From Candidatus Aenigmatarchaeota archaeon (GTDB lineage: Archaea; Aenigmatarchaeota; Aenigmatarchaeia; CG10238-14; SCSR01): a stretch of DNA of 64,000 nucleotides. How positions within the stretch are numbered: position 1 is the first letter of the stretch; the number at the start of each line of letters is the position of its first letter. This document shows positions 1 to 64,000 of the stretch, in pieces. The stretch spans positions 273,492-337,491 of the forward strand of contig JAUWZS010000001.1 in assembly GCA_030615205.1 (NCBI GenBank), read 5' to 3'. Below the pieces are notes generated by a model that saw only the letters and a program-made list of their open reading frames with translations, had not been told where the DNA came from and did not search any database. Made by a program: the position numbers and the translations under genes.

Positions 1-1496
1 TAATCTACTTCGGTGTGAGTGGCACCACCAGCCCAAGCATCTCTATTGTGGATTAGCAGAGTGACATAATCAGATGTCCATGCAGATAAATCCATGACTG
101 TAGAAGTGGTTGTTGTCCATGCAGTCCACTCTTTATAATTTGCGGTGAGTGAGAAAAGGTGAATATTAGTATAGTCTGATATAGGATGCGTAGTATCATC
201 ATTATCTTGAAACTCATCGGTTGTCTTGCTGCGTAAATGAGCGTGGTCTACAATATGGACATGCCCAATAGTTCGAGGATTTACATTACCAGCCTGATAG
301 ACTCTCCAATAAACCCGGACCTTCTTTCCGTCTAAATAGCTCCTGTCACCAATAATGAAAACATAACCTTCACCCCTGCTCGATGCGGTAGAAGAAATAT
401 TTACGCTTGTAGTAGCGTTTACAAAAGAGAAATCAGGACTAGAACTTGAAAACCAGTCATGTTCTCGCAACTGAAATAAATCAAGATTGAGGCCGTCATG
501 AGTAGTTGTTGCATCGTTTTTACCATAGTAAATGTAAATTGTATTGTTTATTACATTAGAAATAAAAGGAATTTCAACCCAGAAAGTAGCATTATCCCCA
601 GTATAGTTTTTTTCCATCCAGTAATCGAGTTCATCGTTAGTGCTGTTGACGAATCTTATATCTCCGAAATCACTTCTTGCTTTATTGTCTATATAGACAG
701 TTGCTCCGGAATCAGTTCCAGTTCCGTTGATGGCCGTGATATTCATTTGATAGTTTGTTTGGTTTCCAGCAGTTGAGCCAGTGATATTGAGAGATTTTCT
801 GTATAGGAAAGAACTATTCCACCATTCCCCACTCAAACAACTCCAAGTCCCGTTGCATAGTGAGAAGATGTGTCCAGATAATCCAATATTATCAGTCCAG
901 TTCAACCTAAATTCTGTTGGCCTACCAGCTACAGTATTATTTGTTGAGTTCAAAGAATAAGTTGGTGGTTCGACCTCATTGTAAGCGTATTTAACATCAT
1001 TTCCAAACCTGAACTCTAGCGTATGCTTGCCTGCAATTATAACTTTACTTATTTTATAACCAGTCTCATCACAATTATAGTTCTCAACAAAAACAACACC
1101 ATCAGTAAGCTCAGTTGTTAAAACGCTATCCCCGCATCTAAGCTCCAAAAATTCTATATCTTTTTCAAATTCAGTGTTGTCAACAGCAGTAATTGTCAGA
1201 TTAGCAGTACCAGTAGTATTAAATCTAACAGTCCAATTCCCATAAAGAGTAGGATAACTTTGAACATCGATAATCGTAATTCCAGAGACTTCATAAATAT
1301 CAGAAGCAGGTGCTTGAGCGAATGCAGACCCCTTAATTATAAATCCTGTGTAATCAACTGTCGGAGGAGCGAATCTGTTTAAAATTAATAATGAAATTAA
1401 CCCTAAACAAGCTATGGAGATGTAGATGCCTATAATTTTACTTCTTTTCGCATTTCTTATGTTACCTATAACTTTACCTATTATTTTATTTACCAC
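1..1496 (-). CDS. large surface/secreted protein with DUF2341-like domain (partial, runs off left edge)
   Basis: Open frame from a GTG start (1494-1496) to the window edge; about 498 residues are visible and the C-terminus is missing. A short basic N-terminus (ending NIRNAKRSK) precedes one hydrophobic segment at about residues 25-45, then a Thr/Asn/Ser-rich ectodomain with many N-x-S/T sequons. Residues about 230-335 resemble DUF2341 (IRFVNSTNDELDYW, ATFWVEIP, TIYIYYGKND), a beta-sandwich module found in archaeal and bacterial cell-surface proteins. An upstream segment (FEKDIEFLELRCGD) is typical of archaeal surface proteins. The start overlaps the end of the upstream wHTH gene by 11 bases, with a GGGGAAG ribosome site, so the two are probably co-transcribed and coupled. 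Role inferred: envelope or adhesion protein anchored by the N-terminal helix. Confidence 0.75.
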   Translation of the reverse strand, partial: MVNKIIGKVIGNIRNAKRSKIIGIYISIACLGLISLLILNRFAPPTVDYTGFIIKGSAFAQAPASDIYEVSGITIIDVQSYPTLYGNWTVRFNTTGTANLTITAVDNTEFEKDIEFLELRCGDSVLTTELTDGVVFVENYNCDETGYKISKVIIAGKHTLEFRFGNDVKYAYNEVEPPTYSLNSTNNTVAGRPTEFRLNWTDNIGLSGHIFSLCNGTWSCLSGEWWNSSFLYRKSLNITGSTAGNQTNYQMNITAINGTGTDSGATVYIDNKARSDFGDIRFVNSTNDELDYWMEKNYTGDNATFWVEIPFISNVINNTIYIYYGKNDATTTHDGLNLDLFQLREHDWFSSSSPDFSFVNATTSVNISSTASSRGEGYVFIIGDRSYLDGKKVRVYWRVYQAGNVNPRTIGHVHIVDHAHLRSKTTDEFQDNDDTTHPISDYTNIHLFSLTANYKEWTAWTTTTSTVMDLSAWTSDYVTLLIHNRDAWAGGATHTEVD

Positions 1497-1707
1497 TTTT
1501 CTTCCCCTGTTTTTTCAAATAACAAAGCTTAGCAGGCCCGATTTTGCGGATTTTGATAATTCCTTCAGAAATGAGGGGCAGAACATACCTCGAAGCGGTT
1601 TGTCTGCTTATGCCAAGCCTGCTAGCTAAATCTATTATTGTCAGCCCTTCAGGATACTTTCCAAGCTCAGTAGCTATTCTTTTCTTTGTTTTAGTTTCAT
1701 TATCCAC
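1486..1707 (-). CDS. small winged helix-turn-helix regulator
   Basis: 73 residues. The sequence KRIATELGKYPEGLTIIDLA followed by SRLGISRQTASRYVLPLI is a classic HTH with recognition helix SRQTASRYV, followed by a wing (EGIIKIRKIGPAKLCYL) and a Lys/Gly-rich tail. There is no ligand or dimer domain, so it is a minimal DNA-binding protein. It lies directly upstream of, and overlaps by 11 bases, the surface-protein gene, which makes local control of that gene the simplest inference. No target site can be assigned. The 188 bases upstream hold AT-rich promoter sequence shared with the divergent prefoldin gene. Confidence 0.75.
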   Translation of the reverse strand: MDNETKTKKRIATELGKYPEGLTIIDLASRLGISRQTASRYVLPLISEGIIKIRKIGPAKLCYLKKQGKKSGK

Positions 1708-1895
1708 AAAATCAGGCCCTCCACGGATTCAAATTAATAACTTTATTCAATTTTTAACTGAATCGTTAATCACAATGGACGCGAATATGATTAACATATA
1801 AATGTTAATACCTGTCGATGAGTATAAATTAATGCCTTTTCCGAGGATTTGTGTATAAACAAAAGTTTTATAGCTTAAACTGATATTAGAATTTT

Positions 1896-2366
1896 ATGAA
1901 TGAGCAGAATTTAGGCAATAGTGAAAGAGAAAAGCAATTGAAAGAAAAATTGATGGCTTATAGAGCTTTAGAAAGTAGAATAAGCACGTTAGCTAAACAG
2001 CAAAATATGTTTGCGTCCAAAACCTTAGAGATACAAAGTACCATAGAGAGCATAGATGAAATTAAAAAAGGAGCGAAGGACATTTTATTCCCGCTCGGCT
2101 CAGCTGCTTATACTAAAGGAGCAATAGCAGATAGAAACAAACTAATTGTTGAAGTTGGCGCAGGTGTTGCGTTAGAGAAAACATCGGATGAGGCAAAAAT
2201 GATTTTGGAAAAAAGAAAAAAAGAACTGGAGGAAGCGATGGGAGTTCTGCAAAAAGAAATACAAAGCATATCCGCAATGATGCAAAAGATAGAACTCGAT
2301 GCGCAAGGGATAATTCATAAGGCTCAAAAAGAAGGAGAGAAATTCAGACTGGTGTCGTCAGAGTAA
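1896..2366 (+). CDS. pfdA: prefoldin alpha subunit
   Basis: 156 residues with the prefoldin architecture: an N-terminal coiled coil (about 8-50), a central beta-hairpin region (about 60-100: LFPLGSAAYTKGAI, then LIVEVGAGVALEKT) and a C-terminal coiled coil (about 100-150). Two alpha and four beta subunits form a jellyfish-shaped hexamer that captures unfolded proteins and delivers them to the thermosome, encoded at 37741-39396. The motif V(E)VGAGVALEK is characteristic of the alpha subunit. It is followed 48 bases later by ftsY. A TATA-like element (TTTTATA, about 1867-1873) sits about 25 bases before the ATG, so the message is probably leaderless. Confidence 0.9.
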   Translation: MNEQNLGNSEREKQLKEKLMAYRALESRISTLAKQQNMFASKTLEIQSTIESIDEIKKGAKDILFPLGSAAYTKGAIADRNKLIVEVGAGVALEKTSDEAKMILEKRKKELEEAMGVLQKEIQSISAMMQKIELDAQGIIHKAQKEGEKFRLVSSE

Positions 2367-2414
2367 TGAAACCAATTGTTTGATATGATTCATTTAATTC
2401 GTTCGGTGTAAAAG

Positions 2415-3590
2415 ATGTTTGGGATTCTAAAAAAGAAACTTTCTAAAGCAATAAAATCGATTTCTGAAAAATTTAAAGAAAAGGAAGAAATTGAAAAGGA
2501 AAAACCAATTGAAGAAGAACCAGTCAAAGAACAGCCCATAGTCGAAGAGCATCCTGTAGTTGAGGAGAAACTTGTTGAACCTTTGGAGTTCAAACCTAAG
2601 GTTGCGCCGAAGCCTGAAGTTGTAAAACCTAAAATTGAGCTTGAGAAGATTAAAGTTGAGAAGGAACCTGAAAAGGAAGTAGAGAAGAAAGTAGAAAAAC
2701 CAAAAAAGAAATTCTTTATTAAAAGGGCAATTGAGCGCGTGACAAGAAAGATTATTGCCAAAAAACTGGATGAGAGCGACTTGCTGCCAGTGTTGGGCGA
2801 ACTTGAGATTGATTTGATTGAAGCTGATGTGGCAGTGGCCGTTGCAGAAAAAATAAAGAACGATTTGCTGAAAGATCTAGCTGGCAAAGAAATAAAGCGT
2901 GGCAAAGAAAAAGAAGTGATTGTAGCTGCGTTTAAGAAAAGCTTGATGGATATTTTGTCTGTTCCGGAAATAGATTTGAAAAAGGTCGCAGCTGAGAAGA
3001 AGCCGGTCACACTGCTGTTTCTAGGTTTTAATGGAAGCGGTAAGACAACGTCAATAGCCAAACTTGCAAATTGGCTGAAGAGCGAAGGATTCACATGCGT
3101 GCTGGCAGCAGCTGATACTTTTCGTGCGGCTTCACTTGAGCAACTTGAAGAGCATGCGAACAAAATCGGAGTGAAAATGATAAAACACAAATATGGAGCA
3201 GATCCTGCTGCTGTGGTGTACGATGCGATTGAGCACGCAAAAGCGAAGGGCGTGAATTTTGTGCTTGCTGACACAGCAGGTCGAGTGCATACGAATAAAG
3301 ATTTGATGAAAGAGATGGAAAAAATCATACGTGTGAACAAACCGGATTTGAAAATATTGGTGATCGATTCGCTGACCGGAAATGATGCTGTATTGCAGGC
3401 GCAGGCATTTGGCGAACTCGGTGTGGATGCTGTGGTATTCACGAAAGTAGACGTTAATGAGAAAGGTGGTGCAATACTTTCTGTAACACATGAGCTCAAA
3501 AAGCCGATTCTCTTTTTGGGTCTGGGCCAGGAATATAAGGATTTTGAGGAATTTGATGCAGAGAAATTCGTAAATAATGTTTTAAGTTAA
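2415..3590 (+). CDS. ftsY: signal recognition particle receptor FtsY
   Basis: 391 residues. The first ~100 residues are a highly charged Glu/Lys/Pro-rich A domain thought to contact the membrane, followed by the four-helix N domain and the GTPase G domain. Motifs: G1 GFNGSGKTT (about 203-211), DTFRAASLEQL, G3 DTAGR, G4 TKVD, and the C-terminal GLGQEYKDFEEFD closing motif. FtsY docks SRP54-ribosome complexes at the membrane and the two GTPases activate each other; SRP54 is the next plus-strand gene. The ATG at 2415 has an upstream GGTGTAAAAG ribosome site. A 369-residue minus-strand ORF on this gene is an antisense shadow. Confidence 0.95.
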   Translation: MFGILKKKLSKAIKSISEKFKEKEEIEKEKPIEEEPVKEQPIVEEHPVVEEKLVEPLEFKPKVAPKPEVVKPKIELEKIKVEKEPEKEVEKKVEKPKKKFFIKRAIERVTRKIIAKKLDESDLLPVLGELEIDLIEADVAVAVAEKIKNDLLKDLAGKEIKRGKEKEVIVAAFKKSLMDILSVPEIDLKKVAAEKKPVTLLFLGFNGSGKTTSIAKLANWLKSEGFTCVLAAADTFRAASLEQLEEHANKIGVKMIKHKYGADPAAVVYDAIEHAKAKGVNFVLADTAGRVHTNKDLMKEMEKIIRVNKPDLKILVIDSLTGNDAVLQAQAFGELGVDAVVFTKVDVNEKGGAILSVTHELKKPILFLGLGQEYKDFEEFDAEKFVNNVLS

Positions 3591-3594
3591 TGTA

Positions 3595-3984
3595 TCAATC
3601 CAAAATTACACCGTAACAATTCATTATACCTATTATGTTTTCTATTGCTTCGGTCAAGTGCTTTTTAGCATCATTTTTGATTGCTGCATGATCAACAGCA
3701 AAGCTATAGTCAAAAGGTTTTATCTCTCGTAGACATCGATCAGAATCTCCAAGTCTGCTTAAGTGAACTCTAGTTAGATTAACAATAACTGGAAATTTAC
3801 ATCTTAATGATGATATATAATCTCTGAATGTTCTTCTTGATTTGTCGAAAACAGCTCTCACAACATCAATCATCAATTCAGTTGTCAGATCTCCTTTAAG
3901 ACCAGTTAAATAAGGTACTGTCGCACTCAATTCTGTATGTCTGTATTTTATCATTTTTAAGGTTTGTTCGTTCGGACTTTTCAT
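3595..3984 (-). CDS. conserved-looking hypothetical protein between ftsY and srp54
   Basis: 129 residues from the ATG at 3982-3984. A longer frame extends upstream into srp54 but lacks support: a TATA-like element (GGTTTAAATTC on the minus strand, about 4008-4018) lies about 25-30 bases before this ATG, indicating a leaderless transcript. The protein is soluble and basic-to-neutral, with no transmembrane segment and one Cys near each end of its C-terminal half. It contains LTTELMIDVVRAVFDKSRRT and HLTEAIENIIGIMNCYGVIL, which look helical. I do not recognise a family. It is convergent with ftsY (4-base gap) and divergent from srp54, so it is an independent unit inserted between two SRP-pathway genes. 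Confidence 0.6.
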   Translation of the reverse strand: MKSPNEQTLKMIKYRHTELSATVPYLTGLKGDLTTELMIDVVRAVFDKSRRTFRDYISSLRCKFPVIVNLTRVHLSRLGDSDRCLREIKPFDYSFAVDHAAIKNDAKKHLTEAIENIIGIMNCYGVILD

Positions 3985-4069
3985 AAACTTTAATTTAAAC
4001 ACAAAAGAATTTAAACCTTGTTTTGAAAATTTGTAACATTTTAAAACATAATAAAAACTAATGATTAGT

Positions 4070-5395
4070 ATGTTAGACAACCTTGGTAAGGGGCTTAGTG
4101 CCTTGATAAAGAAGCTTGTTACAGGTACGACTATCGATAAAGCATCTGTGGAACAGCTGCTAAAAGACCTGCGACGCATTCTCCTTCAAGCTGATGTTGA
4201 CGCTGCGATGGCAGATGAATTGATTGCAAATATCCTCAAACAATGCCTGGAGCAGAAAATCCCAGCTGGTCTGACTCTTCGCGAGCATGTTTTAAAAACG
4301 ATTTACGATGAACTTGTGAAATTGCTTGGCAAAGCGCCGGCAAAGCTCGTGGATAAAAAAAGAATAATGTTTATCGGGCTTTTCGGAAGCGGAAAAACAA
4401 CAAGCATAGCTAAATTAGCTCGTTATTATAAAAAGAAAGGAAAGAGGTCTGCACTTGTAGCACTTGACTACCACAGGCCTGCGGCCCCGCAACAGCTAAA
4501 ACAGCTTGGTGACCAATTGAAAGTTCCTGTTCACATAAATGATAGCAAAGATCCATATGCATGTGCTAAGGAGGGCTTGGAGAAATTCGGTAAATACGAT
4601 ATTATAATTTTCGATACTGCTGGTAGAAATGCGCTGGATAAGGAGTTGGCAGATGAGTTGAAAAAACTCGGCGAAATAATAAAGCCGGATGAAGTACTTT
4701 TGACAATACCGGCTGACCTTGGAAAAGTTGCGCGTAAGCAGAGCGAGGAATTTAATAAACTTGTGGGGATAACCGGAGTTTTTGTAACAAAGATGGATGG
4801 AACAGCAAAGGCAGGCGGTGCACTTGCAGCAACTTCAGTGACAGGAGCTAAGGTAAAGTTTATTGGAACTGGCGAGAAACTAGAAGATTTTGAGTTGTAC
4901 AATCCTGAACGATTTGTTTCGCGGTTGCTCGGGCTTGGCGATTTGCAGACATTGTTAGAAAAAGCAAAAGAGACAGATATGAAAGAAGAAACAATTGAAA
5001 AAATTGTTGAGGGTAAGTTCACGTTGACAGATTTTTATGAGCAGATAGAAGCAATGCAAAAGATGGGTCCGATGAGCAAGGTGCTTTCGATGGTGCCTGG
5101 TGCTGGTATGATGAAACTGCCTAAAGGCGTGATTGAAAAACAGGAGCAGAAGATGAAAAACTACAAACATATAATCAACAGCATGACCAAGGAAGAACGC
5201 GAAAACCCGGAAATGATTAATGCAAGTCGCATAAAGCGAGTGGCGAAAGGCAGTGGACGGCCAGAATCAGATGTGCGTGAACTGTTGAACCAATACAAAC
5301 AAATGAAAAAACTTATGCGCAGTTTGGGCGGACAAGCTGGGCTAAAACGCGGTGCATTTAAAAACTTGGCTAAGCAATTTGGGTTTAAACTTTAG
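4070..5395 (+). CDS. srp54: signal recognition particle GTPase SRP54
   Basis: About 441 residues using the ATG at 4070 (MLDNLGKGLSALIKKL); an ATG three codons earlier (4061) is also possible. N domain, then G domain with GLFGSGKTTSIAKLA, DYHRPAAPQQL, DTAGR and TKMDGTAKAGG, then the Met-rich M domain (about 300-441: MQKMGPMSKVLSMVPGAGMM, then NQYKQMKKLMRSLGG). The M domain binds signal sequences and 7S RNA; SRP54 then pairs with FtsY (2415-3590). Full family length. A TATA-like AACATTTTAAAAC stretch (about 4035-4047) lies about 25 bases upstream of the start. The 7S RNA gene is not seen in this window. Confidence 0.95.
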   Translation: MLDNLGKGLSALIKKLVTGTTIDKASVEQLLKDLRRILLQADVDAAMADELIANILKQCLEQKIPAGLTLREHVLKTIYDELVKLLGKAPAKLVDKKRIMFIGLFGSGKTTSIAKLARYYKKKGKRSALVALDYHRPAAPQQLKQLGDQLKVPVHINDSKDPYACAKEGLEKFGKYDIIIFDTAGRNALDKELADELKKLGEIIKPDEVLLTIPADLGKVARKQSEEFNKLVGITGVFVTKMDGTAKAGGALAATSVTGAKVKFIGTGEKLEDFELYNPERFVSRLLGLGDLQTLLEKAKETDMKEETIEKIVEGKFTLTDFYEQIEAMQKMGPMSKVLSMVPGAGMMKLPKGVIEKQEQKMKNYKHIINSMTKEERENPEMINASRIKRVAKGSGRPESDVRELLNQYKQMKKLMRSLGGQAGLKRGAFKNLAKQFGFKL

Positions 5396-5440
5396 ATATT
5401 ATAATTTATTTCGTTACTCCAACAATGCTATGGTGAAACA

Positions 5441-6712
5441 ATGAAAATTTTAGAAAAGGCAATTGAAATTTTAAAGGAAAACTATATTTGTGATTCCTGC
5501 GTTGGCCGCCAGTTCGCTGAGCTACTTAGCGGTCTGACAAACAAAGAGCGTGGAAAGATAGTTAGGCATTACATAGCATTTCTGATAGATTCTGGCGAGA
5601 AAATAGCTGTTGATAGTTCGAACTTCTATGGAATGAAATTTCGCAATGTAAAAATAAGGCCGAAAAAACCAGAAAAATGCAAGATATGTAAAAATTTTTT
5701 TTTTGAAAGGATAAACGGACTAGCTAAACTTGTTGCAGAAAAGCTGAGCGGCTACGAGTTTGACAGTTTTTTAATAGGCACAATTGTCTCTTCAGATTTA
5801 ATTCGTGGAGAAGAAAAAGTTTGGAGTGAGGCAGGGATAGAGTTTGTTGAACCAATAAAGAATGAAATAAATCGTGAATTGGGCAAGAGAGTAGAAAAAA
5901 TTACTTGTAAAAGCTTTGGTCTCAAATCACCAGACATAACTGCGATAGTTAATTTGGAGACAAACCACATTCAGTTGCAAATAAGGAGCCTGTACATTTA
6001 TGGAAAATATCAAAAGCTTGTGCGCGGCATACCACAGACAAAATGGATCTGCAAAGCTTGTGGTGGTAAAGGATGCATTGCATGCGAAGGCGAAGGAAAG
6101 TTGTATAAGACTTCTGTGCAGGAAATTATGGAAAAGCCGTTAATAAAAACGGTCAAGGCAAGGCGATCCAAATTCCATGGAGCTGGTCGTGAGGATGTTG
6201 ACGCACGTTGCTTGGGTAAACGCCCTTTTGTGATAGAACTTGTAAATCCAAGAAAAAGAAAAATAAATTTAAAGAAAATCCAGGCGTGGATTAACAAATC
6301 AAAGAAAATAAAAGTTTATGGTTTAAAAATTGCGCAGAAGAGGGCCATTCAAGAACTTAAATTCTCTCACTATGATAAAACATACCTTGCACAAGTTACA
6401 TTTGCGAAGAAAATCGATAAGAAAAAATTAAAGCTTTTGAAGACTCTGCGCGGTGTAACAATAAAACAAAAAACACCCATGCGTGTTGTGCGTAGGAGGA
6501 GCAATAGAGTAAGAAAAAGAAAAGTAAATAAAATCAGCGCAAAGCTGATTGGAGAAAAAAAGATACAATTGAAAATCCAAGGAGAAGCCGGTCTTTATAT
6601 AAAAGAACTTATAGTAGGTGACGAAGGCCGGACAGAGCCAAATATTGCAGGGATTCTAGACAATAAAGTTAAAAGCATAAAGTTAGATGTAATTAAGATA
6701 CATGTTAGCTAA
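5441..6712 (+). CDS. pus10: tRNA pseudouridine synthase Pus10
   Basis: 423 residues. The N-terminal part has a zinc-binding CxxC (CDSCVGRQF) and a second pair (CKICKNFF) with a THUMP-like region, followed by the catalytic fold. The catalytic aspartate lies in GREDVDAR (about 249-256), the Pus10 signature, followed by KRPFVIELVNPRKRKI. Archaeal Pus10 makes pseudouridine 54 and 55 in the T-loop of tRNAs. A Cys-rich insert (CKACGGKGCIACEGEG, about 205-220) looks like an extra zinc knuckle. The gene starts a probable operon pus10-rpl21e-rpoF-DUF655 with gaps of 13-51 bases. Start ATG at 5441 is preceded by TGGTGAAACA, a plausible ribosome site. Confidence 0.93.
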   Translation: MKILEKAIEILKENYICDSCVGRQFAELLSGLTNKERGKIVRHYIAFLIDSGEKIAVDSSNFYGMKFRNVKIRPKKPEKCKICKNFFFERINGLAKLVAEKLSGYEFDSFLIGTIVSSDLIRGEEKVWSEAGIEFVEPIKNEINRELGKRVEKITCKSFGLKSPDITAIVNLETNHIQLQIRSLYIYGKYQKLVRGIPQTKWICKACGGKGCIACEGEGKLYKTSVQEIMEKPLIKTVKARRSKFHGAGREDVDARCLGKRPFVIELVNPRKRKINLKKIQAWINKSKKIKVYGLKIAQKRAIQELKFSHYDKTYLAQVTFAKKIDKKKLKLLKTLRGVTIKQKTPMRVVRRRSNRVRKRKVNKISAKLIGEKKIQLKIQGEAGLYIKELIVGDEGRTEPNIAGILDNKVKSIKLDVIKIHVS

Positions 6713-6737
6713 AAACACATGATAAAAAGTGATATAG

Positions 6738-7022
6738 ATGGTTAAAAAATCGCGCGGATTCCGCAGTGGCACTAGGAAGAAGCTTAGGCAGAAGCCGTCT
6801 AACAGGCCTGCGATAACCAAGTTTCTACGTACGTTCAAACGCGATGAAAAAGTTATGATTTTTCCAGAGCCAGCTAGCCAGAAAGGAATGCCATTTCCAA
6901 GGTATAAAGGAGAGGTAGGTAAGGTTGTTGGAAAGCGTGGAAAAAGCTATTTGGTTGAAATTATCAATGGTAAAAAGAAGAAAATAATTATTTCTAGACC
7001 AGAACATTTAAAAAGAGCTTAA
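6738..7022 (+). CDS. rpl21e: 50S ribosomal protein L21e
   Basis: 94 residues, normal for the family. It begins with the characteristic KSRGFRSGTRKKLRQKP and contains the SH3-like KGEVGKVVGKRGKSYLVEI segment. L21e is found in archaeal and eukaryotic large subunits near the central protuberance. It lies 25 bases after pus10 and 51 bases before rpoF, a gene order common in archaea that couples tRNA modification, ribosome and RNA polymerase genes. Confidence 0.95.
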   Translation: MVKKSRGFRSGTRKKLRQKPSNRPAITKFLRTFKRDEKVMIFPEPASQKGMPFPRYKGEVGKVVGKRGKSYLVEIINGKKKKIIISRPEHLKRA

Positions 7023-7073
7023 TCTCTATATCTAAATATATAAGAATTTGTAAATGATTAGAGGAGGGTTTAG

Positions 7074-7412
7074 ATGAATCTGCTCAAAGAAGAAATGATA
7101 ACTAATGCAAAGGCGAAAGAGGCACTCAGCAGTATCGACAAGGAGGACGATATGAAATATGAGCAGAAGAATGCCTATGGCAATTTGAAAAAATTTGTGA
7201 ATTTAGATCCCAAGAAAATTGAGGTGTTTGTAAAAGAGCTAGAAAAAAACAAAAAATTGAGAGAAAGGCAGATAGTGGCAATAGCTAATATGCTACCTGA
7301 AGACACAGACGATCTTAGAATAATATTACAGAGGGAATATTCGAACTATACACAAGAAGAAATCAATCTAATTCTGGACTTGGTGCGTAAGTCTAAGTTG
7401 TCAACAAAATAG
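7074..7412 (+). CDS. rpoF: RNA polymerase subunit F (Rpo4)
   Basis: 112 residues, all helical in appearance, matching the archaeal Rpb4 homologue that pairs with subunit E (Rpo7) to form the stalk. C-terminal HRDC-like part: FVKELEKNKKLRERQIVAIA followed by NMLPEDTDDLRIILQRE, typical of the family. GAGGAGGGTTTAG just upstream of the ATG is a strong ribosome site. It sits between rpl21e and the DUF655 gene, the usual archaeal context. The rpoE partner is not in this window. Confidence 0.9.
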   Translation: MNLLKEEMITNAKAKEALSSIDKEDDMKYEQKNAYGNLKKFVNLDPKKIEVFVKELEKNKKLRERQIVAIANMLPEDTDDLRIILQREYSNYTQEEINLILDLVRKSKLSTK

Positions 7413-7425
7413 ACCTGGTGATTCC

Positions 7426-7974
7426 ATGGTTGCGAAAGATGATTATGTAATAGTATTAGATTTTCTCCCACAGGGAAGATCTGGCGATAGGAAAGCTGAG
7501 CCTCTTGCCCAGGTAATTGGAGAAAGGTTCTTCAATTTGTTAGAAATTATTATAAAAGATGGCGTGAGCATCAAACCAAAAGATAGGATATACATAGGTG
7601 GGGATAAAAGGGAGGAAGTGAAATATATACGTTCGAGAATAGCTTACATGCATCTGACAAACTTTTCAAAGATAGAACTTGAGAGTACTATCAACGATTT
7701 GATATCCAAGGATGAGAAAAGATTCGTAGATTTTTTCAACCATGCAGGGCCGATAACTACACGTCTCCATAGTTTAGAACTTTTGCCTGGTATAGGTAAG
7801 CGGCATATGTGGGATATAATAACGAAGAGAAAAGAAAAGCCGTTCGAGAGCTTTGATGATTTGAAGAACCGCGTTACAATGCTCCCAGATCCTAAGAAAA
7901 TGATAATAAAAAGAATTTTAGATGAGTTGCAGACTAAAGATAGGCATAGGCTTTTTGTTTCAAGCATGACTTAA
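7426..7974 (+). CDS. DUF655 family protein, probable RNA-binding OB/helix-hairpin-helix protein
   Basis: 182 residues. N-terminal OB-like beta-barrel region (DDYVIVLDFLPQGRS, then VSIKPKDRIYIGGDKREEV) and a C-terminal helix-hairpin-helix segment (LELLPGIGKRHMWDIITKRK, then PFESFDDLKNRV). These are the features of DUF655, an archaeal family nearly always found after rpl21e and rpoF and often before the rRNA dimethyltransferase gene; that last gene is absent here. The function is not established; a nucleic-acid-binding role in ribosome or RNA metabolism is inferred. The start is 13 bases after rpoF with GGTGATTCC just before the ATG. Confidence 0.85.
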   Translation: MVAKDDYVIVLDFLPQGRSGDRKAEPLAQVIGERFFNLLEIIIKDGVSIKPKDRIYIGGDKREEVKYIRSRIAYMHLTNFSKIELESTINDLISKDEKRFVDFFNHAGPITTRLHSLELLPGIGKRHMWDIITKRKEKPFESFDDLKNRVTMLPDPKKMIIKRILDELQTKDRHRLFVSSMT

Positions 7975-8007
7975 ACATAGTTTGAAGGTATTGTTCTGAA
8001 AGTGATC

Positions 8008-8220
8008 TCAATCCAAAACTCTTTTCATAGCTATTGCTACTGATATCCAGAGAAGCCCGCCTAGGAGAAAGAGAATAAAAGCAAAAACAAGCGCAAATGT
8101 GTAGCTTATTCCTGTGACTCCGCTCCCGCTTTCCAAATGACCAGAAACCATTGACCCGGCCATTATGCAGATTGTGCCAAGTATCCAAAACAATACCATC
8201 TTCCAATTCCTTCCAGCCAT
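8008..8220 (-). CDS. small membrane protein with two transmembrane helices
   Basis: 70 residues with two hydrophobic helices, roughly residues 8-25 (VLFWILGTICIMAGSMV) and 38-62 (TFALVFAFILFLLGGLLWIS), joined by a Ser/Gly-rich loop. Charged residues at the N-terminus (GRNWK) and C-terminus (KRVLD) suggest both ends face the cytoplasm. I do not recognise a family. It follows the aEF1B gene on the same strand at a distance of 34 bases and could be co-transcribed. A different-frame 90-residue ORF overlapping it was set aside because this frame has clean membrane periodicity. Confidence 0.6.
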   Translation of the reverse strand: MAGRNWKMVLFWILGTICIMAGSMVSGHLESGSGVTGISYTFALVFAFILFLLGGLLWISVAIAMKRVLD

Positions 8221-8254
8221 AATTAGAAATTGGAATTGGAGAATAAAAATCTAA

Positions 8255-8512
8255 TCAAAGCGTTCTCGTCAGATCCGTAACTTCAACTCCACTGACCTCA
8301 TCGAGCTTCTTTAGTTTTTCTTCTATAGCGCTCAACTCGCCGCCTGCATCTGGTATAATCTTAATAACATTCAGCGCAACGAGGCCAAATGCAATCGGCT
8401 CGCGTTTTATCCGATCCGCTTTTATAAGATCTTTTATTTTAGCTTCAAGCGCATCTAAATCCACATCAACTCCAGTTGGCATAACTCTAAAAGTTACAAT
8501 TACTTCAGCCAT
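8255..8512 (-). CDS. ef1b: translation elongation factor 1-beta (aEF1B)
   Basis: 85 residues, the size of the archaeal factor, which consists only of the catalytic guanine-exchange domain. The alpha-beta sandwich repeats are visible: VIVTFRVMPTGVDVDLDALE, then KREPIAFGLVALNVIKIIPD, then LDEVSGVEVTDLTRTL. It exchanges GDP for GTP on EF-1A, encoded at 32020-33300. It directly follows the zinc-ribbon gene at 8544-8720 on the same strand, a pairing widely conserved in archaea, so they are likely one operon. Confidence 0.93.
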   Translation of the reverse strand: MAEVIVTFRVMPTGVDVDLDALEAKIKDLIKADRIKREPIAFGLVALNVIKIIPDAGGELSAIEEKLKKLDEVSGVEVTDLTRTL

Positions 8513-8543
8513 AGATAATCACAACTTTTGAAAGAACCACCAT

Positions 8544-8720
8544 TTACGGTCCGACAAAGCCGCAACCGCTACATTTATAACTTATACTCGCACCTTTACA
8601 CTTCTTGCAGCGTAGTATCCATTCTTCGCCACAATTCGGGCAGCGGAATTTTACGAAATTATCACTCGTGCGTATGTGCTTATTGCAGCTTGTGCAGTTC
8701 ATTGTTTTTTTATCCGTCAT
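8544..8720 (-). CDS. zinc-ribbon RNA-binding protein (DUF1610-like)
   Basis: 58 residues from the ATG at 8718-8720; a GTG three codons upstream is an alternative. Four CxxC pairs (CTSC, CPNC, CKKC, CSGC) form two zinc ribbons, and the protein ends in CSGCGFVGP, matching the short archaeal zinc-ribbon family that accompanies aEF1B. The family is annotated as RNA-binding and probably associates with the translation machinery; this is by family, not shown here. Transcribed toward the aEF1B gene with a 31-base gap. Confidence 0.85.
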   Translation of the reverse strand: MTDKKTMNCTSCNKHIRTSDNFVKFRCPNCGEEWILRCKKCKGASISYKCSGCGFVGP

Positions 8721-8821
8721 TTTCTTCACATCTTCTTCAATCCTTTACATATCCTCTACACTTCTTTTAAACAGACTATTTAAATAATATTAATAAATTT
8801 TATATCTATTGGCTATTTGAA

Positions 8822-8907
8822 GCCCTCGTAGTTCAACTTGGATAGAACGATGGCTTGCGGACTTTGGTGAAAAGCCATTAATCTGGGTTCAAATCCCGGC
8901 GAGGGCA
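8822..8907 (+). tRNA. tRNA-Arg (anticodon GCG) with a 12-nt intron
   Basis: Acceptor GCCCTCG/CGAGGGC, D-stem GTTC/GAAC, anticodon stem ATGGC/GCCAT and T-arm CTGGG-TTCAAAT-CCCGG are all perfect apart from one T-G pair. The anticodon loop is 19 nt instead of 7. Removing 8861-8872 (ACTTTGGTGAAA) restores loop TTGCGGA with anticodon GCG at 8857-8859 and the intron at the canonical 37/38 position. The junctions form a relaxed bulge-helix-bulge: bulges GGA and AAA around a four-pair central helix TTGC/GTGA (two wobbles). A Cys reading (GCA) would need a different splice, and discriminator A73 argues against it. Confidence 0.85.
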
Positions 8908-8911
8908 CATC

Positions 8912-9829
8912 TCAATTCTTAAGCTTAACTTTCATAAAATCATATGCGACTTTTGTATTTGGAAATATTTTTTTAGCCGCGGACGCTATCTCATCTATGT
9001 CTTCTTTTGTTGCATAACGCCGGCTTAGATGTGTGAGTATGAGCTGCTTGACTCGCGCCTTCTTTGCGATTTTTGCAGCTTGCCTCACATCTGCATGCGC
9101 TTTACCTTCGTCCTCTTCGAGAAAAGTGGCATCATGTATCAGCAAATCAACGCCTTTAGAAAGCTTTACAATATTTTTGCACGGTTTTGTATCGCCCGAG
9201 TACACGACTTTTAACCCAGGCTTTATATCTGCGATGTCTTCGATTTTTATTTTCTTACCCTTGTAGGTTATTTTGCCTTTCTTCTTTAGCTCCTTTAGCC
9301 ATTTGCCTCTGCGCAGGCCAAGCGTTTTCATACGCTTCGTATCAATAGACCATCTATCCTTTTCTTTGAATAGATACGCGACTGTAGGCACAGTGTGAAA
9401 AGCAGGAATAGAATGGATCTCATATTCATCTGTTTCATCTATTTTTGTTGGTTCGTCGCCGCCAAAGGGTACATTGATCGCCTCGAGAGGAAAGCGCAGC
9501 CCGAAATAGCCGAGGTCGACTATATTTGATATAAACTTCTCTGCTTCTGGGCCAAATACCTTCAGCTCATTTTTACGCTTTTCTAAGTTCATTGTTTGGA
9601 TGAGCGGAATAATCCCAGCGAAATGGTCGGCATGCCAGTGTGTGATAAAAATTTTCTTTATTTTCATAAAGCTTATGCCAGAACGCATGAACTGCTTCTG
9701 TGTGCCTTCCCCACAATCGAACAGCAAAACCTCACGCTCGTCTGTTGAGTGCTCGAGAACTATTGCTGGGTGGTTGCGTTTTAAGCTAGGTATTCCAGAC
9801 ACTGTGCCGAGGAATGTTATTTCTATCAT
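8912..9829 (-). CDS. rnz: ribonuclease Z (tRNA 3' endonuclease)
   Basis: 305 residues, the short RNase Z form. The metallo-beta-lactamase zinc motif HWHADH is at residues 64-69, with the downstream zinc ligands in AFHTVPTVAYLF, SGDTKP, and HLSRRY near the C-terminus; the exosite region with GLRRGKWLKELKKKG is typical. It cuts precursor tRNAs after the discriminator to create the 3' end that the adjacent CCA-adding enzyme extends. The start is 12 bases after the CCA gene stop, so rnz and cca form one tRNA 3'-end maturation operon, right next to a tRNA gene. Confidence 0.95.
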   Translation of the reverse strand: MIEITFLGTVSGIPSLKRNHPAIVLEHSTDEREVLLFDCGEGTQKQFMRSGISFMKIKKIFITHWHADHFAGIIPLIQTMNLEKRKNELKVFGPEAEKFISNIVDLGYFGLRFPLEAINVPFGGDEPTKIDETDEYEIHSIPAFHTVPTVAYLFKEKDRWSIDTKRMKTLGLRRGKWLKELKKKGKITYKGKKIKIEDIADIKPGLKVVYSGDTKPCKNIVKLSKGVDLLIHDATFLEEDEGKAHADVRQAAKIAKKARVKQLILTHLSRRYATKEDIDEIASAAKKIFPNTKVAYDFMKVKLKN

Positions 9830-9841
9830 TTCTTTTTCACC

Positions 9842-11296
9842 TTATGCTAAACTCTCCTTTTCAAAATAATTACGTAGGAACACACCAAACTCTTTATCTT
9901 TTTTAGCAAGAGATGCAATCTTTTTCACATCTGAGATTAATTTGAATTTTTTGGAGATTTGTTCGGCTATGTAACTTGGGACTCCTTTTGCCTTTAATAT
10001 TTTTAATGAATCTTTTAAGCTGTCTGCGAGCTTTTCTTGAGCTGTACGGAACTTGCGCTTTGTTTCAACAACCCAGAAGCCATCTTCTATAAATGGTCCA
10101 TTTATCGTAGACGCTTCGGCTTTATACTTTTTTACAAAATTCTGAGAGCCTTTGACATCAAAAACACTTGGGCCTATTCGCTTCCGAACAGCTGGCAATT
10201 TGCAGTTTTTCATTTCAAGTAGGACAACTGCCAGTTCTTTTTCATCGCTGTAGACACCTTTTCTCAATATGTAGAATTCGTTTTCCTTTAGGATTGATTC
10301 AAGTCTGCTCGCAAAACGTCTAAGTTGTGGCCAGAGTATGTCAGGTACGGTTTTTGGTGGTTTTAATTTCACAACGATAAGCTCGGTCTCCCTGACTTTT
10401 TGAAGTTTTTTCAATTCTGTGAGCTTTAATGGCCTCTTTTTTGCTGGGAAAAACAGCCGTTCGGACGGCGACTTTAGGAAATCGTTTGCCGCTTTTTTAA
10501 GTTTTTGGAAATTTTGATGGCTAACAGCTGCAGAGGTATTCCTGTTATGGTCAGTCGGGTCTATTAAAATCAGAGCTTGGGCTTTGAACTTTCTTCTCAC
10601 CTCAGGATAGTCATCTTTAGTATAAAAATTCTCTATGTCTATTATTTCTTCAGGTCGCCAGCCGGCTATTGCTTTGATTACGTTCACGAACCCTCCATAT
10701 TTTATGATTATTAGTTCGCAAACATATCCTGAGAACCCTTCTGTCTTTGCATCAGCTCCGTATATGCTTTGTGCACCACAGAACTGCTTCAAAAGTCTGA
10801 CATCATTCGAAAACTTGTGTGGCAGATTTTTCTCTATATATCTGACATGAAAAGGCGTTCGGTCTACTGAGGATTTTAGCTTGTCAGTAGATTCGATTTC
10901 ATAGCAAGGCACAATGTCTATATGCATCTTTTTGATTCTACCACAGACGTACGGATGCTCGGCATACTCAATCGTATGCTTGCCGCGCATCTTTTTTATT
11001 ATACTTTTTCCAATCCCCAACCCAATCTTTTCCATTTTTTCCTCGGACACTGATACCGGGAAAAGAATGAAGATATCAAACTCCATCTTTCCAGGAAGCC
11101 ATGTGTCCCGCGTGAGGCTGCCAGCTATAATTGCATATGCTTTGTGTTTTATCGCTTCTTTATTTGTAAGTTCCAATATTTTTGATGCAAGATTTTCTAA
11201 CCTTCTTTTTTCAGCTGGTTTTGGCACTATCTTTTTTAGAACTTTTTTTATTACTCGCTCTGTTGACGAGGTAGACGACGTATACGATTTAGGCAT
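9842..11296 (-). CDS. cca: CCA-adding enzyme, archaeal class I tRNA nucleotidyltransferase
   Basis: 484 residues. Nucleotidyltransferase signature AGSLTRDTWLPG followed by MEFDIFILFP gives catalytic E72 and D74, with a third carboxylate in MHIDIVPCY; this E-x-D plus D arrangement is that of archaeal class I enzymes. The central (VDRTPFHVRYI, LLKQFCGAQSIYGADAKTEG, FSGYVCELIIIKYGGF) and RNA-binding tail regions follow. It builds or repairs the CCA end of tRNA without a template. A Ser/Thr-rich N-terminal extension (SYTSSTSSTER) is unusual. Co-directional and 12 bases upstream of rnz. Confidence 0.95.
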   Translation of the reverse strand: MPKSYTSSTSSTERVIKKVLKKIVPKPAEKRRLENLASKILELTNKEAIKHKAYAIIAGSLTRDTWLPGKMEFDIFILFPVSVSEEKMEKIGLGIGKSIIKKMRGKHTIEYAEHPYVCGRIKKMHIDIVPCYEIESTDKLKSSVDRTPFHVRYIEKNLPHKFSNDVRLLKQFCGAQSIYGADAKTEGFSGYVCELIIIKYGGFVNVIKAIAGWRPEEIIDIENFYTKDDYPEVRRKFKAQALILIDPTDHNRNTSAAVSHQNFQKLKKAANDFLKSPSERLFFPAKKRPLKLTELKKLQKVRETELIVVKLKPPKTVPDILWPQLRRFASRLESILKENEFYILRKGVYSDEKELAVVLLEMKNCKLPAVRKRIGPSVFDVKGSQNFVKKYKAEASTINGPFIEDGFWVVETKRKFRTAQEKLADSLKDSLKILKAKGVPSYIAEQISKKFKLISDVKKIASLAKKDKEFGVFLRNYFEKESLA

Positions 11297-11399
11297 AATT
11301 AATTTTTGTAATGGTTTCTATAAAGAGTTATGTTTTTATTAAAAGGATAAAGGGTTTACATTTTTCTAAACATCTTCTAAGCATATCCTTATCATATTC

Positions 11400-12020
11400 T
11401 TATTTTCTAAGCACGTTCTTAATATCTTCTTCTGGTACAGCACCAATACGTAAGATTTTTGGTCCTTCCAGTTCTGTCAGGTCTATAACAGTCGACGGCT
11501 CTTTGATTTTACATCTCCCGCCATCTAAAACAAAGTCGACTCGATCTCCTATTTGCTTTTTCGCGTCGTAGCTTGTTGTTGGTGCTGATTTGCCTGAGAT
11601 GTTAGCAGAAGTTGCTGTTATCGGTCCTGCCAGCTCGATTAAACGCAGGGCAATCGGATTGTCCGGTATCCTAATGCCGAGTTTATCTGACCCAGCAGTA
11701 AGCTCTTTCGGCAATCGGGCCTTCTTTTTCAAAATCATTGTTACCGGACCTGGTAAAAACGCTCCAGCAATTTTTCTTGCAGGTTCATTTACAAAGACCA
11801 AATTATCAGCTTCTTCCAAGCTGGATACTGCAACTGGTAGTGGTTTGTCAAACGATCGACGCTTGGCTCCAAAAACCTTTAAAACTGCAATGCGATTGAA
11901 TGGATCGGCGCCCAGACCATACACAGTTTCTGTTGGATAAATAACTAAACCACCAGCTTTGATAAGCCTTGCGGCTTCTTTTATTTCTCTTTCAACTCTT
12001 CTAAATCCCAGATTTGTCAT
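11400..12020 (-). CDS. tsaC: threonylcarbamoyl-AMP synthase (TsaC/Sua5 YrdC domain)
   Basis: 206 residues, a YrdC domain without the extra C-terminal Sua5 domain. Motifs: GLVIYPTETVYGLGADPFN, KRRSFDKPLPVAV (the KxR site for bicarbonate and Thr), GPVTMILKKK, LGIRIPDN and TATSANISGKSAPTT. It makes threonylcarbamoyl-AMP from Thr, bicarbonate and ATP, the first step toward t6A37 in ANN-decoding tRNAs such as the tRNA-Ile(UAU) at 35373-35499. The gene is monocistronic on the minus strand, with a TATA-like TTTATTTATAG (minus strand, about 12040-12050) some 25 bases before the ATG. The 103-base gap before cca holds no gene. Confidence 0.93.
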   Translation of the reverse strand: MTNLGFRRVEREIKEAARLIKAGGLVIYPTETVYGLGADPFNRIAVLKVFGAKRRSFDKPLPVAVSSLEEADNLVFVNEPARKIAGAFLPGPVTMILKKKARLPKELTAGSDKLGIRIPDNPIALRLIELAGPITATSANISGKSAPTTSYDAKKQIGDRVDFVLDGGRCKIKEPSTVIDLTELEGPKILRIGAVPEEDIKNVLRK

Positions 12021-12060
12021 ATTTTGTTTTCGGGTTTAGGACTATAAATAAAGATTTCGC

Positions 12061-12106
12061 TACTACAGAATAGTAAAATATATATAGTCACCACTATCAA
12101 ATAGTG
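12061..12106 (+). promoter_or_regulatory. TATA box flanked by two inverted repeats (candidate operator) for the 50-residue small gene
   Basis: A TATA element (AAAATATATATAG, about 12076-12087) is bracketed by two short palindromes: TACTA-CAGAA-TAGTA at 12061-12075 and CACTAT-CAA-ATAGTG at 12092-12106. Both share the half-site ACTA/TAGT. The downstream ORF at 12186 follows a leader of roughly 75-80 nt. Two similar inverted repeats straddling a TATA box look like operator sites for a dimeric repressor. The regulator is unknown. The divergent tsaC gene uses a separate TATA about 35 bases away. Confidence 0.5.
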
Positions 12107-12185
12107 AATAGAAATTAGACAGGAAACAACTGAAGACAACGACCTGAATAATGACATAACAATAGGAAACAAAAGAGGTGAACAA

Positions 12186-12338
12186 ATGAACGGTAAAGAT
12201 GTAAGACAAGAATTCTATGAGCAACAGCTTTTTGAAGCGAAGAATGCCTTGTTTTCAGCAACGAATGTGCGACAAATCAAATTCCTCCAAAACAAGATAA
12301 AGTACATCAGAGGAAGAATGAATCAAAAAATAGGCTAA
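12186..12338 (+). CDS. 50-residue basic small protein
   Basis: ATG at 12186 preceded by AAAGAGGTGAACAA, a strong ribosome site, and a clear promoter (12061-12106). The translation begins MNGKDVRQEFYEQQ and ends YIRGRMNQKIG. The two predicted helices (QEFYEQQLFEAKNAL and VRQIKFLQNKIKYIRGRM) with a turn between resemble a helical hairpin, reminiscent of ribosomal L29 in size and layout, but I cannot claim homology. It is basic (mainly Lys and Arg) and soluble. It ends 10 bases before the convergent tRNA-Gln gene. It would be missed by standard length cut-offs. Confidence 0.6.
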   Translation: MNGKDVRQEFYEQQLFEAKNALFSATNVRQIKFLQNKIKYIRGRMNQKIG

Positions 12339-12348
12339 ATTATTGTTA

Positions 12349-12448
12349 TAGCCCCGCGCGGATTCGAACCGCGGTCTTCTGGTTTCTTCGAATTAGTTTA
12401 TCCTAATTATCCAGAGCCAGATATCCTTGACCACTAGACTACGGGGCT
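12349..12448 (-). tRNA. tRNA-Gln (anticodon CTG) with a 27-nt intron
   Basis: Read on the minus strand: acceptor AGCCCCG/CGGGGCT with discriminator A, anticodon stem TCTGG/CCAGA, T-arm CGCGG-TTCGAAT-CCGCG. Removing 12384-12410 restores loop CTCTGGA with anticodon CTG at 12412-12414 and places the intron at 37/38. The intron contains a six-pair hairpin AATTAG/CTAATT; bulges GGA and AAA flank a central helix CTCT/GAAG with one mismatch, a relaxed bulge-helix-bulge. A1-T72 is typical of archaeal tRNA-Gln and argues against tRNA-Glu. Confidence 0.85.
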
Positions 12449-12577
12449 GTTATGCAGATGGATAAAAATCAAATGATTTTCAAACCTATATAAGTTTGTT
12501 TTTTTTATTAAGTTCTTTAATCCTATCAACTTTTATTTCTAGCAATTCAAAACTAAAAATAGTTAGAGGTATCTAAA

Positions 12578-14299
12578 ATGAGAATATTGCAACTACATTC
12601 AGACTACATTGAATATGAGCCTGTGAAAAAAGAAATTCCAAGCGCAGAAGATGCTGAAAAGAAAACAAATAGACTGGAAGATATTGTAGTACTTTTCACA
12701 TGTGTTGAGGCCGGAGATGATGAAGCTATTGCTAAGCAAGCCATAGATGAGATAGAAGAGTTTTTGAAAAATCTTAAAGTAAACAGGATATTGTTATACC
12801 CATATGCGCATCTGAGTGCAAATCTTGCTGAGCCGGACGTGGCACTTGATGTAATGAAATCTATGGAAAAATATTCGAGCAAACTTGGTATAGAGACATT
12901 CCGGGCTCCGTTCGGGTGGTGCAAACGCTTTACAATTGCTGTTAAAGGGCATCCACTAGCTGAGCAGTCCAGAGAGATTTCAAGCGACGTTAGCGTGCAA
13001 TCTAAAAAATGGGAGAAAAAACTGAAGCCGAAAAAAGAAAAAACTTTAGAGCAGAAAAAAGCTGTAATGTTCAGGCAGTCAAAGGTAACTGATGAGAAAC
13101 TCCCTGAGAACGACCATAGAGTGCTTGGTCAGCAACTAGGCCTCTATAGCTTTCATGATGCTGCACCAGGAATGCCATTCTTCCACAACAAAGGAATGAT
13201 AATAATAAATGAGCTTCTAAAGTTCTGGAGAAAAGAACATAAAAAAGCCGGTTACCAGGAAGTAAAAACACCAATAATTTTGCATAAATATCTGTGGGAG
13301 ATAAGTGGACATTGGGATAAATTTAGAGAGAATATGTATTTCACAAAAATAGATGATCAAGACTTTGCAGTAAAACCGATGAATTGTCCTGGCGGAATAT
13401 TGATTTTCAAGAGCAAAGTCAGGTCATATAAAGATCTACCGATGCGTGTGGCAGAGCTAGGCTTGGTGCACAGGCACGAACTGTCAGGTGTGCTCTCAGG
13501 TCTGTTTCGCGTTCGCATGCTCACACAGGACGATGCGCATATCTACATGACTGAGAAGCATATCAAGGACGAAATAATCGGTGTGATTAAGCTAACAGAT
13601 AAAATCTATAAGACTTTTGGTTTGGATTATCATGTAGAACTTTCAACAAGGCCAAAAAAATCAATTGGAACTGACAAACAGTGGGAAGCAGCTGAGACTA
13701 GTCTTAAAGAGGCACTAAAGTTGGCGAAAATAAAATATAAGTTGAATCCAGGCGAGGGAGCTTTCTACGGGCCGAAAATAGATTTTCATATAAAGGATGC
13801 GATGGGAAGAGCTTGGCAGTGCGGTACTATACAACTTGATATGACTATGCCAGATAAATTTGATTTGAATTACGTTGGTGAAGATAACAAACCGCATCGC
13901 GTGATTATGATACACCGCACAATAATGGGAGCGATAGAGCGTTATGTTGGGCTTCTTGTTGAGCATTTCAAAGGAGCTTTCCCAGTATGGCTTGCGCCTG
14001 TTCAGACGATTGTAATACCAGTCAGCGAAAAGAACAAGAAGTACGCAAATTCGATAAAAGCAAAGCTGGAAAAATCTGAGATAAGAGTAGAGACGGATCT
14101 GAGCGAGAACACATTGGATTATAAGATAAGAGAAGCACAAATGCAAAAAGTTCCTTATATGATTGTGGTGGGCGGCAAGGAAGAAAAAGCTAAGGCCGTT
14201 TCAGTTCGCAGCAGAGACGGAGAAGTTGAACATGACGTTGCATTAAAAGATTTTATAAAGCAGATATCTGATGAAATAAAAAAGAAAGTTATAAAATAA
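12578..14299 (+). CDS. thrS: threonyl-tRNA synthetase, archaeal type
   Basis: 573 residues. The N-terminal ~145 residues are the archaeal editing domain related to D-aminoacyl-tRNA deacylases (MRILQLHSDYIEYEPVKK, then ILLYPYAHLSANLAEP), which removes Ser from tRNA-Thr. Class II core: GMPFFHNKGMIIINELLKFW, the zinc/substrate motif AVKPMNCPGGILIFKS, motif 2 region RHELSGVLSGLFRVRMLTQD, motif 3 HRTIMGAIERYVGLLVEHF. The C-terminal anticodon-binding domain starts at PVWLAPVQTIVIPVSEKN. Slightly shorter than many family members. It has its own upstream AT-rich region and no operon partner. Confidence 0.95.
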   Translation: MRILQLHSDYIEYEPVKKEIPSAEDAEKKTNRLEDIVVLFTCVEAGDDEAIAKQAIDEIEEFLKNLKVNRILLYPYAHLSANLAEPDVALDVMKSMEKYSSKLGIETFRAPFGWCKRFTIAVKGHPLAEQSREISSDVSVQSKKWEKKLKPKKEKTLEQKKAVMFRQSKVTDEKLPENDHRVLGQQLGLYSFHDAAPGMPFFHNKGMIIINELLKFWRKEHKKAGYQEVKTPIILHKYLWEISGHWDKFRENMYFTKIDDQDFAVKPMNCPGGILIFKSKVRSYKDLPMRVAELGLVHRHELSGVLSGLFRVRMLTQDDAHIYMTEKHIKDEIIGVIKLTDKIYKTFGLDYHVELSTRPKKSIGTDKQWEAAETSLKEALKLAKIKYKLNPGEGAFYGPKIDFHIKDAMGRAWQCGTIQLDMTMPDKFDLNYVGEDNKPHRVIMIHRTIMGAIERYVGLLVEHFKGAFPVWLAPVQTIVIPVSEKNKKYANSIKAKLEKSEIRVETDLSENTLDYKIREAQMQKVPYMIVVGGKEEKAKAVSVRSRDGEVEHDVALKDFIKQISDEIKKKVIK

Positions 14300-14319
14300 T
14301 CGACACGGAAAATAATTTT

Positions 14320-15138
14320 TTATTTTAATGGTTTTCCGTGAGACCAAACAAGCTCAAAGAGTGGATTTAGGACATTCGATGCAGCGTAATTGCTTTTGCT
14401 CCAGATAGCCATGCTTTGGGTGGAGTGGACTTCTTTTGGGTCTGTTAGTGGAAATAACAACTCTTTATTATCGACTATAAAAAATTTTCCTCCCAATGGG
14501 AATTCTTTTTTGTTTATGTTTCTTATTTCGGCTATGGTTTTGAGAGACTTTAGATTATTGCTTAATTTGCTTGGAAGAGTTGTTGCAATTTTTATACTTA
14601 CTCCACGTTCTTTTGCTTTTCTTAGAGAATCAAAATGACTTGAAAACAAATCTTCAAGGCCGTCCGGATTACTAATGATGTTGATACTTTTGTCAGCCTC
14701 TTTAAACATTAAGTTCATTTGTTGGTCGACAGAATATTTCCCTTTCAGTGCGCCAGTAAGATCTTCTGGGCTGATTATTTTCATACCTTTTTGGTAAATT
14801 TCACTAAGTTCGCGCATAACAGCAGATTCTTTTAATTCTTCGATTCTTTGTTGAACAGTTCTGACGTCTTCTTCAAGTTTTTTCTTAACCCTTTCGAGTG
14901 ATTCTTCAGGTGCAACTGCGACATATCTTATTGGCTTGCTTGTTTGTACAATAACAAATCCTTTCTCTGCCAAGCTTTGGAGAATATCATACGTTCTTGA
15001 TCTGGGGACATTTCCTATTTCAGAAAGTTCGCCTGCTGTTGATGTGCCACGGGCGAGCAACGCGACCCACAATCGTCGTTCGTAAAGATTCAATCCGATT
15101 CCTTTCAAGGCATCCATTACTTTCAACGAAGCAAGCAT
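14320..15138 (-). CDS. TrmB-like transcriptional regulator
   Basis: 272 residues. N-terminal winged helix (GLNLYERRLWVALLARGTST followed by AGELSEIGNVPRSRTYDILQ), a coiled coil of about 40 residues (EESLERVKKKLEEDVRTVQQ), then a C-terminal domain with a phospholipase-D-like fold seen in TrmB proteins (INIISNPDGLEDLF, then GVSIKIATTLPS). TrmB proteins are archaeal sugar- or redox-responsive regulators; the ligand here cannot be told. The C-terminal domain lacks the full sugar-binding extension of classic TrmB. It is convergent with thrS. Its upstream region (15139-15295) contains TATA-like sequence and the palindrome CTAATTAG, a possible autoregulatory site. Confidence 0.8.
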   Translation of the reverse strand: MLASLKVMDALKGIGLNLYERRLWVALLARGTSTAGELSEIGNVPRSRTYDILQSLAEKGFVIVQTSKPIRYVAVAPEESLERVKKKLEEDVRTVQQRIEELKESAVMRELSEIYQKGMKIISPEDLTGALKGKYSVDQQMNLMFKEADKSINIISNPDGLEDLFSSHFDSLRKAKERGVSIKIATTLPSKLSNNLKSLKTIAEIRNINKKEFPLGGKFFIVDNKELLFPLTDPKEVHSTQSMAIWSKSNYAASNVLNPLFELVWSHGKPLK

Positions 15139-15295
15139 ACATACCCTCTGGTTATATTAAATAAGATTCCCTTATGTTTTAACTAATTAGTGGTTTAATA
15201 TATAAGTTTTTATATCTTACAAGTAGTTTATTTTGGCTTGGCTCAATTATGGCGAAAGTTGTTGAAAATAGTTTAAAGGATTATAGAAAACACTT

Positions 15296-16984
15296 TTAAG
15301 TTTTTAAAGTTCTAATTTTACCTTGCGATTCGTACAGTTTTATCAAGCGTGCGAGCGTATCAGCTTCATCTGGGCCTTTATCTGCACTTCTGTCTCGAAT
15401 CAAGCGAGGGAAACGCAATGCAAACCCGGATTCGTATTTTGGCGAACGTTGTATTTCTTCGTATCCTATTTCGAAAACGATACGAGGCCTAATTTTTACA
15501 CTTAGGCCACGCTCTTCAATTATAAGAGGCTTTAATTTTTTTGTCATTTTTTTGAACTGCTCATCTGTTAATCCGGTGCCCATCATGCCACATGATAAGA
15601 ATTTGCTTTTGGTCGTATCCCGACATGCAAGTATAAAACTGCTCAACCAATTTGCACGCTTTCCAGTTCCCCATTCAGCTCCGATTATGACTAAGTCTAA
15701 TGGTTCCATTATTGGTTTTACTTTTAGCCAGTAACCTACACGTCGACCTGGTTGGTACTTTGAATCTAGATTTTTTACAATTACACCTTCCTGGCCTTCT
15801 TTTAATGAGGCTTTGTAAAACTTTTCAGCTTTTTTCAAATCTTTTGTTATGAGTTGCTTCGCAAATTGGAACTTACCTGGAACAGGTCTGACAAGATTTT
15901 CTAGGATTTTTCTTCGTTCTTTGAGAGGTTTATCCAAAAGCGCTTGCCCATCGACGTAAAGAACGTCAAATAAATTAACTTGGATCGGTATTTCTTCAAC
16001 CATTTTTTCAATATCATATTTTCTTTGGATTCTTTGTGAAAGCTGCTGAAACGGGAGAGGCTTACCTGTTTTTTTATCGATTCCAATCATTTCACCATCA
16101 AGTATACAACGCTTGGCTTTAACGGCGTCTCTTGTAATTTTTACTAACTCTGGGAACTGCTTTGTCACATCCTCAAGCCTTCTTGTAAAAAGCACTACCT
16201 TTTCTTCATCTTTGTGGATCTGGATACGTGCACCGTCGTACTTTGTTTCTAGAGACGGATGCTCAAATTTTTTAATAGCAGTTTTCAAATTAGGGGCCTT
16301 TTCACAAAGCAAAACCTGCACAGATGTCCCAACTTTTATTCTTACTTTTTTAAGGCCATCGTCACCTTTCAATTTCGCAATCTTTACAATTTTTCCATAA
16401 TCAGGCATCATATTCCATGCATGTTCCACATTTTTTGCATCTACTTTGAAAGCCTTGGCAATTGCGTCTCGAAGAATACCTTCTGCAACACCTATACGCA
16501 ACGTGCCCAAGGCAGTTCTAACAACATACCTTGCCTCTTTTGGTTTTGCCGATGTTATCAGCTCGACGATTATATTTAATTTCCTTTCTTGTGACCCCAT
16601 TCCTGTCATGCTCGGCAGCTTTTGCAAACTCTCAAAAACCTTTTCAACCGTCAATCTTTTTTGCATCAGTGTAACCTGCCTTTTAGAGCGTACAAGCTTC
16701 TCCGCGACAAGTCCCAAATCTCCAGTTCTTTTGAACTCTTCAGTAATTTTTTTATCTGAAAATCCAGTAGCCTTTATAATCGCACGTTTCATCATTTTTG
16801 CTGCGATTCCCAATTCTTCATTGGATATATTCGGGAAAACTCTGCCAGTTACAAGTAAAACTATTTTTTCCAATTTAGTAAGTGTAGTATCCTTTAATAA
16901 ATCTGCTAATATGTCTCGCTTTCCATGTTTGGAAGAAGTGCTTTCTAATTTTTCGTAGACATCTGCAAGTTCTGAATAGTCCAT
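15296..16984 (-). CDS. lig: ATP-dependent DNA ligase
   Basis: 562 residues from the ATG at 16982-16984 (MDYSELADVYEKLE), chosen over a longer frame because GGAGATTAT precedes it. N-terminal DNA-binding domain, then nucleotidyltransferase motif I KYDGAR with adenylated Lys at about 247, motif III (CILDGEMIG), motif IV (EGVIVKNLDSKY), motif V (GYWLKVKPIMEPLDLVIIGA) and a C-terminal OB domain (IRPRIVFEIGYEEIQRSPKY). It seals nicks in replication and repair. Two nearly identical 20-base segments each carrying a TTTAAAT box precede the start. Confidence 0.95.
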   Translation of the reverse strand: MDYSELADVYEKLESTSSKHGKRDILADLLKDTTLTKLEKIVLLVTGRVFPNISNEELGIAAKMMKRAIIKATGFSDKKITEEFKRTGDLGLVAEKLVRSKRQVTLMQKRLTVEKVFESLQKLPSMTGMGSQERKLNIIVELITSAKPKEARYVVRTALGTLRIGVAEGILRDAIAKAFKVDAKNVEHAWNMMPDYGKIVKIAKLKGDDGLKKVRIKVGTSVQVLLCEKAPNLKTAIKKFEHPSLETKYDGARIQIHKDEEKVVLFTRRLEDVTKQFPELVKITRDAVKAKRCILDGEMIGIDKKTGKPLPFQQLSQRIQRKYDIEKMVEEIPIQVNLFDVLYVDGQALLDKPLKERRKILENLVRPVPGKFQFAKQLITKDLKKAEKFYKASLKEGQEGVIVKNLDSKYQPGRRVGYWLKVKPIMEPLDLVIIGAEWGTGKRANWLSSFILACRDTTKSKFLSCGMMGTGLTDEQFKKMTKKLKPLIIEERGLSVKIRPRIVFEIGYEEIQRSPKYESGFALRFPRLIRDRSADKGPDEADTLARLIKLYESQGKIRTLKT

Positions 16985-16995
16985 ATAATCTCCAT

Positions 16996-17035
16996 CTACA
17001 ATTCGAAATTTAAACCTACAATTCAAGATTTAAAT
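16996..17035 (-). repeat. 20-nt tandem duplication of the DNA ligase promoter box
   Basis: Two adjacent 20-base units begin CTACAATTC on the plus strand and differ at about four positions; each contains an AT-rich TATA-like TTTAAA box. Read toward the ligase gene, the two boxes lie about 20 and 40 bases upstream of the ATG at 16984. A tandem duplication of a promoter segment could give two start sites. The rest of the 163-base gap to the next gene is AT-rich with no ORF. Confidence 0.5.
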
Positions 17036-17147
17036 TAGGATAAGTTTATAATTTTCTATAAACCGCTCTGTTAAATATTTAAATCTTAAACCCAGTAGAT
17101 ATGTGAACCATTTTGGTCCCTTAGGCCTGATGGACGGAAGATGAAAG

Positions 17148-17339
17148 ATGATGGTCATAGAGAAACACAGGATTATAAAAGAATCATGGACTTTTGGCAT
17201 CTGCGAGAATTGCATGCATAATCCAGAAGAAATTAAAATGGTTAAAGAGCAACTTGTATCTGGCGACCCGAAGGGAAAATATAAATCTGATTCTGAGATA
17301 TGGGTTTGTCCAAAATGCGGCTACGTTAGGGCATTATGA
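17148..17339 (+). CDS. small zinc-ribbon protein
   Basis: 63 residues. Two zinc-ligand pairs, CENCMHN near residue 20 and CPKCGYVRAL at the C-terminus, fit a single treble-clef or ribbon fold. The middle is charged (EEIKMVKEQLVSGDPKGKYK). I do not recognise a specific family; small archaeal zinc ribbons are often nucleic-acid or protein adaptors. Two ATG codons in a row (17148, 17151) are possible starts, preceded by GGAAGATGAAAG. It is divergent from the ligase gene. Confidence 0.6.
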   Translation: MMVIEKHRIIKESWTFGICENCMHNPEEIKMVKEQLVSGDPKGKYKSDSEIWVCPKCGYVRAL

Positions 17340-17429
17340 TGCAGAAGTAAACATGCGAAGCCATCAGCGGCAAACCATATGAAAATAAAAAACTTTAATC
17401 GTTTGCGTACTAATTAATTTCTAGGTAGT

Positions 17430-18134
17430 ATGAACATCTTTGAATGTATATTCAACCGGCGAAGCACACGTAGTTTCAAAAGCGATTCGGTGGACGACAA
17501 ACTTATTGGAGTTATGCTTTATTCTGCCACACATGCACCCTCTACTGGAAATACACAGGACTGGCATTTTGTTGTTGTTAAAGAAGAAGAAATAAAAAAG
17601 AGTCTTGCAGAAGCAGCTTTACAGCAGGGATTCGTAGCTGAAGCGCCAGTTGTAATAGTTGTCTGTATAGATAAAGAGGCTGCAAGTATGCGTTATGGGA
17701 AACGTGGCGAGACTTTCTATAGCATACAAGATACAGCAAGTGCCACGATGATAATGATGCTTGCAGCGCACGCACTTGGTCTGAAGACGTGCTGGGTTGG
17801 TGCATTTGACGAGGATAAAGTCGGACATATACTTGAGCTTCCGAATCAATTAAGGCCAGTTGCGATCGTTCCTGTCGGATATTCCGGTGAGACTCCAAAA
17901 AAACCGAGGCGGATACCATTCGAACAACTAACTTCTGTGAATACATACGGAAAAAAATACGATATAGCTTATGCTGTGCGGCCAGGCGACAAAGGCAAGG
18001 AATATAAATTCAAACAGATAGGCAACTATTTGGAAGACATATTTAAGAAAAAACTCGAGGAAGCAGGAGATAAAAGACCAAAGGAAAAAAAGAAGCTTAC
18101 ATTTACCGAGTTCTTGAGACGCCTCTCTTCGTGA
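17430..18134 (+). CDS. nitroreductase family flavoprotein
   Basis: 234 residues. FMN-binding signature RRSTRSFKSDSVDD at the N-terminus, HAPSTGNTQDWHFVVV, the central IQDTASATMIMMLAAHALGL helix and VGYSGETPKKPRR near residue 155. These enzymes bind FMN as dimers and use NAD(P)H to reduce quinones, nitro groups or flavins; the physiological substrate is unknown. The last ~60 residues (KGKEYKFKQIGNYLEDIFKK, then a Lys-rich stretch) extend beyond the core fold and look helical. It is monocistronic, with AACTTTAATCG about 30-35 bases before the ATG. Confidence 0.88.
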   Translation: MNIFECIFNRRSTRSFKSDSVDDKLIGVMLYSATHAPSTGNTQDWHFVVVKEEEIKKSLAEAALQQGFVAEAPVVIVVCIDKEAASMRYGKRGETFYSIQDTASATMIMMLAAHALGLKTCWVGAFDEDKVGHILELPNQLRPVAIVPVGYSGETPKKPRRIPFEQLTSVNTYGKKYDIAYAVRPGDKGKEYKFKQIGNYLEDIFKKKLEEAGDKRPKEKKKLTFTEFLRRLSS

Positions 18135-18268
18135 ATGCTTTTCACAATCAAATCTTCTCACTATCAAACTTTGAAATTAAATTTAAGATGCAGAAAACTA
18201 AATATTATATATAGAGCATGGTCGTGCAATTTGTAGTGGTGAATAATCGCTCGAGCGGTGAACAGTTA

Positions 18269-19720
18269 ATGAGTAGATTGATGAAGAGTTTTGTTTCATT
18301 TTTGATTTTTGTTGCTGTATTCTCTCTAATTTTTCCAGTCTTTGCCAGTGCGGCTGATGATGTTGAGTTGATAATTTCACCTGATGATATAACAATAAAC
18401 ACTACTGAAATAGATTCGGTTGATATAATTATTACAAATAATCAAGGCATTGAGGATACCTTTTCTCTTTCTGTTTGGCCGTCCACGACATGGTACGGAG
18501 TTACGCCTGATCTAGGAAAATCCAATGTGAAAATCGCGGCAGGATCTAATTCAACAGCAAAACTTTATTTATCAGTTTCTTCTAGTGCAGACGAGAGAAG
18601 ACATACATTCCTTGTAACAGCAAAATCAACCACATTTGAGAATATAAGCACTTCTTCGAGCGTGAGTGTTAGAGTAAAGAGAAAGACGCTTGTATATATC
18701 TCAGATTTAGCATTGGACAAAAGCGTCCTAAATCCTGATGAATGCATAAACATCACACCTAGTGTTACAAATGATGATATAGTTGATTCAATAGGATACT
18801 ATAAACTACAAACAACTGTCAAAAAAGGCACCTCCATAATACGGCGTTTTGAAGATGATTTATTCCAATTGGGGAGAAAGTCGATAAAAACCATACCGAA
18901 AAGTTATTGTTTTGGAAAATATGCAGAACCAGGCACATATTCAATAGAAGTCGTGTTGAAAACAGATCTAAACAAATTTATGGACAGTAGGACGGCTAAT
19001 GTAAGATTGAATGAAGTATCGAACCTTGTTTTCAAAAAATCTGGGATATATACGCCCTTTATTCAAATGGAGAATATCAATATAAAAAATGAGGGAAACA
19101 TAATCGAGACTAATTTTAATGTGACTGAGACCGTGTCAGAGTTTACAGCCAGGTTTTTCTACCCGATAGACACCCCAACAAGTGTAAAGAGTGAAGGAGG
19201 TAAGGTAGTGTACAGTTGGGTGGTTGAAAGACTGGCGCCTGGCGAGGAGACCCAAGTAAAATACGAAATAAGATACATCAGCCTATGGGTTGGCGGCATA
19301 GCTCTGGTTATTTTAGTTTTCTTTGCATTCTCTTATGCTTACAGGCCAAGGGTAAAGAAAAACGTCCGCTTCTCGCCGCCGTTAAAGAAGGGAAAAGAAT
19401 TAGTCGTGCTACTTGAAGTTAAGAACTCGACTATACACGAAATAAAAAATATTGTTGTGAGTGATTCGATATCGGGTATAGTTTCTCTGATAGAAAAGTT
19501 CGATACTATGTCACCGACAATCAAAAAATCAGAAGCTGGGATAACTCTTACATGGAGAATAAAGTCGTTGAAGCCTTTAGAAGAGCGTGTTTTGACTTAT
19601 AGGATAAAACCGAAAGTTGATATAATCGGGAGCATGCGATTGCCGAGAGCTACAATGGCGTATGTAAACAATAAAAACGAAAAGAAGGTTGTTGCATCGA
19701 GATCGCTTGAAATAAAGTAG
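18269..19720 (+). CDS. membrane-anchored Ig-like repeat protein
   Basis: 483 residues using the ATG at 18269, which has GGTGAACAGTTA before it and begins a clear signal peptide (MSRLMKSFVSFLIFVAVFSL, cleavage near ASAADD). An upstream ATG at 18218 is too close to the TATA box (about 18203-18213) to be transcribed. The ectodomain holds CARDB/NEW3-like beta-sandwiches (SPDDITINTTEIDSVDIIIT). A transmembrane helix at about residues 333-355 is followed by PRVKK and then another Ig-like/DUF11-like domain (NIVVSDSISGIVSLIEKFDT). The charge pattern would put that last domain inside the cell, which is unusual for such a fold. No partner gene nearby. Confidence 0.7.
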   Translation: MSRLMKSFVSFLIFVAVFSLIFPVFASAADDVELIISPDDITINTTEIDSVDIIITNNQGIEDTFSLSVWPSTTWYGVTPDLGKSNVKIAAGSNSTAKLYLSVSSSADERRHTFLVTAKSTTFENISTSSSVSVRVKRKTLVYISDLALDKSVLNPDECINITPSVTNDDIVDSIGYYKLQTTVKKGTSIIRRFEDDLFQLGRKSIKTIPKSYCFGKYAEPGTYSIEVVLKTDLNKFMDSRTANVRLNEVSNLVFKKSGIYTPFIQMENINIKNEGNIIETNFNVTETVSEFTARFFYPIDTPTSVKSEGGKVVYSWVVERLAPGEETQVKYEIRYISLWVGGIALVILVFFAFSYAYRPRVKKNVRFSPPLKKGKELVVLLEVKNSTIHEIKNIVVSDSISGIVSLIEKFDTMSPTIKKSEAGITLTWRIKSLKPLEERVLTYRIKPKVDIIGSMRLPRATMAYVNNKNEKKVVASRSLEIK

Positions 19721-19824
19721 AGATAAAGTTAAATCATAGTTAAATCAAAGATAGATCAAAGAACGCAAAGATAACATTTTTATATTATAGATAGAATTAT
19801 CTTTTAACCCGTTGCAGCTGATAC

Positions 19825-19939
19825 CCCGTTGTAGCTCAATGGCAGAGCAACCGGCTGTAGACGAGCGCGTCGGCGCTTGTTGGTAGCTCTTGCTCAGACA
19901 GAAACCGGTAGGTTGGGAGTTCGACTCTCCCCAACGGGA
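19825..19939 (+). tRNA. tRNA-Tyr (anticodon GTA) with a 43-nt intron
   Basis: Acceptor CCCGTTG/CAACGGG (C1-G72 as in archaeal tRNA-Tyr), D-stem GCTC/GAGC, anticodon stem ACCGG/CCGGT, T-arm GGGAG-TTCGACT-CTCCC, discriminator A. The intron is 19861-19903; splicing gives loop CTGTAGA with anticodon GTA at 19857-19859. The bulge-helix-bulge is textbook: bulges AGA and AAA around a perfect central helix CTGT/ACAG. The intron carries its own hairpin AGCGC/GCGCT. Confidence 0.95.
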
Positions 19940-20059
19940 TTCCTATTTTTATCGAGCCGATGTCTGATTTGAAACAAAAAATAACAAAAAATTGAAGAAA
20001 TATTGCAAAACAGTTAAATTTAAAAGATTTAAGAATCATAATATATAAAATATAGTTTA

Positions 20060-20176
20060 GTTGGCGGCCAAAGCAAGCATGAAACATCTGTTCCCATCCC
20101 GAACACAGTAATTAAGATGCTTAGCGATCTGGATTGTACTGAGCTTCTGCTCGGGAACCCCAGGACGCTGCCAACT
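20060..20176 (+). rRNA. rrf: 5S ribosomal RNA
   Basis: About 117 nt. Terminal helix GTTGGCGGC pairs with GCTGCCAAC at the end. Conserved internal elements: CCCATCCCGAACACAG, then AGATGCTTAGCG, and the 3' arm GGGAACCCCAGG. A TATA-like stretch (AATATATAAAAT, about 20039-20050) is correctly placed for a TATA-driven start at position 20060. No 16S or 23S gene lies in the window, so the 5S gene is unlinked from them here, as in several archaeal lineages. Ends are estimated from helix pairing. Confidence 0.9.
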
Positions 20177-20419
20177 ACATTTATATCTGAATTAAGTGGC
20201 AATACAGTCCAAAGAACATTCCAATCCCAGGTGAAATTTTGAAGCGAATAAGAGACATCTGTTTCTTTAATTTCGAGAACCAAGAATCTGAGAATACTCA
20301 CGAAATTGAAAACGATAGTGTATGTAAGGTTGGATAACTGGTCGGGGGTTGATTTATAAATATTAACGTTGTATTATGCTTGTCTACCTATCGGTAAACA
20401 TCTGTGAACATCAATAAAT
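20177..20419. other. 243-base gap with no recognised gene
   Basis: Between 5S rRNA and tRNA-Asp. No convincing ORF. The stretch at about 20193-20340 contains GTGGCAATACAG, CATTCCAATCCCAGGTGAAA and TGGTCGGGGG, which weakly echo 5S rRNA landmarks in the same order, so it could be an eroded 5S copy or another small RNA; no stable terminal helix is evident. A TATA-like TTTATAAATATT at about 20352-20363 probably drives tRNA-Asp and perhaps the polymerase operon. Confidence 0.4.
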
Positions 20420-20492
20420 GCCTCGGTGGTGTAGTGGCCTAGCATACAAGCCTGTCACGCTTGTGACACGGGTTCAAATCCCGTCCGAGGCG
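20420..20492 (+). tRNA. tRNA-Asp (anticodon GTC), no intron
   Basis: Acceptor GCCTCGG/CCGAGGC with discriminator G, D-stem GTGT/GCAT, anticodon stem CAAGC/GCTTG with loop CTGTCAC, T-arm CGGGT-TCAAATC region intact. Anticodon GTC and G73 both identify Asp. It is the only one of five tRNA genes here without an intron. A TATA-like element lies about 60 bases upstream, and rpoH begins only 42 bases downstream, so tRNA and polymerase genes may share a transcript. Confidence 0.95.
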
Positions 20493-20534
20493 CTTTCGAA
20501 AAGAGGATGTACGGCGGCCATAATTGGTGATGTG

Positions 20535-20783
20535 TTGAAAGAAGTGGATATATCTAAGCACAATTCCGTCCCTAAGCATGTTATTTTGGGCGAGAAGGAA
20601 AAGAGAGAACTTTTGAAAAAGTATAATATAACATTAAACCAACTACCGAGAATAATAACTCCGGACCCTATGGTAGAGAAGTTAGATGCGAAAATTGGAG
20701 ATGTGATAAAAATAACAAGAATCAGTCCTACTGCTGGTGCTATCCAATATTATAGGGTGGTTGTAAAAGGGGCATTTAAATGA
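20535..20783 (+). CDS. rpoH: RNA polymerase subunit H (Rpo5)
   Basis: 82 residues using the TTG at 20535 (a GTG one codon earlier is an alternative); GGTGATG precedes it. Family motifs: VPKHVILGEKEKRELLKKY, LPRIITPDPMVEKLDAKIGD, and the C-terminal VIKITRISPTAGAIQYYRVV. It is the archaeal homologue of the C-terminal part of eukaryotic Rpb5, contacting downstream DNA. A longer frame that reaches into tRNA-Asp is not real. It is the first gene of the polymerase operon, 36 bases before rpoB''. Confidence 0.93.
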   Translation: MKEVDISKHNSVPKHVILGEKEKRELLKKYNITLNQLPRIITPDPMVEKLDAKIGDVIKITRISPTAGAIQYYRVVVKGAFK

Positions 20784-20819
20784 GCGATGGAATTAAGTCG
20801 ATGATTGATTGGTGATTAA

Positions 20820-22331
20820 TTGAATAAAGGATTTTTAGAACTGATGGAAGCATTCAAAAAGGAGCATGGGCTTGTCAGTTTCCATATAGATTCTTACAAT
20901 GATTTTGTTACACGACGAATCCCAAAGATTATCAAGGGAATAAAAGAGATAAAACCGGATGTTCCAGAGCTGGGGGAGTTCAAAATAAAGCTTGGTGAAT
21001 TCAAGATAGGAAAGGAAAACTGGGGACCATGGGTAAAGGAAGCAGACGGATCAGAGAGAAAGATATTGCCGATGGAAGCTAGGATAAGAGATCTGACATA
21101 TTCTGCACCGATGTTCATAGAGATGTCTACTGTGATGAGTGGAATAGAGAGTGAAGGGATATGGGTCAATTTTGGTGATTTGCCAGTAATGTTAAAATCA
21201 AAAATATGCCCATTATCTACAATGAACAACGCTGAGCTTATAGAAGCTGGTGAGGACCCTGATGATTATGGTGGATATTTCATTATCAACGGTACGGAGC
21301 GAATATTAGTTCTTGTTGAAGAAATTGCACAGAACAGGGCAATAGTCGCTAAAGTCAACTCTGGTACTATAACTGAAATAGTCCGTATACACTCGGAAAA
21401 GGATGGGTACATTCAGCGCCATATAATCGAGCGAAAGAAGAAGAATGGTATCATAACGATAAGTTTTGCAAATGTAAACAAATTACCGATTGCAATTTTA
21501 TTAAAGGCATTGGGTCTTGAGCGAGATAAAGATATAATAACGCTGTTGTCTGATGATCCGGATGTACAAGAAGAGTTCTATGTAAATCTCTATGAAATAG
21601 ATGTTTCTAAGAAGGATGAAGGTTTAGATGCGATTGGTAAGCACATAAAAATAGCACAAGAAACATATCGGATGGAAAGAGCTGTGCGATTGGTAGATAG
21701 ATACTTGTTGCCTCATATTGGACAAGATCCGACTAATAGATTGGAAAAAGCGGTTTTCCTCGCAAAAGCTGTGGGAAAAATTATACGGTTGCATTTGAAT
21801 AAAATTGGAGAGGATGATTTAGATCATTACTCAAATAAACGCTTGCGGATGTCTGGCGATTTGCTCGAAATTCTTTTACGATCGATATTACTTGGAAAAT
21901 GGGGCTTGATAACGAGAATAACCTACAACTATCAAAAACTTACAAAGCGTGGCAGGATGCCACCACTACAGGCGATAGTCGAGTCGAACGTTTTGACAAA
22001 CCAACTTAATTCTGCGCTTGCTATAGGAAGTTGGGTCGGTGGTAGAACAGGTGTTAGTCAGAGGCTTGAAAGAAGCAGCTATATAAAGACTGTTTCCCAT
22101 ATGCGAAACGTTCTTTCACCACTTACGTCTACTCAAGAGCACTTTGAGGCACGTGAGTTGCATCCTACACACTGGGGGAAGCTTTGCACTAGCGAGACAC
22201 CGGAGGGTGCTACAATCGGGTTGAGGAAATATCTTGCGATTATGTCCGAAGTCACCAAGGGTGCGAACGAAAAGGAGTTCAAAGCAGTAATGAAAATAAT
22301 TGGAAAACATGTGAAACCTGTAAAGGTTTAA
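20820..22331 (+). CDS. rpoB2: RNA polymerase subunit B'' (Rpo2N)
   Basis: 503 residues, the N-terminal half of the second-largest subunit: protrusion, lobe and fork (EARIRDLTYSAPMFIEMS, GGYFIINGTERILVLVEE, and the fork motif SHMRNVLSPLT followed by HPTHWGKLCTSETPEGATIG). It ends at EFKAVMKIIGKHVKPVKV, where split-B archaea separate B'' from B'. The start codon is TTG at 20820 with GGTGATTAA in front, like rpoH. It is followed 17 bases later by the B'-A' gene. A split B is found in methanogens, Archaeoglobales and some other archaea. Confidence 0.95.
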   Translation: MNKGFLELMEAFKKEHGLVSFHIDSYNDFVTRRIPKIIKGIKEIKPDVPELGEFKIKLGEFKIGKENWGPWVKEADGSERKILPMEARIRDLTYSAPMFIEMSTVMSGIESEGIWVNFGDLPVMLKSKICPLSTMNNAELIEAGEDPDDYGGYFIINGTERILVLVEEIAQNRAIVAKVNSGTITEIVRIHSEKDGYIQRHIIERKKKNGIITISFANVNKLPIAILLKALGLERDKDIITLLSDDPDVQEEFYVNLYEIDVSKKDEGLDAIGKHIKIAQETYRMERAVRLVDRYLLPHIGQDPTNRLEKAVFLAKAVGKIIRLHLNKIGEDDLDHYSNKRLRMSGDLLEILLRSILLGKWGLITRITYNYQKLTKRGRMPPLQAIVESNVLTNQLNSALAIGSWVGGRTGVSQRLERSSYIKTVSHMRNVLSPLTSTQEHFEARELHPTHWGKLCTSETPEGATIGLRKYLAIMSEVTKGANEKEFKAVMKIIGKHVKPVKV

Positions 22332-22348
22332 AAGTAAGGTGTAAAAAT

Positions 22349-25300
22349 ATGGCGGGAAAAGATATGGCAGAAAAAATGGTCGATGTATTTTTAGATGGGC
22401 GATATTTGGGAAGGACTGATAAACCTGAAGAGTTGATTAAGGAGGTAAGAGAAAAGAGAAGACTCGGGTTGTTGTCGAATCAGATAAATGTCTGCTATTA
22501 TCCATATTCGAATGAAATAAAGATTATTTCTGATTCAGGTAGAGTTAGGCGCCCGGCTATAGTTGTCAAAGATGGCAAGTCAAAGCTTACAGATGAAATT
22601 ATAGAAAAAATAAAAAAAGGAGAGATAGGTTGGGAGGATTTGATCAAATCTGGTATTGTAGAGTACTTGGATTCCGAGGAAGAGGAGAATATATACATTG
22701 CATTACGGCCAGAAGATTTGACAACCGAACATACACACTTGGAATTAGACCCTTCTATTATACTTGGTCTATCCGCATCCTTTATTCCATTTCCAGAATT
22801 CGATCGCGGCGATAGAGTCAATTACGGCGCAAAAATGATTGGCCAGAGTATAGGTATGTTCGCTACAAATTACTTCAATCGCGTTGATACCAAATCTAAT
22901 ATAATGGTTTACTCACACAACCCACTTGTGCAGGCATATGGGCATAAACTAATAAATTATGAGAGACATCCGAATGGAACAAATGTTATCGTTGCAGTTG
23001 CCTGCTTCGATGGGTATAATATGGAAGACGCTATAGTGATAAATGCGAGTTCTATACAACGTGGACTTTTCTGGTCTATAATGATGAGAAATTATGATGC
23101 TGTTCAAAAAAGGTATATGGGCGGACAGGAAGATATAATTGGAATACCTGATCCTGGCGTTCGTGGATACGCTGGCGAGGATGTGTACAAATACCTACCA
23201 GAAGATGGAATAATAAATCCGGAAACAATTGTCAATTCAGATGCTGTGCTAGTGGGTAGGGTATCGCCGTTGAGGTTCTTGGGTACAATGGACCAATTCA
23301 TTACAGGTATAGAAAATATACGCGAAACCTCTGTAAAGTTGAGGCATGGTGACAATGGGATTGTTGACAGAGTTTTTTTAACAGAAACAACCGATGGTAC
23401 AAAATTGATAAAAGTTGTTGTTCGCGACACAAAAATTCCTGAAATTGGTGATAAATTTGCAAGCAGGCATGGACAAAAGGGGGTTATAGGTCTGATTGTA
23501 CCCGAGGAGGACATGCCATTTACCGAAGATGGTGTAGTGCCAGATGTAATATTCAACCCGCATGGTATACCATCAAGAATGACAATGGGTCAACTATTAG
23601 AGATTATTGGTGGGAAATTTGCAGCACTTTCGGGGAACTACATAAACGCGTCAGCGTTTGGCTCTGTTAAGGAGGTGGAGCTAAGAAAAGGACTGGAAGA
23701 GCATGGTTTTAAAAACGATGGAAAGGAGACAATGTATGACGGCAGGACAGGTCAGAGATTCGAGGCACAAATATTTATCGGCAGTTGTTTTTATCAAAAG
23801 CTCGATCATCTGGTATCAAACAAGATACATGCACGTTCTCGCGGCCCAGTCGCACTTTTGACCAAGCAGCCGACTGAAGGTCGTAGCAAAGAAGGCGGAT
23901 TGCGACTTGGAGAGATGGAGAAAGATTGTCTGATTGCGCATGGCGCAGCCCTCACATTGAAAGAGCGATTCGACTCTGACAAGACGAGCGTCCCAATATG
24001 TACAGAGTGTGGAATGATTGCGATACACGACCGGATCAAAAATAGGAAATATTGCCCCATATGTGGGAACTCTAAAATTATAAACGTCGAGATGAGCTAT
24101 GCATTCAAGCTTATGCTCGATGAGCTCAGAAGTATGCTGATTTATCCAAAGATTATTATAAAGCGCGGTGAAACGTTGGTTGATAGCATACAATTTGGAA
24201 TCTTAAATGCAGAAATGATCAATAAAATGAGTGTCGCGAAAATAACCAAGACCGAACTTTACGACCAAGAAGGTTATCCAATAGAGGGCGGGTTGATGGA
24301 TCCTAGACTTGGTGTGGTAGATCCAGGCATTCGTTGCAGAGTTTGTGGAGGCAACGTAGGTGAATGCCAAGGTCATTTTGGTCGCCTTGATTTGACAAAG
24401 CCTATTGTGCATGTCCATTATGCAAAATTTATTTTAAATCTATTGAAACTATTCTGCAACAAATGCAACAGGCTTCTTATCGATGGTAGCAACATTGATA
24501 AGATGAGAGGTAGGAAGCCAAAGTTCAAGGAAATTATGAAAATGGCAAAGAAAAAATGTCCACACTGTGGTGAGCAACAAAATAAATTTAAATTTATAAA
24601 ACCGTACACCTTCATCGAGAATAAGCAAACATTGAGTGCTTCTGCAATACGAGAGCGTTTAGAAAAGATGACAAGCGAGGACTTGAAATCGATTGGACTC
24701 AATATGCGACCAGAACATCTTTTACTCACAATACTACCAATATCACCAGTTACTGTCAGGCCATCAATAACATTAGAATCAGGTGAGCGTTCAGAAGACG
24801 ACTTAACACACAAACTTGTAGATATTGTCAGAATAAACGAGAGATTGAGAGAGAACATAGATCTAGGCGCACCTGATTTTATCATTGAAGATCTTTGGGA
24901 GTTGTTGCAGTATCATGTATCAACTTATTTTGACAATGCGATCTCAGGTGTTCCTCCGGCTAGGCACCGCTCAGGAAGAATTTTGAAGACCCTGTCACAA
25001 AGGCTGAAGACGAAAGAAGGACGATTCAGAGGTAATCTGGCAGGAAAAAGAGTCAATTTCTCATCGCGAACAGTCATAAGTCCGGATCCGATGATAGATA
25101 TAGATGAAGTAGGAATACCGGAAATAATTGCAAAAGAGCTCACTCTGCCTGTTAGAGTGCATGAGGGAAATGTTAAAGAGCTAAAGCAACTTGTACTAAA
25201 CGGTTCAGAAAAAGTCTCCGGTGCAAACTATTTAATACGGGCAGATGGAAGAAGGAAGAAAATAACAGAACAGAATAAAGAAGAAATTGTAAAAGAAGTT

Positions 25301-26701
25301 GAAGTCGGAGCCATAGTAGAACGGCATCTGAGGGACGGAGATATAGTTCTTTTCAATCGCCAACCGAGTTTGCATAGGATGAGCATAATGGCACATAAAG
25401 TGCGTGTTATGCCTCATAAGACGTTTCGTTTGAATGTGACAGTATGCCCTCCATATAATGCAGATTTTGACGGCGATGAAATGAACTTGCATGTTCTGCA
25501 AACAGAAGAAGCCCAGGTCGAGGCTAGTACACTGATGATAGTCCCAAAGAACATACGGAGCCCGAGATTCTCTGGTCCAATAATCGGGGCACATCGAGAC
25601 CATATATCCGGGCTGTATTATTTGACGTGTGGTGAGAAGAAATTCGACAGAGAACAATTCGTACAGCTAATAAGGGCTGTTGACAAAGATGTAGAAATAC
25701 CTAACAAAAAAACTATGACAGGGAAAGAAATATTCAGTGTATTTTTGCCAAAGGGGTTTTACATAGAACATAAAGCAAAATCTTGCACAGGCTGCGAAAA
25801 ATGCTTGAAGAGCAGATGTAAGATCGATGCGTATGTTGTGATCGAAGACGGCAAACTTATCAAAGGGACTATAGATAAATCTGCAGTAGGCGCGTTCTCA
25901 GGAAAAATAATAGATAAAATAGAAAACCAATTTGGTACAGCCGTAACAAAAAAATTTTTGTATGATATAACGAGATTAGCTCTTCATGCCATAATGTTGT
26001 CTGCATTTTCAATAAGCATATCGGATCAGGATGTGCCAAAAGAAGCTAGAGCTGAAATAAAAATTATTATAAATCGTGTTAGGAAGGATGTGAATGATCT
26101 GATTGAAAAATATGAGCAGGGAAAAATTAAAATACTTCCTGGAAGAAGTGCGAAAGAAAGTCTAGAAAGTCATATAAAACGAAGATTAAATAAAACAATC
26201 GACGAAGTGGAAGGCGTACTCGTAAATCACATCGAAGATAATTTTACTGTTATGATGGCAAAGAGTGGCTCTAGAGGGAGCTTTGTAAATCTAGTCCAGA
26301 CAGCTGCGATGGTCGGCCAGGAAATGATCATGGGACAGAGGATGGAACGTGGTTACCATGAGAGAACTTTTCCACATTTTAAACGTGGAGATATAAGTTT
26401 GGAAGCCCGAGGGTTTGTTAGCCATGGATTTAAAGATGGGCTAACTCCGTTTGAATTCTTCTTTGATGCAATAAACAGCCGAGAATCCTTAATGGACAAA
26501 TCTCTAAAAACTAGGCACTCTGGGTATATGGAACGTAGACTCGTAGGTGCGATGCAGGATCTAAAAGTCGAATATGACGGCACAGTAAGAGACAGCGTGA
26601 AACATATAGTGCAATTCGTTCCAGGCGAGGACGGTTTAGACCCATCGAAGATTACAAAGTCACAGATAGATGTAAGAGAAATTGCTGAGAGGATGAAGTG
26701 A
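22349..26701 (+). CDS. rpoB1-rpoA1: RNA polymerase B'-A' fusion (Rpo2C-Rpo1N in one polypeptide)
   Basis: 1450 residues in one uninterrupted frame. Residues 1 to about 609 are B': LRPEDLTTEHTHLELDPSII, GDKFASRHGQKGVIGLIVP (about 366-384), the CTECGMIAIH...CPICGN zinc site, and the conserved end MSYAFKLMLDELRSM. Residues about 610-1450 are A': clamp IQFGILNAEMINKMSVAKI, EGGLMDPRLGVVDPG, zinc CRVCGGNVGECQGHFG, the active-site NADFDGDEMN at 1037-1046 holding the catalytic magnesium, and bridge-helix/funnel regions. No stop or frameshift separates them; a GGTGA-TTG start-like signal survives at the seam. Normally these are separate proteins. The gene overlaps rpoA'' by 4 bases. Confidence 0.95.
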   Translation: MAGKDMAEKMVDVFLDGRYLGRTDKPEELIKEVREKRRLGLLSNQINVCYYPYSNEIKIISDSGRVRRPAIVVKDGKSKLTDEIIEKIKKGEIGWEDLIKSGIVEYLDSEEEENIYIALRPEDLTTEHTHLELDPSIILGLSASFIPFPEFDRGDRVNYGAKMIGQSIGMFATNYFNRVDTKSNIMVYSHNPLVQAYGHKLINYERHPNGTNVIVAVACFDGYNMEDAIVINASSIQRGLFWSIMMRNYDAVQKRYMGGQEDIIGIPDPGVRGYAGEDVYKYLPEDGIINPETIVNSDAVLVGRVSPLRFLGTMDQFITGIENIRETSVKLRHGDNGIVDRVFLTETTDGTKLIKVVVRDTKIPEIGDKFASRHGQKGVIGLIVPEEDMPFTEDGVVPDVIFNPHGIPSRMTMGQLLEIIGGKFAALSGNYINASAFGSVKEVELRKGLEEHGFKNDGKETMYDGRTGQRFEAQIFIGSCFYQKLDHLVSNKIHARSRGPVALLTKQPTEGRSKEGGLRLGEMEKDCLIAHGAALTLKERFDSDKTSVPICTECGMIAIHDRIKNRKYCPICGNSKIINVEMSYAFKLMLDELRSMLIYPKIIIKRGETLVDSIQFGILNAEMINKMSVAKITKTELYDQEGYPIEGGLMDPRLGVVDPGIRCRVCGGNVGECQGHFGRLDLTKPIVHVHYAKFILNLLKLFCNKCNRLLIDGSNIDKMRGRKPKFKEIMKMAKKKCPHCGEQQNKFKFIKPYTFIENKQTLSASAIRERLEKMTSEDLKSIGLNMRPEHLLLTILPISPVTVRPSITLESGERSEDDLTHKLVDIVRINERLRENIDLGAPDFIIEDLWELLQYHVSTYFDNAISGVPPARHRSGRILKTLSQRLKTKEGRFRGNLAGKRVNFSSRTVISPDPMIDIDEVGIPEIIAKELTLPVRVHEGNVKELKQLVLNGSEKVSGANYLIRADGRRKKITEQNKEEIVKEVEVGAIVERHLRDGDIVLFNRQPSLHRMSIMAHKVRVMPHKTFRLNVTVCPPYNADFDGDEMNLHVLQTEEAQVEASTLMIVPKNIRSPRFSGPIIGAHRDHISGLYYLTCGEKKFDREQFVQLIRAVDKDVEIPNKKTMTGKEIFSVFLPKGFYIEHKAKSCTGCEKCLKSRCKIDAYVVIEDGKLIKGTIDKSAVGAFSGKIIDKIENQFGTAVTKKFLYDITRLALHAIMLSAFSISISDQDVPKEARAEIKIIINRVRKDVNDLIEKYEQGKIKILPGRSAKESLESHIKRRLNKTIDEVEGVLVNHIEDNFTVMMAKSGSRGSFVNLVQTAAMVGQEMIMGQRMERGYHERTFPHFKRGDISLEARGFVSHGFKDGLTPFEFFFDAINSRESLMDKSLKTRHSGYMERRLVGAMQDLKVEYDGTVRDSVKHIVQFVPGEDGLDPSKITKSQIDVREIAERMK
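24165..24178 (+). promoter_or_regulatory. in-frame GGTGA-TTG start-like signal at the B'-A' seam
   Basis: CGCGGTGAAACGTTG at the seam has the same GGTGA ribosome site plus TTG start layout used by rpoH and rpoB'' in this operon. The TTG (24176-24178) is codon 610, in frame, and would start A' as MVDSIQFGILNAEM, close to where archaeal A' proteins normally begin. It may be the fossil of the old A' start after the B' stop was lost, or still allow some free A' to be made. Confidence 0.5.
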
Positions 26702-27822
26702 ATAAAATGAAAAAATTAGTTGCAGGAGAAATTGATTTGCCCCAGTCTTTGTTGGATAAAATAGAAGAAGTAGTGAAAGAAAAGAAATTGAACCGGTTGC
26801 AAAAAGAGAAATTGGTTGCTGCAGTAAAGAAGGAATTTATGAAAAGCAGATTTGAACCTGGAGAAGCTGTTGGAATACTAGCTGCTCAAAGCATATCAGA
26901 GCCGGCAACCCAGATGACAATGCGAACTTACCATTTTGCTGGTTCGGCGGGAATTAGAGTCACACATGGGTTGCCAAGACTTATTGAAATTTTCGATGCA
27001 AAGAGAAAACCAGAAACACCTGTTATGACCATATACCTTAGAAAGCCTTACGACAATATGGAAAGTGCAAAAAAATTGGCGGAGAATATAATAGAAAAAA
27101 ATGTAGCGGACTTGTCAAAAGGCATTGTGCTGAACTTGAATGAGAATTCTATTGATATAGAACCACATGATTTAAGGAAATTGGGAACAATAAAAACCGC
27201 AATAGAGAAAAATTTGAAAAAAGATGTGAAAATAAAACTTACATCTAAAATCGTATCAATATCTACTGTAGAGGAGATTGAAATAAAAGATCTGCAAAAA
27301 ATTAGGGAAAAGATTATGCAGATACATGTAGATGGGCTGGATGGAGTCACTAATGCAGTAGTGCGTCAAGAGGGGAACGCCTGGGTAATAACTACAATAG
27401 GTACAAATCTGGAAGAAGTGTTGAAAATAAAAGAGGTCGATGCGACTAGGACAGTATCTAATGATATACATGAGACTAAAACGGTTCTAGGAATCGAAGC
27501 AACGAGAAATATTATAATAAACGAAGCCATTAAGACATTGCAAGAGCAAGGTCTCGATGTTGATATAAGACATATAATGCTTGTGAGTGATATTATGACT
27601 CTTTCTGGCGATGTTAGATCAATAGGAAGATATGGAGTCGCTGGTTCAAAGAGTTCGATACTTGCCCGTGCTGCGTTCGAGGAGACAATTAAACATCTTG
27701 TGCGCGCTTCCATCCGAGGCGAGAAAGATAACTTTAAAGGTATATTCGAAAATGTAATGATAGGTCAAGTCATACCATCAGGTACTGGTATGTTTGATTT
27801 GATTGCAAAATTCGAAGAGTGA
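26698..27822 (+). CDS. rpoA2: RNA polymerase subunit A'' (Rpo1C)
   Basis: 374 residues from GTG at 26698; the ATG at 26707 is an alternative. Trigger-loop region GEAVGILAAQSISEPATQMT followed by MRTYHFAGSAGIRVTHGLPR, then the jaw and the C-terminal cleft (VSDIMTLSGDVRSIGRYGVA, KSSILARAAFEETIKHLVRA, and MIGQVIPSGTGMFDL). It supplies the C-terminal part of the largest subunit and completes the active site with A' in the upstream fusion protein. It overlaps the fusion gene by four bases, a coupled arrangement, and is followed by rpl30e. Confidence 0.95.
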   Translation: MNKMKKLVAGEIDLPQSLLDKIEEVVKEKKLNRLQKEKLVAAVKKEFMKSRFEPGEAVGILAAQSISEPATQMTMRTYHFAGSAGIRVTHGLPRLIEIFDAKRKPETPVMTIYLRKPYDNMESAKKLAENIIEKNVADLSKGIVLNLNENSIDIEPHDLRKLGTIKTAIEKNLKKDVKIKLTSKIVSISTVEEIEIKDLQKIREKIMQIHVDGLDGVTNAVVRQEGNAWVITTIGTNLEEVLKIKEVDATRTVSNDIHETKTVLGIEATRNIIINEAIKTLQEQGLDVDIRHIMLVSDIMTLSGDVRSIGRYGVAGSKSSILARAAFEETIKHLVRASIRGEKDNFKGIFENVMIGQVIPSGTGMFDLIAKFEE

Positions 27823-27826
27823 TAGC

Positions 27827-28090
27827 ATGAGTCTTATAGATGAGATACAATCTGCATTGAAGGAAGAAAAGGTGATAATAGGATATAAAAAATCATTGGA
27901 ATTTATAAAAAATGATTCGCCAAAGATTATAGTTATGTCGCAGAACATACCAGAGAAAAAGCGTGGGGAAGTCGAGCATAATGCAAAACTCTCAGCTAAA
28001 AAAATAGAGATATTCGAAGGTAGTAGCAAGGAATTGGGAGTTATATGCGGTAGGCCTTTTCCGATAATGTTACTTGTAATTAAAAAATAG
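27827..28090 (+). CDS. rpl30e: 50S ribosomal protein L30e
   Basis: 87 residues using the ATG at 27827 rather than a TTG eight codons earlier inside rpoA''. L7Ae/L30e fold: EKVIIGYKKSLEFIKNDSPK followed by IIVMSQNIPEKKRGEVEHNA, with the C-terminal GVICGRPFPIMLLVI. L30e binds kink-turns in 23S rRNA. The position between rpoA'' and nusA is the standard archaeal arrangement. GAGTGATAGC lies just before the start; the gap to rpoA'' is 4 bases. Confidence 0.92.
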   Translation: MSLIDEIQSALKEEKVIIGYKKSLEFIKNDSPKIIVMSQNIPEKKRGEVEHNAKLSAKKIEIFEGSSKELGVICGRPFPIMLLVIKK

Positions 28091-28116
28091 GGATACTAAG
28101 AAATAGGGGATACGAG

Positions 28117-28539
28117 ATGAATTTAACTTTCAACACAGAGAGTATCAGACTGATAACACTTTTTGAGAGAATAACACACGCTCCTGTGAAAGACTGTCTA
28201 GTCGTCGATGACACGAATACTATATACTTTATAATCGAAGAGGGAAAGATCGGAGTTGCTATTGGAAAGAATGGCAGTAGCGTAAAGCATGCAGAGCGTG
28301 TAATTGGGAAGACTATAAAACTTTTCGAATTCTCGGGGGATCTTGTATCGTTTGCAAAGAAAATAATACCACAAGCAACTAGAATAAAAGTCAGAAACGA
28401 AGATGGAAAAGTTACGATTGAAGTGCATGTTGAAAAGAAAAACCGTCCAATAGTTATTGGTAGAGGAGGAAGAAATTTAAGGATTTACAAGGAATTGTTT
28501 AAGAGAAACCAAAAAGTGGACGATTTGGTCATCCGTTAA
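28117..28539 (+). CDS. nusA: archaeal NusA (two-KH-domain RNA-binding factor)
   Basis: 140 residues, the short archaeal form that lacks the S1 and N-terminal domains of bacterial NusA. Two KH domains: the first with GVAIGKNGSSVKHAERVIGK (about 48-67), the second with RPIVIGRGGRNLRIYKELF (about 108-126). It is thought to act in transcription or rRNA processing; the archaeal role is not well defined. Located between rpl30e (26 bases) and rps12 (105 bases), the conserved order of the archaeal RNA polymerase operon. Confidence 0.93.
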   Translation: MNLTFNTESIRLITLFERITHAPVKDCLVVDDTNTIYFIIEEGKIGVAIGKNGSSVKHAERVIGKTIKLFEFSGDLVSFAKKIIPQATRIKVRNEDGKVTIEVHVEKKNRPIVIGRGGRNLRIYKELFKRNQKVDDLVIR

Positions 28540-28644
28540 TTTAGTGGTCCATCGATCAGATATACATTGATTAAAAATATCCATTAATTTGGTTTGATAG
28601 ATAGGTTATAAAAAGGTTTGTATAAAAATTACTATACGATAAAA

Positions 28645-29070
28645 ATGGCAAAGGGAGAATTTTCAGCAAGAAAGCTCCGTAAGAAACGGAAAAAGTTTAG
28701 ATGGAAGGATATAAATTATAAAAGGCGTCAGCTGAAGCTATGGAAAAAAGACCCATTGAAAGGCGCTCCACAGGCCAAGGGCATAGTGATTGATAAACGA
28801 GTTGTTGAGCAGAAAAAACCTACATCCGGGCTGTTGAAGTGCGTCCGAGTCCAATTGATCAAAAACAACATACAAATTACTGCACACGTTCCGGGAAATC
28901 ATGCAATCGAGCATGTAGACGAGCATGACGAAGTCGTTATTGAAAAAATTGGCGGCGCACAGGGTGGGCCTAAAGGAACAATGGTAGGGATAAAGTTCAA
29001 GGTAATAAAGGTAAATGGTGTTTCGTTGTCTGAAATAGTCGCAGGGAGAAAACAGAAGCCAGTAAGATAA
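28645..29070 (+). CDS. rps12: 30S ribosomal protein S12
   Basis: 141 residues from the ATG at 28645 ([20 protein letters not shown]); an in-frame ATG nine codons upstream lacks a ribosome site. The conserved decoding-centre segments are present: [40 protein letters not shown], and [21 protein letters not shown]12 monitors codon-anticodon pairing in the A site. A promoter-like ATAGGTTATAAAAAGG (about 28600-28615) suggests a second start of transcription within the operon. Confidence 0.93.
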
Positions 29071-29081
29071 TGTGATAAAAA

Positions 29082-29675
29082 ATGAAAATTTTTGACAAAT
29101 GGGAGATAGATAAGATAGAGGTTACTGATTTTGGCCTTAAAAAATATATTGGATTGAGGCCAGTGATCATACCTAAAACAGGCGGACGGTATTCAAGCAA
29201 ACGTTATGCGAAACCAAAAATGAGCATAGTAGAGAGACTCATAACCAAGCTGATGGTTCCCGGCCATCGTGGAAAAAAACATAAGATATCATCCGGCCGT
29301 GCAACAGGCAAATATACAATGCATTACAAAACTGTGAAAGGAGCATTGGAGATTATTGAAAAAAGAACAAATAAAAATCCAATCGAAATTCTTGTACGAG
29401 CGATCGAGAATGCAGCAAGGCGTGAAGAGATTGCTGGTTATCAAGTCGGTGGGATAATTATCCGCCGCGCTGTTGTGACAAGTCCGCAGCGCAGAGTAGA
29501 TTTGGCGCTTAGAACTATAACTCAGGCTGCTTATAGGAGAAGTTTTGGGAAAAGAGAAAACATGGCTACAGCACTGGCAAACGAACTCATAGCGGCGAGT
29601 AAGAATGATGCCTCAAGGTCCGAAGCAGTAAAAGAAAAAGAAAGAATAGAGCGCGAGACAGAAGGTGCAAGGTAA
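29082..29675 (+). CDS. rps7: 30S ribosomal protein S7
   Basis: 197 residues, archaeal length. Motifs: KMSIVERLITKLMVPGHRGK, NPIEILVRAIENAARREEIA, QVGGIIIRRAVVTSPQRRVD, ALRTITQAAYRRSFGKRENM, all typical of uS7. It nucleates the 30S head and contacts E-site tRNA. Start is 11 bases after rps12; the EF-2 gene follows 22 bases later. The C-terminal end (EAVKEKERIERETEGAR) is charged, as in other archaeal S7. Confidence 0.95.
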   Translation: MKIFDKWEIDKIEVTDFGLKKYIGLRPVIIPKTGGRYSSKRYAKPKMSIVERLITKLMVPGHRGKKHKISSGRATGKYTMHYKTVKGALEIIEKRTNKNPIEILVRAIENAARREEIAGYQVGGIIIRRAVVTSPQRRVDLALRTITQAAYRRSFGKRENMATALANELIAASKNDASRSEAVKEKERIERETEGAR

Positions 29676-29697
29676 AGTAGCAGTTGTGATTTTTATG

Positions 29698-31902
29698 GCA
29701 AAGAAAGACGTGGTTGAGCGAATAACTAACGTAATGAATAAACCCGAGCAAATAAGAAACGTTGCGACAAGTTCTCATGTACACCATGGCAAGACTGCAC
29801 TCACGGACAATCTGATGGGAGGTGCCGGGATGCTTTCTGAGAAAGTCGTCGCTGATACAGAAAGCGGGATGTTCACATGGTTTGACGAGCAAGAACGTGA
29901 GCGGCAGCTTACAATATATGGTGCAAATGTTAGCATGGTCCATAAATACGATGAGAAAGATTACATTATCAACCTTCTTGATACGCCTGGACATGTCGAT
30001 TTTGGGGGCGATGTCACACGTGCAATGCGGGCCGTTGACGGAACGATTGTCCTTGTATGCGGCGTAGAGGGAATTATGCCACAGACTGAAACTGTTTTAC
30101 GTCAAGCGCTTCGGGAGCGTGTGAGACCAGTGCTATTTATAAACAAAGTTGACAGGTTGATACGCGAGTTGAAGCTGACACCAGAGATGATGCAAAAGCG
30201 TTTTACTAAGATTATAGACAATGTTAATGTGTTGATCAGAAAATATGCAGAAGATGAATACAAAAATAAATGGACGGTTAATGTCGCAGATGGCAGTGTA
30301 GCTTTTGGTTCTGCGACTAAGCGTTGGGCCATATCGATTCCTTACATGAAAAAAACAGGACTTACATTCAAAGACATAGTTGATTTGACTGTGCAAGGGA
30401 AGGAAGACGAGCTCGCTAAAAAGGCGCCATTGCATAAAGTAGTTCTTGATATGATTATAAAACACTTGCCAACCCCAAAAGAAGCGCAAAAATACAGATT
30501 GGATAAAATATGGAAGGGAGATCTGGAAAGTAAAATAGGAAAAGATATGCTGGGCTGTAATGCTGATGGCAAGCTGGCGATGATAGTCACAAAGATGGTG
30601 CCAGATCAACACGTAGGATTTGTTGCAACTGGTAGGCTATTCTCAGGCAGGCTTTCAAAGGGCACAGATGTCTCTTTGATAAGCCAGCATAAAACCGAGA
30701 AGATACAGCAAGTCGCGATATACAAAGGCATACAGCGAATACCTGTGGATGAAATAACTGCTGGTAACATAGTTGCTATTGTTGGTATATCTGACGCATT
30801 TACAGGCGAGACTGTAACTAATGCCGGGCATGTAATGGAACCATTTGAAGAAATCAAGCATCTATTTGAACCTGTTGTAACAAAGTCTGTTGAGCCAAAG
30901 AACACAATGGACCTTTCAAAGCTCATAAACGCGCTAAAACGAATCGGCCGCGAGGACACAACATTAAAAATAAAAATAAATCAAGAGACAGGTGAATATC
31001 TGATCTCGGGCTTAGGCGAGCTTCACTTGGAGGCAAAAGTCGAGCGAAAGCTGAAAACGATGGGCTTAGAAGTTGAAATGTCCAAACCAATTGTTGTCTA
31101 TCGAGAAGCGATTTTCGACAAGTCACCTATCGTGGAGGGTAAATCACCAAACAAACACAATAAATTTGAAATGATGGTAGAACCTCTCGAAGAGGCCGTA
31201 TACAATGCGATGAAAGAAGGGCAGCTGCCAAGTGATGTTGAAATAAAAAAGAAGAAGCTCGATTTAGCAAAGAAGATGGCCGAATTTGGCATGGATTACG
31301 ACGAAGCAAAACATGTAATACTTGTATATAATAAAAGTGTTTTAGTAGACCTGACAAAGGGTGTGCAATATTTAAACGAGGTAATGGAACTTGTGAAACA
31401 AGCTTTCAAAACAATAATAGACGAAGGGCCAGTATCTCGTGAACCATGCACGGGTGTGAAGGTCAAGCTTTTGGATGCAGCACTGCACGAGGATCCAGTA
31501 CACCGTGGTCCTGGTCAGATTATACCGGCTATACGCAGGACACTACGGTCAGCACTGCTTCGGGCGAATATAACGCTCTTAGAGCCTAAACAAATAGTTA
31601 GGATAGATATACCAGAAGAACTGATAGGAACTGCTACAAGAGAAGTCGAGAATAGACGCGGCCAGATATTGGACATAAAAACAGAAAGCGGCGCAACTGT
31701 AATAACTGCAAAGATTCCAGTATCAGATATTTTTGGCTTCGACGATTCTCTAAAATCCGCAACAAGCGGTCGGGGATTTTACAGCACGATTGAAATTTCA
31801 TTCGAGAAGCTACCAAAAGATTTGCGCGAGAAAACAATCAAACAAATCAGGGCACGAAAAGGCCTTAGCGAACAGATCCCGTCAGCAGTGGTAGAGGAGT
31901 AA
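29698..31902 (+). CDS. fusA: translation elongation factor 2
   Basis: 734 residues from the ATG at 29698 (MAKKDVVERITNVMNK). GTPase motifs: G1 SSHVHHGKTALTDNL, G3 DTPGHVDFGGDVTRAMRAVD, G4 NKVDR; then domains II-V, with the diphthamide His at about 602 in HEDPVHRGPGQIIPA and the C-terminal GGRGFYS-like TSGRGFYSTIEISFEKLP. It drives translocation. The G1 box has His at residue 30 where most translational GTPases have Asp (AHIDHGKT), and Ser at 27 where Gly or Ala is usual. Last gene of the rpoH-to-fusA operon; EF-1A follows with its own promoter. Confidence 0.95.
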   Translation, partial: AKKDVVERITNVMNKPEQIRNVATSSHVHHGKTALTDNLMGGAGMLSEKVVADTESGMFTWFDEQERERQLTIYGANVSMVHKYDEKDYIINLLDTPGHVDFGGDVTRAMRAVDGTIVLVCGVEGIMPQTETVLRQALRERVRPVLFINKVDRLIRELKLTPEMMQKRFTKIIDNVNVLIRKYAEDEYKNKWTVNVADGSVAFGSATKRWAISIPYMKKTGLTFKDIVDLTVQGKEDELAKKAPLHKVVLDMIIKHLPTPKEAQKYRLDKIWKGDLESKIGKDMLGCNADGKLAMIVTKMVPDQHVGFVATGRLFSGRLSKGTDVSLISQHKTEKIQQVAIYKGIQRIPVDEITAGNIVAIVGISDAFTGETVTNAGHVMEPFEEIKHLFEPVVTKSVEPKNTMDLSKLINALKRIGREDTTLKIKINQETGEYLISGLGELHLEAKVERKLKTMGLEVEMSKPIVVYREAIFDKSPIVEGKSPNKHNKFEMMVEPLEEAVYNAMKEGQLPSDVEIKKKKLDLAKKMAEFGMDYDEAKHVILVYNKSVLVDLTKGVQYLNEVMELVKQAFKTIIDEGPVSREPCTGVKVKLLDAALHEDPVHRGPGQIIPAIRRTLRSALLRANITLLEPKQIVRIDIPEELIGTATREVENRRGQILDIKTESGATVITAKIPVSDIFGFDDSLKSATSGRGFYSTIEISFEKLPKDLREKTIKQIRARKGLSEQIPSAVVEE

Positions 31903-32019
31903 AGAGGAATGAAGGATTTTTTAAATATATTTAAATACTTTGTTATAATTAGTATAATATTGAAATTGAAATCAAAATTGAAATTGGAATTGGTGTATTA
32001 AACAATTGAAGGTGTAAAG

Positions 32020-33300
32020 ATGCCAGCAAAACCACACATAAACTTGATGACAGCAGGACACGTAGACAGTGGAAAGTCTACTTTACTAGGCAGGCTATTG
32101 TACGATTCTGGTGCGATAAGAGAAGAAGAAATGAGAAAACTCAAAGAAGTTGCTAAAGAATTGAAAAAAGAAACATGGGAATTCGCTTATGCAGTTGACA
32201 CTACAAAAGAAGAGCGAGCTAGAGGTCTTACAATTGACCTTATGCACAGGCCATTTGAAACTAAAAAATGGTTCTTTACTGTTATAGACGCTCCCGGCCA
32301 TCGTGACTTTGTTAAGAATATGATAACTGGCGCATCGCAAGCAGACGCTGCTATATTTGTGGTTTCTGCAAAGCCTGGCGAGGGCGTACAAGAACAGACA
32401 AAGGAGCACGCTTGGTTGCTGAAGGTTCTTGGTGTGAACCAGATTGTGCTGGTTCTTAATAAAATGGATGCAGCAAATTATGACGAGAAAAGGTTTAATG
32501 AAGTAAAGGATGAAGTTGTAAAACTTTTCAAAGGGATTGGCTATAAAGTTGATGAGATCCCAATGATACCAATCTCCGCGTTCGTCGGCGATAATGTGGT
32601 CAAAAAATCCGATAAGATGCCTTGGTATAAAGGTCCGACATTGATTGAATCATTGGACCAACATATAAAGGAACCATCAAAGCCGACAGACAAGCCTTTG
32701 CGCGTTCCTATACAAGACGTTTATACAATCACAGGCGTAGGTACAGTCCCAGTTGGCCGTGTTGAAACAGGCGTAATGAAAGTTGGCGATACATTAACAT
32801 TCATGCCGACTGGCGTCCAGGGCGAAGTCAAAACAATAGAAGTCCATCATCAGCAAATCCCACAAGCTATACCTGGAGACAACGTGGGATTCAATGTGCG
32901 CGGGATAAGCAAGAACGATGTGCGACGTGGTGATGTAGCAGGTCTTCCAAGCAATCCACCAACAGTTGCAAAAGAATTCACAGCACAAATAATTGTACTA
33001 CAGCACCCGACTGTCATCACAGCAGGTTACACTCCGGTGTTCCACTGCCATACAGCATCAGTCGCTTGCAGGATAGAGGAAATAATTGCAAAAATCGATC
33101 CAAAGACCGGTCAAGTCACCAAGGAAAAGCCGGATTTCATAAAGACTGGCGATGCTGCAAGAATTCGCGTAATCCCGAGCAAGCCGTTCGTGGTAGAAAA
33201 ACAGGCCGATTTCCCAGAGCTCGCACGATTCGCAATTCGCGACATGGGCACCACGGTAGCAGCCGGTGTTTGCTTAGATGTAGTAAAAGCAGAAAAGTAG
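32020..33300 (+). CDS. tuf: translation elongation factor 1-alpha
   Basis: 426 residues, full length. G1 GHVDSGKST (14-22), switch region [15 protein letters not shown]3 DAPGHRDF, G4 NKMD, then beta-barrel domains II and III ([37 protein letters not shown]). It delivers aminoacyl-tRNA to the ribosome; its exchange factor aEF1B is encoded at 8255-8512. A 117-base leader contains an AT-rich promoter (ATTTAAATAC, about 31929-31938) and a short imprecise TTGAAA repeat; AAGGTGTAAAG is the ribosome site. Confidence 0.96.
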
Positions 33301-33325
33301 CTTTTTAAATTTAAATATCTTTGAT

Positions 33326-33790
33326 TCAAACTACTAATTTTTTATTTAGTTCTTCGAAAGAAACTTTCCAGTTTGAACTATTTTCTATTGGCTGAAAACC
33401 AAGTGCTTTAACAAACTGTTTCCCATCGGGTATTCCCAAATATCCCACACCTTCTGCTATAATTGTTTGAGGTTCTTCACCTTTTGAAGCTAAGAATGAA
33501 ATTACTTCTTTTACCCTTAATCTACCTAAACCTTTTTTTCTGTAAGCAAAATGAGTGTCCATATCTTGTATAAAAAGTATTTTCTCATCAGAAAAATATG
33601 TAGATATTATGAAAGCTATGCCTTTTTCATTTTTAAAAATACGCAAACTTATGCTATGATTATCCTTTCCTTTGTTTGATATAATTTTAAGAATAAGATT
33701 ATCTATGACTTTCTCGTGAGTAGAAACTACATAACCAGTTTCAGGGTAAGTTTTACGGTATGTTTCTTTATATTGCTCTGTAATCATCAA
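33326..33790 (-). CDS. putative GNAT-type acetyltransferase
   Basis: 154 residues. The acetyl-CoA pyrophosphate-binding pattern is visible as DMDTHFAYRKKGLGRLRVKE (R-x-x-G-x-G near residues 85-90), preceded by a beta strand (EKILFIQ) and followed by PQTIIAEGVGYLGIPDGKQF and VKALGFQPI, a common GNAT C-terminal signature. The substrate is unknown. It has a leaderless-type promoter on the minus strand (GATTTAAATCC, about 33810-33820). Convergent with tuf, with a 25-base gap that may hold back-to-back terminators. Confidence 0.65.
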   Translation of the reverse strand: MMITEQYKETYRKTYPETGYVVSTHEKVIDNLILKIISNKGKDNHSISLRIFKNEKGIAFIISTYFSDEKILFIQDMDTHFAYRKKGLGRLRVKEVISFLASKGEEPQTIIAEGVGYLGIPDGKQFVKALGFQPIENSSNWKVSFEELNKKLVV

Positions 33791-33986
33791 AACAAAGGTT
33801 TGAATATTAAGGATTTAAATCTTGTTGGTTCAAACACTACTTTCTTACATATTTTTTCTAATTCTCGGATTAATTTAACAACAGATTCAAAAAAGAAAAG
33901 AATTTAAATACAAAGGGTTCAATAAAAACTTAGTTGTAAAGAAAAAATAAAATGAAATAAAAAAAATAAAATTTGCTGTGATAAAA

Positions 33987-34307
33987 ATGCAGACGGCAAG
34001 GATAAAACTTTCAGGAAAAAACCCAAAACATCTGAATGAAATTTGTTCCGAGATTAAGGATATTGCTAAACATTTTGGTGTTAGTTATAGAGGGCCGATA
34101 CCATTGCCGACAAAAATACTCAAAGTCACGACAATGAAGACTCCGTGCGGGGACGGGACAGGACACGGCAATACTACATATGATAGATGGGAAATGCGGA
34201 TACACAAGCGTGTTATTGACGTGCAGGCAGACGATCGCGCGCTTAGGCAGATAATGCGTGTAAATATTCCACAGGGCATCCATATTTCTATCCAGCTGAA
34301 GGATTAA
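33987..34307 (+). CDS. rps10: 30S ribosomal protein S10
   Basis: 106 residues from the ATG at 33987 (MQTARIKLSGKNPKHLNEIC). The conserved loop is YRGPIPLPTKILKVTTMKTP followed by CGDGTGHGNTTYDRWEMRIH, then RVIDVQADDRALRQIMRVNI. uS10 sits in the 30S head. In archaea it normally follows EF-1A; here a minus-strand GNAT gene has been inserted between the two, so rps10 has its own promoter in the AT-rich 33791-33986 region. The shorter start is preferred over the GTG at 33978. Confidence 0.94.
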   Translation: MQTARIKLSGKNPKHLNEICSEIKDIAKHFGVSYRGPIPLPTKILKVTTMKTPCGDGTGHGNTTYDRWEMRIHKRVIDVQADDRALRQIMRVNIPQGIHISIQLKD

Positions 34308-34373
34308 TTCTGGCATTATTTTTGTGTTATGGAATAAAGTAAGAGTTATATTCGATTAAACTAATTCTATTTT

Positions 34374-34454
34374 ATGGCACATGGAGAAAAAAGAAAACGA
34401 AGAAAGAAAACGAAGAAAAGAAGGCAGAGAAAAAGGAAGAAGAAAAAGAGATAA
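34374..34454 (+). CDS. 26-residue polybasic micro-ORF
   Basis: Begins MAHGEKRKRRKKTKKRR and continues almost entirely as Lys and Arg (20 of 26 residues basic). A TATA-like GTTATATTC (about 34345-34353) is about 22-25 bases before the ATG, consistent with a leaderless transcript. In size and composition it recalls ribosomal L41e-type peptides, which bridge the two ribosomal subunits, and it sits directly after rps10. Purine-rich AAAGAAA sequence can give such ORFs by chance, so this is tentative. Confidence 0.4.
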   Translation: MAHGEKRKRRKKTKKRRQRKRKKKKR

Positions 34455-34500
34455 CACATTATGTAAGAAAAATAAGTTAAATTGTGTTAGAGCCTTAGGC

Positions 34501-35295
34501 TTATTGCATCATCGACTCGTACACGTCTACTAGGTCGATTAATTCATTCATAAACTCGTTGCATAATCTCAAGTCAATAACATTCAGTTTTTCTGAAGTT
34601 GAGTATCTACTGTTTATATTTAACATCGCTTTTTCAGAAGCATCGTAATATTCTAAAATACCAAAAATCTTAAGTTGTTGGTTCAGCTGCTTCCAAGTAT
34701 TTCTGTAATTTTTCCAAATATCTGTGTCTGCTACATGTTCTTTCATTTTACTGGCGAACTTTCTAATTGGGTTGGTGTCTTTTTTGAGTGCTTGTAATGG
34801 CCCTGTCACTAATGGTTTTAAAATGATTTTCGGATCTTGGGACTCTAAAATAAAAAGTTTTTCTGCGAGTTCTTTCAGATTACCTTTTACTAAATATAGT
34901 TTACTCATGACTGGGTCCAAAGATGTATATACTTTCTTTAGAACCTTTCTGTCAATGCGCCACCATATAAAGAAAGTCTTCTTTCTATAGTTTTCCAAGC
35001 TATTCTTTACGATTTCAAAATTTTCATCTAATCTTATTTGTGGATACAACTCAGTCGCGGTTTTAATCAAACCTTTCAGATCAAGACAAATAAGATCTAT
35101 GTCAATATGCTTCCAGCTGATTATTTCGCCTTCCCATCTCGGTCCTGTATAGTCTATATTTTGTTTTGTTACATAAGCTAGGACTGAAACTCTTCGATAG
35201 CCCATCCATTCGTAAATACGAGTAAATTCCTCAGTGAGGGCATTTCTCCATTTACCTTCTTTTTTAGTTTCTTCTCCGGTCGTGATTTTATTCAT
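34501..35295 (-). CDS. hypothetical protein, 264 residues
   Basis: Not recognised. A soluble protein with alpha/beta N-terminal half (RRVSVLAYVTKQNIDYTGPR, then ISWKHIDIDLICLDLKGLIK, a pattern with D-x-D-L-x-x-x-D) and a helical C-terminal half (NYRNTWKQLNQQLKIFGILE). The DIDLICLDLKG strand pair recalls a nuclease or nucleotidyltransferase core, but the surrounding motifs do not settle it. It ends 46 bases from the micro-ORF and is upstream of nothing obvious on its strand; tRNA-Ile follows on the same strand in the upstream direction. Start ATG at 35295 lacks a strong ribosome site. Confidence 0.6.
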   Translation of the reverse strand: MNKITTGEETKKEGKWRNALTEEFTRIYEWMGYRRVSVLAYVTKQNIDYTGPRWEGEIISWKHIDIDLICLDLKGLIKTATELYPQIRLDENFEIVKNSLENYRKKTFFIWWRIDRKVLKKVYTSLDPVMSKLYLVKGNLKELAEKLFILESQDPKIILKPLVTGPLQALKKDTNPIRKFASKMKEHVADTDIWKNYRNTWKQLNQQLKIFGILEYYDASEKAMLNINSRYSTSEKLNVIDLRLCNEFMNELIDLVDVYESMMQ

Positions 35296-35372
35296 TTTAT
35301 CTATTAATCATTCGTAAGAAAAACTTTTACCTCTTGCCACATTTTAGAAAGATTTAAAAATACAAAGAAAAG

Positions 35373-35499
35373 TGGGCTCGGTGGGATTTGAACCCACGAC
35401 CGCTGGTTTCTACACCAGTGAAACTAAATGCTCAGTGGCCTTATAAGACCTGCACCAGAGCTCTCTGACAGTGCTCTAACCAAACTGAGCTACGAGCCC
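35373..35499 (-). tRNA. tRNA-Ile (anticodon TAT) with two introns
   Basis: Minus strand: acceptor GGGCTCG/CGAGCCC, discriminator A, D-stem GCTC/GAGC, T-arm GTGGG-TTCAAAT-CCCAC, variable loop CGGTC. The region between D-arm and variable loop is 52 nt too long. Removing 35450-35468 (19 nt, in the anticodon stem between positions 29 and 30) and 35408-35440 (33 nt, at the end of the anticodon loop) leaves CTGGT-CTTATAA-ACCAG: a perfect stem and loop with anticodon TAT (35443-35445). Intron 1 has a perfect bulge-helix-bulge: GCAC/GTGC helix, bulges TGT and AGG, hairpin CAGAG/CTCTG. Intron 2 has a relaxed one: TTAT/GTAG with bulges AAG and AAA and helix GCCA/TGGT. Confidence 0.85.
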
Positions 35500-35533
35500 A
35501 TGTTTCCTCATGCTTAAATTCATTTTTTATTAC

Positions 35534-35998
35534 TTATTTATCCTTTAAAAACTTTTCAAGATTGCTATTGTTGCGCTTTTGCAAAAATGCATGCGCAGCT
35601 TTCAATATTTCCTTTGTGTTTTCATATGTAAGCGTTTTCATCGCAGCTTCGTATTCTAGCCACATGTACTCGAGATGCTCGTCTGATATCTTTACTTTTT
35701 CTTCAGTTGTCTCAGCAAGAAAATAAACGGCTTCTTTGTAGATGTTTTCTTCTTTCAATCTATAGAACCAATGTGTAGTTTCACAGAATCCTTCGATAAA
35801 TTCTATTTTCAACCCAGTCTCTTCTTTTATTTCGCGTTCTGCTGTTTGCTTTTCTGTTTCTTCCTTTTCGGTCTTACCTCGTGGAAAATCCCAATAATCT
35901 CCTTTGAAATGGTAGTGCAGCACCAGATAAAATATTTTTTCTCCTTTTTCACCACCACGACGGAAAATTACAGCACCAGCACTTTTTTCTTTTGGCAT
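35534..35998 (-). CDS. Nudix hydrolase, probable bis(5'-nucleosyl)-tetraphosphatase type
   Basis: 154 residues. Nudix box GKTEKEETEKQTAEREIKEE followed by TGL (about 41-63) matches G-x5-E-x7-R-E-x-x-E-E-x-G. The N-terminal SAGAVIFRRG and the DYWDFPRGKTE lead-in are like archaeal/eukaryotic Ap4A hydrolases. It would hydrolyse a nucleoside diphosphate linked to another group; the exact substrate is unknown. The C-terminal helix (TKEILKAAHAFLQKR) is typical. It runs toward the tRNA-Ile gene, 35 bases away, and is divergent from the XRE regulator. Confidence 0.9.
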   Translation of the reverse strand: MPKEKSAGAVIFRRGGEKGEKIFYLVLHYHFKGDYWDFPRGKTEKEETEKQTAEREIKEETGLKIEFIEGFCETTHWFYRLKEENIYKEAVYFLAETTEEKVKISDEHLEYMWLEYEAAMKTLTYENTKEILKAAHAFLQKRNNSNLEKFLKDK

Positions 35999-36046
35999 TT
36001 AACCGCCCTTTAATTTTTCAGTTTCAGACAAAGTTAAACTAAACTT

Positions 36047-36090
36047 GTATACCTATGCCATTCTGTATACCTACAAACACAGTATTTATA
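36047..36090 (+). promoter_or_regulatory. promoter with direct repeat GTATACCTA before the XRE regulator
   Basis: GTATACCTA occurs at 36047-36055 and again at 36065-36073, an 18-base spacing, followed by a TATA-like AGTATTTATATTT at about 36081. The near-identical GTATACCCA lies just before the thermosome TATA box at 37659. Sites of this kind upstream of TATA are typical of activators, or of a repressor if they cover the BRE. Confidence 0.45.
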
Positions 36091-36140
36091 TTTTTATCTT
36101 TCAGCAATAGTTAATAGGCAGATTTAACAGGTGAGCATAT

Positions 36141-37046
36141 ATGTTTAATCGTTCGGCTTTGACAGGTCGTCTTGTAAATAGTTTATTAAAGAAGGAATTT
36201 GAAGTTTTCCTTACTCGTGGCTGTTTTGATATTGCGGCCAAGCGTGAGAGCTTGTTGCTGATAAAATCTTTGATAAATATTGACGGTTTTAACCCACAGC
36301 AGGCGCAAAGCCTTCGTACCGTGTCTTACTTTCTTACCGCCTGCCCGTTTGTGGTGTCTATGCGCAATAATCGCGGCTCCCTTGCAGATAGTATGATATA
36401 TTCCCGCTTTGATGTGCCAGTGGTCACGCCAAAGCTGTTCGAAAACATACTCGAAGAAGACGCATATAGCTCAAAATCAGCAAAAGGCCGTCACACAATT
36501 GAAATAGATACAGCTGCACTACGCTCAAAGCGTTATGAGCTGAAATTCACTTTGGAGGAGCTTGCAAATCTTATCGGCATATCGAAAAAGGCATTGTACG
36601 AAATCGAAAACAAGCGCACAAACCCGACCGAACGAACAGCGAAAAAACTGGAACATTCTTTGAAAATAAAGCTACGCAGCATTTACAAGCCACAACCAGC
36701 CGAGCCGACATACACAAAGCCGACAAACAAATTGCAAAAAACAGTGAGCACTGAACTAAGCAGGATGGGAATGGAAAACTCGCCTGTCCATCACGCGGTG
36801 TTTGAAATTATAGGAAAGGAAAAGTTCTCTTTTATAGCCGGCTGCTCAGCAAATACAAAAAAGATACGCCGCGAAGCAGTGGCAGTCAAAAAGCTTTCTG
36901 GTATTTTCTCGTCCAGCGCATTTTTTGTGGTAAATCGGTCAGAAGAAAAATCAGTAGGCGGTGTACCAGTGCTGCTTGAACAAGAGCTACCGGCAATAGA
37001 ATCAGTAAAGGAATTGAAGAAGCTTATAAAAGAAAGCTCAGAATAA
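36141..37046 (+). CDS. XRE-family archaeal transcriptional regulator (COG1395-like)
   Basis: 301 residues. The N-terminal ~100 residues form an alpha/beta domain (EVFLTRGCFDIAAKRESLLL, SVSYFLTACPF-like region TVSYFLTACPFVVSMRNNRG) seen in a widespread archaeal regulator family. A central helix-turn-helix (LRSKRYELKFTLEELANLIG followed by ISKKALYEIENKRTNPTE, about 130-170) is the XRE type. A C-terminal domain (VFEIIGKEKFSFIAGCSANT) completes the family pattern. The target genes are not known for the family; here the same GTATACC motif precedes both this gene and the thermosome. It is followed 15 bases later by the alkyltransferase gene, likely co-transcribed. Confidence 0.85.
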   Translation: MFNRSALTGRLVNSLLKKEFEVFLTRGCFDIAAKRESLLLIKSLINIDGFNPQQAQSLRTVSYFLTACPFVVSMRNNRGSLADSMIYSRFDVPVVTPKLFENILEEDAYSSKSAKGRHTIEIDTAALRSKRYELKFTLEELANLIGISKKALYEIENKRTNPTERTAKKLEHSLKIKLRSIYKPQPAEPTYTKPTNKLQKTVSTELSRMGMENSPVHHAVFEIIGKEKFSFIAGCSANTKKIRREAVAVKKLSGIFSSSAFFVVNRSEEKSVGGVPVLLEQELPAIESVKELKKLIKESSE

Positions 37047-37061
37047 TTCTTACGTGGGTTT

Positions 37062-37364
37062 ATGCAAACATTCTACGAACGCGTCTGGGGTTTGATGAAG
37101 CGCATACCGTGTGGAAGAGTGACAACATACAAGGAGCTGGCTAAAGCGCTGGGCAGCAAGGCATATCGCGCAGTCGGTAATGCGTGCCACAACAATCCGC
37201 ACGCGCCTGTTGTGCCGTGTCATCGTGTTGTAAATTCTAATGGCTGCATAGGCGGGTTTGCGAGCGGCACAAAAAAGAAGATAAGGATGTTAAGGCAGGA
37301 AGGCGTGCAAGTGCAAAACGGCAAGATTGTGGGCTTTGAAAAAGTATTATTTAAGTTCAGATGA
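37062..37364 (+). CDS. ogt: methylated-DNA-protein cysteine methyltransferase domain
   Basis: 100 residues, only the C-terminal DNA-binding and active-site domain of O6-alkylguanine transferases. Helix-turn-helix RVTTYKELAKALGSKAYRAV with arginine finger, active-site PCHRVV with the acceptor Cys, and IGGFASGTKKKIRMLRQEGV. It repairs O6-alkylguanine by transferring the alkyl group to its Cys; the intact PCHR distinguishes it from alkyltransferase-like proteins, where Cys is replaced. It lacks the N-terminal domain of most Ogt proteins, which is common in archaea. Located between the XRE regulator and a small hypothetical gene. Confidence 0.9.
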   Translation: MQTFYERVWGLMKRIPCGRVTTYKELAKALGSKAYRAVGNACHNNPHAPVVPCHRVVNSNGCIGGFASGTKKKIRMLRQEGVQVQNGKIVGFEKVLFKFR

Positions 37365-37389
37365 ATTGTTATTTAATTGGGTGCGTGAT

Positions 37390-37641
37390 ATGGCAGAAGA
37401 AAAAGATAAATCAGGCGAACCGGCTAAAGGACCGGACATAATTGAACAGAAATTCGGCTTCTTTGTAGTAAAGCGGATTGACAAAAAAACGAAGAAGATG
37501 CAAGTACATGTAAGGACGCGCGGAGAGGGCATACCGCTTCCAGAAGCAATTATTATTTTGGAAGGATGGATAAAAAAAGTCAAGGAAAAACTGCAAAAAC
37601 CCTATACAGATAATTTGAAATTCGGAAGAGGAAAGATTTAA
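37390..37641 (+). CDS. hypothetical protein, 83 residues
   Basis: From the ATG at 37390 ([20 protein letters not shown]), preceded by GGTGCGTGAT; a longer frame would overlap ogt. The N-terminus is charged and disordered in appearance, followed by a beta-rich core ([20 protein letters not shown], then [20 protein letters not shown]) and a basic C-terminal helix. I do not recognise it. It is third in the XRE-ogt-x unit and ends just 17 bases before the thermosome promoter motif. Confidence 0.65.
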
Positions 37642-37658
37642 TTTTCAACTGACTTTTC

Positions 37659-37689
37659 GTATACCCACATACACATAGATTTATAAATC
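37659..37689 (+). promoter_or_regulatory. thermosome promoter with GTATACCCA motif and TATA box
   Basis: GTATACCCA (37659-37667) followed by a TATA element ATTTATAAATC (about 37678-37688), about 50-60 bases before the thermosome ATG. The motif matches the direct repeats upstream of the XRE regulator gene and keeps a similar distance to the TATA box, which suggests a common regulator of a stress-type gene pair. Confidence 0.45.
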
Positions 37690-37740
37690 TTTACAACATA
37701 TATGATAAATAACATTTTCAAAATTTTGGAGGTAGATGTG

Positions 37741-39396
37741 ATGGTACAAGCATCAATTGGACAACTTGGTGGACAGCCGATATTAATTTTGCCTGAGGGC
37801 ACTCTCAGACAGACTGGAATAGGCGCACAGGGCTCGAACATAGCTGCTGCAAAAGCTGTAGCGGATGCTGTGCGTACTACGCTTGGGCCGAAAGGTATGG
37901 ACAAGATGCTTGTTGATTCTATAGGAGATATTGTTATTACAAATGACGGTGTGACAATACTGGAAGAAATGGAAATAGAGCACCCGGCTGCGAAAATGAT
38001 GGTTGATGTTGCAAAAACGCAGAACGAGGAGGTCGGCGACGGGACAACGACTGCTGTTGTACTTGCTGGCGAGTTGCTGAAAAAAGCCGGTGAGCTGCTC
38101 GAACAGAACATACACCCAACTGTTATTACACGGGGCTTCAAGCTGGCTAAGGACGAGGCGTTGAAGATATTGAATGAGATCTCGAAGCCTGTTAGTCTGA
38201 ATGATGCGGAGACGTTAAAGAAAATTTCACTTACTTCTATGGGCGGTAAAAGCATGGAACGCGCTTCTCCGGTGCTTGCTGATATTGTTGTCCAGGCTGT
38301 GAAAGAGGTTGCCGGGCAAAGCAATGAAAAAACTATTGTTGATACAGATGATATAAAGCGCGAGAAAAAGCATGGAGGCTCAGCAGAAGATACAGAGCTG
38401 ATAAGAGGCATAGTGCTTGACAAAGAAGTCGTGCATCCAGGAATGCCAAAGCAGATAAAAGAAGCAAATATCGCCTTGGTGGATGCGGCAATTGAGGTAA
38501 AAGAAACTGAGACAGATGCACAGATTAGAATTACTGCGCCCGAGCAAATACAGGCTTTTGTCGAACAAGAGCAGCGCATGCTCAGGCAGATGGTTGAAAA
38601 GATTATTGCTAGCGGGGCAAATGTTTTGTTTTCGCAAAAAGGAATAGACGATATCGCACAGCATTACCTTGCGAAAAAGGGCATCCTTACGGCCAGACGT
38701 GTGAAGAAGTCTGATATGGAAAAATTAGCAAAAGCAACTGGCGGGAGGATTGTGACAAGCCTGGACGATTTGAGTGCAGCTGATCTAGGCTATGCAAAAC
38801 TTGTCGAAGAAAAGAAAATTGGTGGTGAAGAAATGATATTTGTGCGCGATTGCAAGAATCCAAAAGCGGTTACAATTCTTGTTCGCGGAAGCACAGATCA
38901 TGTAGTTGACGAAGTCGACCGGTCTGTTGAAGATGCTGTAGGCGCTGTTGCATCTGCAGTTGAAATTGGAAAAATTGTTTATGGTGCCGGCTCTCCTGAG
39001 GCTGAGTTGGCTAAGCGCATTAGGAAGTTTGCGGAGGGCTTTTCCGGTCGTGAGCAGCTTGCGATCCAATCATTTGCAGAAGCAATGGAAGTAATTCCTC
39101 GCGGTTTGGCAGAAAATGCCGGTCTGGATCCGATTGACATACTGGTGGAGCTCAGAGCCGCACATGAACAAGGCAAAATCAGCTATGGCGTAGATATAGA
39201 TAATGGGAAGGTCGCAGATGCTGCCGAGCTGGGCGTTCTGGAGCCACTAAAAGTAAAAACACAAGCAATTAAATCTGCTTCAGAAGCTGCAGAAATGATA
39301 TTAAGAATAGACGATGTCATTTCAGCAAGCAAGCTCTCAAAGAGTGGAGCAGGCGGAATGCCGGGAATGCCTCCTGGTGGAATGCCTGAATACTGA
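37741..39396 (+). CDS. thsA: thermosome subunit (group II chaperonin)
   Basis: 551 residues from the ATG at 37741 ([13 protein letters not shown]), which has GGAGGTAGATGTG before it. ATPase motifs: [48 protein letters not shown], then the apical protrusion region and [15 protein letters not shown] near the C-terminal ATP pocket. The Gly/Met-rich tail ([14 protein letters not shown]) points into the folding chamber. It folds substrates handed over by prefoldin (1896-2366). Only one subunit gene is in the window. Confidence 0.96.
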
Positions 39397-39551
39397 GTTC
39401 ATGCTGAATACTAAGCTCTAATACTAAAACTGTCCTTGGAAACAGTTCTTGTTAATCTTTATCTACATAGTTTGAGAAATTTATTATAGAAAGTGTAAAG
39501 AATTATATAGATTTACATATAGATTTATTTAGAGTAATGGGAGATTTATTA

Positions 39552-39599
39552 TTAGTGATAGAAGGAGTGATAAAAGGAGTAATTAGAGGAGTGATAAAA
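39552..39599 (+). repeat. 12-nt tandem repeats containing ribosome-site motifs
   Basis: Three 12-base units, GGAGTGATAAAA (39564-39575), GGAGTAATTAGA (39576-39587) and GGAGTGATAAAA (39588-39599), lie directly before the ATG at 39599, preceded by a more degenerate unit TTAGTGATAGAA (39552-39563). Each perfect unit holds a GGAG ribosome-binding core. The remainder of the 202-base gap after the thermosome is AT-rich, with TATA-like TATATAGATTTAC near 39507. Confidence 0.6.
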
Positions 39600-40093
39600 T
39601 GCCAACAGAAGAAGAGGAGTTTGAGCTTATTCCTATGTCGCCATTGCGCAGACTTGAACGCAGGTTGGAGAAGATAGAGAGTACAAAAGGCAGTGGAATT
39701 GATGTAAAAGAATTTTTCAGCCAGTTTGTCGAGATTGTGAAGCTGAACCAACAGCTTGTTGACGAGCTTGCGAAATCGAGTGACGCATTGCGCATTGAGA
39801 TATCAAAACTTCCCGGAAGGCTCGACGAGCTGATTAACGACATAAGCGAACTGATATCTTTTATCAAAGCATCCGCTGGTGCTGAGTCTGCAGAAGCTAT
39901 GGCTGCGGGCGCAAATTTGGAGCCGTTGCTGAAGAAGATGGATGCACTTGTTGAAGGAAATAAAAAAATAGTAGAAAGCAACGAGTCGATGATGATAGCG
40001 ATTGATAATCTCTCTACGAAATTTAAAAGACCGGTGCGTATGGGTATGAGGCCACCAAGATCGAGATTATCGCCACTGAGAAAAAAATTTTAA
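39599..40093 (+). CDS. coiled-coil protein at the head of the type IV pilus locus
   Basis: 164 residues, no transmembrane segment. An N-terminal MSPLRRLERRLEKIES segment, then a long amphipathic region (FSQFVEIVKLNQQLVDELAK, then KLPGRLDELINDISELISFI) that reads as a coiled coil, and a basic Arg/Pro-rich tail (RPVRMGMRPPRSRLSPLRKK). Similar small coiled-coil proteins accompany archaellum and pilus genes, but I cannot assign a subfamily. The tail may contact the membrane or the ATPase. It is the first gene of the pilus locus, 46 bases before the pilin gene. Confidence 0.65.
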   Translation: MPTEEEEFELIPMSPLRRLERRLEKIESTKGSGIDVKEFFSQFVEIVKLNQQLVDELAKSSDALRIEISKLPGRLDELINDISELISFIKASAGAESAEAMAAGANLEPLLKKMDALVEGNKKIVESNESMMIAIDNLSTKFKRPVRMGMRPPRSRLSPLRKKF

Positions 40094-40139
40094 ACTTGGA
40101 AATTTTTAAGTTAAATTATATAAAACACTAAATTAAATT

Positions 40140-40850
40140 ATGAGCAGTTTTCTAAATTTTCTAAAAATGCAAGTTCCAGATAGGTTTTTAGGCAAGAAAG
40201 CAGTGTCAGAAGTCATATCTGTAGTTCTCGTAGTCCTTATGGGCGTAGCTCTTGCTGGTACTGCTTACATGTGGGGAATTCCGATGATTTTAAAGAGGCA
40301 GGATACGACTAAGGTAGAACGTGTTTACACTTATTTCGAACGAAGCAATTCCAACTCTCTTGTAAGAAAGATCGAATTCATTGCAAAGAATGGGGGCGAA
40401 GATACGTTTACGCCTGATACTACGGGACTTTGGACGTTGCGCGAATATGATGCGGGAGAGGAAACTGCGAACTCGATCGAATTCACAACATTCGGCAAAG
40501 TTTCAAATATAGCCATATCAAACCCTGCAACTGGCATAGAATGGGTCGCGCTTACGCCTGGTGGAAGCTGTCCACCTGAGAGCGGACTTGTTGGGTTTGA
40601 TCCTCCATATGTTGTATGTGCGAAAGCAGAAGCGTTTTCAGATGGATTTAACGTCATATATAGGATTTGGTTTAGAGAAATATACGAATCAACTGGTGTA
40701 AAGGGCTACAAGATAAATCTTATAAAGCATCCAAGTGGCCAGCTATCTTCCTCAGCGAGGGGCGTAAGGATCTCAAGAGGAGATGTTAGCTCTGTAGTAC
40801 AAGACGGGAAAACATTAATTATAACAGAAATAAAAATTCTTTTAGTATGA
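40140..40850 (+). CDS. archaeal type IV pilin with class III signal peptide
   Basis: 236 residues. A class III signal with cleavage expected after KK in LGKKAVSEVISVVLVVLMGV, followed by the hydrophobic helix that packs the pilus core. The rest is a beta-rich head with one N-terminal TMWG-type turn and one Cys pair (GSCPPESG...YVVCAKA). AVSEVI right after the cleavage site is the hallmark of archaeal pilins of the DUF1628/Pilin_N type. A prepilin peptidase gene is not in the window. The gene overlaps the next by 4 bases. Confidence 0.85.
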   Translation: MSSFLNFLKMQVPDRFLGKKAVSEVISVVLVVLMGVALAGTAYMWGIPMILKRQDTTKVERVYTYFERSNSNSLVRKIEFIAKNGGEDTFTPDTTGLWTLREYDAGEETANSIEFTTFGKVSNIAISNPATGIEWVALTPGGSCPPESGLVGFDPPYVVCAKAEAFSDGFNVIYRIWFREIYESTGVKGYKINLIKHPSGQLSSSARGVRISRGDVSSVVQDGKTLIITEIKILLV

Positions 40851-41308
40851 AATTTTTAAGCAGTCAATCAGGTCGGTTGGGCCAGTCAGGTCAGTCATAC
40901 ATAATACAATTTGTATTATTCTTCTTGATAGGAATAGGGTTATTTATAGGAATTGGAAACTTCTTCCGCATGCAATATGAACTCGTGCGCAGAGATACTG
41001 CGGGTGTTTCAATTGAGATGATAGGCGGTTATATATCTTCTCTTATCGTGGCATCTGTTGATGGTTGTTTGCGGTGTGGTGCAGTTGAGCATAACATACG
41101 GATAAGCGACACCACTGCTGGTTATTTTCTTGAATTTATGCTTAACGACAGCGGCTTAGTTGTTTCTACAGTTCCTCCAGAGAAAGGCTATATTTCTTCT
41201 ATAAACAATTTGAACTATAGTTTTGATTCTCTTGATGGCTCTGCACCATCGATACAAACAATAAATTTAACATATGATAGAAACCAAAATAAATTAGAGA
41301 TAACATGA
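40847..41308 (+). CDS. second pilin-like protein (FlaF/FlaG-type)
   Basis: 153 residues with an N-terminal hydrophobic helix preceded by a short Gln/Ser/Gly-rich leader (GQSGQSYIIQFVLFFLIGIG), as in minor pilins and archaellum stator proteins. The ectodomain is beta-rich with a Cys pair (GCLRCGA) and ends in NLTYDRNQNKLEIT. It is the second gene of the pilus operon, overlapping the pilin gene by 4 bases and 10 bases before the ATPase. Its exact place, minor pilin or anchor, is not certain. Confidence 0.7.
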   Translation: MKFLSSQSGRLGQSGQSYIIQFVLFFLIGIGLFIGIGNFFRMQYELVRRDTAGVSIEMIGGYISSLIVASVDGCLRCGAVEHNIRISDTTAGYFLEFMLNDSGLVVSTVPPEKGYISSINNLNYSFDSLDGSAPSIQTINLTYDRNQNKLEIT

Positions 41309-41317
41309 TGTGATAAC

Positions 41318-43114
41318 ATGATGAGAGGAAGATTTTTCAAGAGTTTGCTGCGTGGGTATAAAATTCTAAGTGAGAGGAAAGCTGAAGAGCCGATTGTACC
41401 AGTCAGAGTTATCGAGCAACCAACGCAGCGAGCCATACTTGAGGCTGTCATACAGAGAAGAGGAAAAGTTGCAGTTGAAGGCGCGGCAGAACCTAAAGAG
41501 GTACAAAGAATTAGAGAGATACGACAAATAGTGGAGATCAGAGGTCTTGAGATCCCAGAGTTCAAATCCAAATATGTACAACGTGTAAAGACGAAGCCTA
41601 AGGAGAGGGAATTCTTAGAACTGACTTATCCATTAATACCCTCGAAACCAAAAAAAGGAGAACCTGTGTTTGCGTATGTAAAGATTTTCTGGGACAGGAG
41701 TTCACACAGGCATGTTTATCAGTTGATTGAGCCAGAACTTTCTTCGAAGCTGAAAGAGATATTGAATAAGATAAAAGATTTACTTGAACAGAGATTAGAT
41801 ATTGATTTTTCCAAACTGAAGAAGTTCGAAACAATGGCATATCTTACAAAACAGATTAATGAACTCATGGACTATTTTGGCTTCAGAATAAACGAAACTG
41901 AGAAAAAGATTTTGCGGTATTATATTGAGCGGGATTTTGTAGGCCTTGGTAAAATAGAACCTATGATGAAGGATGAGAATATCGAAGATATAAGCTGTAA
42001 TGGCCTTGGAATACCTTTATTTATTTTTCATAGAAACCCGATACTGGGATCGCTAATTACAAACATTAGCTATGAAGACGCGGGTGAACTCGACTCTTTT
42101 ATTACGCGACTATCCCAGCTTTGCGGCAAAACTATTTCAATGGCCGAACCGCTGGTAGATGGCGCGTTGCCGGATGGTAGTAGACTCCAAGCAACACTTG
42201 CAACGGATATAGCTAGACGTGGAAGCAACTTTACAATACGAAAATTCACCAAAGTCCCGCTAACGCCGATTCACATTCTGAATTATAATACACTTGACAT
42301 AAAAATGATGGCATATTTGTGGTTTGTTATTGATTACGGCTGTAGCATACTTGTGTCTGGGGGCACAGCTTCGGGCAAGACAACTTTGCTCAATGTGCTT
42401 TCACTGTTCATACGACCGGATAAAAAAATTGTTTCGATTGAAGATACGGCTGAGCTACGTTTGCCACACGCACACTGGATTCCAACAGTAGCAAGAACAT
42501 CTATTGCTGAGGAGGGAGTGGGAAAAAGAGGTGAGGTTGATCTATTCGACCTTCTGAGAGAGAGTTTCAGGCAGAGGCCAGACTACATAATAGTGGGAGA
42601 GGTCAGAGGACGCGAGGCATACATACTTTTCCAGCAGATGGCAACTGGCCACCCTTCCCTTGCGACTATACACGCAGAAAATATGCCAAAACTTATGGAC
42701 AGGCTGACCACCCCACCAATTTCCCTACCACCAGCTCTTATAGGCAGTCTTGATTTGGCAGTGTTCCTCGCACGTATGAAATACAGAGGTAAATTTGTCA
42801 GACGTGCAAATGAGATCATAGAAATGATAGAATACGATGCTGAAAGCAAAAAACCGTTAGTAAATCAGATTTTCAGATGGAATTCGGAGAATGACAGATT
42901 CAGCTCTGAAAAGAAAAGCATAATGCTGAAGAAGATTGCTAAGAGAACCGGGCTTACAGAAAAGGAAATAAAAGATGAGCTCCAAAGGCGTATGTTGGTT
43001 TTGAAGTGGATGAAAGAAAACAACATCCTAGATTTCAGAGACGTCAGCAAGATAATAAATATGTATTATAATTATCCACAACGTACTATTTCGATGATGA
43101 TAGAACAGATGTAG
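41318..43114 (+). CDS. type IV pilus assembly ATPase (GspE/TadA family)
   Basis: 598 residues. N-terminal linker region rich in charged residues (1-130), then the PilT-like N domain (DENIEDISCNGLGIPLFIFH), Walker A GGTASGKTTLLN (about 346-357), Asp box IEDTAELRLPHAHW, Walker B and His box (DYIIVGEVRGREAYILFQQM followed by ATGHPSLATIHAEN). It powers extension of the pilus with two TadC/ArlJ-type membrane platform proteins downstream. Like ArlI it lacks a zinc-binding tetra-Cys. A double ATG (41318, 41321) marks the start. Confidence 0.93.
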   Translation: MMRGRFFKSLLRGYKILSERKAEEPIVPVRVIEQPTQRAILEAVIQRRGKVAVEGAAEPKEVQRIREIRQIVEIRGLEIPEFKSKYVQRVKTKPKEREFLELTYPLIPSKPKKGEPVFAYVKIFWDRSSHRHVYQLIEPELSSKLKEILNKIKDLLEQRLDIDFSKLKKFETMAYLTKQINELMDYFGFRINETEKKILRYYIERDFVGLGKIEPMMKDENIEDISCNGLGIPLFIFHRNPILGSLITNISYEDAGELDSFITRLSQLCGKTISMAEPLVDGALPDGSRLQATLATDIARRGSNFTIRKFTKVPLTPIHILNYNTLDIKMMAYLWFVIDYGCSILVSGGTASGKTTLLNVLSLFIRPDKKIVSIEDTAELRLPHAHWIPTVARTSIAEEGVGKRGEVDLFDLLRESFRQRPDYIIVGEVRGREAYILFQQMATGHPSLATIHAENMPKLMDRLTTPPISLPPALIGSLDLAVFLARMKYRGKFVRRANEIIEMIEYDAESKKPLVNQIFRWNSENDRFSSEKKSIMLKKIAKRTGLTEKEIKDELQRRMLVLKWMKENNILDFRDVSKIINMYYNYPQRTISMMIEQM

Positions 43115-43199
43115 TTGTAATGATGCATGAATATGCGTATGGATATGCGTTGTCGAAAGCCATTGTCGAAAAGTGCTGTATCAAACGAACGGTGTGTAA

Positions 43200-44075
43200 A
43201 TGGGATTTTATAACAAAATATCTTTTAGAATGTTTAGCCAATTCAGCGAGCGGATGTCATATTATTTTGGTGATGTCAGACTTACGCTTAAAAAGGCCAG
43301 AATAAGACTATCTTTGCAAGAATACATAAGCATAAGCATAATGACGTGCTTCATTGTTTTCATTACGAGTTTTCCTGTTCTGTCTTTTCTCTTTGGTTTT
43401 CTTTTCCAAACCTTCTTATTCAGTTTCATAAGTTCATTCACGGTCACTATAATCATAACAATTGGGATTTTTTTGTTTTTTATGAATTACCCAAAGCTAG
43501 TCATCAATGAAAAAGCAAAATCCATAGACAACGCCTTGCCTTTTGCTACGCTTTATCTTTCAACAATTGCAAGCTCCAAGTTGCCTGTGCACAGAATCTT
43601 TGAAATATTTTCCAAATTTGGCAAGTATGGCGAACTTACAGATGAAATAAAATCCATACAAAACGACATGGATGTTTTTGGACTTGATGTTAACACTGCA
43701 CTGGAGAGGGCTGTTGAACGGTCACCATCCAAGCTCTTTAAAGAACTGATTTGGGGGATGCTGTCTACCATACGCTCAGGCGGTGATGTTTCTATATATC
43801 TAAAAGAATCAGCCGTGAATATGGTAAACGAATACAGAAGAAAACTTTATGAGTTTTCACACCAACTGACTATTTATATAGAAGTCTACCTTACCACAAT
43901 AGTTCTTGGTTCAATATTTTTTACAATATTAACATCGATAATGTCAGGCATATCAGGAGGTGTAGACACATCAGGTATGATAGTCATGCAGTTTATTCTT
44001 ATTTTTGTTTTTATTCCACTAGTTTCGACGCTCTTTATACTCATGATAAAAGCGACAACGCCTGGAGGAGAGTAA
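43200..44075 (+). CDS. pilus platform membrane protein TadC/ArlJ-like, first copy
   Basis: 291 residues, with hydrophobic helices near residues 45-65 (SISIMTCFIVFITSFPVLSF), 70-100 and a pair near the C-terminus (VYLTTIVLGSIFFTILTSIM, IVMQFILIFVFIPLVSTLF). Two T2SSF-type cytoplasmic helix bundles appear as SIDNALPFATLYLSTIASSK and RSPSKLFKELIWGMLSTIRS. It is the polytopic inner-membrane partner of the ATPase. GGTGTGTAA precedes the ATG, 85 bases after the ATPase gene. Confidence 0.88.
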   Translation: MGFYNKISFRMFSQFSERMSYYFGDVRLTLKKARIRLSLQEYISISIMTCFIVFITSFPVLSFLFGFLFQTFLFSFISSFTVTIIITIGIFLFFMNYPKLVINEKAKSIDNALPFATLYLSTIASSKLPVHRIFEIFSKFGKYGELTDEIKSIQNDMDVFGLDVNTALERAVERSPSKLFKELIWGMLSTIRSGGDVSIYLKESAVNMVNEYRRKLYEFSHQLTIYIEVYLTTIVLGSIFFTILTSIMSGISGGVDTSGMIVMQFILIFVFIPLVSTLFILMIKATTPGGE

Positions 44076-44097
44076 TTAATTAGAGAAGGTAATTGGA

Positions 44098-45114
44098 ATG
44101 GCAAAGAATAGACTGGCAAAGAAGGGGACGGCAAAGAAAGCACAAATGATGAAGCTCAAACCCGAATCAATACTTAAGTTAAAATTGTCTAGAGATAGAA
44201 AAATATTTCTAATCACCTTATTATTTTCATTCGGTTTTGTAGTATTATCCGTGCTGACTGGAAACCCGGGTATAATTGCGAACGCAATAGTCCTTTCGAC
44301 TTTTATTGTGGCAACTCCCCAGTTCTTTTTTATATATGAAAGATATAGAGACTTGAAATCCATGGAGGAAAAGTTCCCTATTTTCTTACGTGATATAATC
44401 GAGTCGGTGCGTTCTGGGTCACCACTGCACAAAGCAATAATAACCGTCAGCGCATTCGATTATGGGAGGCTTTCTATAGAAGTAAAAAAGATGGCGAATC
44501 AGCTTACATGGGGACTACCGCTAGAGAAGGTATTGGATCAGTTTGCGGATCGCGTCGAGCGCAGTAAACGTCTTTACACGAACGTTAAAATAATACGAGA
44601 GGCTCATCTGTCTGGTGGGGATCTCCCCTCAACTCTTGAGACAGTTGCAAACAACTCGAACATGCTGGGAGAGTCTGAAAAAGAAAGACGCAGCATACTG
44701 AATCAATATGTTGTGCTTATGTACGCTATATGTTTTATTTTCATAGGAATAGTCGTTGCAATAAATAATCTTATGATTCCAATATTTACTGTTTCAAGTG
44801 CTACAATAGGTGGCGGAGAGGTGTTTGGGGTAAGCAATCCTTGCTATACATGCTCCGACTTTTCGTGTGCTGTATGTGAGATTTTTGAAAGTACTTCTAT
44901 GTATATATTCTCAATCGATCCTGCAACAATTGCATCATACTATGTTTCTCTTTTCTTTTTTATGAGCATCGTACAAGCAATATTCTCCGGTCTTGTTGCA
45001 GGTCAGATTGGTGAGAATTCTATAAGAGCTGGAATAAAACACAGCCTTGTACTTACGTCAATAACGTTTGGTACATTTTATTTCTTGATTTACTTCGGAT
45101 TTTTAGGTGTTTGA
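44098..45114 (+). CDS. pilus platform membrane protein TadC/ArlJ-like, second copy
   Basis: 338 residues, related in layout to the preceding gene but longer. Basic N-terminus (LAKKGTAKKAQMMKLKPES), helices near 40-60 and 65-85, the T2SSF cytoplasmic segment (FPIFLRDIIESVRSGSPLHK followed by AIITVSAFDYGRLSIEVKKM), and three C-terminal helices. A Cys-rich loop (CYTCSDFSCAVCE, four Cys) lies in the large extracytoplasmic loop; such a four-Cys cluster is unusual in TadC proteins. The pair of platform genes suggests a heterodimer, as in Tad pili. Confidence 0.88.
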   Translation: MAKNRLAKKGTAKKAQMMKLKPESILKLKLSRDRKIFLITLLFSFGFVVLSVLTGNPGIIANAIVLSTFIVATPQFFFIYERYRDLKSMEEKFPIFLRDIIESVRSGSPLHKAIITVSAFDYGRLSIEVKKMANQLTWGLPLEKVLDQFADRVERSKRLYTNVKIIREAHLSGGDLPSTLETVANNSNMLGESEKERRSILNQYVVLMYAICFIFIGIVVAINNLMIPIFTVSSATIGGGEVFGVSNPCYTCSDFSCAVCEIFESTSMYIFSIDPATIASYYVSLFFFMSIVQAIFSGLVAGQIGENSIRAGIKHSLVLTSITFGTFYFLIYFGFLGV

Positions 45115-45119
45115 ATCAA

Positions 45120-45683
45120 ATGAAAAAGAAATTGGAAAGGAACTCTGGGCGTAGATTGAAGGGCCAATTCAACATTGAATTCTTTACAGTATTGATACTT
45201 TTTGTAGGGTTTGCAGCATACTTCTCAATGAGATTGGCTGAAGTCCGCCCTATTTATATTAAGGCAGTAAGGCAAGCAATTATCCGGTCGGAAGTTTACA
45301 GAATAAGCGAAGTGCTTATTAATAACCCAGGACACCCAACCGATTGGGATACACTTGTCGGCACGCCTGGCGAGAGTGAAATAAAACGTATAGGACTTTT
45401 AGATCATTCTCAGAACAAAACAAACCTTTTATCCGAACAAAAGATAATTGGGCTCAACACTCTGTGCAGCAGCGAGGACGGATATGATAAAATCAAAGAC
45501 CTCATTGGTGCAGAACACGATTTTTCGATAATATTAATCGAGAAGCCTAGCGAATTAGTAAAAATTGATTGTGGATCCACCCAATCCGGAGAGAATGTAG
45601 CATCGATAAGAAGGCTGGGCGTGTTCGATTCAGATGGTGATGGAGAATTAGAGTATGGAGAATTGATTGTCCAAGCTTGGTGA
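45120..45683 (+). CDS. pseudopilin-like protein with a C-terminal EF-hand-like loop
   Basis: 187 residues from the ATG at 45120 (MKKKLERNSGRRLKGQFNIE). One N-terminal hydrophobic helix (FFTVLILFVGFAAYFSM) follows a basic leader, as in pseudopilins. The ectodomain has two Cys and ends with DSDGDGELEYGELIV (about 169-183), matching the DxDxDGxxxxxE calcium-binding loop of EF-hands. Calcium binding by a pilus component is inferred, not shown. It starts six bases after the second platform gene and is closely followed by another pseudopilin-like gene. Confidence 0.7.
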   Translation: MKKKLERNSGRRLKGQFNIEFFTVLILFVGFAAYFSMRLAEVRPIYIKAVRQAIIRSEVYRISEVLINNPGHPTDWDTLVGTPGESEIKRIGLLDHSQNKTNLLSEQKIIGLNTLCSSEDGYDKIKDLIGAEHDFSIILIEKPSELVKIDCGSTQSGENVASIRRLGVFDSDGDGELEYGELIVQAW

Positions 45684-45711
45684 AGAGTTGGTAAAATTGG
45701 TGAAAAGGAGG

Positions 45712-47097
45712 ATGATGGCAAAGATGGGCAGAAAAGGAGTAATCAATATTGTAGAACTCACAATAGTTGTGATAATACTTTTTGTGTCATTTAGTATATT
45801 TTTTCCAAGGGCTGATTATAGAAATAGATGGGAAGATGCATACGCGATTTTGAAATCTAGAGACATAGCACTGCTACTTGAAAGAACTGGGAATTTACGC
45901 ACATACGCATTTGAGCCAGAGTTGATGGAGAATTTTTTTGAAATACTCTTTCCAGAGTCAAATCTAATCCTTTGGTCTGAAACTGATGGAGCCATAAAAA
46001 AAGATATAAAAATAGCCTGTAATTGCACTGGCGATACTATTACGAAGCTTACTAGTTGGACAAACGGACTAAAGTTAAACGAACGTGACATAACAATGAG
46101 TTTTTGCTCTGCAAATCTGGATTACCTTGGACCGTGTGTGGAAAATTCAGACGTGATGTTAATATGGGACTATAAAGTGCTCCAACCATATGAACAGGCG
46201 CTTTCAGATTATATCGCAAGCGGTAAAGGAATAGTGGAGGTTATGGATTTTCGATATCAAAGTAGCGGCAATGCAGTGGATGACGATTCTGTACAGAGAA
46301 ATATATTTGGGCTAAAATGGATTGATATAAAAAAGGCCAAAGACGCTCAGGACGAATTCGCAAGAGAACCAGACGATGCAACAGACATAATTTTCAATCC
46401 ATACAAGTATTTTTACAACATACCTCTTCCTTTGGAGGCAAGAAACGAGGACGGCGCAATTGAAGACTGTTCATATAATCCGATTAAGAACGGAACTTTT
46501 AGTTTTAAAGGCACCAACTACACATTTTGGATATGCAACGAAAGTTCAATTTGGTTTGATACGAACGGCGACGAATTTTATGATAGTTGGGTCAAAGAGC
46601 GGAGCGAAATAACTATAGGAGGTTACACTTTTCTACTTAATTATGTCAACAGCGATTCAAGCATAAGTATTTCCTTTAAACCTGATTATGTGTTTGATGA
46701 TTTCTTGGTGTACATTGCGCCACCAGGTGAGCCAGACCCGCCCGGTGAGGGTTGGGGAACTAGGAGGGTTGCACACATCGAACCGATAGACGATAATACT
46801 GATAGAATCTTAATGAAGTCAGTTTCTGTGAGCCCACCAAGAGAGTATCCGTGTGTAATTTTAAATCAGTTTGGAGATACCGGAGTTGCGTGGATGGCAG
46901 AATTTAGCGAGGACGGATTTGGAGATGATGAAAAAATGCTGTTGACATCTCTTTTACTTTGGGCTTCAAACAAGCGAACAACAAGCGGTGAAGTTTCAGA
47001 TATTCGTCTCGGATACATGACATCCTATATTACTGTGGAGAATGTTGATATGTTTGAAGTGTACAAATTCAGTTTAGGATTAGGTTATCCGTTTTAA
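45712..47097 (+). CDS. large pseudopilin-like protein with a GATase-like ectodomain
   Basis: About 461 residues from the double ATG at 45712/45715 (MMAKMGRKGVINIVELTIVV); AAGGAGG precedes it. A TTG at 45688 is another possible start. A prepilin-type N-terminal helix (VINIVELTIVVIILFVSFSI) leads to a large ectodomain. The segment VMLIWDYKVLQPYEQALSDY followed by IASGKGIVEVMDF resembles the class-I glutamine-amidotransferase-like fold used as a structural domain in ThuA-type proteins. Another calcium-loop-like DTNGDEFYD is at about residue 285. Probably the tip or adhesin subunit of the pilus; the last gene of the operon. Confidence 0.65.
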   Translation: MMAKMGRKGVINIVELTIVVIILFVSFSIFFPRADYRNRWEDAYAILKSRDIALLLERTGNLRTYAFEPELMENFFEILFPESNLILWSETDGAIKKDIKIACNCTGDTITKLTSWTNGLKLNERDITMSFCSANLDYLGPCVENSDVMLIWDYKVLQPYEQALSDYIASGKGIVEVMDFRYQSSGNAVDDDSVQRNIFGLKWIDIKKAKDAQDEFAREPDDATDIIFNPYKYFYNIPLPLEARNEDGAIEDCSYNPIKNGTFSFKGTNYTFWICNESSIWFDTNGDEFYDSWVKERSEITIGGYTFLLNYVNSDSSISISFKPDYVFDDFLVYIAPPGEPDPPGEGWGTRRVAHIEPIDDNTDRILMKSVSVSPPREYPCVILNQFGDTGVAWMAEFSEDGFGDDEKMLLTSLLLWASNKRTTSGEVSDIRLGYMTSYITVENVDMFEVYKFSLGLGYPF

Positions 47098-47139
47098 AAT
47101 AGCTATAATCGGGCTGTCGAACTATCAATCTTATTCATC

Positions 47140-49008
47140 TTATCTCAATCTTATGGCTTCCAAGTTTTTCGGTGCACTCGTTTCTATCTTGAACAGCTTG
47201 TAAATGCTTCTTGCAAGATCTACAGTCTTTTGTGCATCGCCGTGGCATACAAGCACGCGGTTCGGCCTTGATGACAATCGATTTATAAAGCTTAACAGCT
47301 GGTTTCTGTCGCTGTGGCCGGACAAGCCTTCTACAGTTTGAACTTCCATATTTAGCTTTATCGTAATTGTCTTACCGTTTTCGAGCCTTGTCGGAATTTC
47401 TTTCCAACCCTTTTGTATACGTTTTCCCATAGTTCCCTCGGCCTGGTAGCCTATGAAAATCAGCGTATTCTTCTCATCTTCTGCCAGGGCTTTCAGGTGT
47501 TCCATCACAGGCCCGCCCACTAGCATTCCTGATGTGGAAAGTATAACAACTGGTTTTTCTTCCCAAGACTTCTCGCGCTCGGACTGCGAAGCTATGCGTT
47601 TGAATATCTTGTTTGTGAACGGGTCTTGGTTGTTGAAGATTTTTTTCTGTATGATGTGTGACATATATTCAGGATACGCTGTGAATATTCCAGTGGCGTC
47701 CCAAATCATCCCATCTATAAAAACAGGATATTGGAAATCGTTCTGAACAAGAATGGCCATAACATCTTGCGAACGCTCTACAGCGAAGGTCGGTATTACT
47801 ACAGTGCCGCCTCTTGCCATCGTTCTGCCTATTATTTCCATAAGCTGGCCTTCCGCTTCTTGTCTGTGGGGCATTATGTTCTCTGCGCCGCCATATGTTG
47901 ATTCGATTATCAGAGTTTCAAGTCGTTGGAAATCTGTGAATGCAGGCTCGAAGAGCGTGGTGCGCGCGTATTTCATATCTGAAGCCCATACTATGTTGTG
48001 CATACCTTCTCCTATGTGTAGATGTATAAGCGCTGAACCCATTATGTGGCCAGCGTTTTGCAGGGTCAACCTGACATCCGGCGCTACGTCAGACACTTCA
48101 CCGTATTCAAGCGGGATGGAACGCTTGACAGCTTCTTTTACGCTTTTTGCAGTATAAAGCGGATTCACACCATTTCGCTGCATAACATCTATATAGTCCA
48201 AACAAAGCAATGCGAACAGGTCAACTGTAGGCGTAGTGCAATAGAGCGGACCTTTATACCCATATTCGTACAAATACGGAACCATGCCGCAGTGATCCAG
48301 GTGCGCATGCGAAACAATCACAGCATCAATCTCATTTGGATCGAACTCCTTTGTTTGCAATATTGGATACATGCCACTATTTGTGCCACCAAGCTTGACA
48401 CCACAATCAATGAGGACTTTGGACTTCGGTGTCTCAACTAGCATGCACGAGCGTCCAACTTCACGAAACCCACCCAAAGCAATGACGCGTATCCAGTCGC
48501 GGTTGGTTTTGCGTTCTGTGAAAATGCTATTGCCGATTTCATTCAAAAACTTCTTTCTGAACTTCACTTCTTTATGCAGCACTTTCCTTATGCCCTCTAT
48601 AATCTCGGATTTTATTGACGGCACTCGCTCTATGCGCGGTACCCAAAGCGTTTCGGAGCGTATGTGTCTGAATGTCTCGCCGCCGCGACCGATGACCAAG
48701 CCAGGTTTCTCAGCAGCGATTATAACCAAGCTGCGTTCAGGCTCGAAATAAATATCTTTTATTTTTGCACCCTCAGGTACGATCTCTTTTATTTTCGCTT
48801 TGCTAGTTTCCTGATCGATCGTAAGGTTGCTTTCTGGCCGAACCTCAATCCGTTTCTTTATGTTGTTGACTATTTCTTTTATCGTAGCTTCGTGCGAACG
48901 GAAGAAATCCTTGCTTTTTGTATAAACTATTATTTCCGATCCTTCCAGCTCAACCCTGCTTATAACTTCTTTTGGCAGACTGCTATTCACTTTATCTAGG
49001 ATTTTCAT
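47140..49008 (-). CDS. fttA: archaeal transcription termination nuclease aCPSF1 (FttA)
   Basis: 622 residues. N-terminal KH domains (EKPGLVIGRGGETFRHIRSE), then the metallo-beta-lactamase domain with HAHLDH and the beta-CASP domain (ESTYGGAENIMPHRQEAEGQ, FAVERSQDVMAILVQND), then C-terminal zinc ligands in GLSGHSDRNQLLSFI and VLVCHGDAQ. It cuts nascent RNA at U-rich terminators and ends transcription, as CPSF73 does in eukaryotes. Full family length, including the KH part absent from bacterial RNase J. Two genes upstream is psmB; the intervening 116 bases carry AT-rich promoter sequence. Confidence 0.95.
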   Translation of the reverse strand: MKILDKVNSSLPKEVISRVELEGSEIIVYTKSKDFFRSHEATIKEIVNNIKKRIEVRPESNLTIDQETSKAKIKEIVPEGAKIKDIYFEPERSLVIIAAEKPGLVIGRGGETFRHIRSETLWVPRIERVPSIKSEIIEGIRKVLHKEVKFRKKFLNEIGNSIFTERKTNRDWIRVIALGGFREVGRSCMLVETPKSKVLIDCGVKLGGTNSGMYPILQTKEFDPNEIDAVIVSHAHLDHCGMVPYLYEYGYKGPLYCTTPTVDLFALLCLDYIDVMQRNGVNPLYTAKSVKEAVKRSIPLEYGEVSDVAPDVRLTLQNAGHIMGSALIHLHIGEGMHNIVWASDMKYARTTLFEPAFTDFQRLETLIIESTYGGAENIMPHRQEAEGQLMEIIGRTMARGGTVVIPTFAVERSQDVMAILVQNDFQYPVFIDGMIWDATGIFTAYPEYMSHIIQKKIFNNQDPFTNKIFKRIASQSEREKSWEEKPVVILSTSGMLVGGPVMEHLKALAEDEKNTLIFIGYQAEGTMGKRIQKGWKEIPTRLENGKTITIKLNMEVQTVEGLSGHSDRNQLLSFINRLSSRPNRVLVCHGDAQKTVDLARSIYKLFKIETSAPKNLEAIRLR

Positions 49009-49124
49009 TTATACCACTGATTTTTAACGCTTAACAGTAAATCCACGTAACTTCTTCAGAAGTGCAATGGCTAAAACTTGTATATAATTCGAATAATTCT
49101 TCGATAGCGATTCTTATTTTTTTA

Positions 49125-49763
49125 TTATTTCTCTTTTGGCTTCATTGGAAATGTTTTTTTCTTTATCCCATCTTTTGTAATTGTTACTACATCTATGGCT
49201 TTTCCGCCTGAGCCGATGTCACGCTCTACTGCAGCACGTATCGCACGCACTGCAAGTTCTGCAGCAGCGTCAGCAGATAAGTTTTCATTAAAAGTATCTT
49301 CAAGCACACCAAGCGCCATAGGAGAACCCGAGCCAGTCGAGAAGAATCTCCTTTCTTCCTCAATCGCACCTATCGCGTCTAAACTGAAAATATGCGGTCC
49401 AGTACTGTAGCCGGCAATGATCAGCTGTACCATATAAGGCAAAAATGTCCATCTGCCGCCGTGCAGTATGTTTGCCAAAAGCGTTGCGCCGCCTTTAACA
49501 GTAATCTTCCTCTGATTCTGTATTTCGAACAGCTTTATCTCTGCCCGCATATACCTGACAAGCGTTTGTGCGTCACCGCTCGCACCAGCGATTGTCATAG
49601 CAATATAATCGTTAAGGCTGTATATCTTCTCCGTTTCCTTGCTAGCTACAAGAAATCCCATAGTAGATTTTTTTTCCGCAGCAAGGACAACGCCATCTTT
49701 GAATGCGATTCCAATAGTCGTTGTTCCAGTTTTTCTTATTTCAGGTTTTTCAATTTTCGCCAA
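49125..49763 (-). CDS. psmB: proteasome beta subunit
   Basis: 212 residues. A 13-residue propeptide ends in TG, and the catalytic Thr is T14 (TTTIGIAFKDGVVLAAEK); cleavage before it exposes the N-terminal nucleophile. Other family features: the Lys of VLAAEKKST, SGDAQTLVRYMRAEIKLFEI and the GSGSPMALGVLED with ADAAAELAVRAIRAAVERD. The subunit forms the inner rings of the 20S core particle. The alpha subunit and the AAA unfoldase are not in the window. A leader with AT-rich promoter sequence separates it from fttA. Confidence 0.95.
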   Translation of the reverse strand: MAKIEKPEIRKTGTTTIGIAFKDGVVLAAEKKSTMGFLVASKETEKIYSLNDYIAMTIAGASGDAQTLVRYMRAEIKLFEIQNQRKITVKGGATLLANILHGGRWTFLPYMVQLIIAGYSTGPHIFSLDAIGAIEEERRFFSTGSGSPMALGVLEDTFNENLSADAAAELAVRAIRAAVERDIGSGGKAIDVVTITKDGIKKKTFPMKPKEK

Positions 49764-49920
49764 GTTAATCCCTTCGTTTCTCGTTATTTCGTTTTTTCTT
49801 AATCCATCCAGAACCAGATAGAACTTTAGATGATAAATTAATTATGTAGTTGCTTTTAAATATCTTTATTTGTCCTAACAAAACTTAAATTTCTTCTCTG
49901 CCTTTTAATTATTGAGTAAA

Positions 49921-50427
49921 ATGTCCATATTTTATAAGGCACCTGATGGAGAAATGAAAGAGTTAATACTGGATGTTTGTACAGCACGGACATTCTTACA
50001 TGCTGTGCAACAATCTGGGTTTGGAGCTTATAAGAATGAAATAGCTCAGACGAAGAAACGTGTTTCTAATTTACCCATAGAGACACTAATTAAAATGTAT
50101 ATAAAATTAGGTAAGGATTTTGATTCATTATATTTAGAATTATTTGTGAGTGAATATCATGAGAAAATGAAACCACTTAACGTGCTTCTTAGATATAATT
50201 ACGGTTCTAATCTACAAGTCCCGGAGAAGTACATTGACCTCTATAAAGAATCTTATATAAGATCTATGCTACTCGCAGCACAAGGCAAAGTTTTGTCAGA
50301 TTTATTAGAAAAGAGATTGGGCAAGGAAGCCTGTGAAAAAAACATTAAAATTAGAAAGGTAAGAGAAAAAGCGAGTCTATTGAGAAATGATCTAGATATG
50401 ATAATGTTAGGATTTTGCTCAGGATAA
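49921..50427 (+). CDS. hypothetical protein, 168 residues
   Basis: Not recognised. Mostly helical, with two Cys in the first half (DVCTARTFL) and a helical core (ETLIKMYIKLGKDFDSLYLE, then RYNYGSNLQVPEKYIDLYKE, then RSMLLAAQGKVLSDLLEKRL). A TATA-like CTTAAAT (about 49884-49890) points to a transcript start near 49912, so either the TTG at 49912 or the ATG at 49921 is used. Its stop is convergent with proS, leaving only 2 bases between. No obvious partner. Confidence 0.6.
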   Translation: MSIFYKAPDGEMKELILDVCTARTFLHAVQQSGFGAYKNEIAQTKKRVSNLPIETLIKMYIKLGKDFDSLYLELFVSEYHEKMKPLNVLLRYNYGSNLQVPEKYIDLYKESYIRSMLLAAQGKVLSDLLEKRLGKEACEKNIKIRKVREKASLLRNDLDMIMLGFCSG

Positions 50428-50429
50428 AA

Positions 50430-51890
50430 TTAGTATTGTTTTGCCACGTATACGACTTGCTCGGTTTCTTTTTTACAATAAACACATCTTCCTTTTTTGC
50501 TTACTTTCTTCTCGCCAAAAAGCGTTCCACGAATCACACCACCGTCTGTCTCAGCTTTAATATAATCCGCACATTCAGTGCTTCCGCACCAATATATTTT
50601 CACCAGTCCACCCTGCTCACGCAGGATCTTTTTCAGTTTGGCCATACTGCTGGCTTTACGTATGTTCTTCTTCAGGGATTTTTCAGCTTTTTTAACAAGA
50701 TTACGATGTATCTTTCTAAGCGCGGCTTTGACAGCTACAGCAGCTTTGTTCTGTTTCACAATCTCTTTTTCGCCTGTATCCCTGCGCACCAAAACGATCT
50801 GATTCTTTTCCACGTCTTCTGGTCCGATCTCCACGCGCAAAGGCACGCCTTTCAATTCCCAGTAATTGTATTTCCATCCAGGCGTATATTCGTCTCTTGC
50901 GTCAATGTCCACGCGGAATTTTCTTTTCAGTTGCTCTTTCAAAGCTTCGGCTTCTTTCACAATTTTTTCCTTGTTCAATTCATCAAAAACAGGCACGATT
51001 ATTACTTGCAGCGGAGCAATTGCTGGAGGCATTACAAGACCTTTGTCATCACCATGCAGACTAATAACAGCTGCGAAAATCCTTGATACAGCCGGACCGT
51101 AACAAGTCTGCCATACGTATCTTTCATTTCCGTCTTTGTCAGTGTATTTTATTTCAAACGGTTTTGAGAAGTTTTGGCCGAGCAGATGCGTTGAAGGCAG
51201 TTGAATCACGCGGCCGTCCGGCATAAGCGCATCTGATGCATACGTGTGCACAGCACCTGGGAATTTGTCATGCTCAGGCCGCTGGAAAAAGAGGAATGAC
51301 ACTGCATATTTTTTGTGCATAACGTTCTCAGTTATTTCCATGTCTTCTCGCACTTGTGCTTCTGCTCCTTCTCTGTTCGCAAATACGTTGTGCGATTCTA
51401 TCCAATAAAACTCACGGCTGCGTATAAACGGACGCGTGCCTTTTCCTTCATAACGCCACACCTGACAGCGCTGATAAAGCTTCAGAGGCAAGTCCCGCCA
51501 GCTCCGCACCCAAAGAGCGTACAGCTTGTACATTGCTGTTTCGCTTGTAGGACGCAGAGCCAATCGCTCTTCCAGTTTCTTACCCTCGCTTCCAGCTTCA
51601 GTTATCCAAAAAACATTCGGCATAAAGCCTTCAACATGCGCGGCCTCTTTTCTAAAATTAGATTCAGGAATAACAGCTGGGAACCAGACAGGTTTGTGGC
51701 CCTTTGCCTGCAGCTCAGCTTCCAGTAAATCATACATAAGTTCCATAGAAATAACAGACCAAGGCCTGAACACAACAAAACCTTTTACATTGTATCGTAT
51801 ATCAGACAGCTCTGCTTTCTCAACAACCTGCGTATACCAGTCTGAAAAGTTCTCTGACTTTTTGACTGTGATTCCTTCTTGTTCTGCCAT
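50430..51890 (-). CDS. proS: prolyl-tRNA synthetase, archaeal/eukaryotic type
   Basis: 486 residues. Class II motifs: VFRPWSVISMELMYDLLEAE, motif 2 region LALRPTSETAMYKLYALWVR then VWRYEGKGTRPFIRSREFYW, motif 3 QTCYGPAVSRIFAAVISLHG. Anticodon-binding domain from APLQVIIVPVFDELNKEKIV. The C-terminal zinc-binding domain (KIYWCGSTECADYIKAE...RCVYCKKETEQVVYVAKQY, four Cys) and terminal Tyr are the hallmarks of the archaeal/eukaryotic form. The first ~20 residues are an ordinary N-terminus. It is convergent with the 49921 gene. Confidence 0.95.
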   Translation of the reverse strand: MAEQEGITVKKSENFSDWYTQVVEKAELSDIRYNVKGFVVFRPWSVISMELMYDLLEAELQAKGHKPVWFPAVIPESNFRKEAAHVEGFMPNVFWITEAGSEGKKLEERLALRPTSETAMYKLYALWVRSWRDLPLKLYQRCQVWRYEGKGTRPFIRSREFYWIESHNVFANREGAEAQVREDMEITENVMHKKYAVSFLFFQRPEHDKFPGAVHTYASDALMPDGRVIQLPSTHLLGQNFSKPFEIKYTDKDGNERYVWQTCYGPAVSRIFAAVISLHGDDKGLVMPPAIAPLQVIIVPVFDELNKEKIVKEAEALKEQLKRKFRVDIDARDEYTPGWKYNYWELKGVPLRVEIGPEDVEKNQIVLVRRDTGEKEIVKQNKAAVAVKAALRKIHRNLVKKAEKSLKKNIRKASSMAKLKKILREQGGLVKIYWCGSTECADYIKAETDGGVIRGTLFGEKKVSKKGRCVYCKKETEQVVYVAKQY

Positions 51891-52054
51891 GTCAAATAAC
51901 CTACTAAGATATTATATAATTTGTTTGTATTTTGTTTATAATTTGCTTTACATTTTTAAAGTTTTGAACTTAAAATCTTTAATTTTCATCGGAAGTATAG
52001 CCTTTGGAAAAGCGTTTATTTTTAAGCATAGAGTAGTTAATAAGGTCTGATTGG

Positions 52055-53335
52055 ATGAAGATTGCAGTAATCTCTGATTTGCATTTCGGCCATGGCTATG
52101 GCTCAGAGCTAGAAATAGACAGCTTTGAAAACGCAGAAGAAGCTATGAAAAGAGCTTTAGATGCTTTAAATGCAGATTTGATTCTGCTGCCTGGTGATGT
52201 GTTCGATTCGCGTGTTCCAAAAATTTCTGTATGGGCCCGTGCGATAAAGATTCTTACGCTCCCGCTTATGGCCGAGCCAAGCAACATCGAGTTCATAAGC
52301 TCGACGAAAAAGCTCAAAAGAATATCCAGCCGCACCCTGCAGCGTGTGCCTGTTATTGCAATCCATGGCACGCATGAGCGCAGAGGAAACGATACAAATG
52401 CTATACATGCTCTTGAGAATGCAGGCATGCTTGTGCATCTGCATTGCGAGACAATTGTTTTTGAGAAAGATGGCATTCGAGTGGCGATTCACGGTATGTC
52501 AGGCGTTCCCGACCGTTATGCAAAACGCGTGCTTAAAGAGTGGAACCCTCAGCCATTGCCAAATTGCGTTAACATACTCGTGCTCCATCAAAGCATAGAC
52601 CCTTTCATTTACTCCCCATTAGGCACTGTAAGCATAAAGCTGGAAGATCTGCCAAAAGGATTTGATATGATAATTGACGGCCATTTGCATGGTGCAGGCC
52701 GTGAGGTCGTGGATGGTACACCGCTTATTTTTCCAGGCAGTACAGTGACAACACAATTCGAAAAAAACGAAGCGCGAACAGAAAAAGGATTTTACAATAT
52801 TGACATCAGCATGGACACTGGCGGAAATAAAAAAATAGATTTCAATTTTTATGCGCTTCAGCACAACAGAAAATTCTTTTTTGAAGATATTGAGGCGGAC
52901 AGTAGCAGCGGTAGTGGCAGTGGCAATGCTCTGAAAGAAAAGATAGAAAACAGGCTGGATGCGTTGCTGGCCAGGGATTTTGAAAAGCGGCCGCTGATTA
53001 AATTGAGGATAAAAGGTAAAGAGAACGATGTTATCGAGCAGGAGCTGAAGAGCATTGAAAGCAAATACGGGAACCGTGCGATAGTCAGATTTGTTAAAGA
53101 ACTCGAGTCACCTGAGATGGCTGAAAAAGTTGAGTTTTTACGCAATCTGCGCGAACAGAAAATGTCGGCCGAAGAGATCGGTCTGCGTTTGATGCACAAG
53201 AACCTGGAAGAATTGAACTTCGGCTCACGATTCGACCCGGAAAAAATATTCAGAATGCTTGTGGAAGAAGCTGTTGACAATGCTTTCAACATTTTATCAG
53301 GCAAACAAAAGACGTTAGAAAAAATTGGTGATTGA
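52055..53335 (+). CDS. mre11: Mre11 nuclease
   Basis: 426 residues. Phosphoesterase motifs with metal ligands: SDLHFGHG (7-14), GDVFDSR (about 48-54), HGTHERRGND (about 105-114), HGMSG and DGHLHGAG (about 208-215). The cap domain and a linker with Ser/Gly-rich SSSGSGSGN (about 282-290) follow, then the Rad50-binding helices at the C-terminus. It resects and trims DNA ends with Rad50. Many archaea place mre11 directly before rad50; here a 140-residue gene separates them. Confidence 0.93.
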   Translation: MKIAVISDLHFGHGYGSELEIDSFENAEEAMKRALDALNADLILLPGDVFDSRVPKISVWARAIKILTLPLMAEPSNIEFISSTKKLKRISSRTLQRVPVIAIHGTHERRGNDTNAIHALENAGMLVHLHCETIVFEKDGIRVAIHGMSGVPDRYAKRVLKEWNPQPLPNCVNILVLHQSIDPFIYSPLGTVSIKLEDLPKGFDMIIDGHLHGAGREVVDGTPLIFPGSTVTTQFEKNEARTEKGFYNIDISMDTGGNKKIDFNFYALQHNRKFFFEDIEADSSSGSGSGNALKEKIENRLDALLARDFEKRPLIKLRIKGKENDVIEQELKSIESKYGNRAIVRFVKELESPEMAEKVEFLRNLREQKMSAEEIGLRLMHKNLEELNFGSRFDPEKIFRMLVEEAVDNAFNILSGKQKTLEKIGD

Positions 53336-53348
53336 ATAGGGTGATTAA

Positions 53349-53771
53349 ATGGTTAAAAAAACTTTTGATTATCTGGAAAAAATAAAGGCGTTGAAAAAAC
53401 ATCAGAAAGCGCTCTCTGAAGAGGTTAATATGACAACTGTTAAATTTTCTGTCGAATCCGTTTTATCAATTCTTTTAATAGAAGCTCGAGAAAAATTATG
53501 GCGCGAAGAAGAAGTTAGAAAAATTTACAGCGATGTCAAAGGAATTGGGTGGAATACGAAATTAACAAGTAGATTCAAAGCGTATGAGCTGTGCAAGCGG
53601 GTACCTTGTGATATTTTCCTAAAACTCTGCACTTATTTGAAGAAAAATCAAAATCGTTTGCTTAACCAAGGCGAATGCGCTCTCGTTGCAACTTACATAG
53701 ATCAGGTATATTTCGACCCTTATGGGATTACGCCACATGAGGCTCATCAGAAAACAGAAGTGATTGAATGA
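53349..53771 (+). CDS. hypothetical protein embedded in the mre11-rad50 operon
   Basis: 140 residues. Not recognised. A basic helical N-terminus (MVKKTFDYLEKIKALKKHQK), a central helical segment (VLSILLIEAREKLWREEEVR) and three Cys (YELCKRVPCDIFLKLCTYL). No DNA-binding or nuclease motif is evident. It starts 13 bases after mre11 and overlaps rad50 by four bases (ATGA), the signature of coupled translation, so it is probably made in step with the complex. It could be an accessory subunit of Mre11-Rad50 or an unrelated insertion. Confidence 0.65.
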   Translation: MVKKTFDYLEKIKALKKHQKALSEEVNMTTVKFSVESVLSILLIEAREKLWREEEVRKIYSDVKGIGWNTKLTSRFKAYELCKRVPCDIFLKLCTYLKKNQNRLLNQGECALVATYIDQVYFDPYGITPHEAHQKTEVIE

Positions 53772-56158
53772 TAACAAAAGTCAGATTGAAGAATTGGAAA
53801 TCGCATGCTGCATCTGAGCTGAGCTTTGCAGCTGGCACAAACGGATTGGTAGGCATAGTAGGCAGCGGCAAGACCTCGATTTTGGACGCCATATGCTTCG
53901 CGCTTTTCGGCACTTTTCCCACACTGCAGACCAGGAAGCTGAAGCTGGACGATGTGATAATGAAAAAACCTGTTGAAAAAAGCTCGGCCGAGGTGGAGCT
54001 GGAATTTCAGCTGAATGGCAACAACTATTCGGTAAAGCGCATAATCGAAAAGAACCGCGGCACAACATATTCAGAAATAAAAGAAAACGGGAAAATGCTG
54101 GAATCGCCGAGCACGAAAAGTGTGACAACCTGCGTTGAGCGGATATTGAAAGTAAACTACGAGCTTTTCAGCAAAGCAATTTATTCCGAGCAGAATGCAA
54201 TCGATTATTTCCTCAATCTCGGCAAAGGACAGCGGATGAAGAAGATTGATGAGCTATTGATGATAGACAAATTCGGCCGGGCACGTGCAAACGCAGTAAC
54301 GCTGACAAACAGATTGATCGATGTAAAGCTCGGCAAGCAAAGCGCCATGGACCAGCTGGACTCGGCTGAGATAAAGAAATCAATCGAAGAGATCAAAGCT
54401 TCCATACAAGAGCTCGAGGCAGACAAAACCGAGCTGCAGAACAAACTGGACGGGTTCACCAAAAAGAAACTCGCTCTGGAAACAGAGACCGAAGAACTAA
54501 GGAAAATAAAAGAAAGTTTTGAAGAACTCAGGAGAAGCAAAAGCGGAATAGACAGCGCGCTTAAAGAGACAACTGAGATAGTTGCCGGATTGGAAAAGAC
54601 ATTTGAAGATGCTGAAGCCGAAGGCGAGGGCATAGACGTGCAGACTGTTTCAAACAGATTGGAACAATATTCTAAAAAAATAAATGAGATGAATAATTTT
54701 CTCCAGGACAAGCAGTCAGCGTACGACGCATTGCAAAAACAACTCGCGGATTCAAAAGCAAAGATCGAATTCCTGCAAAAAGAAAAAATATCAAGGCTGG
54801 AAAAAGAAATAGAAGAAAAACTTACGATCAAATCAGAGTTCGAGCACCTACGCGACACAACCGGCGAGAACATAGACCAGCAGCTGGCTGACAAACAGGC
54901 ATTAATGGAAAAATTGATCGGCAAAATCGAGTCTGCAAAATCCAAAGTTATAGAATTAAGTGAAGTTTTAGATAAACTATCTGCAGCGATTGGCAGATGT
55001 CCGGTGTGCGATTCAGCACTTTCCGAAGAGCGTAAGAGCATCCTGATAACCGAGAAGCAGCGAGAGCTTGAGACATTGAAACAAAAAATAGAGAACGCAA
55101 GCAACAAAAAAATAATCGCAGAGCAAGATATTGTGAAATTACGATCAGCAGCTAAAAAACTCGGCGAAATGCTTTTGGAAATAAAGGATTTTGACAAAAT
55201 AAAAACAGAACTCGAAAACTCAAAGCAGCTTTTCGTGCAGCAAAGCCAGTCAGTGGAAACATTGAGCACAGAACTCGCATCGCTAAAAGCAGAGGTGGAT
55301 ATTGTACAGAAGGAATTGGCAACAGCTACAAGCAACAAACAAAAAATCGAGATGCTGGCAACGCAGATCAGTGATTACGAGAGCCGCAAAAGCCGTTTGA
55401 AAAAGTTGAAAGTAGATAAAGAAGAATTGGAAACCCAACTCACGAGCGTAGAAGAGAAAATCGCTGGAAGGGAAATGAAAAAAGTGGAAGAGTGGCTGAG
55501 AAACCTGATCGCAAAGGAAAAAGAAGCCGAAACAAAGATAGCCAATTTCGACAGCTTGATCAACGAACGAACAGCGCGCATAAAAGAATATGAAAAAACT
55601 CTGCAGGCCTCGCAAAAGGAAGAGGAAGAAGTCGGACGGCTAGGCGCATTGATAAAAGAGCTGAACATATTCATACAAGCACTTGAGCAAACGCAGGTCG
55701 AACTCCGCAGAGAATTCATAGAAGCAGTTAATTATACAATGAACAAACTCTGGCCAACGCTTTACCCATACCAGGACTTTATAGGAATCCGGCTGGCAAT
55801 AGAAAGCGGCGATTATGTGCTGCAGCTGCAAGCCCGTGACATGGGATGGGCGAACGTTGAAGGAGTTGCTTCTGGCGGAGAACGCAGCATTGCTTGTCTT
55901 GCACTAAGAATTGCTTTTGCACTTATTCTTGCACCGAATTTACGCTTGCTTGTTTTGGACGAGCCGACCGCGAATTTGGATTCTGATTCGGTAAAAGTCC
56001 TGGCCACAACATTGCGGGAGAACATAAGCGAATTCATTGATCAATGTTTTGTTATCACGCACAACGAGGCACTGGAAGCAGCTGTGACAGGAAATGCTTA
56101 CAGACTTGAGCGCGATAAAGCAAAAGACGAAGCTACAAAAGTAATTTCATTGAATTAA
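53768..56158 (+). CDS. rad50: Rad50 ATPase
   Basis: 796 residues. N-terminal Walker A GIVGSGKTSILDAICFALFG (about 28-47) and Q-loop SEQNAIDYFL, two long coiled-coil arms, the zinc-hook CPVC (about 412-415, RCPVCDSALSEER), then the C-terminal signature VASGGERSIACLALRIAFAL (about 701-720), Walker B LLVLDEPTANLDSDS and the D/H-loop ITHNEALEA. It tethers and positions DNA ends for Mre11. Arms and total length are ordinary for archaeal Rad50. Translation is coupled to the preceding hypothetical gene. Confidence 0.95.
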   Translation: MITKVRLKNWKSHAASELSFAAGTNGLVGIVGSGKTSILDAICFALFGTFPTLQTRKLKLDDVIMKKPVEKSSAEVELEFQLNGNNYSVKRIIEKNRGTTYSEIKENGKMLESPSTKSVTTCVERILKVNYELFSKAIYSEQNAIDYFLNLGKGQRMKKIDELLMIDKFGRARANAVTLTNRLIDVKLGKQSAMDQLDSAEIKKSIEEIKASIQELEADKTELQNKLDGFTKKKLALETETEELRKIKESFEELRRSKSGIDSALKETTEIVAGLEKTFEDAEAEGEGIDVQTVSNRLEQYSKKINEMNNFLQDKQSAYDALQKQLADSKAKIEFLQKEKISRLEKEIEEKLTIKSEFEHLRDTTGENIDQQLADKQALMEKLIGKIESAKSKVIELSEVLDKLSAAIGRCPVCDSALSEERKSILITEKQRELETLKQKIENASNKKIIAEQDIVKLRSAAKKLGEMLLEIKDFDKIKTELENSKQLFVQQSQSVETLSTELASLKAEVDIVQKELATATSNKQKIEMLATQISDYESRKSRLKKLKVDKEELETQLTSVEEKIAGREMKKVEEWLRNLIAKEKEAETKIANFDSLINERTARIKEYEKTLQASQKEEEEVGRLGALIKELNIFIQALEQTQVELRREFIEAVNYTMNKLWPTLYPYQDFIGIRLAIESGDYVLQLQARDMGWANVEGVASGGERSIACLALRIAFALILAPNLRLLVLDEPTANLDSDSVKVLATTLRENISEFIDQCFVITHNEALEAAVTGNAYRLERDKAKDEATKVISLN

Positions 56159-56214
56159 TTGCATTAGAAATGCTTAACCCAACTTTTATATATTCTGATA
56201 CCATATGATATTGC

Positions 56215-56466
56215 ATGAAAAAGAAATATGACGGAATTAAGGGATACGATAAAACAAAATGCTGGGAGTGTGGAGGAAAGAAGGTGGAAAAAACGGATAC
56301 CGACCCAGATGGCGTTATTTATAACTATTGGGAATGCACCAAGTGCGGAGACAAAGTTTTAGACATGGACCAGTTGCATAAGGCAGCCGAGCAGTATAGA
56401 AAATTAAGGAAGGCACAGTCTGTAAAAATTTCCAAATTCCCAAAAAATCAGAAATTTAATATTTGA
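56215..56466 (+). CDS. zinc-ribbon protein with YgiT-like N-terminus
   Basis: 83 residues. Two CxxC pairs (TKCWECGGKKVEKTD and YWECTKCGDKVLDMDQL) are spaced like the YgiT/MqsA-type zinc fingers, which often belong to antitoxins, followed by a helical C-terminus (LHKAAEQYRKLRKAQ). No DNA-binding helix-turn-helix is present, unlike MqsA. It is convergent with the RelE-like gene and overlaps its end by 11 bases. Its own TATA-like element (TTTTATATATTC, about 56183-56194) is about 25 bases before the ATG. A link to the toxin gene is possible but not needed. Confidence 0.6.
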   Translation: MKKKYDGIKGYDKTKCWECGGKKVEKTDTDPDGVIYNYWECTKCGDKVLDMDQLHKAAEQYRKLRKAQSVKISKFPKNQKFNI

Positions 56467-56785
56467 ACTTTCTCTCGTATTTTTTGTGAGGCAACCATTC
56501 TAAAATTATAGAAACGATACTTACCTCACTTCCTATTACAGAATAAAGTAGTCTCCAAGCACCGGGCAAATTGTATTTCCAGAGATTGTTGGTTCTATAT
56601 TTCTTTATATAAATTCTCGGGATTAGTTTTTTTGGTATTGATATTCCGCAGAATGGGTTTTCTTTAAGGTCATCTATAGCTCGACTTATGAATTTGTGTA
56701 ATTTAGGATCTTTCTCTTTTAATGCTTCAAATGCTTTTTTAACTTTTTTATCAGCAAACGCAACAAATACCCTCTTTTTTATCAT
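56456..56785 (-). CDS. RelE/ParE-type toxin-like protein
   Basis: 109 residues. Fold pattern of RelE toxins: N-terminal helices (KKVKKAFEALKEKDPKLHKF), a basic beta-sheet with LKENPFCGISIPKKLIPRIY, KYRTNNLWKYNLPGAWRLLY and the C-terminal strand VSIVSIILEWLPHKKYERKF. RelE toxins cut mRNA in the ribosome A site or block it; the residues for catalysis vary, and I can point only to the basic patches (KKYRTNN, HKKYERK). It follows a wHTH-like gene by 15 bases on the same strand, the typical antitoxin-toxin layout. Confidence 0.75.
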   Translation of the reverse strand: MIKKRVFVAFADKKVKKAFEALKEKDPKLHKFISRAIDDLKENPFCGISIPKKLIPRIYIKKYRTNNLWKYNLPGAWRLLYSVIGSEVSIVSIILEWLPHKKYERKFKY

Positions 56786-56800
56786 TAATCATCAGCTCTG

Positions 56801-57082
56801 TCACTTGACTACCAACTCAGATTCTAAATATTTTTTCACTAGTTCAGGGTTCCAGATCCATATTACCTTGCCGTCTTTAATTATAATTTTTGTAGAATCA
56901 ATCAGATATTCGAGTATGACTTTGAAGGTTTGATACATCATTTTCTTTGGAAGTGAAAGCCACAGTTGTCTTCTTGTTGGATATTCTTTCATCTTTTTTA
57001 TTGTGTCCTCTACCATCAGGACAGTGTCTAATCTTGGGTAATGCAGTACCTTTCTCTGCCGGAGTACTTGTTTTCTCCTCAT
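56801..57082 (-). CDS. small winged-helix-like protein, probable antitoxin partner of the RelE gene
   Basis: 93 residues from the ATG at 57080-57082 (MRRKQVLRQRKVLHYPRLDT), the start nearest a TATA-like AGTATTATATAAG on the minus strand (about 57092-57104); a longer frame upstream is less likely. Predicted elements: VEDTIKKMKEYPTRRQLWLS then LPKKMMYQTFKVILEYLID, which look like a helix-turn-helix with a wing (TKIIIKDGKVIWIWNP). It is transcribed with and just upstream of the RelE-like toxin. Pairing as antitoxin is by position; no sequence match to a named antitoxin is claimed. Confidence 0.6.
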   Translation of the reverse strand: MRRKQVLRQRKVLHYPRLDTVLMVEDTIKKMKEYPTRRQLWLSLPKKMMYQTFKVILEYLIDSTKIIIKDGKVIWIWNPELVKKYLESELVVK

Positions 57083-57246
57083 AATATCAACTTTTTCAGT
57101 ATTATATAAGTCTATATGATATTTAAACTTTTGCATTTTTATCAATTGTACTAAGAACTTTTTGTGTAGATTTAGGTTATCCACTTCGCTTGGTGGTATT
57201 TAGTGTTTTGCTCTTCACAGGAGCTCTATAGAAAAAGCGATTGATA

Positions 57247-57265
57247 AAATCCCACCCTGGGCGTG
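57247..57265 (+). repeat. remnant of a tRNA 3' end
   Basis: AAATCCCACCCTGGGCGTG. This matches the T-loop end, T-stem and 3' acceptor strand of a tRNA, and matches 59663-59681 at all but one of 19 positions. No 5' half is present, so it is not a functional tRNA gene. It lies immediately before the stop of the 57267 gene. Archaeal integrating elements often insert into tRNA 3' ends and leave such copies. Confidence 0.55.
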
Positions 57266-57266
57266 G

Positions 57267-58346
57267 TTACATAAAGGCTTTCCTGATCATTTTTTCTGGA
57301 ATAGGTTCTGGCGCTAATCTGCTTTTAGAACCCGATACAAAAGCCACGCCATAAATAGTTAGATAATATCCATAACCCCTCTCCCACGATCGGACTGGCC
57401 CTCTGTATATATAAGCCTGTTCAAATAACGGTTTTTTCCTCTTAGGTTTTTTTCCAGTTGCCAACCTGAAGTTTAGTGCGATGAGGACAGATGTAGGTAT
57501 ATGTGTATAACTGCCAAATGTATCAGATGTTGTAGTTTGTAAACCCGATTGGTTCAATATCTTGTCTATCAACTCTTCATATCCACATTCTTCATTTCTT
57601 CTTGTTGAAGTATGGTCTACCCTAAAAATCCCATAGCCATTCTCATATTTTGAAATTACAAAATTTTGCGGTACCCAAGAATTTGGACTTGGCTCTAATT
57701 TGTTCCTGGCCAATAAACCAAGGTTCCAACCTTCCCACACAAGGAACCTGCTATAAAGTTTGAATATGTTGTTTGATTTATTCTCTAGCTTCTTCAGACT
57801 GCATCTGTTCAACCTGTCTTTCATCAGGTGGTCGAATTCTTCCAAACGTAGGTCAGAGTCCAAAGAAGGTATTTCATAAAGATTCTGTACGTTACCATCT
57901 TCGAATCTATGAGTTCTGGCATGTTCATACGGAGGAGGAACGCCCATTCTGCTGTAAGCTTCATTCAAAACTTCGAGGACTGATATTTCTCTCATTGCGT
58001 CTTCTTCACTCAGAATCCCGAACGGTTTGCCGCTAACAGTCAAACGATGGGGCACTTTTCCTCTTTTTCGAGCAAAGTAAAACAATTCAACATCTAAAAT
58101 TTTATTTTTGCCAGATGTAGCGACCTTCTGAGTCAAAATCCCATTCGGATCCACGCCCTTCAGCCGATATGCAGACCCCCCATATTCAAAGATTATACTG
58201 CGGCCGCCAGAATTCATGTACGGCACATCACTCCCACTCTCATCTTCACCAATGACTATCGGTAGGCTATTTTCAAGAGAAAGGCTTCTATCAATCTTGA
58301 ATCTTCCATCAACCCTCACTTTTTTTAACAAATTCATCAAGGGCAT
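57267..58346 (-). CDS. orphan protein, 359 residues, possible kinase-like fold
   Basis: Start placed at the ATG at 58344-58346 (MPLMNLLKKVRVDGRF): a minus-strand TATA-like GGTTTAAATCC (about 58370-58380) is about 27 bases upstream. A longer frame would overlap the previous gene by 194 bases; an ATG at 58418 is also possible. Features: SGGRSIIFEYGGSAYRLKGV, a Gly-rich and Lys-bearing stretch like a nucleotide-binding loop, and QNFVISKYENGYGIFRVDHT near residue 250, which has the N...D spacing of a kinase catalytic/DFG region. This is weak. I do not recognise a named family. It is co-directional with the 58372 gene. Confidence 0.6.
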   Translation of the reverse strand: MPLMNLLKKVRVDGRFKIDRSLSLENSLPIVIGEDESGSDVPYMNSGGRSIIFEYGGSAYRLKGVDPNGILTQKVATSGKNKILDVELFYFARKRGKVPHRLTVSGKPFGILSEEDAMREISVLEVLNEAYSRMGVPPPYEHARTHRFEDGNVQNLYEIPSLDSDLRLEEFDHLMKDRLNRCSLKKLENKSNNIFKLYSRFLVWEGWNLGLLARNKLEPSPNSWVPQNFVISKYENGYGIFRVDHTSTRRNEECGYEELIDKILNQSGLQTTTSDTFGSYTHIPTSVLIALNFRLATGKKPKRKKPLFEQAYIYRGPVRSWERGYGYYLTIYGVAFVSGSKSRLAPEPIPEKMIRKAFM

Positions 58347-58371
58347 GTTTAATTTAGAAACAAAAAAGGAT

Positions 58372-59034
58372 TTAAACCCCAACCATTTTTCGGGGACATC
58401 TATGGAAATCTCGGACATCCTCTGTCTGCAGTATGAACATTCTTCCGAGTTCATGGTCATCCAGTTTATTCCAATACGTTCCGGCTTCTTTGAAATGAGA
58501 GATGGCTTCCTCGTAATAGAGACTATCAAGCTTCGAATAGGCAACCTGATCAAACTTTTCTTCAACCTCTTCCTGTAGTTTCCTATGCTTTTTCAGGTCA
58601 AACAGTACAAACTTCCCACTCACCACGTGGAGTGCACCTAATATCATCTGCTTGTCGAATTCATGAAGAGCTGCATACAATTCGTGTTTGTAACCTTTCA
58701 ACAATTCTACAACTTCTTTGTCTGCAGGGTCAAGCTTGGCTGGCTTTTTTTTCTTCTTTTCCTCTTCTGCGCCTGTTTTTTGTCTCACTTCCTCAATGGC
58801 AAATTCAAGATAATCCAGATGGTATATGGTCTCTTTGCGCTTCCACACTGCTGATCTTATCTCCCTTGTGCTTTTGAAATAATGATCCAGCGGATAACCG
58901 TGATAATCGAATATCAGCTCCTGCTTAGTCTTGTCTTCCAGAAAAGTACTCAGCCATTCAGTGACCAAACCGTCCATTGCTCTCTCATCTTCGTTCAGTT
59001 CACCCATATAAGACGGTTGCACAGTATCTTCCAT
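58372..59034 (-). CDS. orphan protein, 220 residues
   Basis: Not recognised. Mostly helical and charged; an N-terminal acidic part (GELNEDERAMDGLVTEWLST), a Lys-rich linker (GAEEEKKKKKPAKLDPADKE) and a C-terminal helical domain (AYSKLDSLYYEEAISHFKEA followed by GTYWNKLDDHELGRMFILQ) that reads like a tetratricopeptide-type helix pair. It starts at the ATG at 59034, preceded by a TATA-like TTTAAA on the minus strand (about 59060-59065). It ends inside the upstream promoter region of the 57267 gene, which follows on the same strand, so the two form a probable unit. Confidence 0.6.
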   Translation of the reverse strand: MEDTVQPSYMGELNEDERAMDGLVTEWLSTFLEDKTKQELIFDYHGYPLDHYFKSTREIRSAVWKRKETIYHLDYLEFAIEEVRQKTGAEEEKKKKKPAKLDPADKEVVELLKGYKHELYAALHEFDKQMILGALHVVSGKFVLFDLKKHRKLQEEVEEKFDQVAYSKLDSLYYEEAISHFKEAGTYWNKLDDHELGRMFILQTEDVRDFHRCPRKMVGV

Positions 59035-59084
59035 AATCTAAAACAAGGAAAGAAAAAAATTTAAACCCCACAATAAAGCGAAAA

Positions 59085-59109
59085 GTGGGTTCAAATTCCA
59101 CCTCCTGCA
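59085..59109 (+). repeat. remnant of a second tRNA 3' end
   Basis: A perfect T-arm GTGGG-TTCAAAT-TCCAC (59085-59101; one T-G-type mismatch) followed by CTCCTGC and A, the 3' acceptor strand and discriminator position of a tRNA whose 5' end would read GCAGGAG. No such 5' half is upstream. This remnant is distinct from those at 57247 and 59663. It sits between two divergent genes (58372 and 59156). Confidence 0.55.
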
Positions 59110-59155
59110 TCAGTTTCTTAAAAGTTATAAATTCCTAAATTAATGATGATTAGTT

Positions 59156-59626
59156 ATGAAAAGATTTGCTCATCTCAGTGCATTGGGAATTGTTGTACCA
59201 TTGAGAAAAAACGAATATTTTTTTGATGATGGGTATGTAAAAGATGTTGATGAATGGGCTAATCAACTTCAAAGACAGCATGGTAAAATGGAAGTTGAAA
59301 AAGGAGAAAAAGGCGATTTTGTTGGAGGCATCTGTTGTGATTTTCATGTAAAACAACCAGATGGAAATACAGCAAAACATTACCATATTTTCTATCGCGA
59401 TGTTAATTATTTGCCAGGAAAGATTTTTTTCAAAGCCCATGAAGAGTTGCACTTATTATCAATGTTAGGCAAACTACAGTTTTTATTACTAAACCCAAGA
59501 TTTATTTTCTCAGGTTATTTCTTACCTTCATTAAAATGCCTAATCGAAAGAAATGAAGAGGGACTGGCTAACACTATAGCTATGTATGCAGTGTATAGAC
59601 ATGGAATATTTGAGAATAATGTCTAA
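59156..59626 (+). CDS. small protein with HExxH metalloprotease-like motif
   Basis: 156 residues. HEELH at 95-99 (KAHEELHLLSMLGKLQFLL) is the zinc-protease HExxH pattern, in a helix as expected. A candidate third ligand is not clear; Glu and His residues lie downstream (ERNEEGL, YRHGIFENN). The N-terminal part has a Cys pair (GGICCDFHVKQPDG). Similar small HExxH proteins occur in antitoxin/immunity systems of the ImmA type, but no HTH partner is adjacent. A TATA-like GTTATAAATT (about 59124-59133) is about 24 bases before the ATG. Function inferred only from the motif. Confidence 0.55.
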   Translation: MKRFAHLSALGIVVPLRKNEYFFDDGYVKDVDEWANQLQRQHGKMEVEKGEKGDFVGGICCDFHVKQPDGNTAKHYHIFYRDVNYLPGKIFFKAHEELHLLSMLGKLQFLLLNPRFIFSGYFLPSLKCLIERNEEGLANTIAMYAVYRHGIFENNV

Positions 59627-59658
59627 GTGATAAGAATGACAAAAAGATTTTATGAGAG

Positions 59659-59681
59659 GTTCAAATCCCACCTTGGGCGTG
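59659..59681 (+). repeat. remnant of a tRNA 3' end, same type as at 57247
   Basis: GGTTCAAATCCCACCTTGGGCGTG overlaps: T-loop TTCAAAT, T-stem CCCAC and an acceptor-like CTTGGGC then G. The last 19 bases (59663-59681) match 57247-57265 except for one position, and the copy here keeps more of the T-arm. No 5' half of a tRNA is present. The two matching remnants are 2.4 kb apart and bracket three genes. Confidence 0.55.
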
Positions 59682-59724
59682 ATTTTAAATATTTTACTAT
59701 TAATAAAATTAGATAGTGTTATGC

Positions 59725-60087
59725 ATGGATCAATCAAGAGAATATACAGCTGAAAATGGTTTGGATATTTTACATTATTTGGGTATAACAAACATCACAG
59801 CCAAAGAAGAGGCAGTTTTCAGAGAAAAATGGGATGAATTCTATCGAGGTCATAATAAAGATTTTATAGGGACTATATGGGTTTTATATGCAGAAGCTTT
59901 ATCCTTTATATGCGGAGATGGCGACCGAGGTTCTTTTATGGTTGCACAATTAAGAGATTCAGATTTTGGACAGCGAATAAAAAAAACAAAATTAGACAAA
60001 GAATTAAAAGAAGGGATATCACTTGAAGATATTCTCAAAAAAGGGCCTCATATATTTTATTATACGATTAAACTGGATGAATCCTAA
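59725..60087 (+). CDS. orphan protein, 120 residues
   Basis: Not recognised. From the ATG at 59725 (MDQSREYTAENGLDIL). Helical throughout: NITAKEEAVFREKWDEFYRG, TIWVLYAEALSFICGDGDRG, and KLDKELKEGISLEDILKKGP. Soluble, acidic and basic residues mixed. The surrounding sequence has a TTTAAAT box (about 59684-59691) about 35 bases upstream and the remnant tRNA end just before it. No partner can be named; it is the first of three small plus-strand genes in a row with independent promoters. Confidence 0.55.
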   Translation: MDQSREYTAENGLDILHYLGITNITAKEEAVFREKWDEFYRGHNKDFIGTIWVLYAEALSFICGDGDRGSFMVAQLRDSDFGQRIKKTKLDKELKEGISLEDILKKGPHIFYYTIKLDES

Positions 60088-60133
60088 CTAGAAAATTTAA
60101 AGCTTAAATCTTTAATTGTCCTTTATCGTTATT

Positions 60134-60619
60134 ATGTCTTCAGAATTAGAAAAATCTTTAGAGAGAAAAAAGGGCCTCGCCACACAGTTATCAGGAGAGC
60201 AACTTAGACAAACGGACCTGTTCGCTGTTTACCTCATTTTAGCGAGTCATCTAATGGACGAGAAGGATGAATTGGTCTTTCGTAGTCCAGACTATTCCGG
60301 AAGATCTCGGTGGGGAATAGAGGACAGACGTATAAAGTTAAAAAAACTTACAGTGGAAAAAGTAAAATCTGATAGTAGTATTAGGACCATACCATTACCC
60401 GAGTATTTAAAGGATTTAGGGGCGTTATCTCCTCTTCCAAACAAAGGTTATAAAAGAGCAATAGAAGATATAAAAAAATCCCCTATTAATGAGAGAATCA
60501 CCCCAAAGATGTTGAACGAGGCGTACGAGAGATATATAACACTAAAAGAAGGGACATTAAGAATTTTTGCTGTCAGAAAATTAATCGAATTCTATAGAAC
60601 ACACCCGTTGATAGGATAA
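60134..60619 (+). CDS. orphan protein, 161 residues
   Basis: Not recognised. Start ATG at 60134 (MSSELEKSLERKKGLATQLS) with AGCTTAAATC (about 60101-60110) about 25 bases before it, a leaderless promoter. Helical N-terminus (SGEQLRQTDLFAVYLILASH), a basic middle (RRIKLKKLTVEKVKSD) and a helical C-terminus (EERITPKML-like segment NERITPKMLNEAYERYI then TLRIFAVRKLIEFYRTHP). The layout could suit a nucleic-acid-binding protein, but no motif supports it. The same promoter sequence recurs before the next gene. Confidence 0.55.
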   Translation: MSSELEKSLERKKGLATQLSGEQLRQTDLFAVYLILASHLMDEKDELVFRSPDYSGRSRWGIEDRRIKLKKLTVEKVKSDSSIRTIPLPEYLKDLGALSPLPNKGYKRAIEDIKKSPINERITPKMLNEAYERYITLKEGTLRIFAVRKLIEFYRTHPLIG

Positions 60620-60658
60620 AAAATCAAAACTTAAATCTTTAATCGTATTCTTTATATT

Positions 60659-61003
60659 ATGAATGACACAATTAAGAGGCTTTATCGCTTGGGCCAGTAT
60701 AATGATGATAATCGAAGAGTTGGACCAGATTATTCAGTTGTTGTTTATATCAACGGGGAGGAATCTCATGGTTATGATCTTTTAACTTTTGAACAACTAA
60801 AGGGGTTTCTGATTGGTGTGTCTGACCATTCAGCAGGCATGTCTATGAGATTTGTAAATGGCGGCATTACTCGCAAATCTCCTATGGGTAACACAATCGA
60901 ACCGATAGTAGAATCCCGTTTAAAGATTTTAAGGACTTTAAAGAGAATTAAAATTGAAACATTTGTACCAGTTGCAGGACCTGCAGCACGTGAACTACAC
61001 TAA
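60659..61003 (+). CDS. orphan protein, 114 residues
   Basis: Not recognised. ATG at 60659, with ACTTAAATC (about 60629-60637) about 23 bases upstream, so leaderless. A compact alpha/beta protein: DYSVVVYINGEESHGYDLLT then FEQLKGFLIGVSDHSAGMSM, RFVNGGITRKSP, and a C-terminal helix and strand (RLKILRTLKRIKIETFVPVA). The final GPAARELH is reminiscent of a short tail. The promoter shares ACTTAAATCTTTAAT with the 60134 gene. Immediately downstream is a duplicated fragment of the Cas4-like gene. Confidence 0.55.
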   Translation: MNDTIKRLYRLGQYNDDNRRVGPDYSVVVYINGEESHGYDLLTFEQLKGFLIGVSDHSAGMSMRFVNGGITRKSPMGNTIEPIVESRLKILRTLKRIKIETFVPVAGPAARELH

Positions 61004-61008
61004 TTATA

Positions 61009-61047
61009 TCATTTCTTCTCCTTCCCGCATCTTTCCTTGTATTCGCA
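61009..61047 (-). pseudogene. 3' fragment of a Cas4-like nuclease gene
   Basis: On the minus strand, 61047 down to 61009 reads C-E-Y-K-E-R-C-G-K-E-K-K then TGA, matching the last residues CEYKERCEENKK of the intact Cas4-like gene (62614-63273). 22 bases (61026-61047) are identical to 62631-62652. Upstream of 61048 the similarity stops abruptly. The differing last bases show this is a diverged copy, not an exact duplication. The fragment and the intact gene bracket the lipoprotein gene. Confidence 0.65.
61026..61047. repeat. direct repeat copy 1 (22 nt), mate at 62631-62652
   Basis: Perfect 22-base direct repeat starting CGCATCTTTCC and ending TATTCGCA. The copies are 1605 bases apart and enclose the lipoprotein gene. 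Weaker similarity continues for about 20 bases to the left of each copy (TTTCTT then CTCCT). Marks a recombination boundary. Confidence 0.8.
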
Positions 61048-61097
61048 ATATAATATAAAAATTTAAGAAAATAAATTAACTACTAGTACTGATTTAG

Positions 61098-62612
61098 ATG
61101 ACGAAGAAAACATTGATAATTTTTGTAGTAATTGGGATAATTCTAACTAGTGGTTGTATACAGCAAGAACAGCCAAAAGAAGAATGGGTTGATTTAAAGA
61201 AAGAAATACCTTCAATTGTTTTATTAGCGGATGAGGGCACATACCAGCAACTTGAAATCGAGATTAATCGATTTGCTCAAGATATTACAAATGATGTGGG
61301 AACCGAAGTTAGAATCTTTCATCAAAATTATAGAGACGTTAAAGAAATAAAAAATAGCCTTCTTGGTATCAAACAAGAATTAGATTTTGGTGGTATAATC
61401 CTGATAGGTGAGATTCCAATATCACTTGTAACAACAGAATCTCTTTTTATTATGGCTAGAGCTCCTTCACCTTCAGATTCTTATTATGCAGACCTGGAAA
61501 ATACCTATGAATACGAAGAAAAAACAGACTCTGAAGGAAATGTTTATTTTCACATAAAGCAACCCAACGGTTTTAAATCAGGGGACATAAAAAGATGGGT
61601 TGGTAGAATTACCGCTCCTATAGAAGCGGATAATAAGATACAATTAATCAAAGATTATCTAAATAGGAATCATGAATATAGAACAGGAAAAATAAACTAT
61701 AACAACGAGATTCTCGTTTTCTTACCTGATGATTTTGGGTGCAGAACTCTCGGTCTTGATGAATGCATTGGAGGAACAAAGGAAACCATTGCAGAAACAT
61801 ATTTTTTCGATGCCGATTCGGTAAGACCATTAGTTTATGGGCAGGGCGATAACACTTTTCTAAAACAAACATATCTAAATGAAATTAAAAAACCTTATAG
61901 TGCTGTTTTAATGAATGCACATGGTCTTTCTGATTGGCATAGTCCAGATGTGTGGTATAGCGATATTAAGACTTCAAGTCATCAATCAATGTTTTTTGAA
62001 CTTCTTTCTTGCTCTAATGGCGCTTTTAATTCTGAGCATAATATAGCACAATGGTATTTGTTTTCTGGTAAGGGTTTGGTTGTTAAAGCACATTCTGTAC
62101 CAATTCTGGCTATGAGTGTCGCCAGAGGACGTCTGTTATTACCAAACATGAGAACCTTGGCAGTGGGTGGTAGAATATACGAAGCATACCCGACTAAAAA
62201 TTACCAAGCCTTATTAGGAGATCCCACTTTAAAAATTAAAAAAATAGATACTGCATGTAATTTGGTCTTTAGTAATGATTCTATCGACTTTGGTACTGAG
62301 TCACTATCATATCCCTATGCTCCTAAAGGAATGAGAATACTTCAAATGAAGAACATAGGTAATGAGAAATGCACGATTAGTCTTGTTGAGAGTTATCCAA
62401 GTACATATATACAAGGTTTATCTTGGCTTTCAAAAGAAATTTTACCTCAAGAAAGTGTAAATTTAAGTTTGTCTATCAGGGGTCTTAGTAGAAATGAGAT
62501 AGAAAGCCCAAATAGAATTGCAGATCGTTCAGGTTATTTGAGAATAATTTCTAACGACCCTGAGAACATTGTTAAAATTTCTTTCCAAGGTAAAATAAAT
62601 AGAATTGATTAA
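61098..62612 (+). CDS. lipoprotein with clan CD (gingipain/caspase-like) protease features
   Basis: 504 residues. Lipobox LTSGC at about 16-20 (Cys 20 is the lipid-modified residue), so the protein sits on the outside of the cell. A central domain has the caspase-fold arrangement: NAHGLSDWH (His about 275) and LLSCSNGAF (Cys about 305), about 30 residues apart, the catalytic His-Cys pair of C25-type peptidases. YADLENTYEYEE and EIPISLVTTESLF resemble the gingipain-type N-terminal strand pattern. The C-terminal ~120 residues look like a beta-sandwich (IDFGTESLSYPYAPKGMRIL). Substrate unknown. The segment is bracketed by the duplicated Cas4 fragment. Confidence 0.75.
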   Translation: MTKKTLIIFVVIGIILTSGCIQQEQPKEEWVDLKKEIPSIVLLADEGTYQQLEIEINRFAQDITNDVGTEVRIFHQNYRDVKEIKNSLLGIKQELDFGGIILIGEIPISLVTTESLFIMARAPSPSDSYYADLENTYEYEEKTDSEGNVYFHIKQPNGFKSGDIKRWVGRITAPIEADNKIQLIKDYLNRNHEYRTGKINYNNEILVFLPDDFGCRTLGLDECIGGTKETIAETYFFDADSVRPLVYGQGDNTFLKQTYLNEIKKPYSAVLMNAHGLSDWHSPDVWYSDIKTSSHQSMFFELLSCSNGAFNSEHNIAQWYLFSGKGLVVKAHSVPILAMSVARGRLLLPNMRTLAVGGRIYEAYPTKNYQALLGDPTLKIKKIDTACNLVFSNDSIDFGTESLSYPYAPKGMRILQMKNIGNEKCTISLVESYPSTYIQGLSWLSKEILPQESVNLSLSIRGLSRNEIESPNRIADRSGYLRIISNDPENIVKISFQGKINRID

Positions 62613-62613
62613 A

Positions 62614-63273
62614 TTATTTCTTATTCTCCTCGCATCTTTCCTTGTATTCGCAGAATTTGCACATCCATTTCATGTCTTCAGTCTTTTTCGCCTCGGCCAC
62701 AGGCAGCTTCTTCTCGATAAGATGCTTGTGCAGGCTCTCGAACCTCTTTATGATCTGGTTCCCGTTCTTCTCGTCGAACTTTATCTCGAACATCTTGGTC
62801 TGCAGGTTAGTCTTGTCAATATATAGAATAACACCGTTGTATATCCCGCTTGCACGCATATAGAACTGCAGTTGCATCACATGCGCACGGTTCGCTTTTT
62901 TAACAAAAGATACGTTCTTTGTGGATTTGACCTCCACCAGGACCAGTTTTCCCTCCATTTTCAAAAGAATAACATCGTCTATCCGTCCGGACACCACAAA
63001 CTTGGCATTTTCGAACCTCAGCGGCATCTCGACCTTCAGCAGCTCGACCTCAGGCGTCTTTTCGCTTTTCAGCACATCAGCGACAAAATCATGCATAAGA
63101 TTGCCGGCTTCGAATATCTTCAGCAGCTCAGGCTCGACCACATGCGGGTGGTTGTACGAGTACCATGTCTTTCTTATGCATCTTCCTATCTCGGAGGGGT
63201 AGTACCTCCCCACCTTCTTCGGCTTGCTCGCGCGTGCTATATGCTGATCTATTAGCTTATTGAAGTCTATCAT
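62614..63273 (-). CDS. Cas4/Dna2-like PD-(D/E)XK nuclease
   Basis: 219 residues. Catalytic core: YYPSEIGRCIRKTWYSYNHP (first Cys and motif I), GRIDDV (about 99-104, the Asp ligand), LVEVKST (about 114-120, E-x-K), QLQFYMRASG (motif IV Gln), and three C-terminal Cys (CKFCEYKERC), which with Cys in GRCIRK build the iron-sulfur cluster of Cas4 and AddB-type nucleases. No cas1, cas2 or CRISPR repeats are nearby, so it is more likely a stand-alone Cas4-like nuclease of a mobile element. It ends two bases from the lipoprotein gene, convergent. Confidence 0.85.
   Translation of the reverse strand: MIDFNKLIDQHIARASKPKKVGRYYPSEIGRCIRKTWYSYNHPHVVEPELLKIFEAGNLMHDFVADVLKSEKTPEVELLKVEMPLRFENAKFVVSGRIDDVILLKMEGKLVLVEVKSTKNVSFVKKANRAHVMQLQFYMRASGIYNGVILYIDKTNLQTKMFEIKFDEKNGNQIIKRFESLHKHLIEKKLPVAEAKKTEDMKWMCKFCEYKERCEENKK
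62631..62652. repeat. direct repeat copy 2 (22 nt), within the 3' end of the Cas4-like gene
   Basis: Identical to 61026-61047. This copy lies inside the intact Cas4-like gene and encodes the CEYKERC iron-sulfur segment. The pair of repeats brackets the lipoprotein gene. Confidence 0.8.
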
Positions 63274-63435
63274 TGTTAGTTACCAGATCAAAGTCGTTAA
63301 TTAAATTTAATATCCTTAAATTAAAAAATGCAAGAGAGGATGCTTCCGCTGTGGATTGATGTAAATTCTCATCGGAATTCTGGTCTATAGGAAAACAGTA
63401 TAATATTAAAATTAATAGATGAATTAAGTATTATT

Positions 63436-64000
63436 ATGACAGCCAAATTATTTGTTTTCACAGCAAGTGGAGCCGAAGCATTCAGGCATTACATTGATAC
63501 AATAGAAGAAGGATTTACTATAGATAGAATAAAGCGATTTCTGTCCGAAGATGATTTGAAAAATATAGAAGACATTTTTCCCGATAGAAAAATAAGAGCG
63601 TGGGGCGCAACACCCGGAAGCGGAAACATAAGAAATTGGAATAATCTAGAAATCGATGATAGAATTCTGATTTATAGAAAAGGAAATTATGAATACATTG
63701 CTACAATCGTACATAAGATACATAATCCTGAATTAGCTAAATTTTTATGGGGTACGGACTCATCCGGCCAAACTTGGGAATATATGTATCTTCTTGATAA
63801 TCTAAGAGAACTACCAGTTCCGGCATCAGATTTCAATAAGGTTGTAGGTTATGCACCAAATTATTTTCCACAAGGCTTTATGCAAATAAGTGGAGATAAA
63901 CTAAATTCACTGATAGAAAAATTTGGGTCGATAGACGAATTTTTGAATTATCTCGAAGAAGGTAGATGGGTTGAGGTAAAGGAAGATATTGGAGAAAATA
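63436..64000 (+). CDS. EVE/PUA-like domain protein, possible modified-base sensor (partial, runs off right edge)
   Basis: Open frame from ATG at 63436 to the window end, 188 residues, C-terminus missing. Features: MTAKLFVFTASGAEAFRHYI at the start, KIRAWGATPGSGNIRNWNNL then EIDDRILIYRKGNYEYIATI, and AKFLWGTDSSGQTWEYMYLL. The W-G-A-x-P and I-D-D-R-I-L-I-Y segments with TWEYMYLLDNLRELP resemble the EVE/PUA-like modules that read methylated or modified bases in McrBC-like and other restriction systems. A nuclease or GTPase part could follow beyond the window. A TATA-like GTATAATATTAAA (about 63398-63410) is about 30 bases upstream. Confidence 0.55.
   Translation, partial: MTAKLFVFTASGAEAFRHYIDTIEEGFTIDRIKRFLSEDDLKNIEDIFPDRKIRAWGATPGSGNIRNWNNLEIDDRILIYRKGNYEYIATIVHKIHNPELAKFLWGTDSSGQTWEYMYLLDNLRELPVPASDFNKVVGYAPNYFPQGFMQISGDKLNSLIEKFGSIDEFLNYLEEGRWVEVKEDIGEN

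Follow-up and report, generated by a model that had tools for sequence, protein, structure and literature searches.

An RNA polymerase gene joining B' and A' in a single reading frame, found repeatedly in Aenigmatarchaeota

The fused gene and its neighbours

We analysed a window of 64,000 nucleotides lying within a 402-kb contig of an uncultured Aenigmatarchaeota (DPANN) genome (1.17 Mb, 88.5% complete). At 22349-26701, on the forward strand, the window holds one uninterrupted ORF of 1450 codons with an ATG start, which encodes 1450 residues: a complete B' followed by a complete A', with about six turn residues and no stop codon between them. Pfam assigns Rpb2 domains 4, 5, 6 and 7 to residues 13-603, and Rpb1 domains 1-4 plus the start of domain 5 to residues 610-1429; Rpb2 domains 4-7 and Rpb1 domains 1-4 all pass the Pfam cut-off. 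The A' part carries the active-site motif NADFDGDEMN, with the catalytic NADFDGD, and in a phmmer search against the PDB archaeal B chains match residues ~12-605, and archaeal Rpo1N chains residues 610-1449. The end of B is joined in frame to the start of A' within this ORF, which is flanked by separate genes for B'' and A'' that complete the two subunits. The features of the locus are as follows.

20820..22331, + strand: rpo2N, encoding B'' (N-terminal half of B), 503 aa; Pfam Rpb2_1, Rpb2_2, Rpb2_3
from 20820, + strand: start of B'', a TTG after GGTGAT (sequence)
22349..26701, + strand: fused B'-A' gene; Pfam Rpb2_4 to Rpb2_7, Rpb1_1 to Rpb1_4, start of Rpb1_5
22349..24157, + strand: B' moiety, residues ~1-603, with the C-terminal zinc ribbon and clamp/anchor (Pfam; phmmer)
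24158..24181, + strand: seam, residues ~604-611 (alignment; AlphaFold2 strands; linker lengths)
24161-24178, + strand: KRGETL (residues 605-610), predicted turn from the last B' strand to the first A' strand (alignment, AlphaFold2)
24167..24178, + strand: GGTGA-N4-TTG within the seam, possible remnant of the ribosome-binding site and start of an ancestral A' (sequence)
24176..26698, + strand: A' moiety, residues ~610-1450, from the clamp core to the start of Rpb1 domain 5 (Pfam; phmmer)
26698..27822, + strand: rpo1C, encoding A'' (C-terminal part of A); Pfam Rpb1_5

The ORF and the Pfam domain sets agree with the original prediction of a single open frame holding full B' and A' without stop or frameshift; its boundary at residues 609/610 falls within the seam as placed by Pfam and alignment (~604-611, ~24158-24181), and the B''/B'-A'/A'' arrangement that it described is borne out by the ORF layout and the Pfam matches of the flanking genes. 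Apart from the fusion, the order of RNA polymerase and ribosomal genes in the window, H-B''-(B'A')-A''-L30e-NusA-S12-S7-EF2-EF1A-S10, is the usual archaeal one, the outer genes having been named from reading their translations. The A'' gene starts with GTG at 26698 or ATG at 26707, and overlaps or abuts the stop of the fused gene. PF00623 was matched only once in the genome. Upstream, the rpoH ORF taken from its first start overlaps a tRNA-Asp gene (20420-20493) at 20418-20493, and for this reason the true rpoH start should lie further downstream.

It is not reasonable to attribute the open frame to a missed stop or to chance, because the seam is also open in 20 other, independently assembled loci. 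The window does come from an incomplete assembly, and a relative, G007, has frameshift-like breaks in this region, but the other 20 fused loci show decay of the A' start codon and Shine-Dalgarno sequence, which an error would not leave behind, and the fusion is shared with the sister genome G011. Removal of the B' stop by an assembly or sequencing error is therefore next to impossible. Programmed frameshifting or stop read-through was also rejected for the window, since the frame is already open.

Distribution and recurrence of the fusion

To place the fusion within its phylum we surveyed 156 Aenigmatarchaeota genomes, all uncultured assemblies and mostly MAGs, and found a match to the locus in 144; 80 regions were fetched and their ORFs sorted by homology to B'', B', A' and A''. 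B' and A' lie in one ORF at 17 loci (window included) among the 144 matching genomes, and a larger B''-B'-A' (B-A') fusion was found at four, with lengths of 1920 and 1930 aa where complete, and 1629 and 1612 aa where cut by contig ends. A'' is separate in every one of the 21 fused loci examined. The fusion is confirmed as real, and the search of related genomes proposed with the original prediction yields the 20 further Aenigmatarchaeota loci with an open seam mentioned above. In the window's own family the seam is fully open in 5 of 16 genomes, and one genome has a single in-frame TAA at the seam; the others have separate or broken copies.

No B'-A' fusion was found in the 516 matching genomes of partial samples from seven other archaeal phyla (Nanoarchaeota 227, Thermoproteota 79, Halobacteriota 72, Micrarchaeota 61, Asgard 30, Methanobacteriota 30, Iainarchaeota 17), where every match that spans the whole seam has at least one stop. 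This agrees with the earlier statement that B and A' are separate proteins in archaea, and the difference between Aenigmatarchaeota and the other phyla has a Fisher p of 3e-14, computed on the first 456 of the 516. Further loci compared from other archaeal groups have the same separate state; Nanohaloarchaeota, Altiarchaeota, Undinarchaeota and Thermoplasmatota lay outside the systematic sample. A plasmid search with the seam gave no match. The sole viral-contig match to the seam profile (L244:3001-3252) is weak, partial and 35% identical, and covers the end of B'.

Long frames in Nanoarchaeota (1387-1549), Micrarchaeota and Halobacteriota were considered as candidate fusions and rejected, B' and A' being separate at the 20 loci fetched. 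The long frame values there seem to read through in-frame stops, or to reflect A'-A'' or inserts.

On a tree built from concatenated B'', B', A' and A'' (88 rows, 2240 columns), the fused or separate state changes at least 11 times, and the fusion is scattered over seven Aenigmatarchaeota families. A single clade of the five fused genomes from the window's family is rejected (AU p 2.6e-69). Within one genus G005 alone is fused, against four separate members, and the sisters G036 and G043 differ in state, only G036 being fused. It had been suggested that the fusion may mark a lineage; given this scatter, it does not mark a single one. B itself is unsplit, a single ORF holding B'' and B', in two distinct regions of the phylum's tree (L146, L158, L182-L185, L188, L191, L193, L194, L196, L200-L204), so that the B split varies too. 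G121 has two large-subunit sets, a fused B-A' on contig C127 (L145) and a separate one on C12 (L187); C127 is probably mis-binned, since the tree places it beside G066, from another family.

This join seems to have originated some eleven times in Aenigmatarchaeota. A count of changes gives no direction by itself, being blind to gain versus loss, and the linker is alike in length in all fused lineages, so that an ancestral fusion, re-split many times, has to be weighed. Against it, every other phylum sampled has separate genes and the minimum number of changes is 11; a stop, a Shine-Dalgarno sequence and an ATG would have to be gained anew at each re-split, yet these signals are good at almost every separate locus, while the separate copies differ in their frames, spacings and overlaps. 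We regard an ancestral fusion as improbable. Fusion from separate genes is the direction suggested by the initiation signals, because separate A' genes mostly have both an ATG and a Shine-Dalgarno sequence, whereas fused ones mostly lack both.

Initiation signals, linker and predicted fold of the seam

The A' ATG is present in 5 of 21 fused loci against 54 of 58 separate ones (p 3e-9), and a start-linked Shine-Dalgarno sequence of at least 5 bases in 1 of 21 against 33 of 58 (p 2e-5), p-values that are generous, as they treat related genomes as independent. The stretch running from the conserved B' YPK to the A' FG measures 12-16 residues in all fused loci, with no added domain in the alignment with relatives, and this length is about the sum of the tails of the separate neighbours; the sequence of the seam is variable, its length conserved. 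Across six pairs of related fused genes, differences in the linker number 39/16/72 at first, second and third codon positions (p 8e-8), a third-position excess as expected for a linker translated in the fused frame. Translation of the fused genes as a single chain is thus well supported, since most of the start and Shine-Dalgarno signals are gone and the linker changes in the manner of coding sequence.

Individual codons indicate how such a join could come about. The same codon is AAA in the fused G014 and TAA in the unfused G010, followed by ATG in both; as the two are not sisters, this illustrates a route and records no event. Among the B-A' loci, G019 has serine and G017 arginine at the position where G020 has a TAA stop.

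The seam of the window keeps GGTGA four bases 5' of an in-frame TTG (24167-24178), at the site where A' starts in unfused relatives. This combination may be left over from the former start site and could still allow some internal initiation. A second reading is consequently that two products are made, the read-through fusion and a separate A' initiated at TTG 24176. The pattern is expected by chance only ~0.03 times per 15-codon linker (a ~3% event), and a TTG after GGTGAT seems to be the start of B'' in this operon. The sister G011, however, is fused with neither a start codon nor a Shine-Dalgarno sequence at the seam, 20 of the 21 fused loci are without a start-linked one of at least 5 bases, and an internal start would not prevent translation of the fusion anyway. 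We consider two products unlikely, though the least so of the alternatives.

We modelled residues 540-897 with AlphaFold2, using 38 Aenigmatarchaeota rows. The best model has a pLDDT of 86 and a pTM of 0.86, and it is the only confident one of the five (mean pLDDT 86 vs 59-71). Strands are predicted at residues 598-604 and 611-618 with a six-residue turn between them, so that the seam is predicted to be a β-hairpin in the clamp, linking the last B' strand to the first A' strand. The best PDB match of the model is 3QQC (E 6e-35, TM 0.85), which phmmer aligns to the window protein with no gap over the linker, whose length is the same in both. In the prediction the seam folds as one clamp module. 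3QQC is an engineered Pyrococcus furiosus chain that joins B, A' and a further piece of the large subunit (B-A'-A'') and comprises the clamp only; it was solved with Spt4/5, and its entry describes an archaeal RNAP clamp in complex with Spt4/5. The natural protein thus uses a junction that this crystal has already shown to fit the clamp fold.

A turn that is exposed, variable in sequence and conserved in length might also be the site at which a fused precursor is cut into two normal chains. Pfam finds no intein or protease domain in the fused protein, no conserved cleavage motif is evident across the fused lineages, and the junction was crystallised in its single-chain form (3QQC); we consider such cleavage improbable.

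We therefore favour, with a probability of about 0.87, a single polypeptide that supplies B' and A' to an otherwise ordinary archaeal polymerase with a B''/B'-A'/A'' core. The B' and A' genes are adjacent in the operon, and in the clamp the ends of the two proteins lie next to each other. A lost B' stop codon, or a frame-restoring indel, could then join them without extra sequence, and the junction would close the β-hairpin, after which the A' start codon and ribosome-binding site would decay. These steps would have been repeated in Aenigmatarchaeota, sometimes where B is unsplit, giving B-A'. From the sequences, the fused protein probably stays uncut in the cell and works in the polymerase, where it would fix a 1:1 stoichiometry of B' and A' and pre-assemble the clamp.

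Comparison with known systems

In the bacterial β-β' fusions both subunits are whole, and the product is a single β-β' chain. Such rpoB-rpoC fusions occur in Helicobacteraceae and Wolbachia (PMC7483510), and the original prediction had named Helicobacter and Wolbachia. The Aenigmatarchaeota gene resembles them in being a natural join of the C-terminus of β (B) to the N-terminus of β' (A') in a cellular polymerase, but it does not place a whole β and a whole β' in one chain, B'' and A'' being separate: in the fused loci B is in most cases divided upstream of the join, and A in every case downstream of it (B''/B'-A'/A'' or B-A'/A''). A further difference is that the archaeal join appears to have originated many times within a single phylum. 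In K2ORF6p of the yeast killer plasmid pGKL2, β is fused to a portion of β', with the C-terminal β' separate as K2ORF7p (PMC6211774), a layout like that of the B-A'/A'' loci; pGKL2, however, is a virus-like element with a non-canonical two-subunit enzyme, whereas the Aenigmatarchaeota polymerase is a cellular archaeal one. Fused A'-A'' (A) in Thaumarchaeota, Korarchaeota and Pacearchaeota (PMC5484517) is likewise a variation in large-subunit splits and fusions, but at the A'/A'' junction, not B'/A'.

The original prediction knew of no description of this arrangement, and we found none of an archaeal, repeatedly evolved B'-A' fusion flanked by split B and A in the literature searched, a search outside which older key work lies. 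RNA polymerase is absent from the main text of a 2024 survey of archaeal fusions (PMC11237513), and no word beginning 'fus' occurs in a 2026 article about the evolution of archaeal polymerases (PMC13257274). In 2017, splits and fusions of the large subunits were called rare and used to weigh archaeal topologies, with Aenigmarchaea excluded (PMC5484517). Such events are unsafe as rare markers in these archaea, because one junction changes at least 11 times in one phylum, in one case even within a genus.

Aenigmatarchaeota thereby offer natural replicates for the effects of B-A' fusion on polymerase assembly and clamp motion. The fusion may affect the order of assembly, as the original prediction proposed. 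More tentatively, a pressure or freedom specific to this phylum might repeatedly join the clamp and change assembly, a B'-A' unit recruiting B'' and A'', a possibility that we hold to be rather less than even; if true, the assembly order and modularity of archaeal polymerases are not fixed.

Some of the fetched loci have further peculiarities. Frameshift-like breaks, which may be assembly errors or genuine damage, lie in B'' and A' of L180 (G007) and in B' of L190 (G086). In A'' of L129:1228-3771, L141:8286-10799 and L159:1101-3707 there is an insert of ~450 aa that bears intein splicing and LAGLIDADG domains, and similar inserts are seen by alignment in A'' of L148, L149 and L186.

Follow-up and report, generated by a model that had tools for sequence, protein, structure and literature searches.

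The window, that is, the whole 64,000-nt stretch of DNA analysed here, carries on its minus strand a gene for a tRNA-Ile(UAU) interrupted by two introns, one within the anticodon stem and one in the anticodon loop. The host genome, a MAG assigned to the Aenigmatarchaeota (DPANN), spans 1.17 Mb in 36 contigs and is 88.5% complete. Most archaea read AUA with the help of the enzyme TiaS, via agmatidine on tRNA-Ile2(CAU). We consider it very probable that in this organism the gene encodes a functional tRNA of the Ile3 type, most likely the only AUA reader, and that the TiaS route has been replaced; this judgement leaves aside the idea of anticodon modification taken up below. The features are as follows.

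35373..35499, minus strand: tRNA-Ile(UAU) gene including the discriminator A73 (Rfam RF00005, 51 bits; sequence and cloverleaf)
35469..35499, minus strand: exon 1, positions 1-29 (sequence; cut set by the bulge-helix-bulge motif)
35484..35490, minus strand: 5′ strand of the D-arm, GCUCAGU (positions 10-16), predicted partner of an intron segment (MFE fold)
35450..35468, minus strand: 19-nt intron 1, interrupting the anticodon stem at 29/30 (strict bulge-helix-bulge GCAC/GTGC; missing from the syntenic homologue L051)
35441..35449, minus strand: exon 2, positions 30-38, GU CUUAUAA (sequence; 38/39 register)
35443..35445, minus strand: anticodon UAU, positions 34-36 (sequence)
35408..35440, minus strand: intron 2, 33 nt, at 38/39 (37/38 is equivalent, with an identical mature product; central helix TTAT/GTAG)
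35430..35436, minus strand: intron segment ACUGAGC, complementary to the D-arm GCUCAGU (MFE fold; pairing probability 1.00)
35373..35407, minus strand: exon 3, positions 39-73 (sequence; T-arm and acceptor fully paired)
35534..35998, minus strand: gene for a NUDIX hydrolase, immediately upstream of the tRNA gene (Pfam PF00293)

The first-pass annotation of this DNA had proposed the two-intron structure, and it holds. When TCAGAGAGCTCTGGTGCAG (19 nt) and GGCCACTGAGCATTTAGTTTCACTGGTGTAGAA (33 nt) are removed from the 127-nt precursor (75 + 19 + 33), which runs from G1 at 35499 to A73 at 35373, the 75-nt product GGGCTCGTAGCTCAGTTTGGTTAGAGCACTGGTCTTATAAACCAGCGGTCGTGGGTTCAAATCCCACCGAGCCCA folds into a full cloverleaf, with complete pairing in the acceptor (7/7), D, anticodon (5/5) and T (5/5) stems and a loop CUUAUAA, in which the anticodon UAU is accompanied by U33 and A37. 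Rfam model RF00005 matches 35373-35499 with 51 bits (E 5.4e-8). ARAGORN missed the gene in the window, and the genome-wide search with RF00005 missed it as well, so that the genome tally obtained with this model understates the number of intron-bearing tRNAs.

Most likely, the archaeal splicing endonuclease cleaves the precursor at two bulge-helix-bulge motifs, and ligation of the exons would then give a tRNA whose UAU anticodon is encoded in the genome and which would read AUA as isoleucine in place of TiaS/agmatidine and tRNA-Ile2(CAU). We infer splicing, isoleucine charging and AUA decoding from the sequence, the putative charging from the anticodon and A73 only. In seven genes of the window, AUA is the commonest isoleucine codon (115 of 227), and therefore it must be read well.

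The bulge-helix-bulge of intron 1, also claimed in the first-pass annotation, is borne out: the motif at 29/30 has a central helix GCAC/GTGC paired 4/4, two 3-nt bulges, each cut two nucleotides in, an inner helix of 5 bp and an outer helix of 3 bp. When both cuts are moved by 1-3 nt the motif is lost, and among 200,000 shuffled introns only 46 gave one as good. Placement at 26/27 was rejected, as the stem is then mismatched (CAGGT/ACCAG) and the splicing motif is absent. Position 29/30 is a listed non-canonical intron site of archaeal tRNAs, and a non-canonical intron may accompany a canonical one, as here; Crenarchaeota and Nanoarchaeota are named as rich sources of such introns (PMC4090602), whereas the present host belongs to a different phylum, for which the literature searched gave no report of non-canonical tRNA introns. 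Inspection by eye shows further 29/30 introns of this geometry, in which positions 24-27 pair with the intron, in L093 and L099/L100.

The motif of intron 2 is less regular. With the cut at 37/38 there is no good motif, the central helix being paired 2/4. With the cut at 38/39 the central helix TTAT/GTAG is paired 4/4, while the outer helix is interrupted by C32 opposite C40, so that even at the best register the motif is a relaxed one.

The nearest named relative, L051, is also an Aenigmatarchaeota sequence, with an EF-2 73% identical to that of the window. At L051:13750-13897, about 3.6 kb downstream of EF-2 and in the same place as in the window, lies a syntenic tRNA-Ile(UAU), and by eye the flank upstream of it holds a gene end resembling the NUDIX hydrolase. 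Its anticodon-loop intron starts similarly (AGGCCGCTGAGC vs AGGCCACTGAGC), whereas its second intron lies elsewhere, near 48/49, and its anticodon stem is an uninterrupted CTGGT in place of the CTG[19 nt]GT of the window gene. Since this homologue lacks exactly intron 1, that intron is most simply read as a later, lineage-specific insertion.

A strict pattern for UAU with an anticodon-loop intron was found in at least 32 of 156 Aenigmatarchaeota genomes, from 24 genera and 12 families, and its reversed control gave 0 in every genome. Because the pattern fixes the D-arm and distances, as well as the anticodon, this count is a lower bound. Matches were present in only 12 of the 39 near-complete relatives; in the others, the gene probably carries D-arm variants or further introns. 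We parsed 31 copies, all related by descent: 30 from the strict-pattern search, among which the window is counted, and the L051 copy. All 31 have the anticodon-loop intron at the site of intron 2 and none is intronless, in what is a lower-bound sample of non-independent lineages. In 30 of the 31, a complete 4-bp central helix lies over U33-A35, in one of two registers, and hence covers U34. Pairs 28-42 and 29-41 of the anticodon stem change on both sides across the homologues. A pattern search of the 156 genomes for an intronless UAU gene gave four CTTATAA matches; all were rejected as tRNAs, with anticodon stems paired at most 3/5. The same kind of pattern for an intronless tRNA-Ile(GAU) gave matches in 73 of the 156 genomes, where most of the listed matches are tRNA-like and a minority look like chance.

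The extra introns of tRNA-Ile(UAU) vary by family. In families f28 and f30 (L101, L104, L105, L106, L109 and L110) a second intron appears to follow TTCAAA or TTCGAA in the T-loop; in family f2 (L085, L089-L092) an apparent D-arm intron near 22/23 accompanies that of the anticodon loop.

The first-pass annotation had also suggested that the gene could signal the loss of TiaS, and this claim is supported. TiaS was sought with a single domain model, TiaS_FLD (PF08489), which gave no match in the host genome even at E<=10. The loss is, however, not specific to this genome. PF08489 was found above the cut-off in none of 156 Aenigmatarchaeota genomes, including none of the 39 near-complete ones, so that the loss is at least phylum-wide; it reaches further still, as 0 of 371 genomes in the phylum of a Woesearchaeota record had a match. 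The four archaeal controls were positive each time. Two sub-threshold matches in the Aenigmatarchaeota are chance matches: L075, which runs antisense across RNA-polymerase-like genes, and L076, antisense to a phosphoglycerate-mutase-like gene (names by eye). A weak match in the phylum of the Woesearchaeota record, L116, is antisense to another gene and spurious, and the weak candidate L117 contains four internal stops. The replacement of the TiaS route would then be old, at least phylum-wide. In the literature searched, no paper links DPANN with TiaS.

The first-pass annotation had suggested looking for tiaS and a CAU tRNA-Ile2 elsewhere in the genome; neither was found, and elongator tRNA-Met was likewise not located. 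Contigs C26 and C29 of the host are archaeal, while contigs C2, C11, C13, C19, C22 and C28 bear bacterial-type tRNA genes, several with an encoded CCA; these are small contigs, and the MAG is thus partly contaminated. Two patterns combining a CAU anticodon with a T-arm found only the initiator tRNA-Met on the archaeal contigs; a broad T-arm pattern lacked the specificity needed. Since the CAU patterns did not locate elongator tRNA-Met in the host genome, the CAU inventory is incomplete, and this tRNA is either absent from the assembled contigs or interrupted by an unusual intron. An AGCTCAG-type CAU gene pattern gave a single tRNA-like match phylum-wide, in a 1.9 Mb genome. It is likely, if not proven, that tRNA-Ile2(CAU) is absent from this 88.5%-complete MAG.

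An archaeal UAU tRNA without tRNA-Ile2(CAU) is already known from two species, Nanoarchaeum equitans and Korarchaeum cryptofilum, whose tRNA-Ile3(UAU) is likewise genomically encoded and for which tRNA-Ile2(CAU) is unreported; the Korarchaeum gene has one intron and resembles that organism's own tRNA-Ile(GAU) (PMC8450103, PMC6000648). The present gene differs in having two introns, at 29/30 and in the anticodon loop, and in belonging to another phylum, in which it is spread over 12 families. Compared with the TiaS/agmatidine system, the codon served is the same, but the anticodon is UAU rather than CAU and TiaS is undetected. The phylum-wide spread, the presence of two introns, the constancy of the anticodon-loop intron and the alternative fold common to these precursors (see below) appear to be undescribed in the literature searched, outside which many subscription papers lie. 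The question of how TiaS-less archaea read AUA without misreading AUG has so far rested on two organisms; the UAU route now appears across much of a DPANN phylum, which bears on when DPANN lost, or never acquired, TiaS.

Could the gene be a decaying or silent copy, with AUA read by an undetected tRNA-Ile2(CAU) that receives an agmatidine-like modification from an enzyme too divergent for PF08489? The MAG is incomplete, and the failure to locate elongator tRNA-Met indicates that CAU genes can escape the searches. Yet all stems of the tRNA are intact, the gene is conserved in 12 families with its anticodon unchanged (the anticodon being part of the search pattern), TiaS was found in 0 of 156 and 0 of 371 genomes of the two phyla searched, and the phylum-wide CAU pattern has a single tRNA-like match, in a 1.9 Mb genome; we regard a silent copy as very improbable. 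A functional tRNA-Ile(UAU) that reads AUA is the reading we prefer, and with it arises the matter of why the anticodon-loop intron is always there. According to PMC7694415, citing Mandal 2014, a UAU mutant of a haloarchaeal tRNA-Ile also bound AUG, so that one would expect some safeguard. The tRNA-Ile(UAU) of yeast has its U34 and U36 converted to pseudouridine only as long as it retains the intron, and these intron-dependent pseudouridines of eukaryotic tRNA-Ile(UAU) are made by Pus1 (PMC4090602). The archaeal gene shares with the eukaryotic one the anticodon, an anticodon-loop intron always present among the genes found, and the problem of discriminating against AUG; it differs in its splicing motifs, which are archaeal. 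By analogy, one may speculate that the anticodon is modified in an intron-dependent manner here as well, for example at U34, which would keep AUG from being read and would be a plausible reason for the constancy of the intron. That constancy may instead reflect shared ancestry rather than constraint. On such an account, which is compatible with a functional AUA reader and concerns only the constant presence of the intron, the anticodon-loop intron would be a role-less bulge-helix-bulge intron, inherited from the ancestor and retained through inertia in a phylum rich in introns, and U34 would be either unmodified or modified without any need for the intron. By eye, about half of the host tRNA genes bear introns, and the homologues have a common origin; against this, tRNA-Ile(GAU) is intronless in 73 of 156 genomes and tRNA-Ile(UAU) in none, and the other introns of the UAU gene have been gained and lost repeatedly. 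We take a role-less intron to be a serious possibility that falls a little short of probable, and simple inheritance and an intron-dependent step to be about as likely as each other. Because the UAU gene was never found without its anticodon-loop intron, intron-dependent modification is testable on many natural sequences.

A more specific proposal starts from the predicted fold of the precursor. In all 31 parsed copies the intron begins N-G-R-C, able to pair with exon positions 30-32, and a 29-i5 pairing is available in 20 of the 31 (permutation 12/10000, relatedness uncontrolled). CUGAGC or a G-U variant, complementary to the D-arm GCUCAG, stands at intron positions 7-12 in copies from families f1, f2, f5, f9 and f15. 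Over 21 precursors, the predicted probability that the D-arm pairs with the intron has a mean of 0.62, as against 0.09 with shuffled introns; it is 1.00 for the window precursor and 0.00-0.36 in 16 other intron-bearing host tRNAs. These figures would suit a real regulatory conformation, in which the intron pairs with the D-arm and the 5′ strand of the anticodon stem and so holds back splicing or makes the anticodon accessible to an enzyme that modifies it. The statistics, however, do not control for the shared ancestry of the homologues, part of the start of the intron is also used in the splicing motif, as inner helix, covariation cannot show in a D-arm fixed by the search pattern, and none of the copies tested from families f6, f11 and f28 is predicted to adopt the fold. 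With relatedness uncontrolled and the D-arm fixed, the alternative fold is a lead and not a result, and a regulatory role for it seems doubtful. It may also be proposed, though it is likewise unlikely, that in DPANN, or at least in this phylum, the intron is obligatory, a precursor-specific structure of intron, D-arm and anticodon-stem 5′ strand being needed for modification of U34 before splicing. If so, this archaeal route would correspond to the intron-dependent one of eukaryotes, whether as its ancestral form or through convergence.

Several other tRNA genes of the host deserve mention. On the plus strand of the window, ARAGORN calls a tRNA-Ala(TGC) at 8822-8908, which becomes a tRNA-Arg(GCG) with stem ATGGC/GCCAT if an anticodon-loop intron is allowed, and a tRNA-Asn at 19851-19939, where the Rfam span 19825-19939 corresponds to a tRNA-Tyr(GTA) with an intron. 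Positions 101-184 of L037 (G000:C29:72292-72375) hold a tRNA-Ser-like gene with a long variable arm and G73, whose loop TTGCAGG gives GCA, a Cys anticodon; an ordinary tRNA-Cys(GCA) with U73 is present as L005, and no tRNA-Ser(TGA) was found in the host genome. The tRNA-Lys(CTT)-like gene L048 (G000:C26:135919-135992 and beyond) is broken after GGGTTCGAA, possibly by a T-loop intron rather than through decay to a pseudogene. Finally, L049, on the minus strand of G000:C29 near 120856-120940, is a tRNA-Phe(GAA) with an apparent D-arm intron.
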